Shown here piece by piece: positions 1 to 64,000 of a stretch of DNA of 64,000 bases. A program made the position numbers and the translations under genes. Origin of the DNA: Siphonodentalium dalli (taxonomy: Eukaryota; Mollusca; Scaphopoda; Gadilida; Siphonodentaliidae); contig CP136069.1 of the NCBI GenBank assembly GCA_032622095.1, forward strand, positions 8,138,036-8,202,035. The letters run 5' to 3'. The notes below the pieces were generated by a model that ran no database searches, was not told where the DNA came from, and saw only the letters and a list, made by a program, of their open reading frames with translations. Numbering within the stretch: position 1 is the first letter of the stretch; every line of letters starts with the position of its first letter.

Positions 1-609
1 TTACAATTTGTTTGCCCCACAATTTTACAGCTCGACGAAAGCATTACATGAAGTATTTTGATGCCCTGTTTCCACGGCACTGTCCGAGATTGTGGTGAAT
101 GTCTCGGTGTCCGAAAACAAATATTTTCCATAACTTCATTGTTTTCCTGTTGTTTTTGTAGGGGCGTTTTTGTTTTGTTGTATTCTTCCGAATAAAATAG
201 ACAACTCGGGAGTCAAGACAACTTTTACAAATGGTTACTGGTGATAAGAATGGTCGTCCACGACCAGATACCAACTTGGTTTTATATGAGGTGTATTCTT
301 CCTGACATCCTGCGGATACATAATCATTTAATGATTATTAATTATAAATTAACCAGACTTTGGAAACTTACCACGATTAACTGAGGAAGGCATTTGCTCT
401 CACCAATGCGTATCTACACGGTAATACTATTTATCTTTCAGATGCAAAACACACATATTATATTTAGCACATGTTATCACGCAATTTCACCAAATCTGTT
501 AAAAATATGCCATTTTGATGTACATGCAGAGTTAGTTGTGTTTTATAGTTGTTGGTAGTAACATACGCGCAACATGTTGGTGGTCAATTCTAGTTGCTAT
601 AATATAATA
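1..609. other. AT-rich DNA, nothing recognised
   Basis: No coding exon, repeat end or RNA gene was recognised here. The short open frames lack domain-like sequence and splice context. Confidence 0.4.
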
Positions 610-741
610 ATGGCAGACGTTGACACCTTATTTCCAGACTTTATCATAAATGAAAGTGTCAATGACAATGTAGCTCAACTTGGAGAGGGGATAATGTCAT
701 ACATTCCAGTCAAAACGGTGATAAGAAATGCGGCAAGTTGA
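610..741 (+). CDS. Candidate small ORF or first exon, 43 codons
   Basis: An ATG followed by G starts a 43-codon frame ending in TGA at 739-741. The peptide begins MADVDTLFPDFII and has a balanced composition (acidic start, hydrophobic middle, basic end), unlike most chance frames in this AT-rich stretch. It may be a small protein or the first exon of a gene on the + strand. GT dinucleotides at 711-718 are possible but weak donors. I do not recognise the family. The nearest plausible exon on the same strand is at 5663-5827, and nothing seen here proves they are connected. Confidence 0.28.
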   Translation: MADVDTLFPDFIINESVNDNVAQLGEGIMSYIPVKTVIRNAAS

Positions 742-1680
742 AATTTTTAAGTAAACCTAGAGCAGAAGGGGTCAGGTTTACTACGAATCGGTGGCTGGTT
801 CGAATGTGACAAGTACCAGTTTAATGCGCGATATTCGACAACAACATAATGCCTAAGTACCGGTATCTACTTCATGGAAGTACAAGTACATTTTAGTACC
901 ACATTTTCGTTTCTGTGTTGATATAATTGCTTAGTTAATGAAAAATGCTATCTAGCTGATGTTTGTCATTATTTCTCGGACTCGTATGTCTGTTTATTTG
1001 CGCGCACCCAAAGTATCTTGTTAATTAGACTGGTTCCTAGTCCAAAACTGCAAAAAAAAATTGAAAACGTAGTAAGCAATAATAGACTAGAGGTCAACCC
1101 GGAGATCCATATGAAGTTCGGGATCGATCGGATGAAATATGCTGGCTGCCAAAGTATTAAGTCGTGCCAACAGTAAACAGTATGTTCATGCACTCTTCCA
1201 TCTCATCTCTTGCTTGTTTTATTAAAACTTACATACCAATACTAAATGTAGTATATAGTTTGGGAGAATAAATATTGTTTACATTAAACAGTGTTAAAAG
1301 ACAAATTTCGTAGCAGTTTGTTTGTTCTTATCATGCATGTACACGCCATATAAATGAGATTTATTGTCAAATGAATATCCAATTAATTTTTTTTAGACAT
1401 TCCTTACACATATTGTGCACTGGTTCTATACTCATAAAACGGTCCCCAGCCGGCCAAATCACCATCCTGACAAATAGGTAGGCCTAGAGGTTTAACAATT
1501 TTGGATATAAACCAGATACCGGTACTCAAAATTGTGTTTAACATCATATGGGACACCAGCTAGTGTTGTTAGCATGTGAACCAAACGTTCATTACTATTG
1601 TTCAGTTGAAGAAACTTACACCTAATTAATGCATGCTGGTTCAATACCGAAATAGCAACTATCTGACAGTATAGCTGAAT
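742..1680. other. AT-rich intergenic or intronic DNA
   Basis: No coding exon or repeat boundary was recognised. Confidence 0.35.
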
Positions 1681-2044
1681 GTGTCACTCTCACAGTTTTT
1701 GTATGTGTAAAAGTTACACAGGTTGGTGTTAAAGTTACACAGATTGGTGATAATTGTGATAAAGTTACACAAGCTAATAACATTTGATGTATAGCAACCA
1801 TATTCATCAAAATGACCACCTCCAGTACTGTAGTAATATTTCTTAACTTATGCTCAATGAGAAAGCTCTAGCACTTGCCAAAAATGTTAGCCATTTTTAA
1901 ATCGCGTTCATGAATACATGTATTGTGAGATTTGCTTAACCTGTGTAACTTTAACACAATTATTACCAACCTGGATAACTTTATTACAATTTCTGGAATC
2001 TGGGTAACTTTATCACACAAAAAAACAAACCCAGTGAGAGTGAC
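1681..2044. mobile_element. MITE-like repeat with inverted ends
   Basis: The left end reads GTGTCACTCTCACAG and the right end, on the other strand, GGTCACTCTCACTGGG. Inside lie short repeats of AAGTTACACAG with a gap, facing inward from both sides. It looks like a small non-autonomous DNA element with internal tandem repeats. I could not assign a target duplication or superfamily. Confidence 0.45.
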
Positions 2045-2071
2045 CAATATAGGTCATATAGCCTAAGTTGC

Positions 2072-2396
2072 GCTGAAGGGGTAACTCTCACCAAAAAAAA
2101 GTGCCGAAGGGTAGGCCTACACAGGTTTTGAAAATGTGCTGAAGGGTACACAGGGTTTGCGATCTGGAATAATGGAGTTACTTTAAATGTGTTCCTGAAA
2201 GTCTGGCGCCCACCAGTTGTTTGTTTTCAGTTCATTTTAGTTTTCCTTGGAACATTATACAATTATTCTCTAACAGAAATCATGGGAAACATGAAAATAA
2301 AAGTAATTTAGAAATGGATTTCAAGCACATTTACAAAACATGTGTACCCTGAGTCCTTCAGCACTTTTTTTGGTGAGAGTGACCCCTTCAGCCAAA
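2072..2396. mobile_element. MITE-like repeat, ~33-bp inverted ends
   Basis: The left end GCTGAAGGGGTAACTCTCAC continues into an A-run, and the right end is its near-exact reverse complement. The ACTCTCAC motif is shared with the ends of the neighbouring repeat at 1681-2044, so the two may be related. Flanking bases suggest a poorly conserved ~8-bp duplication with mismatches, which I do not count as proof. Confidence 0.5.
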
Positions 2397-3988
2397 GTGG
2401 CATCAGTGCCGAGACAGCCATATTGGATGCCATCTTGGGAACTGCTCTTTTGCTAATTTTAAATCACAACATACCTTACCACGATGCATGGAGAAAAACA
2501 AACTAGTGTGACGGTTTAATTGTAAGTTTTCACCACTTGACTCACAAAACGAAGGACTGCAAAATCTATATTTAGCACACTGACCCAGTTTTATGATTAC
2601 GAAAGCCACGTGATTACGCATTTGACACAAAAATTGATAACATGGCTGCCTGTTGGTTCGTAATTTTTTAGAGGAGAGTCTGATACTTTTCTCTATTTTA
2701 TCTCTTCTTCGCGAATAACTCGGACTGTAGCATATATCAAAAGGTGACAGTGAGCGTAGTTATTGTATACAACCCATGCATAATTTTAACTTTTTGCATA
2801 AATTGCCATAATAACACGATGTAAGCTGCATGTTTACATTGTTCAATTTCCAATTTTCACAATTTGTCCGTTTGACTAACAGCTGATCGCTGGTTGTCAC
2901 TTTGATAATGTTAACCGGTTGGTATACAAAGCCCAGTACCTATTTATTTTCACTTTCACGTGTTTTACTCAACAATATTGCATTACTGTATAACTTCAGT
3001 TGAATTCATAGACATATATCAGTGTATATAGGCTTTGCATTTTATTTTGGAATGGATATTTAGACTAAAGTTAAAAATAAATTATAGGCTAGTCTAAATT
3101 AAACAGCACTAGCTACTCTTTACTTTAGTTTAGCATGGGTGACTAAACACAAGACTAAAGTACTAGTAGTAAACAGCGGTATACTGACACACACTTTAAT
3201 GTTTAGTTGACCAGAGCACCCTACCCATGCAGTAAGACTGTAAGTTCAAGTCAAGATGCTTTATAATCAATAATAAATACATTAATTAGAACATTTTATA
3301 TCACCGCTGCCACCAGGACCCCGCAGAAGTGTGGCTTTTTTAAGCAGGGCCCTTACGCAGTCAACTCAGTAGGCCTACCATTTACTACTTGCTCCTAGTT
3401 CCATACATGTATGCAGGACTCTATTTAACTGGAGTCACATAGCAATTTGCGATGCAATTTCAGGCCTGCAGGTTTCAAAATTATGTGTAACCTATTTTTT
3501 GTTCGCCTGGTTTGTGCTTAGCTAGGTTACCCATACATGTACCATAGCCTACATTATATAGCAGTTAGGGAAAATGCTATAATATTGTAATGTTGTAGGG
3601 TCGGGTTTAGTGTTCAAACCCGAAATACATGTGTGGTAGAGTGGTCAATTCCTACAATCATCACAGGATTATACGTTGAATAATAAGAATAACGTATACA
3701 AATAATTATTTAATTGAAGAATATCATTGTATTCAACATGCAAGCATATAGTCTATAATGCGCCGATTCAGTGGTTGTATTCCCATGCATAAGTATAGCA
3801 GCCCAAAGCTACATGTATGTTAACAGGGAGAGTCCAGAATCTGGCCTAAAATGGGTTAAATTCCGAAGTTGGGAATCCCAATAGACGTCAGCTAGCAAAG
3901 GGATGACTTTCGATTAATTCCCAAGTAAGTAAAACGCACCGCCTGTACAGGTGGTGACTAAATGCCACTGTAGCGTAAACACCGTGCC
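2397..3988. other. Unassigned DNA
   Basis: No repeat boundary recognised. A minus-strand open frame at 2403-2630 is cysteine-rich and crosses a possible donor near 2480, but its sequence fits no family I know. Confidence 0.3.
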
Positions 3989-3991
3989 AAA

Positions 3992-4012
3992 ATGCCGAAG
4001 TCGAAGTCCCAG
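3992..4012 (+). CDS. Candidate tiny first exon, seven codons
   Basis: ATG opens a seven-codon frame, MPKSKSQ, ending exactly at CAG followed by GTAAGACT, close to the consensus 5' splice site. A half-degenerate tandem copy of the same ~33 bp, with another CAG/GTAAGACT, follows at 4021-4054 but has a stop after two codons. It may be a very short first exon or a chance tandem duplication of a donor-like sequence. No downstream exon could be matched. Confidence 0.15.
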
Positions 4013-4211
4013 GTAAGACTAAAATGCCGTAAATCGAAGCGTCAGGTAAGACTAATTAGTTCCGCCAACGTAGAATTACGTCATGAGACGTGAATGGCTA
4101 ACATAGTCATCAAAGTTCCTATTCCGGTAACGATAAGCACCTAAATTGTGCATTAAGTGTCGACAAAGCCTGTATACGGGTTATGCGCCAGAGAGTGGTC
4201 TGTTTCAAAAA

Positions 4212-4302
4212 GTGACCCCTTGACGGTTGGGCGGGTCCTTTTATACCCAGCCTGACAACCAACGGACTAGGGGGTCGTACGTGACCCAAGGGGTCACCCG
4301 CG
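4212..4302. repeat. Short inverted repeat (GTGACCCCTTG arms)
   Basis: Arms AGTGACCCCTTG and CAAGGGGTCAC face each other about 70 bp apart. It may be a very short fold-back element. Confidence 0.35.
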
Positions 4303-4564
4303 AGCCCGGAGTCTCAGAGAGTTGCTGACTGCTGTTGAGCTACTGCACGCGTCATAGCTTGACAACGAAGTATGACGTAGGCGTACCTCGTTGCATCCAT
4401 GTGTGTACAGTAAACAAGGAAATGGCTGCCTAGCGGAACAAACACTGAATTTACGCATTGATAAATATGAATTACATTGAAACATAGATGACCTACATGT
4501 CGGATAGGTATCTAACCATTCAACACTGAGTAGGGAATAGACAAAGATTTTAATTATATTATTA

Positions 4565-4719
4565 CAGTAATGTCCTTACTCCTTAACCACAGCAGAATTA
4601 TGGGTAATCTCAGTGAGATCTTTCCGATGAATGGCAACAAGCCATATTTCCAACTAAATCCTGAAAAGTTACCCATAATTATGCTGTGGTTAAGTAGTCG
4701 ATTCCTTAGGGCATTACTG
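4565..4719. mobile_element. Fold-back MITE, family T (TA target), copy 1
   Basis: The ends read CAGTAATG... and ...CATTACTG, preceded by TA. The arms contain CCACAGCAGAATTATGGG and its complement. This copy is shortened in the middle. The other family T copies in the window have the same ends. The TA target and CAGT termini fit Tc1/mariner-type non-autonomous elements. Confidence 0.7.
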
Positions 4720-4814
4720 TGTATGACAGGAGAATGAAGTGACTGTTTCATTAAATTTCTCTACCTGGATTAATAGTGCAAAAATATGGTCTATTAAATT
4801 AACGATGCAATCAA

Positions 4815-4884
4815 CATGGTAATTATAATGAAAATGAATTTATGACTCGTCATAAATTCATTTTCATTATAATTACCATGTTGT
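4815..4884. repeat. Near-perfect 70-bp palindrome
   Basis: Arms of about 32 bp, containing AATGAAAATGAATTTATGA and its complement, meet at a few bases around 4849. It would extrude as a strong hairpin. No family assigned. Confidence 0.7.
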
Positions 4885-5175
4885 TTTACATCGTTCATAA
4901 AGTAAATTTATGAGTGTATTTTGCACTCATCTATATGGCTCAAATTCATTCATTTGTTGCATATATTCTGTTCACCATAAAAGGAGATGGTCCCATAAAT
5001 GGCCGGATTTAGTGTACAGTGCCCCTTTAAATAATATAGAACCAGAACTTTTTATTGATTTGTTCCAATAAATATCACACCTTACAAGTTGACAATATCA
5101 TAGCCATGTTTTGGAGTGGTGATAATTTTACATCTATATTTCTCACACATAACACCCATACAAGGATAGCGTTGA

Positions 5176-5618
5176 CTATCCTGCAAATAGCTGTCATTTG
5201 CAGAATGAGGTCCCGAGAGGGTGAATTTAGTGATGCTATCCAGCACAGTGGGCTAGCATGACCAAATTTACCCTCTGGAGACCTCATTTGGTTTAGGCCT
5301 CATCTTCTTGGAATTATCTATAGTATCAAATTAACATTGTTTTTAGTTAAATTTCCCTTCTAGCAGGAAATTTCTATATCCCCTAATTTGCAGAAGATAA
5401 ATTTCATAATTGAGGTGCCCAATGGGTGAACATCACCAACTTCAACTGGGGAACTTCAATCTGATCCTAGGTCTGCCATAGCAGTTGAGGGCCTTAGCAG
5501 AATGAGGTCCCCAGAGGGTGAATTTAGTGATGCTAGCCCACTATGCAGGATAGGGTCACTAAATTCACCCTCTGGGGACCTAATTCTGCAAATGACAGAC
5601 ACGCTATTTACAGGCTTG
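5176..5618. mobile_element. hAT-like MITE, copy 1, 8-bp TSD AGCGTTGA
   Basis: The element is flanked by AGCGTTGA at 5168-5175 and 5619-5626. The right end reads CAAGCCTG... on the other strand and the left end is a diverged match. Each side holds a ~100-bp palindrome built on GAATGAGGTCCCCAGAGG, separated by a ~200-bp middle with TTTGGGAACTTC-like motifs. The 8-bp duplication and CA-starting ends fit the hAT superfamily. It has no coding capacity. Confidence 0.8.
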
Positions 5619-5662
5619 AGCGTTGACACTTCACCTGACAAACATATCATCCTCTATTGCAG

Positions 5663-5827
5663 TTGAACCAGTAGTCGGTGTCAGTTACTCTGATCCCCAG
5701 AGAGGCTACATGTGTAGGTGCGTCAGTATTAATAACACGTTTATTGGCACTGATTCCTCAAGTGTCCTGATTCATATAAAACAAAGAGTACAGAAATACA
5801 GGAAAATACGCAGGAATAGACCAATAG
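5663..5827 (+). CDS. Probable internal exon of a host gene (55 codons)
   Basis: A pyrimidine-rich tract ending in ATTGCAG at 5662 is followed by a 165-bp open stretch ending in CCAATAG/GTGAGT, a strong donor. The exon is exactly 55 codons long and enters and leaves in phase 1. The peptide contains YSDPQRGYMCRC, SSVLIHIKQRV and a basic tail KYRKIRRNRPI. The frame, splice signals and non-repetitive composition make this the best host coding exon in the window. I do not recognise the family. A hAT-like MITE ends 44 bp upstream, inside the presumed intron. A compatible downstream stretch is at 9740-9957. Confidence 0.5.
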
Positions 5828-6003
5828 GTGAGTTTTTATATATAGATATATAATAATGTATATATATAGGTTTTTATGTGACACAGAAATAATTTTTTTT
5901 ACCCTGACCCAAATATCCATTTCTCATAGCGGAAAATTTAAATTATTTAATGACTGACCGAATTCCATTTGTTGTAAACTCATCATGGACAATGTTTGGA
6001 ATA
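5828..6003 (+). other. Presumed start of intron after the 5663-5827 exon
   Basis: Begins GTGAGTTTTTATATATAG and is AT-rich. Nothing else seen. Confidence 0.35.
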
Positions 6004-6213
6004 TAACCCTTCCATGACTGGAGCTTCCTGTAGGGAGCCCCATACAGGTGGCAGCTTGTATTGCTGAGTGTCGTCTGCTCATGTCTGAGGGGCTCCATAA
6101 GGGTAACCCTTCGATGACTGGAGCTTCCTGTAGGGAGCCTCATACAGGTGGTAGCTTGTATTGCTGAGTGTCGTCTGCTCACGTCTGTGAGGGGCTCCAT
6201 AAGGGTATATTAA
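6004..6213. repeat. Two ~100-bp tandem units next to a TTAA MITE
   Basis: Two direct repeats start TAACCCTTC.ATGACTGGAG at 6004 and 6104. The same start reappears, as TTAACTCTTCCATGACTGG, at the end of the neighbouring P3 element at 6210. The units carry palindromic GGGAGCC/GGGGCTCC motifs. They look like a P3 terminus captured and duplicated in tandem. Confidence 0.55.
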
Positions 6214-6444
6214 CTCTTCCATGACTGGAGCTTCCTGAAATTTTACGAAAACCCTGTGCCAATGCATTCTCTTATATATGCGAGTCTGTCCACAGGCAGC
6301 CTGATATGTAAGAGAATGCATTGCCCTAACAATATTTACCTTGACCTTTTATGCCAGTGCATTCTCTTATACAAGGCTTCCCATGGGATAATCACATATA
6401 TAATACAATGCACTGGGACGTGATATTTAATGCTGCACCAGCGC
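6214..6444 (-). mobile_element. TTAA MITE family P3, truncated copy
   Basis: TTAA at 6210-6213 is followed by the P3 end CTCTTCCATGACTGGAGC. Inside is one copy of the AATGCATTCTCTTATATATG palindromic cassette and a degenerate second. The other end stops at GCTGCACCAGCGCAG, where the pearl-like repeat begins, so the far terminus is missing. Confidence 0.6.
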
Positions 6445-7442
6445 AGTTCCCATTTGAGCTATTGCCATGGGTTGGCGTCCGTTGTACGTGCGTGCGTCAA
6501 CAATTTCCTTCGGCATGCCCTACAGGCCACATCCCTCATCAAACTTCATATGTAGCTTCAGGAAGACCTGTAGATTGGAGCTTTCGAATTTTTCAGAATT
6601 TCGATGAAAAACATTCTACAGCCCGTATTTATGGCCAGATCATTTAAAATTGACAGGCACGATTGTGATCACCTGTAGATGGGAGCTATCGAATTTGAAA
6701 ATTTTTTGATGAAAAACATGGCTGCTGGCAGCCATCTTGGATTTTACTCTTTGCATGAATAGATCCTTTGGCACACCCCACATCCCTCATCCGATCATCA
6801 GCAAACTACATACGGATCTTCGGGGTGACCTCTAGACGGGAGCCTCTTATTTTGACCGAAATTTGTTGAAAAACATTGTCGCCAGTGGCTATCTTGGAAT
6901 TTACCCTTTGTATGATTAAATCCTTTGTCAACCCTACAGGCCACATCTCTCATCCGATCATCGCCAAACTTCATATGGATCTTCGGGGTGACCTCTAGAC
7001 AGGTGACCTCTAGATGGGAGCCTCCTATTTTGACCGAAATTCGTTGATAAACATGGCCGCCAGTGGCCATCTTGGAATTTTCTCTTTGTATGACTAAATC
7101 CTTTGGCACACCACACAGTCCACGTCCCTCATTCGATCATCACCAAACTTCATATGGATCTATGGGGTGACATCTAGATGGGAGCTTCCTATTTTGACCG
7201 AAATCCGTTGAAAAACATGGTCGCCAGTGGCCATCTTGGAATTTACTCTTTGTATGACTAAATCATTTGGCACAGCCTACAGACAACATCCCTCATCCGA
7301 TCATCACCAAACTTCATACGGATCTTCAGGGTGAACTCTTGTATCCTTCTTCTTTATCAATCTATTCATTCATCAGCAACTCAGCAAAAAATTAACTCCT
7401 TCCCAAGTTGAGCTACAGTGTCATTGACACTTTCATATTTAG
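6445..7442 (+). repeat. Pearl-like repeat, diverged subfamily, 4-5 core units
   Basis: The left flank has TTTGAGCTATTGCCATGGG followed by a CGT-rich stretch. Then come 4-5 tandem units of roughly 155 bp with GATCTTCGGGGTGACC and GGCCATCTTGGAATTT. The right flank contains TTGAGCTACAGTGTCATTG, where GTGTCATTGACAC forms a hairpin. This left flank / tandem core / right flank layout matches what is known for bivalve pearl elements, which are related to Helitrons. The relation is inferred from layout only. Confidence 0.6.
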
Positions 7443-7535
7443 TACCATGGGAACCTGTGTACCTGCACTTTTAATGTCGGTCAGAATTATTTTCACAGAG
7501 TTATCTTTAGTCATATTGGGACAGTCACACCTCTA

Positions 7536-8107
7536 GTTCTTTTTTAGTTTAGTTTCTCTATAACCCCAAATTGGCAGATGACACATTGCTTAATTGAGGT
7601 TCCCAATGAGTGTATATCAAAATATTCTCCATTTGGGAACTTCATTCTGAGTCTATGTCTCTCATAGCAGATGAGGCCATGCAGATTGAGGTCCCCAGAG
7701 GGTGAATTTTGTGATGCTAGCCCATATAGTGGGCTAGCATCACCAAATTCACCCGCTGGGGACCTTAGTCTGCATGGCCTCATCTGCTATGCGAGACATA
7801 GATTCAGTTTGAAGTTCCCAAATGGTGAATATTGTGATGTACACCCATTGGGAACCCCGATTATGCAATGTGTCATCTGCCAATTTGGGAATATATAGAG
7901 AAACTAAACTAAAAAAGAAATAGAATCTATGTGAAGAGATTTCTATAGAAATTTGATAATAAAGAAATGTTCCAGAGAAATTGAGGCCTAAGCAGAAAGA
8001 GGTCCCAAGAGGGTGAATTAGTGAAGCTAGCCCACAAAGCATCATTAAATTACCCCGTTGGGGACCCCATTCTGAAATGACAGGCATCTTATTCTCAGGC
8101 CTCTTGG
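7536..8107. mobile_element. hAT-like MITE family, large palindromic copy 2
   Basis: A ~380-bp inverted repeat (about 7536-7918) is centred near 7727. Its arms run from AACTAAAAAAG motifs through TTGGCAGATGACACATT and GAGGTCCCCAGAGGG to the centre. A further half-element with the ~100-bp palindrome follows to about 8107, ending in CTCAGGCCTCTTG. The parts are those of copies 1 and 3, rearranged. A matching left terminus and duplication were not found. Confidence 0.6.
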
Positions 8108-8715
8108 ACACCCGTTATAGGAATGGGTTCTGTCCGTCCGTCTGTCCGTCGCGCCATCCGGCCGTCCGTCCCGAATTTGTAAAAGTCGTAACATGAACAA
8201 ATGTAAACTGATTTTAAAGATTTGTGGTGTATGAGTTCACCTGACCATACCTAGAATGAGTTCGCAAGCCAGGTCCGGCCGGATATTTTTACCGGAGTTA
8301 TTGGACTTTGTTTATCATTTTTGTCGAATTTACCAAATAGCAAATAGACGACGTCACAGGACTCATTTCCACAAATCTCAACGGATTTCAAAGATATTTG
8401 GTATATGAGTTCACATGACCATTACCTAGAATGAGTTCGCAAACCAGGTCCGGCCGGATATTTTAAGCGGACTTATTGGACTTATTTTTTTGTGTGCATA
8501 TGCACGTCACAGGGCTCATTTCCACAAATGTCAACGGATTTAAAAGATTTTTGGTATATGAGTTCACATGACCAGTATCTAGAACGAGTTCGCAAACCAG
8601 GTCCGGCCGGATATTTTCAGCAGAGTTATTGTTTATTATTTTTGGTGCAAATGGACGACGTCACATGGCTAATTTCCACAAATGTCAGTACCTAAAATGA
8701 GTTCGCAAGCCAGGC
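8108..8715 (+). repeat. Tandem repeat with GTCCGTCC start, three to four units
   Basis: After a short GTCCGTCCGTC tract come units with ATGAGTTCACATGACCA and CAGGTCCGGCCGGATATTTT, starting near 8231, 8405 and 8558 (spacings 174 and 153 bp), then a partial unit to about 8715. The layout, a GTCC microsatellite beside ~160-bp tandem units, parallels the pearl-like repeats, but the sequence is unrelated. Confidence 0.6.
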
Positions 8716-8868
8716 TTTTTGACAAAATCCCACCTCTTGTTTAGCACATACTAAGAACGCAAACATTATTGAGAATGCACTTCCCCAACTGCACAATTCG
8801 GCGGGGGTTACCGCCATCTGCGACTGCTTGTTTTTATTTTGATCTATGTTATTGTGATGTTGGAAGTA

Positions 8869-9080
8869 CAGTAATGTCCAAAATAATCGACCCCTAAACC
8901 ACATCAGAATTATGGGAAATGTTTTCAGGATTTAGACGGAAATATGTCTTGCTGCCATTCATCGGAAAGCTCTCACCGAGAGCTTTCCGATGAATGGCAG
9001 CAAGACATATTTCCGACTAAATCCTGAAAAATTTCCCATAATTCTGCTATGGTTAAAGGGTCATATACTTCAATTATTAC
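8869..9080. mobile_element. Fold-back MITE, family T, copy 2
   Basis: TA then CAGTAATGTCC starts a nearly perfect inverted repeat centred on GCTCTCACCGAGAGC at about 8972. The right end is diverged, so its terminus is approximate. Arms contain GCCATTCATCGGAAAGCTCT. Confidence 0.75.
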
Positions 9081-9089
9081 CATAACATT

Positions 9090-9180
9090 GAGGCTAATTC
9101 TCAATGACTCGGCCATTTCCGCTTCGCTAGTACCTTAATTAACCTCTTCCATAAATAGACACCATATTCACGCAATGCTA
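9090..9180 (-). repeat. Repeat R, ~100-bp dispersed repeat
   Basis: The minus strand reads TCTATTTATGGAAGAGG...ATGGCCGAGTCATTGAGAAT. The same sequence lies on the + strand at 10887-10960 (interrupted), 11380-11478 and 11805-11895. Class unknown. Confidence 0.65.
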
Positions 9181-9288
9181 CAATACATGGCCCTGGTAAT
9201 AAGGCGATCATCTCTGATCCCCTTGACTTGTTGGTGCATACTGCCATGATACCGGCAGATGCATATGGAGTAGCAGGGCTCGATTTAA

Positions 9289-9663
9289 CCCTTTACCCAA
9301 CAGAAGGGCCCTGTGCCAATGCATTCTCTTATATATGCGAGTCGACCATAGGTCGCCTCGCATATATAAGAGAATGCATTGGCTTAACACATTAAAAATT
9401 ATAAAATTGTTAAAGAATGTAAGAAAAAATGGTAAAAAGTTTTTAGGCCAATGCATTCTCTTATATATGCGAGGCGACCTATGGTCGACTCGCATATATA
9501 AGAGAATGCATTGGCACAGGGCATAACTGTAACTATCACAATGTGGTCAAGGAGCCGGTTCCAATGATATCTATATTTGTATGGTTCTATTGAGACAGAC
9601 CGAAGATATTTGAGGCTGTTGAAGCTTTATTAGCCGGTTTTGGCCGGTTTGTTGGGTAAAGGG
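9289..9663 (+). mobile_element. TTAA MITE family P1, copy A
   Basis: Flanked by TTAA at 9285-9288 and 9664-9667. The termini are CCCTTTACCCAACA and its complement. Inside lie two ~70-bp palindromic cassettes in opposite orientation (about 9314-9386 and 9449-9521) around an AT-rich spacer with TTAAAGAATGTAAGAAAAAA. The TTAA duplication and CCC start fit the piggyBac superfamily. There is no coding capacity. Confidence 0.88.
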
Positions 9664-9739
9664 TTAACTGGAATTGTATTGCAATTTGCGATGCAATTTC
9701 CATTTTCTGTTAACTCTTTTGCCACCAAATTTACAGAGG

Positions 9740-9957
9740 TCAAATTGTCCAGGACACCGGGTTTGCAGCAGTTTATATGGAAATTCATTGTCTCACATGT
9801 GGGGCATTCATACTAGTATTTATAGATGTGGTAGGTGTGGACACCCATATATTGTCATGACCAGTGACAACCGCCCATCAATTTGCACTAACTGCCGATG
9901 GTTGACGTCATATAATTTTGATTATATCACCATGGTAACGCATGCCATATGTACCAG
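9740..9957 (+). CDS. Candidate cysteine-rich exon, zinc-ribbon-like
   Basis: After a possible acceptor (TTTACAGAG) near 9739 the phase that would follow the 5827 donor reads GQIVQDTGFAAVYMEIHC and then a CxxC. The next frame holds a second and third pair, CGRCGHPYIVM and ICTNC, up to a donor ACCAG/GTGCGTAA at 9957. Two to three CxxC pairs suggest a zinc-binding fold, family not recognised. The frame changes by one between the first and second pair (about 9800-9825), so this may be a pseudogene or hold a boundary I cannot place. A P1 MITE ends 77 bp upstream. Confidence 0.33.
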
Positions 9958-10886
9958 GTGCGTAAATACATTTGAACTCAATATTTACTGTTACAGTTAA
10001 CTTTATTTGCAATATTTCACCACATAAGTATATTGACCAAACTCACAATCAAATAGTTATCACTCTATGAATTTCATAACATTACGTCGAAAATAGGAGA
10101 TACCAGATGGTTACCACAGAAAACATCGTTAGAAAGGGCAACAATCTTCTTTATTTCATAAACATGTGTTATCGCAATGTGTTTGTCATAAACAATACAA
10201 AACTTAATCAATCGGTACATGTGTATCTGATTAAAATATCACGCCGGTCAGCATTTTTGGGGAAAACCCAGGGAAACCCCACAATAGTAATTGTGACGTT
10301 ATACATCTGCTGTATATATTTAGGCCGGGAATATCTCATTGTGGCCGTATTTGTCAGGTCTACGTGTTCAACAGTAAATTAGTATTGATACAGAATATCA
10401 CCCAAATGATACCTAAGTCGCCAGTCAATAAAATCATTAGCATATCCCCGCAAACATGATATTATTGCCTGTTATTCCCGAAAATTATTCTCTGCCCGCT
10501 AAAGCGGGCTGCGGTGTTGAACGTTAATTACATCGTGCTCGCTAAAGCGGGCTGCGGTGTTGAAAGAGCTAATAAGCAATTTACAATGAAAAACTTCAAC
10601 TGGCAGGGAATGCTTTACAATATCTACCCACTGCTACAAAATTACTATGAAAGTGTTAAAAATTAAATCCACCTGAATGTACATGTATGTTAAATATATA
10701 CCGGTGACAAACTCTGCTTCGTGGTTGGCTATATTTTAGTTGCGAGTTCGGAGGTCAATGATATTTTGACAATATTTACTGCGATAGTGAAACACAACAA
10801 TGTTATATACAGAATACAGACGACACATTCATAATGCACTATACTCATCACAATAATCTAGTAGACCATATCTGCTATTTTTTATC
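9958..10886. other. Unassigned AT-rich DNA with one short duplication
   Basis: A ~28-bp motif with GCTAAAGCGGGCTGCGGTGT is repeated at about 10498 and 10539. Nothing else recognised. Confidence 0.4.
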
Positions 10887-10960
10887 ATCAACGATATATA
10901 TAATGTCTATTTATGGAAGAGGTTATTTCCTAGTGAAGTGGAAATGGCCGAGTCATTGAG
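10887..10960 (+). repeat. Repeat R, left part, split by a Mutator-like MITE
   Basis: Matches the R copies at 11380 and 11805 up to GTCATTGAG at 10952-10960, then is broken by the element at 10961-11340 and resumes at 11341. Confidence 0.75.
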
Positions 10961-11340
10961 GCTGATGGGATCATTGTCACAAGGCTCTGATCACATTCGT
11001 AGCCAGCTTTTTTAATTGATCACAAATATAGCCAGCTTTTCTATGGCGATCATATTTGTAGCTAGTTTTTCATATTCAGGCGAGCCTCAATGAACACGAT
11101 CAGGTTAATCTAATTTTTCTGAGTTGATGGATGAACAACAACTTGAATTTAGTTTTGGAGCATGACGTCTACATTTTAGTCACGAACGTGATGACGTCAT
11201 ATTTCGGGCAATATAAACCACGAATTAGAAAAGCTGGCTACGAATGTGATCGCCGGTGAAAAAAACTGGCTACATTTGTGATCCATTTAAAAAGCTGGCT
11301 ACGAATGTGACCGGAGCCTTGTGACAATGATCCCATCGGC
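10961..11340. mobile_element. Mutator-like MITE, 9-bp TSD GTCATTGAG
   Basis: Flanked by GTCATTGAG at 10952-10960 and 11341-11349. The left end GCTGATGGGATCATTGTCAC and the right end are inverted repeats of about 50 bp that run on through CACATTCGTAGCCAGC. The uninterrupted R copy near 11450 shows the site with a single GTCATTGAG, which supports the 9-bp duplication. A 9-bp duplication with long inverted ends fits Mutator-like elements. No transposase is present. Confidence 0.8.
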
Positions 11341-11478
11341 GTCATTGAGAATGTCACATTATCCACCATGTGATTGAAATAGTCTTGCAGATATATGATG
11401 TCTATTTATGGAAGAGGTTATTTCCTAGCGAAGCAAAAATGGCCGAGTCATTGAGAATTTCACATTATTATCAGGGAA
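11341..11478 (+). repeat. Repeat R, right part, followed by another R copy
   Basis: R resumes after the Mutator-like insertion and is followed at about 11380 by a second, uninterrupted R copy. Confidence 0.65.
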
Positions 11479-11804
11479 GGATCCAGATAATTTTTGGGGA
11501 CACCTGTTCTGTATTTGAGTATGTGCCCATATAAATTTGGATGTTAAAATATTCAGTACTGGATACTTGATTGTGCAAATAAAGGCTCCATATTATAGAC
11601 TATATATCAAATGCGGGCTGATGATTTGCATTACTAGTACATTTTGTTGAATTATAGAAAAATTCCTTGAAAATAAGGAAGATCCAACTTGAATAAATAC
11701 TATCTACATGGAATTTGGGGACATTTCGGTCTCTATAGTTTGGGCACCCAAACCTGTAACAGGTATCAAAACATCCCTGGATCCTTCTCTGATTATTATC
11801 CATT
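11479..11804. other. Unassigned DNA between R copies
   Basis: No exon or repeat boundary recognised. Confidence 0.35.
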
Positions 11805-11895
11805 ACATGAATGAAATAGTCTGGCAGATATATGGTGTCTATTTATGGAAGAGGTTATTTCCTAGCGAATCGAAAATGGACAAGACATTGAGAAT
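11805..11895 (+). repeat. Repeat R, fourth copy
   Basis: ATGAAATAGTCTGGCAGATA and TGTCTATTTATGGAAGAGG match the copies at 10.9, 11.4 and 9.1 kb. Confidence 0.65.
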
Positions 11896-12008
11896 GATTG
11901 ATCCTATGAGGACCTTACACAATTACCCCTAGTTATATAGAGTTCTTCCCCTTGTATAGGTTTTTCTTTTTCCACATCTATGATATTCTGCTTGTGATAC
12001 TGGATGTA

Positions 12009-12152
12009 CAGTAATGCCCTAAATAAATCACTCCTTAACCACAGCAGAATTATGGGTAATTTTTCTGGATTTAGTCGGAAATATGGCTATATCCTGAAAA
12101 GTTACCCATAATTCTGCTGTGGTTAAGGAGTCGATTACTTAGGGCATTACTG
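12009..12152. mobile_element. Fold-back MITE, family T, copy 3
   Basis: TA at 12007-12008 and 12153-12154 flanks CAGTAATGCCCT...AGGGCATTACTG. The middle of the fold-back is deleted relative to the 212-bp copies. Confidence 0.82.
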
Positions 12153-12154
12153 TA

Positions 12155-12411
12155 TATACATGTAGCAAAAAATATAGTAATATAATATATAAAACTTATC
12201 CTGTGAATATATAACATCACCAAAACGTCAATCATAGTAATTTGTATTAAATGTTATGTGATTTATAGGGCTATAATCTCACACTCTTTATTAATTCGAG
12301 CTGGTGGATTTGAACTTCTGGGCACAGGAAGTTATTATGAGACTGATATCATATTAAGTGGGACATCATATATCTCATTTATTGAAAGGGACCAGGTGGA
12401 TCTTACTCGTA
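12155..12411. other. Unassigned DNA between T copies
   Basis: AT-rich, nothing recognised. Confidence 0.3.
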
Positions 12412-12623
12412 CAGTAATGCCTAAATAATCTACTTCTTAACCACAGCAGAATTATGGATAATTTTTCAGGATTTAGGCGGAAATATGGCTTGTTGCCATT
12501 CATCGAAAAACTCTCTCTACGAGCTTTCCGATGAATGGCAACAAGTCATATTTCCGACTAAATCCTGAAAAATTACCCATAATTCTGCTGTGGTTAAGGA
12601 GTCAATTATTTAGGGCATTACTG
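12412..12623. mobile_element. Fold-back MITE, family T, copy 4 (full length)
   Basis: TA on both sides, 212 bp, an almost complete inverted repeat from CAGTAATGCC to GGCATTACTG, centred near 12518. Of the same length as the copy at 46075-46286, so it serves as a type copy. Confidence 0.85.
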
Positions 12624-12896
12624 TATTTATATCTACATTATATCTGTTGTTGGATAAAATGAGCCTCAAGCAAATGTGGATGGATGTCTATATCTGAATA
12701 CAGCATGTATTATTACTAAGCAAAAACCATTCTAAGTCATGTTCATAGGTGTGCAAGTCTGTCAACACTATTATTCAAACTACAGAAAAATCATATTCAC
12801 ATACGTAATTAGTCAGTAACTGGACTGGCCTGTGTAAATAAATTATACACAACACAAGGAACCATTCCAAAGTGCACCTACTCCCATAGACTTTAA

Positions 12897-12972
12897 AGTG
12901 ATGTGAAACACTCCGGTAGGGTGATCAAAAGAAATGGAGAATAATCTTGCTCAAGGTTGTTATTTTTTATAT
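12897..12972 (+). mobile_element. Family X (TTAA) element, left terminus
   Basis: TTAA at 12893-12896 is followed by AGTGATGTGAAACACTCC and GGAGAATAATCTTGCTCAA. The mirror image ends at 34266 before TTAA, which defines the family. The element is interrupted just after this point by the GC-rich composite and resumes at about 16640. Confidence 0.68.
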
Positions 12973-13536
12973 ATATTACTAGCAGGTTAGCCTGCCACTG
13001 GCGTGGTTCGTCTCATGGCTTTGTTCGAAAAAGCAATTGCAACAGCTTCCGAGACACGTATGCTGCACCTAGTAGTAAAATTTCGTCGAAATCCGCCAAT
13101 TTTACCCGATTTGACCTTGAATTGATCGTTGTCAAGGTCAGGTCGGGGTCACAATTTAACCCGTCCATGACACTTCCCGCACAAAAGTACTCCTAGGTAG
13201 CAAGTTTGAGCTCAATCGTTTCGAGTCTATAAAGGACACACGCATATATATCATTTGTAAGAATCACACTACATGCATACGCTCTTTATCAACGACACTG
13301 CGGATACGAACGCTCTTTAACTATCAACGCGATTAACCTCAAGGATGGTCATTTTTGTGACTGGGAGTGGAGAATGGGTGCTCGGAGCTTCTCCAAAACG
13401 CCGCGACGACGCGCCCCATGTGCTTTTACCCTTAGATAGGAAGTTTGAGGTCAATCGGTCCAGCCGTTTTCGATTCTATGAAGTACATATATACACACAT
13501 ATATACACCCCGCTGGATAAAACAAGTGTCCACTGC
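12973..13536 (+). repeat. GC-rich composite 1, first module
   Basis: Begins CTAGCAGGTTAGCC directly after a TATATATATTA run and carries GTCGAAATCC, TTTGACCTTGAATTGATCG and AGCCGTTTTCGATTC motifs that recur in every module at 15-16.6 and 35.8-38.0 kb. No coding frame persists. The class is unknown; insertion in a TA run and an ACAGACAGACAG tail suggest a non-LTR-type or microsatellite-targeted repeat. Confidence 0.6.
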
Positions 13537-13735
13537 CACCGCGGTGTACTTGCCGTTCGGCCGCGGTGTCACTTTGTGTAACCGCGGTTGAGCACCGCGG
13601 CCGAACAGCAAGTACACCGCGGCTGAACGGCAAGTACACCGCGGCCGAACAGCAAGTACACCGCGGCCGAACGGCAAGTACACTGCGGCCGAACGGCTAG
13701 TACACCGCAGCCGAACGGCATGTACACCGGGGTTA
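13537..13735. repeat. 22-bp GC-rich tandem repeat with an inverted arm
   Basis: About seven 22-bp units with GAACGGCAAGTACACCGCGG run from about 13600 to 13735. Two units in the opposite direction precede them (13537-13575), so the whole is an inverted repeat rich in CCGCGG. It lies at the edge of the first module and is unlike the AT-rich surroundings. Confidence 0.8.
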
Positions 13736-14940
13736 GATTTCTGGTTTGTATCGTCTTTTTTCTCGAGTTTAAAACATGTTTTTTATTAGTAGAAATATAC
13801 GAAGGTTAGTATTTTTAATTAAAGGAAATTTAAATCCGTACATAATATCGGCTGTAAGGTCATTATGACGAATCACATTTATATTTAACCCCACTGTTTC
13901 AACGATCTAACGAAGATTTTAATGGAACTTTGTTGTCAAATATAAAAAAAACTTTAAAGTCATGCGTCGATCCCGTGCATGCTATCATGTCGACATACAC
14001 CTGTCAATCATCCAGGATTAGTTTGTGAGATTTTATTCTCTGCTTTAATTGGTTGGCTGTGGGAGGAGCTTACCGATGTTCTAATGTGGTATGCTTTGAG
14101 ACCATAACCGAGAATAAGTAAATAAAATTAGTCCCATGTTTTTCTATTATTTAAAAAAAAAATATGGTCAAATGAGCATATTGAATAAAAGTGTAATATT
14201 CTCAATCCATATATGTGGCAAATCCATTGCCAAGTGAAAATTAACTACCAGCGTCAGAAACTGGAAATACGCGACATTTTACGCTTTGCTCTATATATAT
14301 AATTCCACGGTATTTGCCACCCGAGGATGGACTGAATAAAGATTACACAAACAATGTTTGTTGAAAAATTTGTTAGAATTGTGATGGGACACGTGTTTAA
14401 GGTCAAAAGGAATAATGCACACGTTTCCCCGAACGGACACCCCGAAATTAGGGGTGGGCGGTATGCTTTTCAATTCATTTAATTTTTCCGTTTTATTATG
14501 CATTAACAAGCTATTGAAAATACACCATTTATTGTATACTCTATACCAACATTCCTACAGATAAGATTTTAGTCATCATATTCAAATAAAAATTGTCATG
14601 TTGACAAGTTATGAAAACTGCTAGCCCTTATCAGAAAATGCAGATAATTCGGGGAAAACCTCGCGTGCACAAACAACCACGCGGTCAATACGTCATGCAT
14701 GCATGTGTCTATATATTGCTGGTATAATTTATGTAGGAATCTGGACAGCTATGACATATATTGACAAGTATAGTATCTCAACAAACATGCTTACTGTAAT
14801 TACTTAATTCAAGGGTGAAAGAGAAATAGAGTTTCGTAAATAAATAAACATTGGAATACACAGCGGCCCCGTATACGCCAATGAAAAAAACGAAGAACCA
14901 CGATACTTTTATTTTCGCAACTGAAGTACATTCTCAGATA
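13736..14940. other. AT-rich spacer within composite 1
   Basis: No module motifs, exon or terminus recognised. It separates the first module and the 22-bp array from the modules that start at about 14945. Confidence 0.35.
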
Positions 14941-14944
14941 TTCC

Positions 14945-15868
14945 CGTAAAGTACCAGTCGAAATCCATCCGGTTTTACCCGATTTGACCTTGAATTGGTC
15001 CGGGCTGTTTCCCATCTGCTTTTCGGCGAATTGCGCGATTTGACCTTGAATTGTCCATTTTGAAGGTCAAGGTCAGGTGGGGTCACGATTTGACCCATCC
15101 AAAACACTGCCCGGACAAAAGTACCCGACAAAAGTACCCGTCGAAATCCATCCGGTTTTACCCGATTTGACCTCGAATTGATAATTTTGAAGGTCAAGGT
15201 CAGGTCGGGGTCATGATTTGACCCGTCCAAAACACTCAGGGGACAAAAGTGGACCCGACTTCGTCCGGGCTGTTTCCCCTCTGCTTTTCGGGGAATTGCG
15301 CAATTTGACCTTGAATTGTCCATTTTGAAGGTAAGGTGGGGTCACGATTTGACCCGTCCAAAACACTGCCCGGACAAAAGTACCCGACAAAAGTACCCGT
15401 CGAAATCCATCCGGTTTTACCCGATTTGACCTCGAATTGATCATTTTGAAGGTCAAGGTCAGGTTGGGGTCACGATTTGACCCGTCCAAAACACTCAGTG
15501 GACAAAAGTAACCCCACGTATCAAATTTTGTCGAAATCACATCACAATTCGCGATTTGACCTTGAATTGACCCGATTTCAAGATCAAGGTCACGTCGCAC
15601 GGGCAAACGAACAGGCTTTCGGCACTCCCCATACGAAAGTATCCCCAGACACTAATTTTCATCGAAATCCCGTGATACTCGGGCGTTCGACCTTGAAATG
15701 ACCCGATGTCAAGGTCACGTCGCACGGGCAAATTAACAGGCCCATGCCACTCCCTGGCCGAACCACCCCCACATACCAAGTTTCATCGAAATCGGCTCGG
15801 CCGTTTTCGAGTCCATCGCGAACACACAGACAGACACACACACACAGGTTTCCCAAAATATATAATAG
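14945..15868 (+). repeat. GC-rich composite 1, tandem GACCTTGAATT modules
   Basis: Direct repeats with CGAAATCCATCCGGTTTTAC, GAAGGTCAAGGTCAGG and CGTCCAAAACACT begin near 14955, 15140 and 15395, with intermediate partial units. The block ends with ACACACAGGTTTCCC and AAAATATATAATAGA, the usual module end, immediately followed by CTAGCCGATGAGCCCGACG. Confidence 0.65.
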
Positions 15869-16639
15869 ACTAGCCGATGAGCCCGACGTTGTCCGGGCTA
15901 TTCAAAAACCAAATTTCAAGTCGATAGCTCCACCCGTTTCCGAGATCTGGTCTGCGCATGCGCGAAGCTGTCGTCGCACGGGTTCGGCGACCCGATAAAA
16001 TTCGTATCCGGGGCAAGATACATTCACATAGCAAATTTCAAGTCGATAGCTCCACCCGTTTCCGAGATCTCGTCTGCGCATGCGCTGTACGGGCGTCGCA
16101 CAGGCTCGCCAATACGACAACAACGTCGGGCGGAAAAACTGACCCGATGAAATCCCCCCTTCCCTTCCTATGAAAGACAGAACAACACGCATTTTTTGTT
16201 TTTCATGAATTAATTCATGGTACCCGTCCCTCAAAGACTGACCCGATGAAAAATTCCCCTGTTCCTAGGACATATATGACACAACAACCCATTCTGCCTT
16301 TATAATCGAGATAATTGCATTCCGCGTTTTGTTTTGCATCCGTATTTTACGCATGGGTAGCCGTTTAGCATCTTCGATTGTAATAAAGAGCGTTGATCCT
16401 TAACACCTCCGAATATGGTCAATATAAAGATCGTTGTTACCTTAACCCCCGAAGTGGCGTTTGCGGTGATTTTGATGATTGGGAGTGGAGAATCGGTGCT
16501 CAGAGCTTGTCCAAAATGCGACATCGACGATCCCCGTGGGTTTTTACACTTATATACGAAATTTTGGTCTCGATCTGTGCAGCCGTTTTCGATTCTATGA
16601 AGGACATACAGACAGACAGAGGTCTTCAAAATATATATG
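15869..16639 (+). repeat. GC-rich composite 1, last module
   Basis: Starts CTAGCCGATGAGCCCGACG and contains two tandem units with TTTCAAGTCGATAGCTCCAC and TCTGCGCATGCGC. It ends GTCTTCAAAATATATATGAG. The stretch 16176-16638 is nearly identical to 37556-38018 in composite 2. Confidence 0.7.
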
Positions 16640-16961
16640 AGATATCCAAATTGACAACTCGCAATGTCAGTCTTATATATTAATTAAATGCAATGACTCT
16701 CAATGGCGAAATCATGTGAGTTATTTTATCGCCTATAGTTGCGTCCCGAATGGGAGATGTAAATATTTACAATTGAGCGTAATTCAGACGATGTTTTCTA
16801 TGGAGTGGTATGGTCGATTTCTGTGAAATTGTCGGCGATGTTAGTAGAATGCTACATTCCCCATGTTGGGATAGCGCCTGAGTACTATATAACTTATCAA
16901 ATTCCTGAATTCGAACAAGTCCATAATATGTCTTTTACCAACCACCCCCTCCTGATAAAGG
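16640..16961 (+). mobile_element. Family X element, continuation after composite 1
   Basis: ATATCCAAATTGACAA and GACGATGTTTTCTATG match, in reverse orientation, 33960-34200 of the mirror copy. The text there shows the two sides of the composite joined directly, so 12973-16639 is an insertion. The element is broken again at 16962 by the LTR element. Confidence 0.65.
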
Positions 16962-17610
16962 TATAACGGGTCAATTTTCTGTGGTTATGGTAGTCGGGAT
17001 CTGAAGATGTCCAATGTCATTAAACGAACAAGTCTGATGTTGGGGAATAGCTTTTATTTACAATCATCCGGTTTTCCAAGATGAACATAACATATAACAG
17101 CAACAGGTATTCCTTATAACGTTAGCATGAAGTGTCCAATGGTAATCCTAATGACGTGAAACAATATAGCGACTAGTCTAGATAAAATGTTCTTTTTTTT
17201 AAGTTTGAAGATGAAGGTATTAATATACAATTGGAGGTGTGAAATGCCAAGCTGAATTAACCAATGAGTAAAAGGTGACAAGTAAAAACATGTTAATGGA
17301 AATAGAAAGTGTTGTCTAAATGAATAGGCCAATTAAGATTAATGAACTGAATAAGCCAAGGGGCAAAACAATTAAAAGGTACCAACATAATTAACAGGTT
17401 TGATTAAATGAATATGACAATTAAAAACTAATGAATTATAACCTGACAGGCTAAAAGATCTAAGATGTGATAATAATAATAAGACAAAACGAACCCTACA
17501 AACTGTTTGTGAAAAGTACTGAAGGCAAGAAATTAATTAATGAGAATGTGGAATGGCCAAAATTTAGAGATATTACTTCACAAAAAACACACTAAATTGA
17601 GTTCTAAGTT

Positions 17611-18555
17611 CTAATATGGCGAATATGGCCCGGTGATATATCCTCTCCGCTCAGCTTGAATGCGTCCCGCATTCTGGAAATTAGAATGATGTAGATCTGT
17701 TGATCTCAATGGCGTGGCGAGTCCCTGGTCCATTGCTTGAATTGGTACAAGAGGTGGTGGTTTGCCTGGGATATATTGTCCATGTTTAAGTACATATCGT
17801 CTTGCTGCATCATCCAATTCACATTCATCCATCCATGTGTTTTCGGGAATGTGGTGAATCACGCCATTTTATCAAGTACTCCGGTCTTTGCTCATAACGA
17901 TTGATTCGAGATTGAGAACTTTTTCTGTTTACCGCATGTAACCTCCATGGTTCATTTGTCCTGTCTGTTCAACTATGCACGGTTCCTCATCTCCTGTAGG
18001 TGTCTGAGAAAATGCACTTCGCTGGGGAATATTTGTTATATCAGAATGTTGAATGCCCAATTCAGAAGTTGAAGGTTTTGTTTGGATTGATGAATTTCTG
18101 GTGGGTACTTTTTCTCCTGAATATTGAACAGATGCTTCATTAGTCAGAGGTGTTGCCTGCATAGTTGAGTTCACGAGAAGTGGATGTTTAATTGGATTTG
18201 TCTGTGAACTTATAGTTTTGAGATTGTCACTTGAATTATCAGTCATTGTTCGAATAGCGCTGCACCCAGGAATGTCTTGTTGTGCCTTTTGATTTTGAAT
18301 AGAATGTGAATGGGGAAGCTGTTGTGATAGTTGTTGATTCTTTTTGTCATTATACTGTCTCATCCGATGATTATCTCTTCTAAGTGTAGAGCTGGATCTA
18401 GGTTTTGAGGAACTGAACTGATGTGCAAGCTCATGCCACGAAAGAGTTAATGTTGTTGTATTCTGCTGCACTTTCAATCCCCATGTCAGTTCTTTTTCCT
18501 GCAGATTCAAACTTCCTAGAAGGTTCTGTATATTGATCGGAATGACGTTGAACAT
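17611..18555 (-). other. Internal region of the LTR element, possible gag-like frames
   Basis: Two minus-strand frames occupy the interior, of 208 codons (17929-18555) and about 80 codons (17611-17862, overlapping the repeat). The first is polar and rich in Gln, Ser and Asn, with a basic patch containing SWHELAHQFSSSKPRSSS. I recognise neither. They may be remnants of a structural gene or chance frames in a non-coding interior. Confidence 0.35.
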
Positions 18556-19984
18556 CTTGGACGCTAGCTAAAAAGAAGCGTAGCCGGATTCTCTCACCAA
18601 TTATAACGGGTCAATTTTCTGTGGTTATGGTAGTCGGGATCTGAAGATGTCCAATGTCATTAAACGAACAAGTCTGATGTTGGGGAATAGCTTTTATTTA
18701 CAATCATCCGGTTTTCCAAGATGAACATAACATATAACAGCAACAGGTATTCCTTATAACGTTAGCATGAAGTGTCCAATGGTAATCCTAATGACGTGAA
18801 ACAATATAGCGACTAGTCTAGATAAAATGTTCTTCCTTTTAAGTTTGAAGATGAAGGTATTAATATACAATTGGAGGTGTGAAATGCCAAGCTGAATTAA
18901 CCAATGAGTAAAAGGTGACAAGTAAAAACATGTTAATGGAAAAATAGAAAGTGTTGTCTAAATGAATAGGCCAATTAAAGTCATTAGCTTCACTCCCGGT
19001 GGGTATATATTTCATGTCAGACAGAACTGTATCCGATATACCATAAGAAAGGTCATAAAAAACTAGAAATAAAACCCCAAGGTTGCATATTATTGATGCG
19101 GTATTCGCCCCGTATTAAATTGTTGAAAACTGCGGTCAGAGTAAGAAATCTTCTCAGATACAACCACATTTTCGGCGCGAATCATCGCGTGGAGGTCATG
19201 GAATTATATTCGGAAGAAATCGGAACCGCCCGAAAAACGACGATCGGCTGGCACGCACGGTTGAGAGAACAGCCAAAACAATAGCCGGCATGTCGAAAAC
19301 CGAAAGTAGATTCAACAAAACACAAACTAGATAATGTGATTATGTCTTGATTTTTGCATCGATATCTCATGTTTTCTAATTGAAATGTCGAGAATTAATT
19401 GGCAACTAACAATGTGTACACACTGTACACTTTGTGTATATGTTATATATGGATTGTTTGCAAATTTAGGCGTGAATGGGTATTCACAGCATGCAAAATA
19501 CGATTGGCACACCTCCGAACCGATCAGCTGATCCAGGTCGTCATGCTTCTCATCGATTGAAAATAAACAAATCGGGGAATTCCTGCCATTCTTATCAAAC
19601 GTCAACACATTTGGTCGAATTTAAGATGAAGTTATCTGCAATGGCATTATTGACTTCTGTAAATGGAAATTATTAGCAATATTTCAAACGCAGAGAGTGC
19701 ATGAACCACCGATCGATCTATAAATTATAATAGCCCAATCGGGCTGAACTAGATCGATTGGTCTTCCTGGCATAGTGGTTGCTGCTGTAAGAGAGGGAAC
19801 TCTAAATTTCTTAAATATTAAAATTTTGTTTGTTTTCAGATTTGTACAAGTTTATAATGAATATTACTAGTAAAAAAATATACCATTGTCTTTCATTAGT
19901 TTCAAAATAAATGAGAATTTTTTTTAATTGGTAGAAACAGCTGGTCGAAAGAACAATTTAGAGTACTCCCCTTATCCCAGATTC

Positions 19985-22165
19985 ACTTTATAGTAGCTAA
20001 TTACACTTAAGCATAAATTATTTATGCTTAAGCATAATTAACTTACGATAAGCGTAATACATTTGAATTACGCTTGAGTGTAATTGGGTTCATCAGCTAT
20101 CTCACCTCTATGGGAGGAAGCCAAATTAACATTTAATAAATAATTGAGCTAAAGCCCCCCCCCCCCCCCAATCAAGGAATCTCTAATTACACTTGAGTGC
20201 AATAAGAATATTTCTTATCGCGCTTAAGTGCAATAAGAAGATTCCTTATTGCGCTTAGAGATTCCTTATTGCGCTTAAGTGCAATACGATATTCCTTTTT
20301 GTGCTTAAGTGCAATAAGATATTCCTTATTGTGCTAAGCGCAATTAGATATTTCCTTATTGAACTTAATCGCAATTATATCTTCCCTTATTATATCGCTT
20401 AAGCTCAATTATATCGCTTAAGCTCTATTATTTATTAAATGTTAATTTGGCTCCCCATATACCTCATGTATATTGGTATAACCTGATGTAGGTTACTGGC
20501 ATTAGTAATGCGGTTGCATCCATTTCAGCTTGAGGGGAGTTCAATGAGAGTGTATATGAATTACGTTTAAGCGTACTTCATTTACGCTTAAGCGCGGAAC
20601 TCATTTACACTTAAGCATAATTAATATGAATAATGCTTAAGCAAATACCTAACTCCAACTGATTTCCTCTGTCTGAATAATTGAGTCCATCTCATAGTAT
20701 ATGGGGGAGTCTAAACCGATGTTTGATTGATGTCTTATTGCCAGAGTAAATTTGAGTTTAGAGGAAATCGCATGGGAGACAGCCTTTTCAAATATATTAT
20801 TTATTAGTGTAAATCAATTGCGCTCAAGCGCAAAAAATATGTGTCTAATAATATATTTGCGCTTTAGCATAAAATTGCCATAAATGTGATCTATTATATG
20901 GGAGGCCCTTTTCACATTTATTATTTATTTACGCTTAAGCGCAAATAACCTCTATCATTTGCAATTAAGCAAATAGATCATATTTGCGCTTAAGCGCAAA
21001 TCATTTGCACTTAAGCGCAAATAAAAATCAATATGCATTGATCCCCCCTGAATTAATTTTACATGGCACAGGCCTAAACACATCACTAAAGTTGATATAG
21101 CCCCACCATATGAGGGAAACAATCCCCCAGAAACCCCAAGATCTGTTTTATGACCATGGAAATGATATAGATCTGTGTAGGATATGTCTCTTTTATAAAA
21201 TATACTATATCTCTGGGATGGCGACACAAATTCTTGGGGACAGGGATGCTGATATTATGAAAATAGGGGTTTTTCCCCAACTTCAAGTCAATGAGTACAC
21301 CATATGAGGGAAGCAAACCCCAGTAACCCCTAATTCCCTATTTATGGCCATGGAAATGGTATATATCTGTGCAGGAGATAATGAAATATACATGAGCTCT
21401 GGGAGTGAGGCACCAAATCTTGGGACACCAGGGACAGAGATGCTGATATGGATATGGAAATATGTTTTTTCTTCAACTTCGAGTCTGTATGGGGCTATTA
21501 CTATGGGCCCATGCTAATATAATATGAGATGGACTCAATCATTCACATCAGAGGGATGTAATGGAGTGTTAGGTATTTGCGCTTAAGCGCAAATAAATTG
21601 ATAGACACATATTTGTTCTTAAGCGCAAATGATTTACGCTTAAGCACAAATATTTGCGCTTAATGATTTATGCTTAAGCACAAATATTTGCGCTTAAGCG
21701 CAAATAAATAATAAATGTGAAAAGGGCCTCCCATACTATTTCCGCTAAAGCGCATATGATTTGTATTTAAGTATAAATGATTTGCTCTTAAGTGCAAATG
21801 ATTTACACTTAAGCGTAAATGATTTGCGATTAAGCAGAATAAATGTGAAAACGGCTTCTCGTATAATCGCTTAAGCATAATTCATTTATGATTAAGTGTA
21901 ATTAATCTATCAATGAAAATAAATGACAAGTGAGCTTAAGCGTAAATCAATTACGCTTAAGCACACTTTAATCAATTACGCTTAAGCACACTAGTCATAA
22001 TTCTATTACTCATAGGAGTAATGCTTTATCTACATCATACGGTTAAGCGTAAGTGAAGTACGCTTTATATGTGTGCATTACACCTGAGTGTAATACATTA
22101 CGCTTAATTGTAATTCACTTACGCTAATGTGCAATTAGCTAATACATGTGAAAAAGGCTTTCCAT
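19985..22165. repeat. 2.1-kb cluster of CTTAAG-centred palindromes
   Basis: By eye there are about 24 exact CTTAAG hexamers plus some 15 one-base variants, most extended to forms like TTGCGCTTAAGCGCAA or TTACGCTTAAGCATAA. Chance predicts fewer than one in this length. Larger inverted repeats bracket groups of them: 20108 with 20460, 20640-20700 with 21515-21590, and 20896-20936 with 21700-21737, the last with GGAGGCCCTTTTCACATTT. Not coding. Confidence 0.85.
21098..21490 (+). repeat. Two ~195-bp tandem units inside the CTTAAG cluster
   Basis: CACCATATGAGGGAA starts at about 21103 and 21298. Both units continue with ACCATGGAAATG or GCCATGGAAATG and GATGCTGATAT. They lack CTTAAG and sit in the gap between palindrome groups. 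Confidence 0.65.
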
Positions 22166-23240
22166 TATAGTTATCATCCATCAGAATGAATAGTGCTTAC
22201 TAAAGCTTGACAACAGAATTTGCCATTAAAAACATTTCATGGCCAATGAGCTAACAAATGTTCTGTACTGGCATATTGAATACCAATTATTTGTACTATT
22301 GTACAGGTATAATGTAATTAAACAGTTTTGAGTTACAAAAGTAAGACAACTCTTTCTGCACGGTACTGTGCTTGCGGCCAGATTGATGTAAAAATTCGGT
22401 CAATGCGCTTACAATTTTCTATAAATAGTAACATTTTGGAATTATTACCTCTCGATCACTGTTCGATTATAATCTTTGCCACTAACTCGGCCAATGTTCT
22501 TCCGTTTGTGATTTCACGCAACAATTCCCTTTCTATTCCTTCCCTGTCGAATTGACTACCGATTGCGATGTCAATTTGTTTTTCGCTTTAATATTCTGAT
22601 GTGCATGACGCTATTCCAGCGAACGGTCATCCTCCCTAGAAGCCATTTCTGAGAACGAAACCCGATTCAATCCCAATCGAGTCGGAAGTGCTCGGGCATT
22701 TCCGTGACTGCACAAGACAACGCATCGGTTTGTATTTTCGTGTTATTATGGTGAGATTAATCGGGACGATTGATGAATATAAATAGTTAGCCGAATGGCC
22801 GTATAATGTGTACAAACTGACTTCAGGATGGGGGATTTCGTGTATCTGAGTTATTTTATTCACTCTTCCCACAGAATGACGCAGGGAACTCAATTGTGAG
22901 GTTCAATTTACGTTTCACATCACTTTAAGATTAATGAACTGAATAAGCCAAGGGGCAAAACAATTAAAAGGTACCAACATAATTAACAGGTTTGATTAAA
23001 TGAATATGACAATTAAAAACTAATGAATTATAACCTGACAGGCTAAAAGATCTAAGATGTGATAATAATAATAAGACAAAACGAACCCTACAAACTGTTT
23101 GTGAAAAGTACTGAAGGCAAGAAATTAATTAATGAGAATGTGGAATGGCCAAAATTTAGAGATATTACTTCACAAAAAACACACTAAATTGAACAACAGT
23201 TCTAAGTTCTAATATGGCGAATATGGCCCGGTGATAAAGG

Positions 23241-23892
23241 CTCGCTTGTTTGTTAAATATAGGATGATATTACCAGAAACATTGATCAATAATGTATGAC
23301 GCTGTTCTCTTGTCCTAGTTCTCAATGCATCAAACACGATTTTCACATTGCAAAGTTATTTGAATACCATCTTTAAATACACTTCTTCAATTCTCATCCT
23401 TAATTTGCCAATATTAATCCTCGATTAATATGTGGTTGGGAGGTGTTAATTTGGAAATTGACAGATATTGACAAGAAATTGATGGATATGTACAGTATGA
23501 AAATGCATCATCAAATGCAGGGCTACGCCCCCTTTTCTTAATTCAAATCCTCGCCTTGTAAAGTTTATCTGTTTGTATGGATATGACACAGGAATACTTT
23601 AGTATACTACTATGGACAGGTTTTAATTCTTACACCCAGCTTGTTATACATAATCAGTTAAGTAAACTTTCACAAGGGAGATATTTTCCTAAATTTTCGT
23701 ACTACAGAAAAAGAGTACCTGTCAAAATTTTCAAGTACTCGCAAAAAGTTTTACATCGCGCAGAAAGTTGGTTTCTGAATCAAAATATGATCAATAAGAC
23801 TGTCCAAACCTACTGTGAAAAAAATGGCACTTTTGTCCAATCTTGTCGGGCTAAAATCATTAACAGATTAGACCAGGGACTGTCACCAGCCT
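23241..23892. other. Unassigned DNA between the LTR element and the minisatellite
   Basis: By position this should be the continuation of the family X element, but I see neither its other terminus nor similarity to the mirror copy. A 105-codon + frame at 23577-23894 has no recognisable features and runs into the minisatellite. Confidence 0.3.
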
Positions 23893-26800
23893 AGAGGGCG
23901 ACATGGGAGACCGACACAAGCATAGAGGGCGACATGGGAGACAGGCACCAGCCTAGAGGATGACATGGGAGACAGGGACCAGCCTAGATGGGGACATGGG
24001 AGATAGGGACCAGCCTAGAGGGCGACATGGGAGACAGGACCAGCCTAGAGTGCGACATGGGAGACAGGGACCAGTCTAGAGGGTGACATGGGAGACAGGG
24101 ACCAGCCTAGAGGGCGACATGGGATACAGGGACCAGCCTTGGGGGCAACATGGGAGACAGGCACCAGCCTAGAGGGTGACATGGGAGACAGGAACCAGCC
24201 TTGAGGGCAACATGGGAGACAGGGACCAGCCTAGAGGGTGACATGGGAGACCGGGACCAGCCTAGAGGGCGACATGGGAAACAAAGACCAGCCTAGAGGG
24301 CGACATGGGAGACTAGGACCAGCTTAGAGGGCGACATAGGAGACAGGAACCAGCCTAGAGGGTGACATGGGAGACAGGAACCAGCCTAGAGGGTGACATG
24401 GGAGACAGGGACCAGCCTAGAGGGCGACATGGGAGACAGGGACCAGCCTAGATGGGGACATGGGAGACTAGGACCAGCTTAGAGGGCGACATGGGAGACT
24501 AGGACCAGCTTAGAGGGCGACATAGGAGACAGGAACCAGCCTAGAGGCCGACATGGGAGACAGGGACCAGCCTTGAGGGCGACATGGGAGACGGGACCAG
24601 CCTAGAGGGCGACCTAGGAGACAGGGACCAGCCTAGAGGGTGACATGGGAGACCGGGACCAGCCTAGAGGGCGACCTAGGAGACAGGAACCAGCCTAGAG
24701 GGCGACATGGGAGACCGGGACCAGCCTAGAGGGTGACATGGGAGACAGGAACCAGCCTAGAGGGTGACATGGGAGACAGGAACCAGCCTAGAGGGTGACA
24801 TGGGAGACAGGAACCAGCCTAGAGGGTGACATGGGAGACAGGAACCAGCCTTGAGGGCAACATGGGAGACAGGGACCAGCCTAGAGGGTGACATGGGAGA
24901 CCGGGACCAGCCTAGAGGGCGACATGGGAGACAAAGACCAGCCTAGAGGGCGACATGGGAGACTAGGACCAGCTTAGAGGGCGACATAGGAGACAGGAAC
25001 CAGCCTAGAGGGTGACATGGGAGACAGGAACCAGCCTAGAGGGTGACATGGGAGACAGGGACCAGCCTAGAGGGCGACATGGGAGACAGGGACCAGCCTA
25101 GATGGGGACATGGGAGACTAGGACCAGCTTAGAGGGCGACATGGGAGACTAGGACCAGCTTAGAGGGCGACATAGGAGACAGGAACCAGCCTAGAGGCCG
25201 ACATGGGAGACAGGGACCCGCCTAGAGGGCGACATGGGAGACAGGGACCAGCCTAGATGGGGACATGGGAGACTAGGATCAGCTTAGAGGGCGACATGGG
25301 AGACAGGGACCAGCTTAGAGGGCGACATGGGAGACTAGGACCAGCCTTGAGGGCAACATGGGAGACAGGGACCAGCCTAGAGGGTGACATGGGAGACAGG
25401 CACCAGCCTAGATGGGGACATGGGAGACAGGGACCAGCCTAGAGGGTGACATGGGAGACAGGCACCAGCCTAGATGGGGACATGGGAGACCGGGACCAGC
25501 CTAGAGGGTGACATGGGAGACAGGGACCAGCCTTGAGGGCAACATGGGAGACAGGGACCAGCCTAGAGGGTGACATGGGAGACAGGGACCAGCCTAGAGG
25601 GTGACATGGGAGACAGGCACCAGCCTAGATGGGGACATGGGAGACCGGGACCAGCCTAGAGGGTGACATGGGAGACAGGGACCAGCCTTGAGGGCAACAT
25701 GGGAGACAGGGACCAGCCTAGAGGGTGACATGGGAGACAGGGACCAGCCTTGGGGGCAACATGGGAGACAGGGACCAGCCTAGAGGGTGACATGGGAGAC
25801 AGGGACCAGCCTTGAGGGCAACATGGGAGACAGGGACCAGCCTAGATGGTGACATGGGAGACCGGGACCAGCCTAGAGGGTGACATGGGAGACAGGGACC
25901 AGCCTAGAGGGTGACATGGGAGACAGGGACCAGCCTTGAGGGCAACATGGGAGACAGGGACCAGCCTAGAGGGTGACATGGGAGACAGGGACCAGCCTTG
26001 AGGGCAACATGGGAGACAGGGACCAGCCTAGAGGGTGACATGGGAGACAGGGACCAGCCTTGAGGGCAACATGGGAGACAGGGACCAGCCTAGAGGGTGA
26101 CATGGGAGACAGGGACCAGCCTAGAGGGTGACATGGGAGACAGGCACCAGCCTAGATGGGGACATGGGAGACCGGGACCAGCCTAGAGGGTGACATGGGA
26201 GACAGGGACCAGCCTAGAGGGTGACATGGGAGACAGGGACCAGCCTTGGGGGCAACATGGGAGACAGGCACCAGCCTAGAGGGTGACATGGGAGACAGGG
26301 ACCAGCCTAGAGGGTGACATGGGAGACAGGCACCAGCCTAGATGGGGACATGGGAGACCGGGACCAGCCTAGAGGGTGACATGGGAGACAGGGACCAGCC
26401 TTGAGGGCAACATGGGAGACAGGGACCAGCCTAGAGGGTGACATGGGAGACAGGGACCAGCCTTGAGGGCAACATGGGAGACAGGGACCAGCCTAGAGGG
26501 TGACATGGGAGACAGGGACCAGCCTTGAGGGCAACATGGGAGACAGGGACCAGCCTAGAGGGTGACATGGGAGACAGGGACCAGCATAGAGGGTGACATG
26601 GGAGACAGGCACCAGCCTAGATGGGGACATGGGAGACCGGGACCAGCCTAGAGGGTGACATGGGAGACAGGGACCAGCCTAGAGGGTGACATGGGAGACA
26701 GGGACCAGCCTAGAGGGTGACATGGGAGACAGGGACCAGCCTTGAGGGCAACATGGGAGACAGGGACCAGCCTAGAGGGTGACATGGGAGACAGGGACCA

Positions 26801-28795
26801 GCCTTGAGGGCAACATGGGAGACAGGGACCAGCCTAGAGGGTGACATGGGAGACAGGGACCAGCCTTGAGGGCAACATGGGAGACAGGGACCAGCCTAGA
26901 GGGTGACATGGGAGACAGGGACCAGCCTAGAGGGTGACATGGGAGACAGGCACCAGCCTAGATGGGGACATGGGAGACCGGGACCAGCCTAGAGGGTGAC
27001 ATGGGAGACAGGGACCAGCCTAGAGGGTGACATGGGAGACAGGGACCAGCCTTGGGGGCAACATGGGAGACAGGCACCAGCCTAGAGGGTGACATGGGAG
27101 ACAGGGACCAGCCTAGAGGGTGACATGGGAGACAGGCACCAGCCTAGATGGGGACATGGGAGACCGGGACCAGCCTAGAGGGTGACATGGGAGACAGGGA
27201 CCAGCCTTGAGGGCAACATGGGAGACAGGGACCAGCCTAGAGGGTGACATGGGAGACAGGGACCAGCCTTGAGGGCAACATGGGAGACAGGGACCAGTCT
27301 AGAGGGTGACATGGGAGACCGGGACCAGCCTAGAGGGTGACATGGGAGACCGGGACCAGCCTAGAGGGCGACATGGGAGACTAGGACCAGCCTTGAGGGC
27401 AACATGGGAGACAGGGACCAGCCTAGAGGGTGACATGGGAGACAGGCACCAGCCTAGATGGGGACATGGGAGACCGGGACCAGCCTAGAGGGTGACATGG
27501 GAGACAGGGACCAGCCTTGAGGGCAACATGGGAGACAGGGACCAGCCTAGAGGGTGACATGGGAGACAGGGACCAGCCTTGAGGGCAACATGGGAGACAG
27601 GGACCAGCCTAGAGGGTGACATGGGAGACAGGGACCAGCCTTGAGGGCAACATGGGAGACAGGAACCAGCCTAGAGGGTGACATGGGAGACAGGGACCAG
27701 CCTTGAGGGCAACATGGGAGACAGGGACCAGCCTAGAGGGTGACATGGGAGACAGGGACCAGCCTTGAGGGCAACATGGGAGACAGGGACCAGCCTAGAG
27801 GGTGACATGGGAGACAGGGACCAGCCTTGAGGGCAACATGGGAGACAGGAACCAGCCTAGAGGGTGACATGGGAGACAGGAACCAGCCTAGAGGGTGACA
27901 TGGGAGACAGGAACCAGCCTTGAGGGCAACATGGGAGACAGGGACCAGCCTAGAGGGTGACATGGGAGACAGGGACCAGCCTTGAGGGCAACATGGGAGA
28001 CAGGGACCAGTCTAGAGGGTGACATGGGAGACCGGGACCAGCCTAGAGGGTGACATGGGAGACAGGGACCAGCCTAGAGGGTGACATGGGAGACAGGGAC
28101 CAGCCTAGAGGGTGACATGGGAGACCGGGACCAGCCTAGAGGGCGACATGGGAGACTAGCCTAGAGGATGACAAGGACCAGCCTAGAGGGCGACATGGGA
28201 GACAGGGACTAGCCTAGAGGGTGACAAGGACCGGCCTAGAGGCCGACATGGGAGAAGGAACCAGCCTAGAGGGTGACATAGGAGACAGGAACCAGCCTAG
28301 AGGGCGACATGGGAGACAGGGACCATCCTAGAGGCCGACATGGGAGACAGGAACCAGCCTAGAGGGTGACATGGGAGATAGGGGCCAGCCTAGAGGGCGA
28401 CATGGGAGACTAGGACCAGCCTAGAGGGTGACTTGGGAGACAGGTACCAGCCTAGAGGGTGACATGGGAGATAGGGGCCAGCCTAGAGGCCGACATGGGA
28501 GACAGGTACCAGCCTAGAGGGTGACATGGGAGATAGGGGCCAGCCTAGAGGCGACATGGGAGACAGGTACCAGCCTAGAGGGTGACATGGGAGACAGGTA
28601 CCAGCCTTGAGGGCAACATGGGAGACAGGGACCAGCCCAGAGGGTGACAGGGACCAGCCCAGAGGGTGACAGGGACCAGCCTAGAGGGTGACCTAGGAGA
28701 CAGGGACCAGCCTAGAGGGTGACATGGGAGACAGGGACCAGCCTTGAGGGCAACATGGGAGTCACAGGGACCAGCCTAGAGGGCGATTTGGGATA
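23893..28795 (+). repeat. 31-bp minisatellite, about 158 units
   Basis: Units of 31 bp contain GACATGGGAGACAGG and ACCAGCCTAGAGGG. Variants include CCTTGAGGGCAACATGG, CCTAGATGGGGACATGG and GACTAGGACCAGCTT. Marker variants between 25399 and 27445 are spaced by exact multiples of 31. Short frames of 60-76 codons in it are by-products, since 31 is not a multiple of three. The last ~700 bp are more diverged and contain shortened units. Confidence 0.95.
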
Positions 28796-28861
28796 CATCT
28801 TCTCCATAAAATGTGCCACTTCTTCCTATTTTTGTCACAGGGAGAAGTGACCTCTCTCATA

Positions 28862-29025
28862 CAGTAATGCCCAAAGTAATTGACAACTTAACCACAGCAG
28901 AATTATGGGTAACTTTTCAGGATTTAGTCGGAAATATGGCTTGTTGCCATTCATCGGAAAGCTCTCGGGGAAAGTTACCCATAATTTTGCTGTGGTTATG
29001 GAGTCGATTAATTAGGGCATTACTG
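28862..29025. mobile_element. Fold-back MITE, family T, copy 5
   Basis: TA on both sides of CAGTAATGCCC...GGGCATTACTG. One arm is shortened near the centre. A P1 element is inserted 7 bp beyond its right end. Confidence 0.8.
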
Positions 29026-29032
29026 TAGTTAA

Positions 29033-29393
29033 CCCTTTACCCAACAGAAGGGCCCTGTGCCAATGCATTCTCTTATATATGCGAGTCGACCATAGGTCGC
29101 CTCGCATATATAAGAGAATGCATTGGCTTAACACATTAAAAATTATAAAATTGTTAAAGAATGTAAGAAAAAATGGTAAAAAGTGTTAAAAACAGAATTT
29201 TTTTAGGCCAATGCATTCTCTTATATATGCGAGGCGACCTATGGTCGACTCGCATATATAAGAGAATGCATTGGCACAGGGCATAACTGTAACTATCACA
29301 ATGTGGTCAAGGAGCCGGTTCCAATGATATCCATATTTGTATGGTTCTATTGAGACAGACCGAAGATATTTTACCGTTTTGTTTGGTAAAGGG
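29033..29393 (+). mobile_element. TTAA MITE family P1, copy B
   Basis: TTAA at 29029-29032 and 29394-29397. Two palindromic cassettes (about 29058-29130 and 29206-29278). The right terminus has lost a few bases relative to copy A. Confidence 0.86.
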
Positions 29394-29598
29394 TTAAAGT
29401 ATATTTACTGATTGTAATGGTATTCTTACTCACGATAATGGTTTTATAAATGGGCTCTTGTGTTGTGTAATACTTCATGAATCATAAAAGGGTGATGTTG
29501 GGGTGTAAATTGAACTTCAGCCATTGTTACTTCTCCCTGATAACAGTCCAATTCTCCCTAATACCCAAGCTGGGAGAAGTGTTTCTCCCAATTTGAAA

Positions 29599-30063
29599 CA
29601 AGTCTGAGTTTAGTTTGCCTGTCATTTGCAGAATGAGGTCCCCAGAGGGTGAAATTAGTGACCTATCCCGCATAGCGGGCTATCATCACTAAATTCACCC
29701 TTTGGGGGGACCTCATTCTGTTAGGCTTCATCTTCTCTGGAAAGTTTCTTTATTATCAAATTTCTATAGAAAATTCACATAGATTCTATTTCTTTTTTTG
29801 TTTAGTCTCTCTATATTCCCAAATTGGCAGACGACACATTGCATATAAATCGAGGTTCCCAATGTAATGGGTGTACATCACAATATTCTCCATTTGGGAA
29901 CTTCAATCTGAGTCTGTGTCTCCCATATCAGATGAGGTCATGCAGAATGAGGTCCCCAGATGGTGAAATTAGTGATGCTAGACCACTATGCGGGATAGCA
30001 TCACTAAATTCAACCTCTGGGGACCTCATTCTGCAAATGACAGGCACACTAAACTCAGGCTTG
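29599..30063. mobile_element. hAT-like MITE, copy 3, 8-bp TSD ATTTGAAA
   Basis: Flanked by ATTTGAAA at 29591-29598 and 30064-30071. Termini CAAGTCTGAGTTTAG and, on the other strand, CAAGCCTGAGTTTAG. Two ~100-bp palindromes on GAATGAGGTCCCCAGAGG frame a ~200-bp middle with TTCCCAAATTGGCAGACGAC. This is the best full-length copy in the window. Confidence 0.88.
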
Positions 30064-30150
30064 ATTTGAAACGTCCAGGCTGGTGCCTGCCTACAGCTCA
30101 TAGACGATGTTTTTTCACCAACATCATTGAATGTGTTCATATGCCCTATA

Positions 30151-30366
30151 TAGTAATATGCCCTCAGTAATCGACTCTTTAACCACAGCAGAATTATGGG
30201 TAACTTTTCAGGATTTAGTCGGAAATATGGCTTGTTGCCATTCATTGGAAAGCTCTCACTGAGAGCTTTCCGATGAATGGCAACAAGCCATATTTCTGAC
30301 TAAATCCTGAAAAGTTACCCATAAAAACTGCTGTGGTTAAAGAATCGATTATTTAGGGCATTACTG
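30151..30366. mobile_element. Fold-back MITE, family T, copy 6
   Basis: Full-length fold-back with CGGAAATATGGCTTGTTGCC arms, centred at about 30259. The left terminus is diverged (TAGTAATATGCCC). Confidence 0.78.
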
Positions 30367-30369
30367 TAT

Positions 30370-30876
30370 AGTATATGTTTAAAATACTAATTTTGTTAAA
30401 ATGGCTTCTAGGCTTATCATTTAAAACTGTTTAATGCAGTAACACATTCATTTATGTCACATTTGAAACACAGATTTAATCACATATGTTTACTTGTATA
30501 CACTATTGTTCAAACTTAACAGTGTTTACACTTCAGTACATATACAGCCTTGTAATCTGTGTGTCGATGCATACTTCTGATAATCATGAAACATATTACT
30601 TAGTAAAGTAAGTAACTGTAGTTATCAGATGTCCATTCCTTTGTTAGGCAGGTATTCTGTTTTATCTCTTCATCAACTGGATGGGTAGCTCTAGTTTTGT
30701 GTCACAATGAATAACGTATGCAACATTCTACATGTACATGTATGTATAGGGTCAATTACTGAGGTCGGTTGGTTACCATCTATATGACAAGGATATTTTT
30801 AACACTTTTAAAAATCCTTTGGGGCTGATCAAATAGACTCTAAATGTGGTTTGAATGTCAGGGCCATTTACCGGTA
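30370..30876. other. Unassigned AT-rich DNA
   Basis: Nothing recognised. Confidence 0.3.
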
Positions 30877-31125
30877 CAGTGAAATCTCTCCAAACCGGAC
30901 CCTCTACAATCCGAACCCCCCTCTCCATTCCGAACGAATTGTTCGGTCCCGAATTTACCTAAGTGCATTGTCACTAATGATTACCTCTGTAATCCGAAAC
31001 CTCTGTACTCCGAATACCGGACAGCTTTATTAGTCCATAAGTGAACAAATACACTAATGTTTACCTCCAAAATCAGAACTCTTAAAGCGACGGAAGAGAC
31101 CGAACGAAATCAGTTAAAAGGTAAT
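30877..31125 (+). mobile_element. pogo/Tigger-like terminus, fragment
   Basis: TA at 30875-30876 is followed by CAGTGAAATCTCTCCAAACC and repeated short blocks of the type CTCTGTAATCCGAAACC, including TTCGGTCCCG. CAGT ends with serial 'CTCT..AATCCGAA' blocks are typical of pogo/Tigger terminal regions as I know them. No transposase and no opposite end are present here. Confidence 0.5.
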
Positions 31126-31385
31126 GATGTGAACGTTTCCGCTTTTGAGTTGACCTGTGTGTGACTTCGATCACCGTCAGTTACAAACGGACGAAGTGTT
31201 CTTGGTATATTAATCAAATTTATTTACAAATTAAAATGAATATAATGCCTGAGAATAAAAAGATACTGCCGTATTTATATTTAATCTTATTCTAAATAAA
31301 TTCCGAAAGCGATACCAGACGAACGCGCGTGCACACAGGTAATGTACTTTCGTACTATTGAATAAGCGTACCAATTTAATTAGCC

Positions 31386-32073
31386 AGGACAAATCTTTTA
31401 CACAAAACTCAAACCCAAGTCTCCAGGACAAATCTTCATTCAAAACTCATACCCAAGTCTCCAGGACAAATCTTTATACAAAACTCAAACCCAAGTCGCC
31501 AGGACAAATCTTCATACAAAACTTATACCCAAGTCTCCAGGACAAATCTTCATACAAAACTTATACCCAAGTCTCCAGGACAAATCTTTTATCCAAAACT
31601 CCTACCCAAGTCTCCAGGACAAATCTCCATCCAAAACTCCTACCCAAGTCTCCAGGACAAATCTCCATCCAAAACTCATACCCAAGTCTTCAGGCTAAAT
31701 CTCCATACAAAAATCAAACCCAAGTCGCCAGGCTAAATCTCCATACAAAACTCATACCCAAGTCTCCAGGACAAATCTCCATCCAAAACTCATACCCAAG
31801 TCGCCAGGACAAATCTCCATCCAAAACTCATACCCAAGTCGCCAGGACAAATCTCCATACAAAACTCATACCCAAGTCTCCAGGACAAATCTCCATACAA
31901 AACTCATACCCAAGTCGCCAGGACAAATCTCCATACAAAACTCATACCCAAGTCGCCAGGACAAATCTCCATCCAAAACTCCTACCCAAGTCTCCAGGAC
32001 AGATCTTCATACAAAACTCATACCCAAGTCGCCAGGACAAATCTCCATACAAAAATCAAACCCAAGTCTACAG
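31386..32073 (+). repeat. 38-bp minisatellite, about 18 units
   Basis: Units carry CCAGGACAAATCTCC, ATACAAAACTCATACCC and AAGTCGCC or AAGTCTCC. The spacing is 38 bp (for example 31861 and 31899). Because the unit has no stop in any + frame, a 240-codon open frame (31358-32080) runs through it with a 38-residue period. I regard that frame as a by-product, not a gene. Confidence 0.93.
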
Positions 32074-32084
32074 GATATAACTCT

Positions 32085-32215
32085 TCAGGTTGATATCTAG
32101 TATCACTTAGACATTTAAACTTTCCGCCTTCCTAATCGCTCTATTGACTGTAACACATGAAATTATTCTCCCATCCAAGTCGAGCTGCAGTGTCATTGAC
32201 ACTTTAATTTTGTTT
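32085..32215 (+). repeat. Right flank of a pearl-like repeat
   Basis: TATTGACTGTAACACATGAA and GAGCTGCAGTGTCATTGACA match 45605-45725 at the end of the 7.5-kb array. No left flank or ~160-bp core precedes it; the 38-bp minisatellite occupies that position. Confidence 0.65.
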
Positions 32216-32391
32216 GGTCCAACCTGAGAATGCATGAGTACTTACACTAATCAGAAAAATGTATCCTACAAAAAAAGCAAGCTCTTTTTCTTTTTCTTTT
32301 GGTATGTTGTAAATTAGGGTGGTATGTCACTCTGTTTTAGCTCGCACTTGGTTCACACGCACTGGTAACAAACATGCTCATGTTCTGTACA

Positions 32392-32745
32392 AAAGCCTTG
32401 AAATAGTGTGTGTGTCATTTGCAGAATGAGGTCCCCAGAGGGTGAATTTAGTGATGCTACCCTGCATAGCGGGTTAGCATCACCAAATTCACCCTATGTG
32501 AACCTCATTCTGCTGAGTTGTAAGCAGAATGAGGTCCCCAGAGGGTGAATTTGGTGATGATAACCCGCTATGCGGGTTAGCATCACTAAATTCTCCCTCT
32601 GGGGACCTCATTCTGCAAATGACAGGCTCACTATTTCAAGGCTTGATGCTCATGTTCTGTACAAGCCTTAGTTTGGTGTGAATGTCATTTGCAGAATGAA
32701 GTCCCCAAAGGGTGAATTTAGTGACGCCATTCCGCACAGCAGGCA
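32392..32745. mobile_element. hAT-like MITE, copy 4, plus an adjacent partial copy
   Basis: A CAAAAGCCTTGAAATAG left end and a CTATTTCAAGGCTTG right end (32645) enclose two ~100-bp palindromes. The 17-bp text ATGCTCATGTTCTGTAC lies on both sides, and to the right it leads into a third, partial palindrome ending near 32745. The structure looks like a tandem duplication rather than a clean insertion. Confidence 0.65.
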
Positions 32746-33574
32746 GTCGTACCTCTGTCGAGTAACAAATCTTGTTGTAAAATATAGAGATCCGGGGGGG
32801 CTGGGAACACCACAGAATACAAGGGTAAACCTGTCTTCGGTAACATGGACAAAGGTGATCATTATCTAGGTACACATTCCGAAGCGCCACTTGGACAATT
32901 CCATAGTCAGTAAAATTAAAAACAGGAGCATAATAGAGGTATGCCTGGTGTTTTGAAATTTGGAAAATATAGGTATACATATGACAGAATATGCGTACCA
33001 GTATCGTAGAATCACGCACTATCATAAATGAACCAGTTATACGTAGAGTATTAAAAATATTTTTTAGTTTCATGATTGTCCCATACCAGTAGTTTCAGTA
33101 AAAGATGGGAGCGTGGTACATAGTTAGGTGTTACAAATTTAGAAATTAGGAACGTAAGCATAGGCCGCGAGTTTTCGAAAGGGTTAATTTTTAAATTTAT
33201 AGTTATGTACATGAGTAAGCAGTTGTAGAATGTAAGTGTAGGTGTAAGTCTGCAGTAAAATGCTAAATATCACTGGAATCGTCGTCAGTTATGGTCCTGG
33301 TGATGGAGTGTTTAAACAACAGACCACCGCTTTTCGACACTTTTTATATGAAACAGTAAGATTCCATTACTTAGAACCGTATATTTTTTTCTCTGAATAT
33401 TCTTCCGAAGTTCAGAGACAAAAATATATATAGTTCTTAATAATGTAATAGAACAATTTCCACATGAACAGAATGTGTATGGCACACGTAATGGCACATG
33501 TAATGGCACACGTGTGGCATACAGATGTGTAAATATGACACAGAAAGAACACTAATTCTAGGAACAAGGTTTAT
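32746..33574. other. Unassigned DNA
   Basis: No exon or known repeat recognised. A short GGCACACGTAATGGCACATG duplication lies at 33481-33515. Confidence 0.35.
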
Positions 33575-33902
33575 CACATAATTTGGCCATAAAAGCAGTT
33601 TCATAATTATCGGTAATAGACACGTTTAATACCAGCGCGTGCGATGACGTCACGGCGTTCTTCAGATAACTTGCGATCGCTGTAGTTTATGATTGTTGTT
33701 TTCGATGAATATTTCGCGTTGCTTCGGGTTTATTTGATCATGTGATAAAAGGTATCTCACACTCGTCCTATTTTATACGTAATTTATCAACCTCGTCCTC
33801 TAAATTCTATTTGAGCCTCGGTAAACCTCGGCTCAAATCGAATTTAGTGAACTCGGTTGATAAATTCCGTATAAAATAGGAACTCATGTGAGATCCTCTA
33901 TA
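33575..33902 (+). repeat. 328-bp segment with terminal palindrome, copy 1
   Basis: Starts TTATCACATAATTTGGCC and ends GAGATCCTCTAT. Its last ~142 bp (33752-33893) is an inverted repeat with CCTATTTTATACG and AAATTCTATTTGAGCC arms. A nearly identical copy is at 34491-34822. Confidence 0.8.
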
Positions 33903-34266
33903 TATTATGTAACTTATTCGGGTGCGTGAAACTAGTAAGTTAGTATTCAGATACTATGCTAAGTGGAGGAATATAGCATTCTTGTAACATCGCTGAAAAT
34001 TTCGAACAAATCAACCTTACCACTTCATAGAAAACATCGTCTGAACTACTCACAATTGTAAATATTTACTTCTCGTTTCGGGACGCAACTATCTTCGATA
34101 AGTTAACAAAAACGATATCGCCATCGAGAGTCACTGTATTTAATTAATATATAAGAATGGCTGTGTTTGTTGTCAATTTGGATATAATATTAGTGAATAT
34201 TACTACATTGAGCAAGATTATTCTCCATTTCTATTTGATCACCCTACCTGAGTGTTTCACATCACT
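33903..34266 (-). mobile_element. Family X element, mirror copy
   Basis: The minus strand starts AGTGATGTGAAACACTC after TTAA (34267-34270), runs through the TGATCAAATAGAAATGGAG region and continues with sequence matching 16640-16880. Unlike that copy it is not interrupted by GC-rich modules here. Its far end, beyond about 33903, was not found. Confidence 0.62.
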
Positions 34267-34332
34267 TTAAACTGGTGATATCACACTTTAATCTTTGGTG
34301 GCTTTACTTCGTATGTGTTGCCTTGTTCTTAA

Positions 34333-35331
34333 CCCTGCCATGACTGGAGCTGCGCTGGTGCAGCATTAAAGACCCTGTGCCAATGCATTCTCTTATATAT
34401 GCGAGTTGACCATAGGTAGCCTCCCATATATAAGAGAATGCATTGTCCTAACAATTTTTTATCATTTTTTCTTACATTCTTTAACAAATTTTATCACATA
34501 ATTTGGCCATAAAAGCAGTTTCATAATTATCGGTAATAGACACGTTTAATATCAGCGCGTGAGATGACGTCACGGCGTTCTTCAAATAACTTGCGATCGC
34601 TGTAGTTTATGATTGTTGTTTTCGATGAATATTTCGCGTTGCTTCGGGTTTATTTGATCATGTGATAAAAGGTATCTCACACTCGTCCTATTTTATACGT
34701 AATTTATCAACCTCGTCCTCTAAATTCTATTTGAGCCTCGGTAAACCTCGGCTCAAATCGAATTTAGTGAACTCGGTTGATAAATTCCGTATAAAATAGA
34801 AACTCATGTGAGATCCTCTATTTATCATTTTTTATAATTTTTTCTTTTGTTCTTTAATGATTTTTATCATTTTTTCTTATATTCTTTATCAAATTTTATC
34901 ATTTTTTCTTACATTCTTTAACTATTTTTATCATTTTTATAATTTTGTCTTACATTCTTTAACAATTTTTTTTATTTTTTCTTATATTTGACAATTTTAT
35001 CATTTTTATAATTTTTTCTTACATTCTTTAACAGTTTTATCATTTTTTTAATCATTTTTTCTTAACTTTTAATCTATCAAATTTTATCATTTTTTCTTAC
35101 ATTCTTTAACAATTTTTATCATTTTTTATCATTATTTCTTACACTCTTTAACAGTTTTTTATCAATTTTTTTTTACATTTTTTAACAATTATAAAAAATA
35201 ATATAAAATTTGTTAGGCCAATGCATTCTCTTATATATGCGAGGCGACCTATGGTCGACTCGCATATATAAGAGAATGCATTGGCACAGGATTTTTGCAA
35301 AGATTCAAGAATCTTCCTTCATGAAAGGGTT
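34333..35331 (+). mobile_element. TTAA MITE family P3, expanded copy
   Basis: TTAA at 34329-34332 precedes CCCTGCCATGACTGGAGC. The other end is TTCATGAAAGGG followed by TTAG. Cassettes lie at about 34377-34446 and 35216-35287. Between them the AT-rich spacer, normally under 60 bp, has grown into about ten degenerate units of TTTTTCTTACATTCTTTAAC, and the 330-bp segment at 34491-34822 is inserted in it. About 30 bp around GTATGTGTTGCCT are repeated on both sides of the element. Confidence 0.66.
34491..34822 (+). repeat. 328-bp segment with terminal palindrome, copy 2
   Basis: Differs from 33575-33902 at only a handful of positions. It lies within the expanded P3 spacer, and both junctions share TTTATCA or TTATC with the spacer units, so a homology-assisted copy event is possible. 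Confidence 0.8.
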
Positions 35332-35812
35332 AGTGGTTTCAACCCGTATGTGTTGCCTGGTTCTTAAGCACTGGCAACACGTAGAATATACATTAGAATG
35401 TCTATCTGCAGAGAGTTATGGTCCTATCCTTGTGAAAATGCGATAATTTTGAGCTTGTTTGCACAATTCTTTGAATAAACGTCAATAGACTGGATTGGTG
35501 AGTGGGGTTTACTTATCACAGATATCTCTGTGTGTGGTCTCTTACATGTAATTTGTTCTTAGTCACAAACCTTTACGTAGTTAATTATAACAAATTTTAC
35601 ACTTTTTAGTGCAATAATTTGATTATATGTCGACTGATTTGTTTGATGTTTTGGAAAATTATGGAATTTTATCGAGTTTAGGTCTTTGAAATTTTCTATT
35701 ATCACTGAAAATCCTAGAACACAATTGCTAAAATTGGAATTGATTAAATGCCTGAACCCTGAATGTTGAACTTATTAAATTACTAACAACATGTTGTTGA
35801 TATATATATATA
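35332..35812. other. Unassigned AT-rich DNA
   Basis: Nothing recognised. Ends in a TATATATATA run where composite 2 begins. Confidence 0.35.
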
Positions 35813-38020
35813 TACTAGCAGGTGACCCGACTTCGTCCGGGCTTTGACCTTGTATTGACCATTTTGAAGGTCAAAGTCAGGTCGGGGTCACGATTTGACC
35901 CGTCGAAAACAATCCCTCGTCAAAAGTATCCCTAGGTATCAAATTTCGTCGAAAGCTGTTAATTTTTTAATTTAATTTGAGTTAATTCTGCCTTTTTAAT
36001 CAAGAGAAATGATGGTACCCGTCACGTGATGGTACCTGTCCCTAAAAGAGGTACGTTTGTGGGTCCTCGGGCGGAAAAACTTACCCGATGAAAATCTCCC
36101 CCGTTCCTTGGAACCCCTAAGTACGAAGACAGAAATAAGAATCACACAACACGCTCATGTCTGGATACAGACACACTCACGTCTGGCCCCAGACATAAGA
36201 ATCACATTACACGCATACGCTCTTTATCAACGACACTTCGGATATGAACGCTCTTTAACTATCAACGCGATTAACCCCACAGTGCCAATGACGGTCATTT
36301 TGGTGACTGGGTATGGAGAAGGAGTGCTCTGACGTTCTCCGATGACACTTCATATGGGATTTTACCCTTAGATAGGAAGTTTGGGCTCAATCCGTCCGGC
36401 AGTTTTCCCGGTCATAGCTGACAGACAAACAGACAGAAGTCCCAAAATATATAGTAGACTAGCCGATGAGCCCGACATTGTCCGGGCTATTCAAAAACCA
36501 AATTTCAAGTCGATAGCTCTACCCAGCCCGACGTTGTCCGGGCTATTCAAAAACCAAATTTCAAGTTGATAGCTCCACCCGTTTCCGAGATCTGGTCTGC
36601 GCATGCGCGAAGCTGGCGTCGCACGGGCTCGACGACCCGATAAAATTCGTATCCGGGGCAAGATACATTCACATACCAAATTTCAATAGCTAGCCGATGA
36701 GCTGATGAGCCCGACGTTGTCCGGGCTATTCAAAAACCAAATTTCAAGTCGATAGCTCTACCTGTTTCCGAGATCTGGTCTGCGCATGCGCAAAGCTGGC
36801 GTCGCACGGGCTCGACAATCCGATAAAATTCGTATCCTGGGCAAGATACATTCACATACCAAATTTCAAGTCGATAGCTCCATCCGTTTCCGAGATCTCG
36901 TCTGCGCATGCGCGAAGCTGGCGTCGCACGGGCTCGGCGACCCGATAAAATTCATATCCGGGGCAAGATACATTCACATACCAAATTTCAAGTCGATAGC
37001 TCCACCAGTTTCCGAGATCTCGTCTGCGCATGCGCGAAGCTGGCGTCGCACGGGCTCGGTGACCCGATAAAATTCGTATCCGGGGCAAGATACATTCACA
37101 TAGCAAATTTCAAGTCGATAGCTCCACCCGTTTCCGAGATCTCGTCTGCGCATGTGCTGCACGGGCGCCGCACGGGATCGCCAATACGACAACGTCCACC
37201 GCCTGGTCAAACTACACACACGTATCAAATTTCGTCCCGATCCTTCGAGAATCGTAGATTTGTATAAATGACAGACAAACAAACAAACATACATACAATA
37301 CAGACAGACAAACAGAGGTCTTCAAAATATATATGAGACTAGCCGATGAGCCCGACGTTGTCCGGGCTATTCAAAAACCAAATTTCAAGTCGATAGCTCC
37401 ACCCGTTTCCGAGATCTGGTCTGCGCGAAGCTGGCGTCGCACGGGCTCGGCGACCTGATAAAATTCGTATCCGGGGCAAGATACATTCACATAGCAAATT
37501 TCAAGTCGATAGCTCCACCCGTTTCCGAGATCTCGTCTGCGCATATGAAAGACAGCACAACACGCATTTTTTGTTTTTCATGAATTAATTCATGGTACAC
37601 GTCCCTCAAAGACGGACCCGATGAAAAATTCCCCTGTTCCTAGGACATACATTATATGACACAACAATCCATTCTGCCTTTTTAATCGAGATAATTGCAT
37701 TCCGCATTTCGTTTTGCATCCGTATTTTACGCATGGGTAGCCGTTTAGCAGCTTCGATTGTAATAAAGAGCGTTGATCCTTAACACCTCCGAATATGGTC
37801 AATATAAAGATCGTTGTTGCCTTAACCCCCGAAGTGGCGTTTGCGGTGATTTTGATGATTGGGAGTGGAGAATCGGTGCTCAGAGCTTGTCCAAAATGCG
37901 ACGTCGACGATTCCCGTGGGTTTTTACACTTATATACCAAATTTGGTCTCGATCGGTCAACCCGTTTTCGATTCTATAAAGGACTTACAGACAGACAGAG
38001 GTCTTCAAAATATATATGAG
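35813..38020 (+). repeat. GC-rich composite 2, three modules
   Basis: Module 1 begins CTAGCAGGTGACCCGACTTC at 35815 and ends CAAAATATATAGTAGA at about 36463. Module 2 begins CTAGCCGATGAGCCCGAC and runs to about 37336, with five tandem units carrying GAGATCTCGTCTGCGCATGC. Module 3 starts the same way at 37338 and ends near 38018. The last 460 bp are almost identical to the end of composite 1. The frames are broken and repeated, so it is not coding. Confidence 0.72.
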
Positions 38021-38226
38021 ATTGCACTTTAGTCTGGGTGACACATATTGTGATATTGAAGTTATTCAAATATACGATTGATTTGGACAGATTAACATTA
38101 AATCTGTTGATACATGTAGAAGATTTGTACAAATGAGGTCTTTGTCAATAAGTATTTAATTTGAATTCGACGGTATATTTTCTCCTGTAGTAATGGCCAG
38201 ACACAAAAAGTCGAGTGCTGATTTTT

Positions 38227-41200
38227 AGCTCAACTTTACTTTGTAAAGTTTGAGCTATTGCCATGGCTTTGTCGTCCGTCGTCTGTGTGTACGTGTGTGC
38301 GTGTGTGCGTGTGTGTGCGTGTGTACGTGTGTACGTGTGTACGTAAGGCGTCAACAATGCAGGCTACAGGTCGTACCTTTCGTCGGATCATTATGAAATT
38401 TCTCATAGCTGTTGACATCAACATTTAGACCAGAATAATTAATTTTGGGGTCATTCGGAAAAAAAACATGGCCGCCAGTGGCCATATTGGATTTCAAAAT
38501 TCAATCCATTAGCACGGGCTACAGGCCGTACTGTTTGTCTGATCTTCATGAAATTTGTCATGGATGTTAATATTGACATGTAGATGGGAACGAGTAATTT
38601 TGGGGTCATTCGGCCCAAAAACATGGCCGTCAGCAGCCATCTTGGATTTTACTCTTTGTATGACTAGATTTTTTAGCACGGGCTACAGGTCGTACTTTTA
38701 GTCTGATCATCATAAATTTTATCAAGAATGTTAATAATTACATGTAGATGGGAACGAGTCATTTTGGGGTCATTCGGCCAAAAAACATGGCCGCCAGCAG
38801 CCATCTTGTATTTTACTCTTTGTATGACTAAATCCTTTAGCACGGGCTACAGGTCGTACCTTTAGTCTGATCATCATAAAATTTGTCATGGTTGTTGAAA
38901 TTGGAATGTAGATTGGAAACAAGTCATTTTGGGGTCATTCGGACAAAAAACATGGCCACCAGCGGCCATCTTGGATTAACAAATTTAATCCATTAGCACG
39001 GGCCACAGGTCGTACTGTTCGTCTGATGATCATGAAATTTGTCATGGATGATAATATTGACATGTAGATGGGAACGAGTAATTTTGGGGTCATTCGGCCT
39101 AAAAACATGGCCGCCAGCAGCCATCTTGGATTTTACTCTTTGTATGACTAAATTCTTTAGCACGGGCTGCAGGTCGTACTTTTAGTCTGATCATCATAAA
39201 TTTTATCAAGAATGTTAATAATGACATGTAGATGGGAACGAGTCATTTTGAGGCCATTCGGCCGAAAAACATGGCCGCCAGCAGCCATCTTGGATTTTAC
39301 TCTTTGTATGACTAAATCCTTTAGCATGGGCTGCAGGTCGTACCTTTAGTCTGATCATCATAAAATTTGTCATGTTTGTTGAAATTGGAATGTAGATGGG
39401 AACGAGTTATTTTGGGGTCATTCGGACAAAAAACATGGCCGCCAGCGGCCATCTTGGATTAAAGAATTTAATCCATTAGCACGGGCCACAGGTCGTACTG
39501 TTTGTCTGATGATCATGAAATTTGTCATGGATGATAATATTGACATGTAGATGGGAACGAGTAATTTTGGGGTCATTCGGCCAAAAAACATGGCCGCCAG
39601 CAGCCATCTTGGATTTTACTCTTTGTATGACTAAATTCTTTAGCACGGGCTGCAGGTTGTACCTTTAGTCTGATCATCATAAAATGTGTCATGGATGTTA
39701 ACAATGACATGTAGATGGGAACTAGTCATTTTGGGGTCATTCGGCCAAAAAAAAAAACCGCCAGCAGCCATCTTGGATTTTACTCTTTGTATGACTAAAT
39801 CCTTTAGCATGGGCTGCAGGTCGTACCTTTAGTCTGATCATCATAAAATTTGTCATGTTTGTTGAAATTGGAATGTAGATGGGAACGAGTTATTTTGGGG
39901 TCATTCGGACAAAAAACATGGCCGCCAGCGGCCATCTTGGATTAAAAAATTTAATCCATTAGCACGGGCCACAGGTCGTACTGTTCTTCTGATCATCATG
40001 AAATTTGTAATGGATGATAATATTGACATGTAGATGGGAACAAGTAATTTTGGGGTCATTCGGCCAAAAAACATGGCCGCCAGCAGCCATCTTGGATTTT
40101 ACTCTTTGTATGACTAAATTCTTTAGCACGGGCTGCAGGTCGTACCTTTAGTCTGATCATCATAAAATGTGTCATGGATGTTAACAATGGCATGTAGATG
40201 GGAACGAGTAATTTTGGGGTCATTCGGCCAAAAAACCTGGTCGCCAGCAGCCATCTTGGATTTTACTCTTTGTATGACTAAATCCTTTAGCACGGGCTAC
40301 AGGTTGTACCTTTAGCTGATCATCATGAAATTTGTCATGAATGTTAATAATGACATGTAGATGGGAACGAGTCATTTTGAGGTCATTCGGCCGAAAAATA
40401 TGGCCGCCAGCAGCCATCTTGGATTAAAAAATTTAATCCATTAGCACGGGCCACAGGTCGTACTGTTTGTCTGATGATCATGAAATTTGTCATGGATGAT
40501 AATATTGACATGTAGATGGGAACGAGTAATTTTGGGGTCATTCGGCCAAAAAACATGGCCGCCAGCAGCCATTTTGGATTTTACTCTTTGTATGACTAAA
40601 TTCTTTAGCACGGGCTGCAGGTCGTACCTTTAGTCTGATCATCATAAAATGTGTCATGGATGTTAACAATGACATGTAGATGGGAACTAGTCATTTTGGG
40701 GTCATTCGGCCAAAAAACATGGCCGCCAGCAGCCATCTTGGATTTTACTCTTTGTATGACTAAATCCTTTAGCACGGGCTACAGTTCGTACCTTTAGTCT
40801 GATCATCATAAAATTTGTCATGGTTGTTGAAATTGGAATGTAGATGGGAACGAGTCATTTTGGGGTCATTCGGACAAAAAACATGGCCGCCAGCGGCCAT
40901 ATTGGATTAAAAAATTTAATCCATTAGCACGGGCCACAGGTCGTACTGTTCTTCTGATCATCATGAAATTTGTAATGGATGATAATATTGACATGTAGAT
41001 GGGAACAAGTAATTTTGGGGTCATTCGGCCCAAAAACATGGCCGTCAGCAGCCATCTTGGATTTTACTCTTTGTATGACTAAATTTTTTAGCACGGGCTA
41101 CAGGTCGTACTTTTAGTCTGATCATCATAAATTTTATCAAGAATGTTAATAATGACATGTAGATGGGAACGAGTCATTTTGGGGTCATTCGGCCAAAAAA

Positions 41201-44200
41201 CATGGCCGCCAGCAGCCATCTTGTATTTTACTCTTTGTATGACTAAATCCTTTAGCACGGGCTACAGGTCGTACCTTTAGTCTGATCATCATAAAATTTG
41301 TCATGGCTGTTGAAATTGGAATGTAGATGGGAACGAGTCATTTTGGGGTCATTCGGACAAAAAACATGGCCGCCAGCAGCCATTTTGGATTTCAAAATTT
41401 AATCCATTAGCACGGGCCACAGGTCGTACTGTTCGTCTGATCACCATGAAATTTGTCATGGATGATAATATTGACATGTAGATGGGAACGAGTAATTTTG
41501 GGGTCATTCGGCCAATAAACATGACCGCCAGCAGCCATCTTCGATTTTACTCTTTGTATGACTAAATTCTTTAGCACGGGCTGCAGGTCGTACCTTTAGT
41601 CTGATCATCATAAAATTTGTCATGGATATTAACAATGACATGTAGATGGGAACGAGTAATTTTGGGGTCATTCGGCTAAAAAACATGGTCGCCAGCAGCT
41701 ATCTTGGATTTTACTCTTTGTATGACTAAATCCTTTAGCACGGGCTACAGGTCCTACTTTTAGTCTGATCATCATAAAATTTGTCAAGAATGTTAATAAT
41801 GACATGTAGATGGGAACGAGTCATTTTGGGGTCATTCGGCCAAAAAACATGGCCGCCAGCAGCCATCTTGGATTTTACTCTTTGTATGACTAAATCCTTT
41901 AGCACAGGCTACAGGTCGTACCTTTAGTCTGATCATCATAAAATTTGTCATGGTTGTTGAAATTGGAATGTAGATGGGAACGAGTCATTTTGGGGTCATT
42001 CAGACAAAAAACATGGCCGCCAGCAGCCATTTTGGATTTCAAAATTTAATCCATTAGCACGGGCCACAGGTCGTACTGTTCGTCTGATCACCATGAAATT
42101 TGTCATGGATGATAATATTGACATGTAGATGGGAACGAGTAATTTTGGGGTCATTCGGCCAATAAACATGGCCGCCAGCAGCCATCTTGGATTTTACTCT
42201 TTGTATGACTAAATTCTTTAGCACGGGCTGCAGGTCGTACCTTTAGTCTGATCATCATAAAATTTGTCATGGATATTAACAATGACATGTAGATGGGAAC
42301 GAGTAATTTTGGGGTCATTCGGGAAAAAAACCTGGACGCCAGCAGCCATCTTGGATTTTACTCTTTGTATGACTAAATCCTTTAGCACGGGCTACAGGTT
42401 GTACCTTTAGTCTGATCATCATGAAATGTGTCATGAATCTTAATAATGACATGTAGATGGGAACGAGTCATTTTGAGGCCATTCGGCCAAAAAACATGGC
42501 CGCCAGCAGCCATCTTGGATTTTACTCTTTGTATGACTAAATCCTTTAGCATGGGCTGCAGGTCGTACCTTTAGTCTGATCATCATAAAATTTGTCATGT
42601 TTGTTGAAATTGGAATGTAGATGGGAACGAGTTATTTTGGGGTCATTCGGACAAAAAACATGGCCGCCAGCGGCCATCTTGGATTAAAAAATTTAATCCA
42701 TTAGCACGGGCCACAGGTCGTACTGTTTGTCTGATGATCATTAAATTTGTCATGGATGATAATATTGACATGTAGATGGGAACGAGTAATTTTGGGGTCA
42801 TTCGGCCAAAAAACATGGCCGCCAGCAGCCATCTTGGATTTTACTCTTTGTATGACTAAATTCTTTAGCACGGGCTGCAGGTCGTACCTTTAGTCTGATC
42901 ATCATAAAATGTGTCATGGATGTTAACAATGACATGTAGATGGGAACTAGTCATTTTGGGGTCATTCGGCCAAAAAAAAAAACCGCCAGCAGCCATCTTG
43001 GATTTTACTCTTTGTATGACTAAATCCTTTAGCACGGGCTACAGGTCGTACCTTTAGTCTGATCATCATAAAATTTGTCATGGTTGTTGAAATTGGAATG
43101 TAGATGGGAACGAGTCATGTTGGGGTCATTCGGACAAAAAACATGGCCGCCAGCGGCCATTTTGGATTAAAAAAAATTAATCCATTAGCACGGGCCACAG
43201 GTCGTACTGTTCTTCTGATCATCATGAAATTTGTAATGGATGATAATATTGACATGTAGATGGGAACAAGTAATTTTGGGGTCATTCGGCCAAAAAACAT
43301 GGCCGCCAGCAGCCATCTTGGATTTTACTCTTTGTATGACTAAATTCTTTAGCACGGGCTGCAGGTCGTACCTTTAGTCTGATCATCATAAAATGTGTCA
43401 TGGATGTTAACAATGGCATGTAGATGGGAACGAGTAATTTTGGGGTCATTCGGCCAAAAAACCTGGTCGCCAGCAGCCATCTTGGATTTTACTCTTTGTA
43501 TGACTAAATCCTTTAGCACGGGCTACAGGTTGTACCTTTAGCTGATCATCATGAAATTTGTCATGAATGTTAATAATGACATGTAGATGGGAACGAGTCT
43601 TTTTGAGGTCATTCGGCCGAAAAATATGGCCGCCAGCAGCCATCTTGGATTAAAAAATTTAATCCATTAGCACGGGCCACAGGTCGTACTGTTTGTCTGA
43701 TGATCATGAAATTTGTCATGGATGATAATATTGACATGTAGATGGGAACGAGTAATTTTGGGGTCATTCGGCCAAAAAACATGGCCGCCAGCAGCCATCT
43801 TGGATTTTACTCTTTGTATGACTAAATTCTTTAGCACGGGCTGCAGGTCGTACCTTTAGTCTGATCATCATAAAATGTGTCATGGATGTTAACAATGACA
43901 TGTAGATGGGAACTAGTCATTTTGGGGTCATTCGGCCAAAAAACATGGCCGCCAGCAGCCATCTTGGATTTTACTCTTTGTATGACTAAATCCTTTAGCA
44001 CGGGCTACAGGTCGTACCTTTAGTCTGATCATCATAAAATTTGTCATGGTTGTTGAAATTGGAATGTAGATGGGAACGAGTCATTTTGGGGTCATTCGGA
44101 CAAAAAACATGGCCGCCAGCGGCCATATTGGATTAAAAAATTTAATCCATTAGCACGGGCCACAGGTCGTACTGTTCTTCTGATCATCATGAAATTTGTA

Positions 44201-45725
44201 ATGGATGATAATATTGACATGTAGATGGGAACAAGTAATTTTGGGGTCATTCGGCCAAAAAACATGGCCGCCAGCAGCCATCTTGGATTTTACTCTTTGT
44301 ATGACTAAATTCTTTAGCACGGGCTGCAGGTCGTACCTTTAGTCTGATCATCATAAAATGTGTCATGGATGTTAACAATGACATGTAGATGGGAACGAGT
44401 AATTTTGGGGTCATTCGGCCTAAAAACCTGGTCGCCAGCAGCCATCTTGGATTTTACTCTTTGTATGACTAAATCCTTTAGCACGGGCTACAGGTTGTAC
44501 CTTTAGCTGATCATCATGAAATTTGTCATGAATCTTAATAATGACATGTAGATGGGAACGAGTCATTTTGAGGTCATTCGGCCGAAAAACATGGCCGCCA
44601 GCAGCCATCTTGGATTTTACTCATTGTATGACTAAATCCTTTAGCATGGGCTACAGGTCGTACCTTTAGTCTGATCATCATAAAATTTGTCATGGTTGTT
44701 GAAATTGGAATGTAGATTGGAAACAAGTCATTTTGGGGTCATTCGGACAAAAAACATGGCCACCAGCGGCCATCTTGGATTAACAAATTTAATCCATTAG
44801 CACGGGCCACAGGTCGTACTGTTCGTCTGATGATCATGAAATTTGTCATGGATGATAATATTGACATGTAGATGGGAACGAGTAATTTTGGGGTCATTCG
44901 GCCTAAAAACATGGCCGCCAGCAGCCATCTTGGATTTTACTCTTTGTATGACTAAATTCTTTAGCATGGGCTACAGGTCGTACCTTTAGTCTGATCATCA
45001 TAAAATTTGTCATGGATGTTAACGATGACATGTAGATGGGAACGACTCATTTTGGGGTCAATCGGCCGAAAACATGGCCGCCAGCAGCCATCTTGGATTT
45101 TACTCTTTGTATGACTAAATTCTTTATTTAGCACGGGCTACATGTCATACCTTTAGTCTGATCATCATAAAATTTGTCATGAATGTTAATAATGACATGT
45201 AGATGGGAACGAGTCATTTTGGGATCATTCGGCCAAAAAACATGGCCGCCAGCTGCCATCTTTGATTTTACTCTTTGTATGACTAAATTCTTTAGCACGG
45301 GCTACATGTCATACCTTTAGTCTGATCATCATAAAATTTGTCATGAATGTTAATAATGACATGTAGATGGGAACGAGTCATTTTGGGATCATTTGGCCAA
45401 AAAACATGGCCGCCAGCAGCCATCTTCGATTTTACTCTTTGTATGACTAAATTCTTTAGCATGGGCTACAGGTCGTACCTTTAGTCTGATCGTCATAAAA
45501 TTTGTCATGGATGTTAACGATGACATGTAGATGGGAACGACTCATTTTGGGGTCATTCGGCCGAAAACAAGGCCGCCAGCAGCCATCTTGGATTTTACTT
45601 TTCTCTTCATGTCTATAAACATGTATTAGATATTCAACTTTCCACATTCCTAATGGCTCCATTGACTGTAATACATTAAATTATTCCCTTTCCAAGTTGA
45701 GCTACAGTGTCATTGACACTTTCAT
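38227..45725 (+). repeat. Pearl-like repeat with a 7.3-kb core of ~160-bp units
   Basis: The left flank is a hairpin, AGCTCAACTTTAC...GTAAAGTTTGAGCT, then TATTGCCATGGC and a GTGTGTACGT microsatellite (38280-38345). About 45 core units of 155-164 bp follow, with CATTTTGGGGTCATTCGG, CATGGCCGCCAGCAGCCATC and GGGCTACAGGTCGTAC. A variant with TTTAATCCATTAGCACGGG returns every third or fourth unit. The right flank includes TTGAGCTACAGTGTCATTG, a 3' hairpin. Open frames of 60-68 codons are by-products. The layout, but not proven homology, matches bivalve pearl / Helitron-derived repeats. Confidence 0.85.
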
Positions 45726-46074
45726 TTTGTTCATCATCTGTTTTATAAGTTTATTATGGTATTGTGTATTTATAAAATATATCTTTTACTTGATCAATTG
45801 GCGTCGGTTTGGACGTTTGTAAATTTTGGCCGTTAAAAGTGATGAGGTATTCGAAATGTGGACTCCCTTGTAACAGATTTGATCAATATCGATGCATTTG
45901 TTAAAGTGGTGCGCTCGTTTTAAATTAATATTTTTTAATGTATATTTATTACTCGTTTTTAACGATAAAGCCCCTGTGGTTACTACCAACATATTGTTGA
46001 TTATGCACTTTAGTCCATAGGGGCCACATTAATAATAGTTTTGATTCCCCTGATCAAGAATGAGTAGGTAGGTA
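45726..46074. other. Unassigned AT-rich DNA
   Basis: No exon or repeat boundary recognised. Confidence 0.3.
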
Positions 46075-46286
46075 CAGCAATGCCCTGAATAATCAACTCC
46101 TTGACCACAGCAGAATTATGGGTATTTTTCAGGATTTAGTCGGAAATATGGCTTGTTGCAATTCATCGGAAAGCTCTCAGTGAGAGCTTTCCGATGAATG
46201 GCAAAAATCAATATTTCCGACTAAATCCTGAAAAATTTCCCATAATTCTGCTGTGGTAAAAGCGTCATATTCTTCGGGCATTACTG
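46075..46286. mobile_element. Fold-back MITE, family T, copy 7 (full length)
   Basis: TA on both sides, 212 bp, symmetrical about GAAAGCTCTCAGTGAGAGC. Same length as copy 4. Confidence 0.84.
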
Positions 46287-46371
46287 TACTTGGTGTTCTT
46301 TCTTAATCAACCAACAATACTTCAGTGCTTTTAGTTTCAGGAAGGGGGATCGAATGGGAAATCCTAATGAT

Positions 46372-46500
46372 CAAGCCTTGAAATAGTGTGTCTGTCATTT
46401 GCAGAATGAGGTCCCCAGAGGGTGAATTTAGTGATGCTACTCCGCATAGCGGGCTAGCATCACCAAATTCACCCTCTGGGGACCTCATTCTGCTTACACC
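46372..46500. mobile_element. hAT-like MITE, left half, abutting the 45-bp array
   Basis: CAAGCCTTGAAATAG starts the usual left half with its ~100-bp palindrome. It ends at the internal spacer TTACACCTTA, exactly where the 59.7-kb copy goes on to its right half. Here the minisatellite takes over. Confidence 0.72.
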
Positions 46501-48775
46501 TTATTGAGTTGAGGTTAATGGACTTCCCTCGATGTATCATCACATTTATTGAGGTTAATGGACTTCCCTCGATGTAACATCATGTTTATTGAGTTGAGGT
46601 TAATGGACTTCCCTCGATGTAACATCACGTTTATTGAGTTGGGGTTAATGGACTTCCCTCGATGTATCATCACGTTTTTTGAGTTGAGGTTAATGGACTT
46701 CCCTCGATGTATCATCATGTTTTTTGAGTTGAGGTTAATAGACTTCCCTCGATGTCACGTCTCATGTTTATTGAGTTGGGGTTAATGGACGTCCCTCGAT
46801 GTATCATCACGTTTATTGAGTTGAGGTTAATGGACTTCCCTCGATGTAACATCATGTTTATTGAGTTGAGGTTAATGGTCTTCCCTCGATGTAACATCAC
46901 GTTTATTGAGTTGGGGTTAATGGACTTCCCTCGATGTATCATCATGTTTATTGGGTTGAGGTTAATGGACTTCCCTCGATGTATCATCATGTTTATTGAG
47001 TTGAGGTTAATGGACTTCCCTCGATGTATCATCACGTTTATTGAGTTGAGGTTAATGGACGTCCCTCGATGTGTCATCACGTTTATTGAGTGAGGTTAAT
47101 GGACTTCCCTCGATGTAACATCATGTTTATTGAGTTGGGGTTAATGGACTTCCCTCGATGTATCATCACGTTTATTGAGTTGAGGTAAATGGACTTCCCT
47201 CGAGGCTCGATGTATCATCACGTTTATTGAGTTGAGGTTAATGGTGTTCGCTCGATGTAACATCACGTTTTTTTAGTTGAGGTTAATGGTCTTCCCTCAA
47301 TGTATCATCACGTTTATTGAGTTGGGGTTAATGGACTTCCCTCGATGTATCATCACGTTTATTGAGTTGAGGTTAATGGACTTCCCTCGATGTAACATCA
47401 TGTTTATTGAGTTGAGGTTAATGGTCTTCCCTCGATGTAACATCATGTTTATTGAGTTGAGGTTAATGGACTTCCCTCGATGTATCATCACGTTTATTGA
47501 GTTGAGGTTAATGGACTTCCCTCGATGTATCATCACGTTTATTGAGTTGAGGTAAATGGTGTTCCCTCGATGTATCATCACGTTTATTGAGTTGAGGTAA
47601 ATGGTGTTCGCTCGATGTAACGTCTCATGTTTATTGAGTTGGGGTTAATGGACGTCCCTCGATGTATCATCACGTTTATTGAGTTGAGGTAAATGGTGTT
47701 CCCTCGATGTATCATCATGGTTATTGAGTTGAGGTAAATGGTGTTCGCTCGATGTAACGTCTCATGTTTATTGAGTTGAGGTTAATAGACTTCCCTCGAT
47801 GTATCATCACGTTTATTGAGTTGAGGTTAATGGACTTCCGTCGATGTAACATCACGTTTATTGAGTTGAGGTTAATGGACTTCCCTCGATGTATCATCAC
47901 GTTTATTGAGTTGAGGTAAATGGACTTCCCTCGATGTATCATCACGTTTATTGAGTTGAGGTTAATGGTGTTCCCTCGATGTATCATCACGTTTATTGAG
48001 TTGAGGTTAATGGACTTCCCTCGATGTATCATCACGTTTATTGAGTTGAGGTTAATGGTGTTCCCTCAATGTATCATCATGTTTATTGAGTTGAGGTTAA
48101 TGGACTTCCCTCGATGTATCATCACGTTTATTGAGTTGAGGTTAATGGACTTCCCTCGATGTATCATCACGTTTATTGAGTTGAGGTTAATGGACTTCCC
48201 TCGATGTATCATCACGTTTATTGAGTTGAGGTTAATGGTCTTCCCTCGATGTATCATCATGTTTATTGAGGTGAGGTTAATGGACTTCCCTCGATGTCAC
48301 GTCTCATGTTTATTGAGTTGGTGTTAATGGACTTCCCTCGATGTATCATCATGTTTATTGAGTTGAGGTTAATGGTCTTCCCTCGATGTATCATCACGTT
48401 TATTGAGTTGAGGTTAATGATCTTCCGTCGATGTAACATCACGTTTATTGAGTTGCGGTTAATGGACTTCCCTCGATGTATCATCACGTTTATTGAGTTG
48501 AGGTTAATGGACTTCCCTCGATGTATCATCACATTTATTGAGTTGAGGTTAATGGACTTCCCTCGATGTATCATCACGTTTATTGAGTTGAGGTTAATGG
48601 ACTTCCCTCGATGTCACGTCTCATGTTTATTGAGTTGAGGTTAATGGACTTCCCTCGATGTATCATCACGTTTATTGAGTTGAGGTTAATGGACTTCCCT
48701 CGATGTATCATCACATTTATTGAGTTGGGGTTAATGGACTTCCTTCGATGTATCATCACGTTTTTTGAGTTGAGG
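46501..48775 (+). repeat. 45-bp minisatellite, about 50 units
   Basis: Units contain TTGAGGTTAATGGACTTCCC and TCGATGTATCATCACGTTTA. Since 45 is a multiple of three, the unit reads as MDFPRCIITFIELRL on one strand and MIHRGKSINLNSINV on the other, giving open frames of up to 135 codons on both. Scattered stops and 42-48-bp variant units argue against a protein. Confidence 0.95.
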
Positions 48776-48779
48776 TTAA

Positions 48780-49140
48780 CCCTTTACCCAACAGAAGGGC
48801 CCTGTGCCAATGCATTCTCTTATATATGCGAGTCGACCATAGGTCGCCTCGCATATATAAGAGAATGCATTGGCTTAACATATTAAAAATGATAAAATTG
48901 TTAAAGAATGTAAGAAAAAATGGTCAATGCATTCTCTTATATATGCGAGGTGACATATGGTCGACTCGCATATATAAGAGAATGCATTGGCACAGGGCAT
49001 AACTGTAACCATCACAATGTGGTCAATGAGCCGGTTCCAATGATATCCATATTTGTATGGTTTTATTGAGACAGACCCAAGATATTTTAGGCTGTTGAAG
49101 CTTTATATGGGCGTTTTTGCCTGGTTTGTTGGGTAAAGGG
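48780..49140 (+). mobile_element. TTAA MITE family P1, copy C, inserted in the minisatellite
   Basis: TTAA at 48776-48779 and 49141-49144 flank the termini CCCTTTACCCAACA and TGTTGGGTAAAGGG or close forms. Every intact minisatellite unit has one TTAA in GAGGTTAATGG, which is the empty site. The second cassette is shortened on its left side. Confidence 0.92.
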
Positions 49141-49205
49141 TTAATGGACTTCCCTCAATGTATCATCACGTTTATTGAGTTGAGGTTAATGGACTTCCCG
49201 TGATA
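49141..49205 (+). repeat. 45-bp minisatellite, remnant right of the P1 insertion
   Basis: One and a half units resume right after the MITE and end at about 49205. Confidence 0.85.
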
Positions 49206-51060
49206 TATCATCTCTCAATCCATTGTTATTTATCCGTTTGTAGACATATCATCCCGATGTTAAATAATAAATACTTCATTTCTTTCTAAATTCCTACTCC
49301 ACAAAAGCAGAAACTTATCTTTTCATTGTGTGAGTCTTGTTATTGAATTGCGTTGGAGACTGAGTATAGAATTCTGGTATTGGCATCTTCGGGATGTTAT
49401 AGACGGTCTGCCATCAGTGAATAGAGTGGACAATGTATCTAATTCATACCGTCACCACGATAGTGTATTTTTGTATTGATTCGTGGAAGTTGTCATTTAT
49501 TATACATATATTTTTCTAATGTCATGGCTTCTACATTATTGACCGTCACGGTCTTCATTTAATTTTAATATCGCTTCTTGAATGATCTTCAATGTACTGT
49601 AACAGGCCTAAAAATGGATACAATGTTCCCTGTTGTGTTTGTCCCGATCAGGCCGGAGAATAAGGTGCCTGTCATTTGCAGAATGAGGTCCCCAGAGGTT
49701 GAATATAGTGATGCTATCCCGCATAGGAAATGATTAGCAGTTATGGAACTGTGTGTATCCTGTACAATGACCTAAGTTTGCATATATAAGTATAAACTTG
49801 TCCTGATGCAACTAATGCCTAGATTATTGTGTGCATGGAAAAAGAGCGAGCAACTGTCTCAAACATTAATGTGACTACCAATGGGTAGAAAATATCTGTC
49901 ATCAGTGCATCAATCCAATCAGTGAGTTGTTTGCATGTCTTTCAACTCAGATGATCTCTCACAAGACCGAAAGTATCCAAGTCTGGTATAGTGTTGTGAC
50001 TGCTTGTCATTTATATATCTAAACGAGTATGATCTGTCCGGATTTTTCTCTCAGACCCCTGGACCGAGTTCAACCAAATTTGGTGTGGTGACTCGGGGTA
50101 CCCTGGCGGATGTTATAATGGTATTTGTTTTTCAAAATTTTTAATTAAAAAAAAAAAAAAAAAAATAGGTTTTGATAAATTGAGCAAGGAATTCAATCTT
50201 TAAAAAAAAGTATATTAAAACAATATATATAAATCAAAATGTTTCAATGACCAAATGTGCTTGAAGTGCACAAAGGGGCCGCACCGCCGCTAAGTGAAGG
50301 GTCTGTCTAAGATCAAAATGTTTGCGAAGTCCAACAAAGGGGGCCACAGGTATCTCTGATGCTGAATATAGGCTCCCAAAGGGAGTATAATAACTAAGTT
50401 GCTCCAGTAGACAAACATAAGTGGTATGGAATATGTTAGATAATGGGCTGGTTGACAGACTAATCAGGAAATAGTTAGAAATTATGAAATTTTTTGTATT
50501 CTGCACAATGACCTAGGTTTACAGATGATCAGCAATTTATAAAACTTTTTTTTCAATGAAACAGGTTAAACTGTTATTTGAACTAATTGAGATCATTCCC
50601 AGTCATAAGAGTGATATCAGTAGTAGTCCGAGAGCCAATAAGGTTTTATTGTCGTCACTCTGACCAAAAGACCCACTCTGCTCATTTTGTGGCAAATTAT
50701 ATGTAGTTTACGGAAACCAATTTCTTGCGAGTGGGAAACGCGGCGTTTGGGAGATATTTGACATAGAATGTATGCCTGGTGAGAGCGAAAATTGTTACTT
50801 AATTGTTGGGGGAGGGTTAGTTATTTCGAATGTATGCAACATATGTAGTGTCAGCTAACACGTTATATATACCATTTTGTCGGCAATAAGTCACTCTCTC
50901 TAGTGAATAAACACAGAATTAGAATTTCGACAACTGACCTCGAGTACGAGAGGTCAAAGGTCAAATATATTTTGAAGCGCCATTATTTTTTAAGTGTTAA
51001 ATTGGAATGTTAGCTTCAGAAATTTTATAATCGTCGATTGGAATCCGTTCTAGTATATAG
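49206..51060. other. Unassigned DNA with one hAT-like fragment and an A-run
   Basis: 49667-49737 is a piece of the GAATGAGGTCCCCAGAGG palindrome family. 50140-50165 is an A-run. A minus frame at 50234-50506 has no recognisable features. Confidence 0.35.
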
Positions 51061-51063
51061 AGG

Positions 51064-51216
51064 ATATCTAGTGTTTTTGAGTGGATACCGAAAAATATGT
51101 TATGAGTGACCGAGACAAATGTTTATTTTCGCGAGCGGCTTGCCGCGAGCGAAAATAGACATTTGTCTCGGTCACGAATTTTCGGTATGCACTCAAAAAA
51201 CACCAGATATTCTTTT
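51064..51216. repeat. ~150-bp palindrome, possible fold-back element
   Basis: Arms of about 70 bp from GATATCTAGTGTTTTTGAGTG and its complement meet at CGAGCGGCTTGCCGCGAG near 51143. It includes CCGAGACAAATG and CATTTGTCTCGG. No family or target duplication assigned. Confidence 0.72.
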
Positions 51217-51737
51217 TATTATACGCATTTCCAAAGAAATTCACCATTTACGACGTTAAATGATCTCACAATCGTCTTCAATCGATGCATTATTTTTGAA
51301 GCCATCAGCTGATCCCTGCCTGTTCACGCAATGCTACTTCACCATCCGCAGAATATAAAAATATAGTTCCCGTATTCTTCCCTTTATTCCCCCCCCCATA
51401 AATATGTCGAATTTCAACATATATTTATTATAAATGTAATATCAGTGAATATAATATAAATTAGAATATCACAATGGGTTCTTTCACTTTGTCCTTCTTC
51501 AACAGTACAAACCGGAAACAGTATTGGTACACGCAAGTGAAGCGGTCGCACGCGCGAGCTAGTGTGAAAGTATATTATTCTATATATATCCCCTTCTGGG
51601 TGATATCGATGTTTATCTAAACGCGTTTTTTTCTATAATTCACTGTTGAGCGTATAATAAAATTTTGAACTTTACTGTATACCAGATTCGGATATGAGGA
51701 AAGAAAACTAACATGGACGTTATTGCAACTATCTAAG

Positions 51738-51830
51738 ATGTCGGCCAAAATAGCCCAAAACAGTAACAAATTACAAGAACAGAAAACGACTCCATTATGG
51801 AAGGATATTGGTCATAATTTTGTCACACAG
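51738..51830 (+). CDS. Candidate first exon, 31 codons
   Basis: An ATG at 51738 in the context AAGATGTCG opens 31 codons, starting MSAKIAQNSNKLQEQKTTPL, and ends at CACAG/GTAAAACA, a good donor in phase 0. The upstream 200 bp are AT-rich. No similar protein comes to mind and no second exon was found before the minus-strand fossil gene that starts 280 bp downstream. Confidence 0.3.
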
Positions 51831-52110
51831 GTAAAACAAGTTGTTTGTATTAATGGGACAGAGTTTACCTGGTTATTTTATCCCAAATACAGAAAAAAAT
51901 TGCTGATTCAAATTTGAAAATTATGAATTTCTTGTATTTTTCTATGCAAGAGATGAATGATGGTAGTTCACTGGAACTAACTAGCAAACAGAGATTACAG
52001 CAGCTAAAGTGTGGACATGTGATACTGTTCAATTGAAAAAAATATTTCACAAAGCTTCTGACCAATATGCTAATTTGTGTTCAAACCAATTAATTCGCCA
52101 GAAGAATATA

Positions 52111-55100
52111 CTAAGAGCTATCCTCATCACAATCAGAACTGTCCTCTTCGGAACTATCATTTACTTCTATATCACCAGTATCATCAATATCGTCATCTGA
52201 TTCCTCGGACTCACATAACACCTCTCCCAGATCTGTCGGAATCTGTGGTCCAGTAAACCACACAATACCAAAACGACCTTCCACTTCCTCCCAGTCGTGC
52301 ATGGGAGGGTCCATTGTTGAGGGAATTGCAAGCGTATATAGGCCACAAAGTTTGACCTGATGATTTTTTGGTATTATGCCGTTTTCGAAAGAGGGAGACC
52401 ACTAGAGTCAGCCCCTTTGATTTTTGACAAAGGCTGGCTGTTGTTGGTGGGGGCGAATTTCGTGTGGAATATTGCATATCTAGCATCATCCACATTCTCC
52501 AAAGAAGCTTTTATGAACATGGAACAAACAAACGATTCAAGAGAGTCCAATGTCTCACGACTTACATTTGTCGATGTTCCTAAACTAGCGAAGGCAGATA
52601 AGAATCTATCGGATTTAATCGCCGTGTCAAAAGGTTTAATTTTACCTTTTCGCATGAAAGAAGCTGTATAATCATAGCCAGTAAAGGTGACAGTATTCCT
52701 GGTAATGCATCACAAACAATTCTCCCAAGATGGCCCTGTATATTTGACAAGCGTTCCCACAGGCCCGGTACTCATAACACACATTTGCAAACCCAAACAT
52801 CAAACAACATTCCCCTAGCACTTCAACTTAAATATTCTTTGCCCACTCATATGCCAAAAATGACAAAAATTACACTTTAAAAGTCTCTGAGTTTAAATTT
52901 TCAGCAAAAGACACGATTTGCAAATTTGCTGAGTGTTCTGAGCAGATCACGGGTGATACCGCCATAAGTTGGCGATAGGTTTGTGAGTGTACGAATCAGG
53001 AAAAAAGCGTCTACAGACTTTGGCGCTTCTGATTCTACCATTCCTTCAAGTTTGTGAAACAATTTTGCTTTATCTGTTTTCATTTTTGTACCGTCAATGT
53101 GAGCCATGCACAGCGGCACAGGCGTCAGCGGGTAACTGAAAAGCTTGCGAAGATCGATGTCCATTAAACAAGATAGATATAACAATCGCCCAAATAGGTC
53201 ATGCGTGCATTTGATTTCTTTCAACTTCTTGTCTTTATAAGTCAGTTTCATCGAAAAACGGCGGTTGATGCAAAATTCTTAACATTGCGCCTGACTATAG
53301 GCTTCTCGAATCTCTTGTCATCATTGAGGCATTCAGATTTGAATTCATCCCACCATGCCTCTCCAGTTTGAACAGCTTTGAGTATTTCGGTAGCTACAAT
53401 TTTCCCGACAGCACGGCCCGTGGATAGCGAATATAAATCAGAACTTGGCACTTTGTCCGAGAACAGATTCAGTGTGGACTGTATTCCTTCCATGAGCTTG
53501 TGAAGATAAGAATTGTCGCGTTTTACTCTGTATGTTTTCAAATCGTTCACGCTGTCTTCTGTTGGGGACTTACCAGCTTTTATATTTAAGTAACTGATTA
53601 TTGACCCCTTCATGGATCGGGTAATTATCCATCGTCTACGTGCACCAGCAGAAGATAGGGACGTTATTCCAGTGAGTCTAGATGCAGCGTCCCTGTTGAT
53701 GGTTTGCTCAAGGGTCAAATCAACAGGGCTCCTGGAGAACGAGTTATGAGTACGTCGAACTGATAGGGCTCCATTTTCAACCATCTCTCTTACACCTGGA
53801 TGCATTGCTTCAACATTATATAAATCCAGTACATACATCACCATCCATCTGGCATAATTGTGCCTGGATGTTGCAAAGAAGATAGCAGACATTGCATGTA
53901 AAGAATACACGTACAATTCAAGGTCGTTTGTGTGGCAGTCTCGACTAAACAGGAGAAAAAATTCAACCAGATCAATGTACATTGCCCAATACTTTGCTGT
54001 TTCACCGTGAGCGCCCGCTCTTGTTTGGTCAAAGTATTGTTCATATGATGTCATGAGAGTCTCATATTCAACAGACTTCTCGACAGTTTGCATCAGATCT
54101 GGCGACGGATGTTCGTTCATCTGTTGAAAATATTTCAGCAAACCTTCAGGCATGCCCTTTTTGTACCAATCTAGGAATTGTCGGAAGTGTAAAATTCTGA
54201 ATGCCTGTGCAAGTACTGGATGTAGACGTTTGCACCTATTATAATGTTTTCCAGATATAAATCCTTTCAAAGAACCACTTGCTAAGACTCCAGTGTCGAC
54301 AAGGATATGCGGACCACCGGACTTGTCAAGTAAATATCCAAGTGAACCAAAATATGCTTGTTGAATATGGAATGCACCAAAGCATACAAATATATTATCA
54401 AACTTCGGGCTCTCAACTGATTGAATTTGTTTGGCTGGTTTAGCTATCGCTAAGTCATAATGGACTACAACCGCCTTCTGACTGCACTCTTGTGCAACCT
54501 TCTGAGATATCCTCATGGTTTCCGCAACTACATCTAGACGAGTTGGGGGAGGTTGGTGTTCTCCATATATGATATACATTGCTGATGCAGTCTAGAGTTC
54601 CAACCAACCCACATGGGTGTCGATTTAAATAGATGACATGAAATCATCCAGGCTTCGTCGCGTCTCTTCAATTGCTGAAGATTTGTGGGAGGTGGCTTGG
54701 TCTTTATTCGGTAATCAAATTTTGACAATTTAGGTTTTTTTCTGTATGGCCCTAGGTCAGTTATTATGCCCCCGACTTGAAGTCGGCGGGTATATAGTGG
54801 ACGTCTCCGTCCGTCCGTCCGTCCGTACATCCGTCCGTCCGTACGTCCGTACAAACTTTTTGCATTATTTTTCAGCAACCGCTGGGCAGATTTAGCTGAT
54901 ATTTGGTATGGTGATAGAGCAGCATGGCCCTTTTTTCAACTTAGAAAATTTGAATTTTCGCTTGTTTTTGGGTTTCTGGGTTTCTGGATCGCTTGTTTTG
55001 TGGTTTTTAGTCAACATTTCTGTACGAACTTCTTTTGGAATGGTCATATAGACCTCCTCGGATATCCGCAGTTTCGTCCATGCTTAATCCTAATTGCTAC

Positions 55101-55830
55101 GGTCGGGGGCAAATGCCACGCGACAGCGTACCTCTTGTATTAGAACATTCCAGGGAACGTTTCCGTCTACGCTGGTTGTGCGCTTGGGGTTCAAAAGTGG
55201 TTTTTTTTGACGTAGGCACAATGGCTGGTTTGTTCTGATAACATATTCTGACAGTGTCATGCAGTGTCCCACTCCCAGATAGAGTCTCTGTGTTTTCGTC
55301 AAAGTTATCCCAGGCCAATGCCGTGGAGAGACCAGGCGCAGTGGTCATACCATCAGGTGTACATTGCCTTTTCTCCGACACCGAGAGAGCCATGTCAGTC
55401 TCCAGCTCCTCAATGCAATGGTAATTCAAAGAATGACCAAATCGGTTCAGGATTTCGATGACGCGTCTACTGCCAGTCATACTCTTCAAACCATACCAGT
55501 CATACTCTTCAGACACACGTGCTTAGATGGTTTTAATGTGCCCTTGGTGCAAGAAAACATACAGTCGTCAGCCGATGCTGCAGCATACCGCTCTGTGCGA
55601 TGGCTTTTTGATGGACTCGAATATCCTGTGTAAAGCACTCGAAAGAAATCTATCAGGAGATTTGGTGGTTGTGCAGTACCTTTAGCAAGATCTTCTGGAT
55701 ACAACGGGAAGGGGAAATCTTTCGTCGTATTTATAAGTTGCAAGATCAATGTTCGTAGAATCCAGGACTTGCTTTCTCAGTAGAAACGCTGATAAAGATG
55801 ATGGCAAGCTCTTCAATACTCACATGTATG
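52111..55830 (-). pseudogene. Broken copy of a large multi-copy invertebrate gene family
   Basis: Pieces on the minus strand, in order, match a large uncharacterised family I remember from molluscs, amphioxus and cnidarians. The N-terminal part (about 55100-55830) has VLDSTNIDLA, SMTGSRRVIEILNRFGHS and SGSGTLHDTVRICYQ. The central part (53248-54760) has PPTRLDVVAETMRIS, FVCFGAFHIQQAYFG, ILVDTGVLASGSLKGF and SGKHYNRCKRLHP. Further on are PVPLCMAHIDGTKMKTDKA and FTGYDYTASFMRKGKIKPF, then an acidic C-terminus. The longest open piece has 443 codons. It is broken by several breaks and one repeat insertion (about 54765-55060). The family's function is unknown; its copy number suggests a mobile element or an expanded gene. 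Confidence 0.62.
54765..55060. repeat. Small repeat with GTCCGTCC microsatellite inside the broken gene
   Basis: TTATGCCCCCGACTTGAAG and a GTCCGTCCGTCC tract, then CAACCGCTGGGCAGATTTAG, interrupt the fossil gene. Sequences of this kind are common in lophotrochozoan genomes. The right border is approximate. Confidence 0.55.
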
Positions 55831-55890
55831 AATTCTTTACTTCCAGAGAATCCAGGACTCGTTATATGATGTATCTGTTGTGAGGGTTAC

Positions 55891-55970
55891 ATGGACGATA
55901 AAGATGACGATGATAAGCCGCTGCCGGCACAAGCCAGTAGCAGCGGACAACAATCAAAAGCATCTAAATC
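55891..55970 (+). CDS. Candidate short acidic exon
   Basis: ATG opens MDDKDDDDKPLPAQASSSGQ, continuing a few residues to TCTAAATC/GTGAGTAG, a plausible donor. Without splicing it stops after 27 codons. A degenerate 42-bp tandem copy of the donor region follows at 55976-56017. It may be the 5' end of a transcript running away from the fossil gene. Unrecognised. Confidence 0.2.
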
Positions 55971-56017
55971 GTGAGTAGCGCTTACAGTACAATCACAAGC
56001 GTCTAAATCATGAGTAG

Positions 56018-56831
56018 CGCTTACAGTACATTAATGGTTCATACAAATGCTTTAAAACAAGGCTCGAAATTTTATTTTTTTTACTGACTGTCAAAATGAC
56101 AGGCACCAAATGGATGATGTTGGTAATTTCAAAATGGTACCTGTCAGATTCTTAGATGTTCTGTATGAGACAGTATTTAAATTTCCAATCAACTTATTCA
56201 TCAATGATGCACACATTTTAGTGAGCATCCAATCGCCACCCAGGAAAAAAACATGTTATTTTTGTTTTCAAAAGTTCAAAAACTTTATGTCGATTAATAA
56301 ATACACATGCAATTCACAAATGACATAATTACGGTATATTCACTCTGAATTGATCTGAAATTAAAAAAGAACTATTTTTTTACTTTCGATGTCCGATTTG
56401 GCTAGTAGTGGCTCCTTGGACATACCCAAACAGATACAGATTGTTTACAAATTTACATTGGACAAAATGTCTGACAGATACAGAAGTGCACTGGACATAA
56501 GCTATTTTTTGTCAGACAATGATCTTGACCGGCCACTTATTTTGAGCCTTGCTTGTAAACATTGAAAGTGCTTGAATTTGGCTTCTGTTTTTACAAGCAT
56601 CTTTACCATTGTAAAACACCTTTTTTTGCATCATCTTTCAGCTGAGTCTGGAATAGTTCTTGAATATCATCCACAACCCTCATAATTGGCTACGGCAATC
56701 AGCAATGCCGAAGCCATTTGCCAAAGCAAACTGGGTCAATAGTGATGCCGAAGCCAAACAATCTGGATTAAGAGGGCTGCATCCATGGTAGAGTTTAGCT
56801 GGCATACATGACCTGTTCAATTACCAACATT
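56018..56831. other. Unassigned AT-rich DNA
   Basis: No exon or known repeat recognised. Confidence 0.3.
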
Positions 56832-56985
56832 TAAGAAATAAATACATTGTTCATCGGCGTGTATAGTAGAATTTGACTACAAAGAAACTGATTGCAGGAA
56901 GACGCGAAGCAGAGTCCTACAATCAGTTTCTGTGGTCAAAATTGACTATACTCGCCAACGCGCAGTGTATTTATTTCTTTTGTAA
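56832..56985. repeat. ~150-bp palindrome, possible fold-back element
   Basis: AAGAAATAAATACATTG and CAGTGTATTTATTTCTTTT face each other. The arms pass through GCGTGTATAGTA and AAACTGATTGCAGGA, and the centre lies near 56907. Confidence 0.7.
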
Positions 56986-57038
56986 TTTGACTGTATGCTT
57001 TTGTCGAAATTGTAGTGACAGATGTGCAACTTGTTTAA

Positions 57039-57421
57039 CCCTTTACCCAACAAACCGGCCAAAACCGGCCAAATAAAGCTTCAACAGCCTAAAATATCTT
57101 CGGTCTGTCTCAATAGAACCATACAAATATGGATATCATTGGAACCGGCTCCTTGACCACATTGTGATAGTTACAGTTATGCCCTGTGCCAATGCATTCT
57201 CTTATATATGCGAGTCGACCATAGGTCGCCTCGCATATATAAGAGAATGCATTGGCCTAAAAAAAATCTTTTTTTTACCATTTTTTCTTACATTCTTTAA
57301 CAATTTTATAATTTTTAATGTGTTAAGCCAATGCATTCTCTTATATATGCGAGGCGACCTATGGTCGACTCGCATATATAAGAGAATGCATTGGCACAGG
57401 GCCGTTCTGTTGGGTAAAGGG
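57039..57421 (-). mobile_element. TTAA MITE family P1, copy D
   Basis: TTAA at 57035-57038 and 57422-57425. Opposite orientation to copies A-C, so the ACCGGCCAAAACCGGCC end comes first. Two cassettes at about 57187-57259 and 57328-57401. Confidence 0.88.
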
Positions 57422-57425
57422 TTAA

Positions 57426-57917
57426 GTAATAGCCCATGTTTTATCTCTGCATGGTATGATCTCTTCGAACTGTAATGTAAAACATGACGTCACTGTTGAA
57501 TTGCGATGCCTTATCGTTGCCTCTTTGGCAATATTTTGCAGATAAGAATTAGTTTTGTTGTACCTTAAATAAAATTTGGTATTAGTAGGTAGCCGTTATA
57601 TGTCCCTTTCATCAGTCTATAGAATGATATTAACAAATTCATGTGTGGTTTGAATTATGAGCGTTCTGAAAGTTTGAGACGTTGGCAGCATTGCCCTGAT
57701 TGTACCACATTTTTTTGTGGTATAATACGAGAATATCTAGAATTGTACCACAAAATGACGTTCATGTATCCATGGGAATACAGGCTACTGACCAATCAGG
57801 ACGGGCCTTGTATGCAGGTTTGGGCATCGTATTTATATGGGAAGGTTCTTGTCATTAATTCGTGAACAATGTTTTTAACACATACATGTACACTTTAACA
57901 TAAGATAAATTACTTTG
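57426..57917. other. Unassigned DNA
   Basis: A cysteine-containing + frame at 57641-57865 has no splice support and no family resemblance. A small hairpin TACCACA...TGTGGTA lies at 57704-57724. Confidence 0.3.
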
Positions 57918-58027
57918 TGGAGCTCCGTGGTCTGGTGGTTAGCGTGTCGGACTTGTATTTGCTTTAACTCTTTGAGTGCCAGGGCCGATCTCATCGGCCC
58001 TAATTTACGCTCTGTAAAATCGGCCCT

Positions 58028-58058
<31 letters not shown>

Positions 58059-58798
58059 TAGATTTTTTTTTTTTTTTGGTTGAATTTTGTTTGGGTATGC
58101 TTAAGCATGCCATAGCGAATTTAAAAACGAACTGGATAAAACCATAGGGGCGTGTTATAACTCAAAACTATCACCAAGTATTCATAGTAATAATTTTGAT
58201 GCCCATGAAAAACGTAAGATTCCCTGGCACTAAACCTACAAAATAAGCTGTTAAAGAATATAAGAAAAATTTATTAAAATTGTAAAAAATTGTAAAAAAT
58301 AATAACAAATGATGAAAAATTGTTAGGCCAATACATTCTCTTATATATGCGAGGCGTCCTATGGTCGACTCACATATATAAGAGAATGCATTGGCACAAG
58401 GTATATGGGTTGATACAAAAATCGGACCTGGCACTCAAAGGGTTAAACACATCGATATGGGTTCGCAGCACGTCACCGGTCATTGAGTCTCCACATAGCA
58501 GTGGCTTGGCTGCTTTGAGCGATCTGCAATTGTCGGATTGCTCGCTGTTTCAAAACCCGCGCCAAGTTGTGACCCTTGAGCAAGGTCGCACGTACTGTGT
58601 CGGCATCGCATCACTCATGCGTTAAAGAGTACCAGTCAGCTTGTCATACTGATGAGTATCAGAGCATGTTCTTATCAAACTAGAGCAGCGCCTGCAATGG
58701 CTGCAGCCAGTTCAATGGTTGGCTTGTACAAATGATTGGGGTAATATTGTACCAAGCGTGTTAGAGCAAGTAATTGGTTAATCGCTATATAAAACTGG

Positions 58799-58836
<38 letters not shown>
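57918..58836 (+). mobile_element. tRNA-derived SINE, split by a TTAA element
   Basis: The head has an A-box-like TGGTCTGGTGGTTAGCGTG and, after the insertion, a B-box-like GGGTTCGCAGC, as in a tRNA promoter. The body ends CGCTATATAAAACTGGTC followed by an (ATT)n tail at 58799-58836. Without the 475-bp insertion it is about 440 bp. A flanking duplication was not identified. Confidence 0.72.
57968..58442. mobile_element. TTAA MITE family P2, inserted in the SINE
   Basis: TTAA at 57964-57967 and 58443-58446. The termini CTCTTTGAGTGCCAGG and CCCTTTGAGTGCCAGG (other strand) are inverted and differ from P1 and P3 after the first six bases. One palindromic cassette at about 58326-58397. An A-run and T-run at 58027-58077. 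The SINE A and B boxes fall on either side. Confidence 0.85.
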
Positions 58837-59035
58837 GAACCCTGAGGTTCATGACGAGAGCTGCGCTGGTGCAGCATTAAAGACCCTGTGCCAGTGCATT
58901 CTCTTACATATGCGAGTCTACCATGTGGAGCCTTGCATATATAAGATAATGCACTGGCTAACAAGGTCAAGGTAAATATTGTTAGGCATTGGCACAGGGT
59001 TTTCGCAAAAATTCAGGGCACCAGTCATGAAAGGG
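58837..59035 (+). mobile_element. TTAA MITE family P3, copy next to the SINE tail
   Basis: The left end TTCATGACGAGAGCTGCGC is diverged and the right end CCAGTCATGAAAGGG is followed by TTAA at 59036-59039. One full cassette (58889-58957) and a remnant. Confidence 0.6.
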
Positions 59036-59039
59036 TTAA

Positions 59040-59395
59040 AGATCCTGTGCCAGTTCATTCTCTTATAAATGTGAGTCTCCCATAACAAGGCTTACAAGGT
59101 CAGGGTAAATATTGTTAGAATGTTTTCTCTTATATATGCGAGTCTCCCATAGGAAGCCTCACATATATAAGAGAATGCACTGGCTTACAAGGTCGGGGTA
59201 AATATTGTGAGGATGTATTCTCTTATATATACAAGTCTCGGGAAGCCTCACATATATAAGAGAATGCACTGACTTACAAGGTCAAGGTAAATATTGTTTG
59301 GCCAATGTATTGGCCTATGGGCGACTCGCATATATAAGAGAATGCATTGGCACAGGGTTTTCGCAAAATTTCAGGAAGCTCCAGTCATTAAAGGG
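59040..59395 (+). mobile_element. P3-related element with four cassette copies
   Basis: Directly follows the previous element. Degenerate palindromic cassettes at about 59050, 59125-59182, 59215-59270 and 59305-59352 are separated by AAGGTCAAGGTAAATATTG. The right end CCAGTCATTAAAGGG is P3-like. It looks like a local multiplication of the cassette. Confidence 0.6.
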
Positions 59396-59656
59396 TAAAT
59401 CATATCATAGATGTAGTTAATGCAGACAATCTATGGTATATAAAATCAATTTTGAATAAGTTTCCCCCAACTGTCATTGTGATTCAAAACCAGGCGTACA
59501 CCTTTGAAGTAATATATCGATATGGTTTGATGCAGGCATATGCACAAGTCGATACACATGCCTCCGTACATATACTTCTTGCATTAAATGCCCGTATATT
59601 GTGCATAGTGGGGGTTTATCATGCAAGCACACCAGGAACAATACAGTCAATGGGTT
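59396..59656. other. Unassigned DNA
   Basis: An 80-codon + frame at 59452-59694 runs into the next MITE. No splice support. Confidence 0.3.
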
Positions 59657-59910
59657 CAAGCGTTGAAATAGCGTGTCTGTCATTTGCAGAATGAGGTTCC
59701 CAGAGGGTGAATTTAGTGATGCTACCCCGCATAGCGGGCTAGCATCACCAAAATCACCCTCTGGGGACCTCATTCTGCTTACACCTTAGCAGAATGAGGT
59801 TCCCAGGGGGTGAATTTTGTGATGCTAGCCTGCTATGCGGGGTAGCATCACTAAATTCACCCTCTGAGGACCTCATTCTGCAAATGACAGACACCCTATT
59901 TCAAGGCTTG
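59657..59910. mobile_element. hAT-like MITE, copy 7, 8-bp TSD AATGGGTT
   Basis: Flanked by AATGGGTT at 59649-59656 and 59911-59918. Termini CAAGCGTTGAAATAG and, on the other strand, CAAGCCTTGAAATAG. Two ~100-bp palindromes are separated only by TTACACCTT. This is the short form of the family. Confidence 0.88.
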
Positions 59911-59918
59911 AATGGGTT

Positions 59919-60544
59919 CCTTTTGTTGTCGACCTTTTTACGTTGAGGTTTTGTGTTTTCTTTTCATGTTAATGGACTTATTCAACTCTTTGATGGAGTC
60001 TGTCATTTATTGATGCGACTGATGGATGAATGTCAATTCTTAGTATGCTCAAACAATGACTTCACCCTCTGTATAATTATGACGGCAACAAAACAAATAT
60101 TTTCTCCTCTTTTATATAAATTTTCAGTTATTGATCTTTTATGCCATTGATATAAACTTTGCAGTTGGCTGATGCACAATAATATTAATCCATTTTTAGT
60201 CCATTTTAATGTCTCGGCTCTATGAAAGTGTATATAGTGTGTGACTGAATAATTATTACCCCCTTTGTTAGGCATGCACACCTTTAAATCATTCTGTAGC
60301 TGTTTCAGCTGAACTCAGCAAAGTGTGTATACTGCAGACACTCCTCATAAGTGTAAATGCCTCAACACGCAGGGGGGGGGAACCTTTTTTTCCAGGCACG
60401 TATGCTGGGGTGGGTGGGTGGTCGATGGGACCAACAAACAATTTTTTCCGCAACTCAAATTTGTTTTTTCTTGCATGTCTTTTTGACTGTTTTTGCAATG
60501 AGTTTGGCTTGAAACACCTTAGAATGTCAATATTAACATAAATG
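59919..60544. other. Unassigned DNA with G-rich stretch
   Basis: 60370-60425 has G-runs with GGGGTGGGTGGGTGG, a possible G-quadruplex former on the + strand. No gene recognised. Confidence 0.35.
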
Positions 60545-60715
60545 AAAAATTTCATGATGATCAGACAAAAAGTATAGCCTGAAGCCCATGCTAATTAATG
60601 GATTGAATTTTGAAATCCAAGATGGCCACTGGCAGCCATGTTTTTTTGGCCGAATGACCCCAAATTGACTCGTTCCTATTTACATGTCAATGTTAACATC
60701 CATGGCAAATAGTAT
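60545..60715 (-). repeat. Single ~160-bp pearl-type core unit, inverted
   Basis: GATGGCCACTGGCAGCCATG, TGGCCGAATGACCCC and TTACATGTCAATGTTAACAT match the core unit of the 38-45.7-kb array on the opposite strand. It stands alone without flanks. Confidence 0.72.
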
Positions 60716-61066
60716 GCACAGAAATTCATATAAAGCTGTTTACAGTGAATTCCCCCCCCCCCCGCAAATCTCTGTTTTAGTGTTAAAAGGTGGGTGGGTG
60801 TCCAAAAATGGTCGGGGGGGAAAACTGCCGAAAACGGAAAAAAATTTGGACTCGGGTTGGGTGGGTCCCAACAAGGGTCGAAAGGAAAAACTCAGCATAC
60901 ATGCCTGAAATTTTTTTCGACCCCCCCCCCCCCCTCTTTCGCAACATGTACATATTCTTTAAGGTTGGATGTTGATGAGCTTGCTCGCTGGGATATCCCC
61001 TAACCCCCTCACCTCCCTGAAAGATGAAAACAAATTAACAGAGAGGGGTGAATGCTGCATCACCAG
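60716..61066. other. C- and G-rich low-complexity stretch
   Basis: C-runs at 60752-60765 and 60920-60935 and GGTGGGTGGGTG at 60791 lie in unassigned DNA. Confidence 0.45.
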
Positions 61067-61070
61067 TTAA

Positions 61071-61333
61071 CTCGTTTCATGACGGGAGCTGTGCTGGTGC
61101 AGCTTTAAAGATCCTGTGCCAGTGTATCCGTTTATATATGTGAGTCTCCCATAGGGAGCTTCGCATATACAAGATAATGCAGTGGCAGGCTTACCAGGTC
61201 AAGGTAAATATTTTAAAAATAAGAATGAATTCTCTTATATATGCCAGGTTACCTATGGGAGACTCGAATCTATAAGATAATGCATTGGAACATGGTTTTC
61301 GCAAAATTTCAGGATGCTCCAGTCATGAAAGGG
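61071..61333 (+). mobile_element. TTAA MITE family P3, short complete copy
   Basis: TTAA at 61067-61070 and 61334-61337. Termini CTCGTTTCATGACGGGAGC and CCCTTTCATGACTGGAGC (other strand). Two degenerate cassettes at about 61115-61190 and 61225-61292. Best-bounded P3 copy. Confidence 0.82.
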
Positions 61334-61375
61334 TTAACATCATCAGAACAGTGGACAAAATGAAGCCTTGAAATA

Positions 61376-61489
61376 CAGTAATGCCCTAAATAATCGACTC
61401 CTTTTAACCACAGCAGAATTATGGGTAATTTTTCAGGATTTAGTCGGAAATATGGCTTGTTAAGAAGTCGATTACTTAGAGCATTACTG
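61376..61489. mobile_element. Fold-back MITE, family T, copy 8 (shortened)
   Basis: TA on both sides of CAGTAATGCCC...GAGCATTACTG. Most of one arm is missing. Confidence 0.75.
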
Positions 61490-61494
61490 TAGGA

Positions 61495-61785
61495 TAAGAT
61501 TGAAGTTCCCCAGTTGAAGTTGGTGATGTTCATCTATTAGTCTCCTTGATTAGGCATTTTATCTTCTGCAAATTAGGTGATATAGAAACCGAACAGAAGG
61601 GAAAGTGTCCTAAAAACAATGCTCATTTGAGTCTATAGATACTTCACAGAAGATGAGGCCCAAGCAGAATGAGGTCCCCAGATGGTGAATTTAGTGACAC
61701 TACATGTAGCTTGCTGTGGTGGATAGCATCACTAAATTCACCCTCTGTGGACCTAATTCTGCAAATGATAGACATAATTTTGAGT
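61495..61785. mobile_element. hAT-like MITE family, fragment
   Basis: Contains part of the middle region (GAAGTTCCCCAGTTGAAG) and one ~100-bp palindrome around GAATGAGGTCCCCAGATGG. Termini are not preserved. Confidence 0.6.
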
Positions 61786-62139
61786 ATTCTCTATTCTTTT
61801 GAACTACCAGTATATTCATATGAACAGCCTTTGTTAATTGGATACCACATCTTATTTGTGTAATAATGCACTAACTCACGATCCACCTAATCTGTGCTAC
61901 CTTTTGTTTAGAACAGATTGGATTCGCTTAATAACAGAATAGTAATATCATTTAATAAAATCTTCATGACGAGAAATAAATTCTTAAGCTTAGGGTTCCA
62001 GTTTGAAACCGTATTGAGTTTCAGCTAAATGACTTGTAATCAGGCGATGAAATCTATTGTCACATTTTGCATATCAGATAGTTCCGTGATCGATGCTAAG
62101 ATTTTGTTTGTACACCCATTACATACAGCAATGCCATTG
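61786..62139. other. Unassigned AT-rich DNA
   Basis: Nothing recognised. Confidence 0.3.
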
Positions 62140-62242
62140 GAGCTTTCCGATGAATGGCAACAAGCCATATTTCCGACTAATTTCTGAAAAGTTAACCATA
62201 ATTCTGCTGTGGTTAAGGAGTCCATTATTTAGGGCATTACTG
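62140..62242. mobile_element. Fold-back MITE, family T, copy 9 (right half)
   Basis: Starts at the fold centre (GAGCTTTCCGATGAATGGC) and ends GGGCATTACTG before TA. Confidence 0.78.
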
Positions 62243-62270
62243 TATGTCGTTCTACTTGCCAAAGGGTTAA

Positions 62271-62662
62271 CCCTTTACCCAACAAACCGGCCAAAACCGG
62301 CCAAATAAAGCTTCAACAGCCTAAAATATCTTCGGTCTGTCTCAATAGAACCATACACATATGGATATCATTGGAACCGGCTCCTTGACCACATTGTGAT
62401 AGTTACAGTTATGCCCTGTGCCAATGCATTCTCTTATATATGCGAGTCGACCATAGGTCGCCTCGCATATATAAGAGAATGCATTGGCCTAAAAAAAATC
62501 TTTTTTTAACACTTTTTACCATTTTTTCTTACATTCTTTAACAATTTTATAATTTGTAATGTGTTAAGCCAATGCATTCTCTTATATATGCGAGGCGACC
62601 TATGGTCGACTCGCATATATAAGAGAATGCATTGGCACAGGGCCGTTCTGTTGGGTAAAGGG
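62271..62662 (-). mobile_element. TTAA MITE family P1, copy E
   Basis: TTAA at 62267-62270 and 62663-62666. Same orientation as copy D and nearly identical to it. The bases before it read AAAGGG TTAA, like the end of another P1/P3 element, so it may have entered at an older element's edge. Confidence 0.88.
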
Positions 62663-62666
62663 TTAA

Positions 62667-63004
62667 AGGAGAGACCCCTCGTGTCTTTATTCCACTAAGC
62701 TGCTCACTGCTGCTAATTTTACTTCCCTGTTTCTGAATGAATTATATTATATTGTCACAGACTCTGCATGAAATAGTGTGAATACATTGCTCGATTACAT
62801 TGTTTGATTACATTGTTCGATTACATTGTTCGATTACATTGTTCGTATTGTTCTCTGGAGACTCCTAACTTCATGGATTGTTTGTTTATGTCTGTGAATA
62901 ATTAATCCTGTCTGTCTTTCTGAATCAAATCAAAGGTCGTTGTTTTAAGATAAAACTTATCAGGGGAGATTCCATTCATTACTCTGAGCAGGAACAATAC
63001 TTAA
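62667..63004. other. Unassigned DNA with a short GTTCGATTACATT repeat
   Basis: Four 14-bp units of TTGTTCGATTACAT type lie at 62786-62843. Nothing else. Confidence 0.4.
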
Positions 63005-63118
63005 AATAGTGTGTCTGTCATTTTCAGAATGTTTTCCTCAGAGGGTGAATCCTCACAGCGTGGGATAGCATCACCAAATTCACCCTCTAGGAACCACATT
63101 CTGTTTAGGCCTTATATT
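63005..63118. mobile_element. hAT-like MITE family, fragment
   Basis: AAATAGTGTGTCTGTCATT and the CACCAAATTCACCCTCTAGG half-palindrome are family sequence. The termini are diverged. Confidence 0.58.
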
Positions 63119-63142
63119 CTGGGAAGTATCTGTAGTCATTGT

Positions 63143-64000
63143 TAGCTCAACTTACTTTGTAAGTTTGAGCTATTGCCATGGGTTGGCGTCCGTCGTCCAT
63201 GTGTCTGTGCGTCCGTGTGTCCGTCAACAATTTCCTTTGGCGCGGGCTACAGATCGTACCTTTGGTATGATCTTTATGAAATTTGTCATGAATGTTGACA
63301 TTGACATGTAGATGGGAACGAGTCATTTTGGGGTCATTCGGCCAAAAAACATGGCCGCTGGTGGCCATCTTGGATTTTAAAATTAAATCCATTGGCACGG
63401 TCTACAGGTAGTACTGTTCGTTTGATCATCATGAAATTTGTCATGGATGTTAATATTGACATGTAGATGGGAACAAGTCATTTTGGGGTCGTTTTGTCAG
63501 AAAACATGGCCGCCAGCAGCCATTTTGGATTTTACTCTTCGCATGACTAAATCCTTTGGCGCGGGCTGCAGGTCGTAGCTTTAGTCGGATCTTCATGAAA
63601 TTGTCATGGATGTTAACAATGACATGTAGATGGGAACGAGTCATTTTGGGGTCGCACAGCCAAAAAACATTGCCGCCAGCAGCCATCTTGGATTTTACTC
63701 TTTGCATGACTAAATCCTTTGGCGTGGGCTACAGGTCGTAGCTTTGCCATTGGTCTGATCTTCATGAAATTTGTCATGGATGTTAACAATGACATGTAGA
63801 TGGGAACGAGTCATTTTGGGGTCATTCGGTCAAAAAACATGGCCACCAGCAGCCATCTTGGATTTTACTCTTTGCATGACTAAATCCTTTGGCACAGCTA
63901 CATGTAGGTTAGACATTTCAATTAGCACCTTTCCGATTCCTCCATTTACTGTCAACCATTAAATTATTCCCTTACCTAAGTTGAGCTACAGTGTCATTGA
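63143..64000 (+). repeat. Pearl-like repeat, same subfamily as 38-45.7 kb, cut by window end
   Basis: TAGCTCAACTTACTTTGTAAG begins the left-flank hairpin, followed by TTGGCGTCCGTCGTCC, four core units and the right flank TTGAGCTACAGTGTCATTG at 63980-64000. With four units it is the plain form of the repeat that has about 45 units at 38.2-45.7 kb. Confidence 0.82.

Follow-up and report, generated by a model that had tools for sequence, protein, structure and literature searches.

A dense CTTAAG cluster in the scaphopod Siphonodentalium dalli as the probable pooled subterminal repeats of nested IS3EU-like transposons

The ends of Tol2 and hAT-type transposons carry repeated short motifs that are needed for transposition. 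These motifs are not known to be 16-bp dyads, and the ends and target duplications of such transposons differ from those of the elements described here. IS3EU/GingerRoot transposons are marked by TA..TA termini, 6-bp target duplications and an IS3/IS481-related DDE transposase without the HHCC motif (PMC10045372), and the main text of that source contains no occurrence of the word "subterminal". According to PMC9587614 piggyBac elements duplicate TTAA upon insertion, and according to PMC10045372 they have 5'-CC..GG-3' ends. Palindromes of 19 bp are also present at their ends; in the solved complex, each monomer of a dimer contributes one C-terminal domain to binding of the palindrome (PMC11707139). 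The same account reports that several transposons need arrays of sites and that an extra site inhibits piggyBat. PiggyBac-like MITEs have been described in corals (PMC2872659).

The window analysed here, meaning the whole 64-kb stretch of DNA, contains 24 exact CTTAAG sites within approximately 2 kb (20006-21986), where about 0.5 would be expected for a stretch of that size. This corresponds to a density about 50 times expectation and agrees with the count in the preliminary description of this locus. Across the entire window there are 27 CTTAAG sites, compared with 13.85 per window in dinucleotide shuffles. The clustered sites, characterised by site count and pairing score, are the centres of dyads of the form TTGCGCTTAAGCGCAA. 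As only 4 of the 24 are perfect over 16 bp, the initial impression that they are "mostly" palindromes of 14-16 bp was too strong; 7 or 8 of the 8 positions pair in 10 of the 24 dyads and at least 6 in 17, and the five outer pairs reach a mean of 3.25 matches versus 1.31 at random window positions. Site spacing is irregular, as had also been noted. The statement that the cluster is not a simple tandem array holds for the cluster as a whole but not for some of its parts, which contain several short tandem runs whose period ranges from 19 to 42 bp (13 overlapping rows). An Rfam search of the window returned no matches.

These features are probably best understood as subterminal repeats pooled from nested, non-autonomous transposons of a single lineage, with arrays of putative DDE-transposase-binding dyads. 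Within the window, the lineage is based on one complete copy and on two more that were read by eye. The complete copy, recovered by end alignment and end scanning, is an IS3EU-like element of 839 bp (20897-21735) with the termini TATGGGAGGCC...GGCCTCCCATA and eight CTTAAG palindromes placed near both ends. It is flanked by CTATTA on the left (20891-20896) and CTATTT on the right (21736-21741), a 6-bp target duplication with one mismatch. A nested element of 351 bp (20109-20459; TATGGGAGGAAGCC...GGCTCCCCATA), read by eye, contains five CTTAAG sites between the flanks CACCTC and TACCTC, which likewise differ by one mismatch, and its left end is about 85% similar to element ends of loci L025 and L015 by BLAST. 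The third, as seen by eye, appears to be an element of this lineage that is older and degraded, with approximate limits of 19990 and 22169. Eleven CTTAAG sites lie in this remnant outside its two inserts; its right terminus GTGAAAAAGGCTTTCCATTATA is located near 22148-22169, its left tip is lost, and TAGCTAATTRCAC is common to both of its ends, all as judged by eye. The 351-bp element is absent from the scan for diverged ends described below, for which it is too diverged, and the older remnant is likewise absent from it.

All three IS3EU-like elements, and with them the entire CTTAAG cluster, reside in a Kolobok-like element of 3,946 bp on the forward strand (18979-22924), delimited by comparison of copies. 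It begins with AGTCATTAGC, ends with CATCACT and is bordered by TTAA target duplications at 18975-18978 and 22925-22928, which bears out the earlier placement of the cluster inside a TTAA-bounded element. A copy in L006 is 98.2% identical, has different flanks and shows its own TTAA duplication, again on both sides; an older relative in L015 starts at TTAA, with the duplication seen on the left side only. A host repeat without the insert at 17322-17357 represents a paralogous empty site. The TTAA unit has moved whole, with the nested transposons inside, and this constitutes co-mobilisation. At one mismatch or less, its left end occurs 378 + 388 times (766) in the genome and the control 0 times. 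Based on the sequence of its ends, the AG...CT termini (a 5'-RR..YY-3' pattern) and the TTAA duplication fit the definition of Kolobok in PMC9587614. The likeness to Kolobok lies in these two features and the difference in coding capacity, as the carrier has no long frame (all frames overlapping 18979-22924 are shorter than 150 aa). A DDD/E transposase with the C/DxxH signature is a further mark of Kolobok. Presumably a Kolobok-like element was hit by IS3EU-like transposons and now carries them as passengers. A TTAA element amplified with foreign transposons aboard is one way in which nested composites spread.

Complete copies of the nested elements are found elsewhere in the genome. Twenty ten-kilobase regions around palindromes were fetched and then checked for exact TATGGGAGGC or its complement, which is present in 11 of them and in the window and was not found in the other 9 of the 20. 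Among these nine, L007 and L011 have diverged ends of the same kind according to the end scan, and L013 and L017 show similar ends by eye. Seven end-to-end copies had been aligned before the wider scan for diverged ends, which covered 28 sources (the window, L003, L005-L026 and L041-L044) and yielded 16 end pairs in 15 of them. With the window, L006, L022 and L026 counted as one insertion, this gives 13 independent complete copies, four of which (L025 and L041-L043) had been fetched because their ends paired. These copies are mobile units with long inverted ends and TA..TA termini, TATGGGAGGCC...GGCCTCCCATA, and a 6-bp target duplication that is exact in 10 of 13 (GCCCTC, CATTTG, TACAAG, CAAAGC, TCATTG, TATTTC, ATGACT, CGTGAC, CGTTCA and TAGACC), has one mismatch in two (the window and L007) and is absent from L014. 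No clean duplication surrounds the element in L022. The 13 copies contain 138 dyads, of which 126 are no more than 350 bp away from an element end; a uniform distribution would place 38% there. In four copies (L007, L011, the first copy in L012, and L014) nearly all dyads are found at one end.

The position of the dyads, their form and the precedent of other transposons suggest that they serve as transposase-binding sites. Each dyad, TTGCGCT-NN-AGCGCAA, would serve as a putative target of a dimeric DDE transposase, with the enzyme supplied in trans. The presence of many sites per end could raise affinity and help in pairing both ends, by analogy with what has been proposed for other transposons with subterminal arrays. 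Gain and loss of sites in the arrays probably come about through local tandem duplication, with copies becoming homogenised. An array of binding sites for an element-encoded protein had been among the first readings offered for this cluster and fits best as putative binding; the elements concerned, however, are the nested IS3EU-like transposons rather than the TTAA element.

Alternatively, the arrays could be a neutral by-product, in which a palindrome near inverted ends was multiplied by slippage and gene conversion and has no binding role. The local tandem runs of 19-42 bp are in line with this, and many of the variants have the appearance of CpG decay (GCGC to GCAC/GTGC). Such a history is nevertheless harder to reconcile with the crowding of sites at element ends (126/138) and with the conservation of the dyad while array order and spacers differ between copies (L025, L041-L043). 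Dyad symmetry and spacing were assessed in 19 sources, namely the window and L003-L024 minus L004, L006, L016 and L019, which overlap with or nearly duplicate others (L019 as judged from matching BLAST figures); L025 and later loci lie outside this sample. Among its 165 CTTAAG sites, symmetric double variants are in excess at arm pairs 5, 6 and 8 (observed versus shuffled: 18 vs 7.7, 5 vs 0.4 and 30 vs 16.7; 0 of 2,000 shuffles in each case) and show no excess over shuffles at arm pairs 3, 4 and 7 (3 vs 4.5, 8 vs 5.8 and 0 vs 0.3). As kinship of copies inflates symmetric counts, the excess lends modest support to selection on the dyad. In a set of 107 distinct spacers, the dyad-to-dyad distances have maxima at 20-21, 25-26 and 30-31 bp, which also speaks against a neutral origin, although tandem duplication could cause such peaks too. 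Phasing with the 10.5-bp helical period is weak in size (R 0.29) and is reached by 0 of 300 jittered sets, whereas the best period is 5.55 bp with R 0.47 (5.25 bp gives R 0.46; 0 of 300 jittered sets). Since both periods could stem from tandem duplication, little weight is placed on helical phasing. Taken together, a neutral origin appears rather unlikely.

In favour of binding, a further pattern is seen in the cores of the dyads. The inverted ends of L025, L041, L042 and L043 differ from the consensus at one of 28 bases, and each of these copies has its own exact 6-bp duplication, but the core is CTGAAG/CTTCAG at all 65 of their 65 dyads. The nine CTTAAG-type copies contain 73 dyads, 70 with a TA centre and none with GA/TC, and in all loci outside L025 and L041-L043, near-duplicates included, a GA/TC core occurs in 4 of 260 dyads. 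Core type segregates by subfamily, and what is unusual about the family is this wholesale switch of the core, with ends that have hardly changed. Against a role in binding, homogeneous cores could also follow from one mutation and subsequent array expansion, as a neutral history would have it, without selection. Perhaps the dyad arrays even form a co-evolving address code in which mobilisation of an element depends on its array rather than on its terminal repeats, an idea that we regard as doubtful. If true, a diverged transposase would mobilise only its own CTTAAG or CTGAAG/CTTCAG set.

The core switch also bears on the suggestion, made in the preliminary description, that the CTTAAG cluster is a trap that arose as a TTAA-targeting element inserted and excised again and again. 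TTAA is present in every CTTAAG, the cluster lies inside a TTAA-duplicated element, and in the first 11.2 Mb of contig C1 palindromes are located downstream of 4 of 4 TTAA-element left ends among the matches listed. TTAA is nonetheless not the key to the cluster, because the 65 sites in the four relatives are without it and because, of the 725 left ends of the TTAA element that match exactly, GCGC precedes only three. When one-mismatch forms of GCGC are included the number rises to 22 of 725, against a chance level of about 17 estimated from base composition. Furthermore, of the 28 palindrome clusters in that 11.2-Mb part of C1, at least 4 have a TTAA-element left end and the other 24 have none among the matches listed; four is a lower bound, as at least one of the 24, L022, is a partial carrier copy (93-95%) without the listed left end. 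A TATGGGAGGCC end, in comparison, occurs within 3 kb of at least 14 of the 28 clusters. The trap is therefore extremely improbable. Palindrome clusters are indeed linked to the TTAA element, but this link is secondary, and the element is the carrier of the cluster, not its cause.

In the complete genome of 2.23 Gb (9 contigs), TTGCGCTTAAGCGCAA occurs 10,339 times in exact form, while its reversed control does not occur; at one mismatch or less there are 31,504 occurrences (control 2). The ends of the IS3EU-like elements are found 4,587 + 4,589 times (9,176) at one mismatch or less and TTGCGCTGAAGCGCAA 1,066 + 1,142 times, each with a control of 0. The palindrome counts identify the cluster as a trait of a repeat family. 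A number as high as 31,504 dyads could also be expected if the dyad is the target of a cellular or domesticated DNA-binding protein of the host, in which case the elements would disperse a silencing signal or a network of binding sites. The switch of cores by subfamily and the location of dyads at element ends fit element biology better, which makes recognition by a host protein very unlikely. The transposon reading explains a conspicuous sequence feature, and the thousands of near-identical dyads with two core types and nearly the same inverted ends amount to a large natural experiment, from which one could learn what features a transposase recognises and along what paths subterminal arrays change.

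With respect to known families, the nested elements fit IS3EU/GingerRoot by their termini and duplication, as both have TA..TA termini and 6-bp duplications. They differ in being known from non-coding copies and are placed by their ends alone; as no transposase is tied to these ends, they are called IS3EU-like by their ends and are not proven members. Membership in piggyBac was considered and dropped, given TAT..ATA ends with a 6-bp duplication in the nested elements and AG..CT ends with TTAA in the carrier. The palindromic subterminal sites are shared with piggyBac, where transposase binding is a feature of the piggyBac sites; the 6-bp duplications, the TAT..ATA ends and the larger number of sites per end are not. 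Literature searches on IS3EU, GingerRoot and subterminal repeats, in a scope outside most subscription papers, Repbase and Dfam, gave no description of this family among the matches listed, nor did 16-bp dyads in arrays with switchable cores turn up among them. For GCGCTTAAGCGC, the matches listed were papers whose available text concerns other subjects. This is a new family of a known kind, as subterminal arrays and palindromic sites are each already known.

A transposase-bearing copy with these ends was not found among the loci examined. The largest frames are of at most 138 aa in L041-L043 (2.8 kb) and at most 118 aa in L025 (4.4 kb), and L026 (3.6 kb, a nested end-to-end pair) has no frame longer than 155 aa. 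Frames in L009, L015, L025 and L026 had no Pfam match, and the frame in L010 is a WDR5 gene. The rva_4 profile (PF24764) has 126 matches in the genome. Of these, 14 loci were inspected as pieces of 3.5-5 kb (12 of 3.5 kb; L039 and L040 of 5 kb), a scope in which ends further out would be missed, and none has these ends together with palindromes; L029 contains one CTCCCATA and is without palindromes. An rva_4 match at 137.8088 Mb of C1, 5.6 kb from an element end, was dropped as a candidate partner after inspection of L044 (1.6 kb, stopping before the right end), which looks like an ordinary non-coding copy. For rve (PF00665), 150 of 4,228 candidates in the genome were scored; they look mostly like long frames resembling retroelement genes, and a comparison by eye with the element ends listed revealed nothing closer than about 7 kb.

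Long frames are present on the reverse strand in the window (53248-54591, 447 aa) and in L015 (7213-9303, 456 and 240 aa). Those of L015 are among the frames without a Pfam match, and all three may be coded by mobile elements. Translated matches to a frame of L029 recur at regular intervals in the window (approximately 38,500-45,500 and 63,000-64,000) and in L006 (6,900-8,450), and this regularity suggests a dispersed tandem array whose period is roughly 160 bp. From about 23,880 to beyond 27,000, the window contains a GC-rich minisatellite whose repeat unit measures about 30 bp (ggaccagcctagagggtgacatgggagaca); GC content is about 0.61 at 24-28 kb and roughly 0.38-0.40 in the surroundings. 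Elements of about 1.2 kb (L009 4778-5962, L010, L012) have a long inverted duplication in the middle, GACTCCTTAACCACAGCAGAATTATGG..., part of which is also found beside rva_4 exons of another transposon group (L030-L038). In L015, three consecutive element ends are located at 3295, 3500 and 3702, in steps of 205 and 202 bp, and the first two are each followed by a copy of a piece of the TTAA element, as if end and flank had been tandemly duplicated together. At C5:107,363,859-107,374,173, four identical element ends follow each other in steps of exactly 3,424 bp, where a tandem array seems to have captured an inverted element end. Lastly, a small TTAA-flanked element with ends like AGGGATACTGTACGCC was seen by eye inside the IS3EU-like copy of L044 (approximately 155-745).
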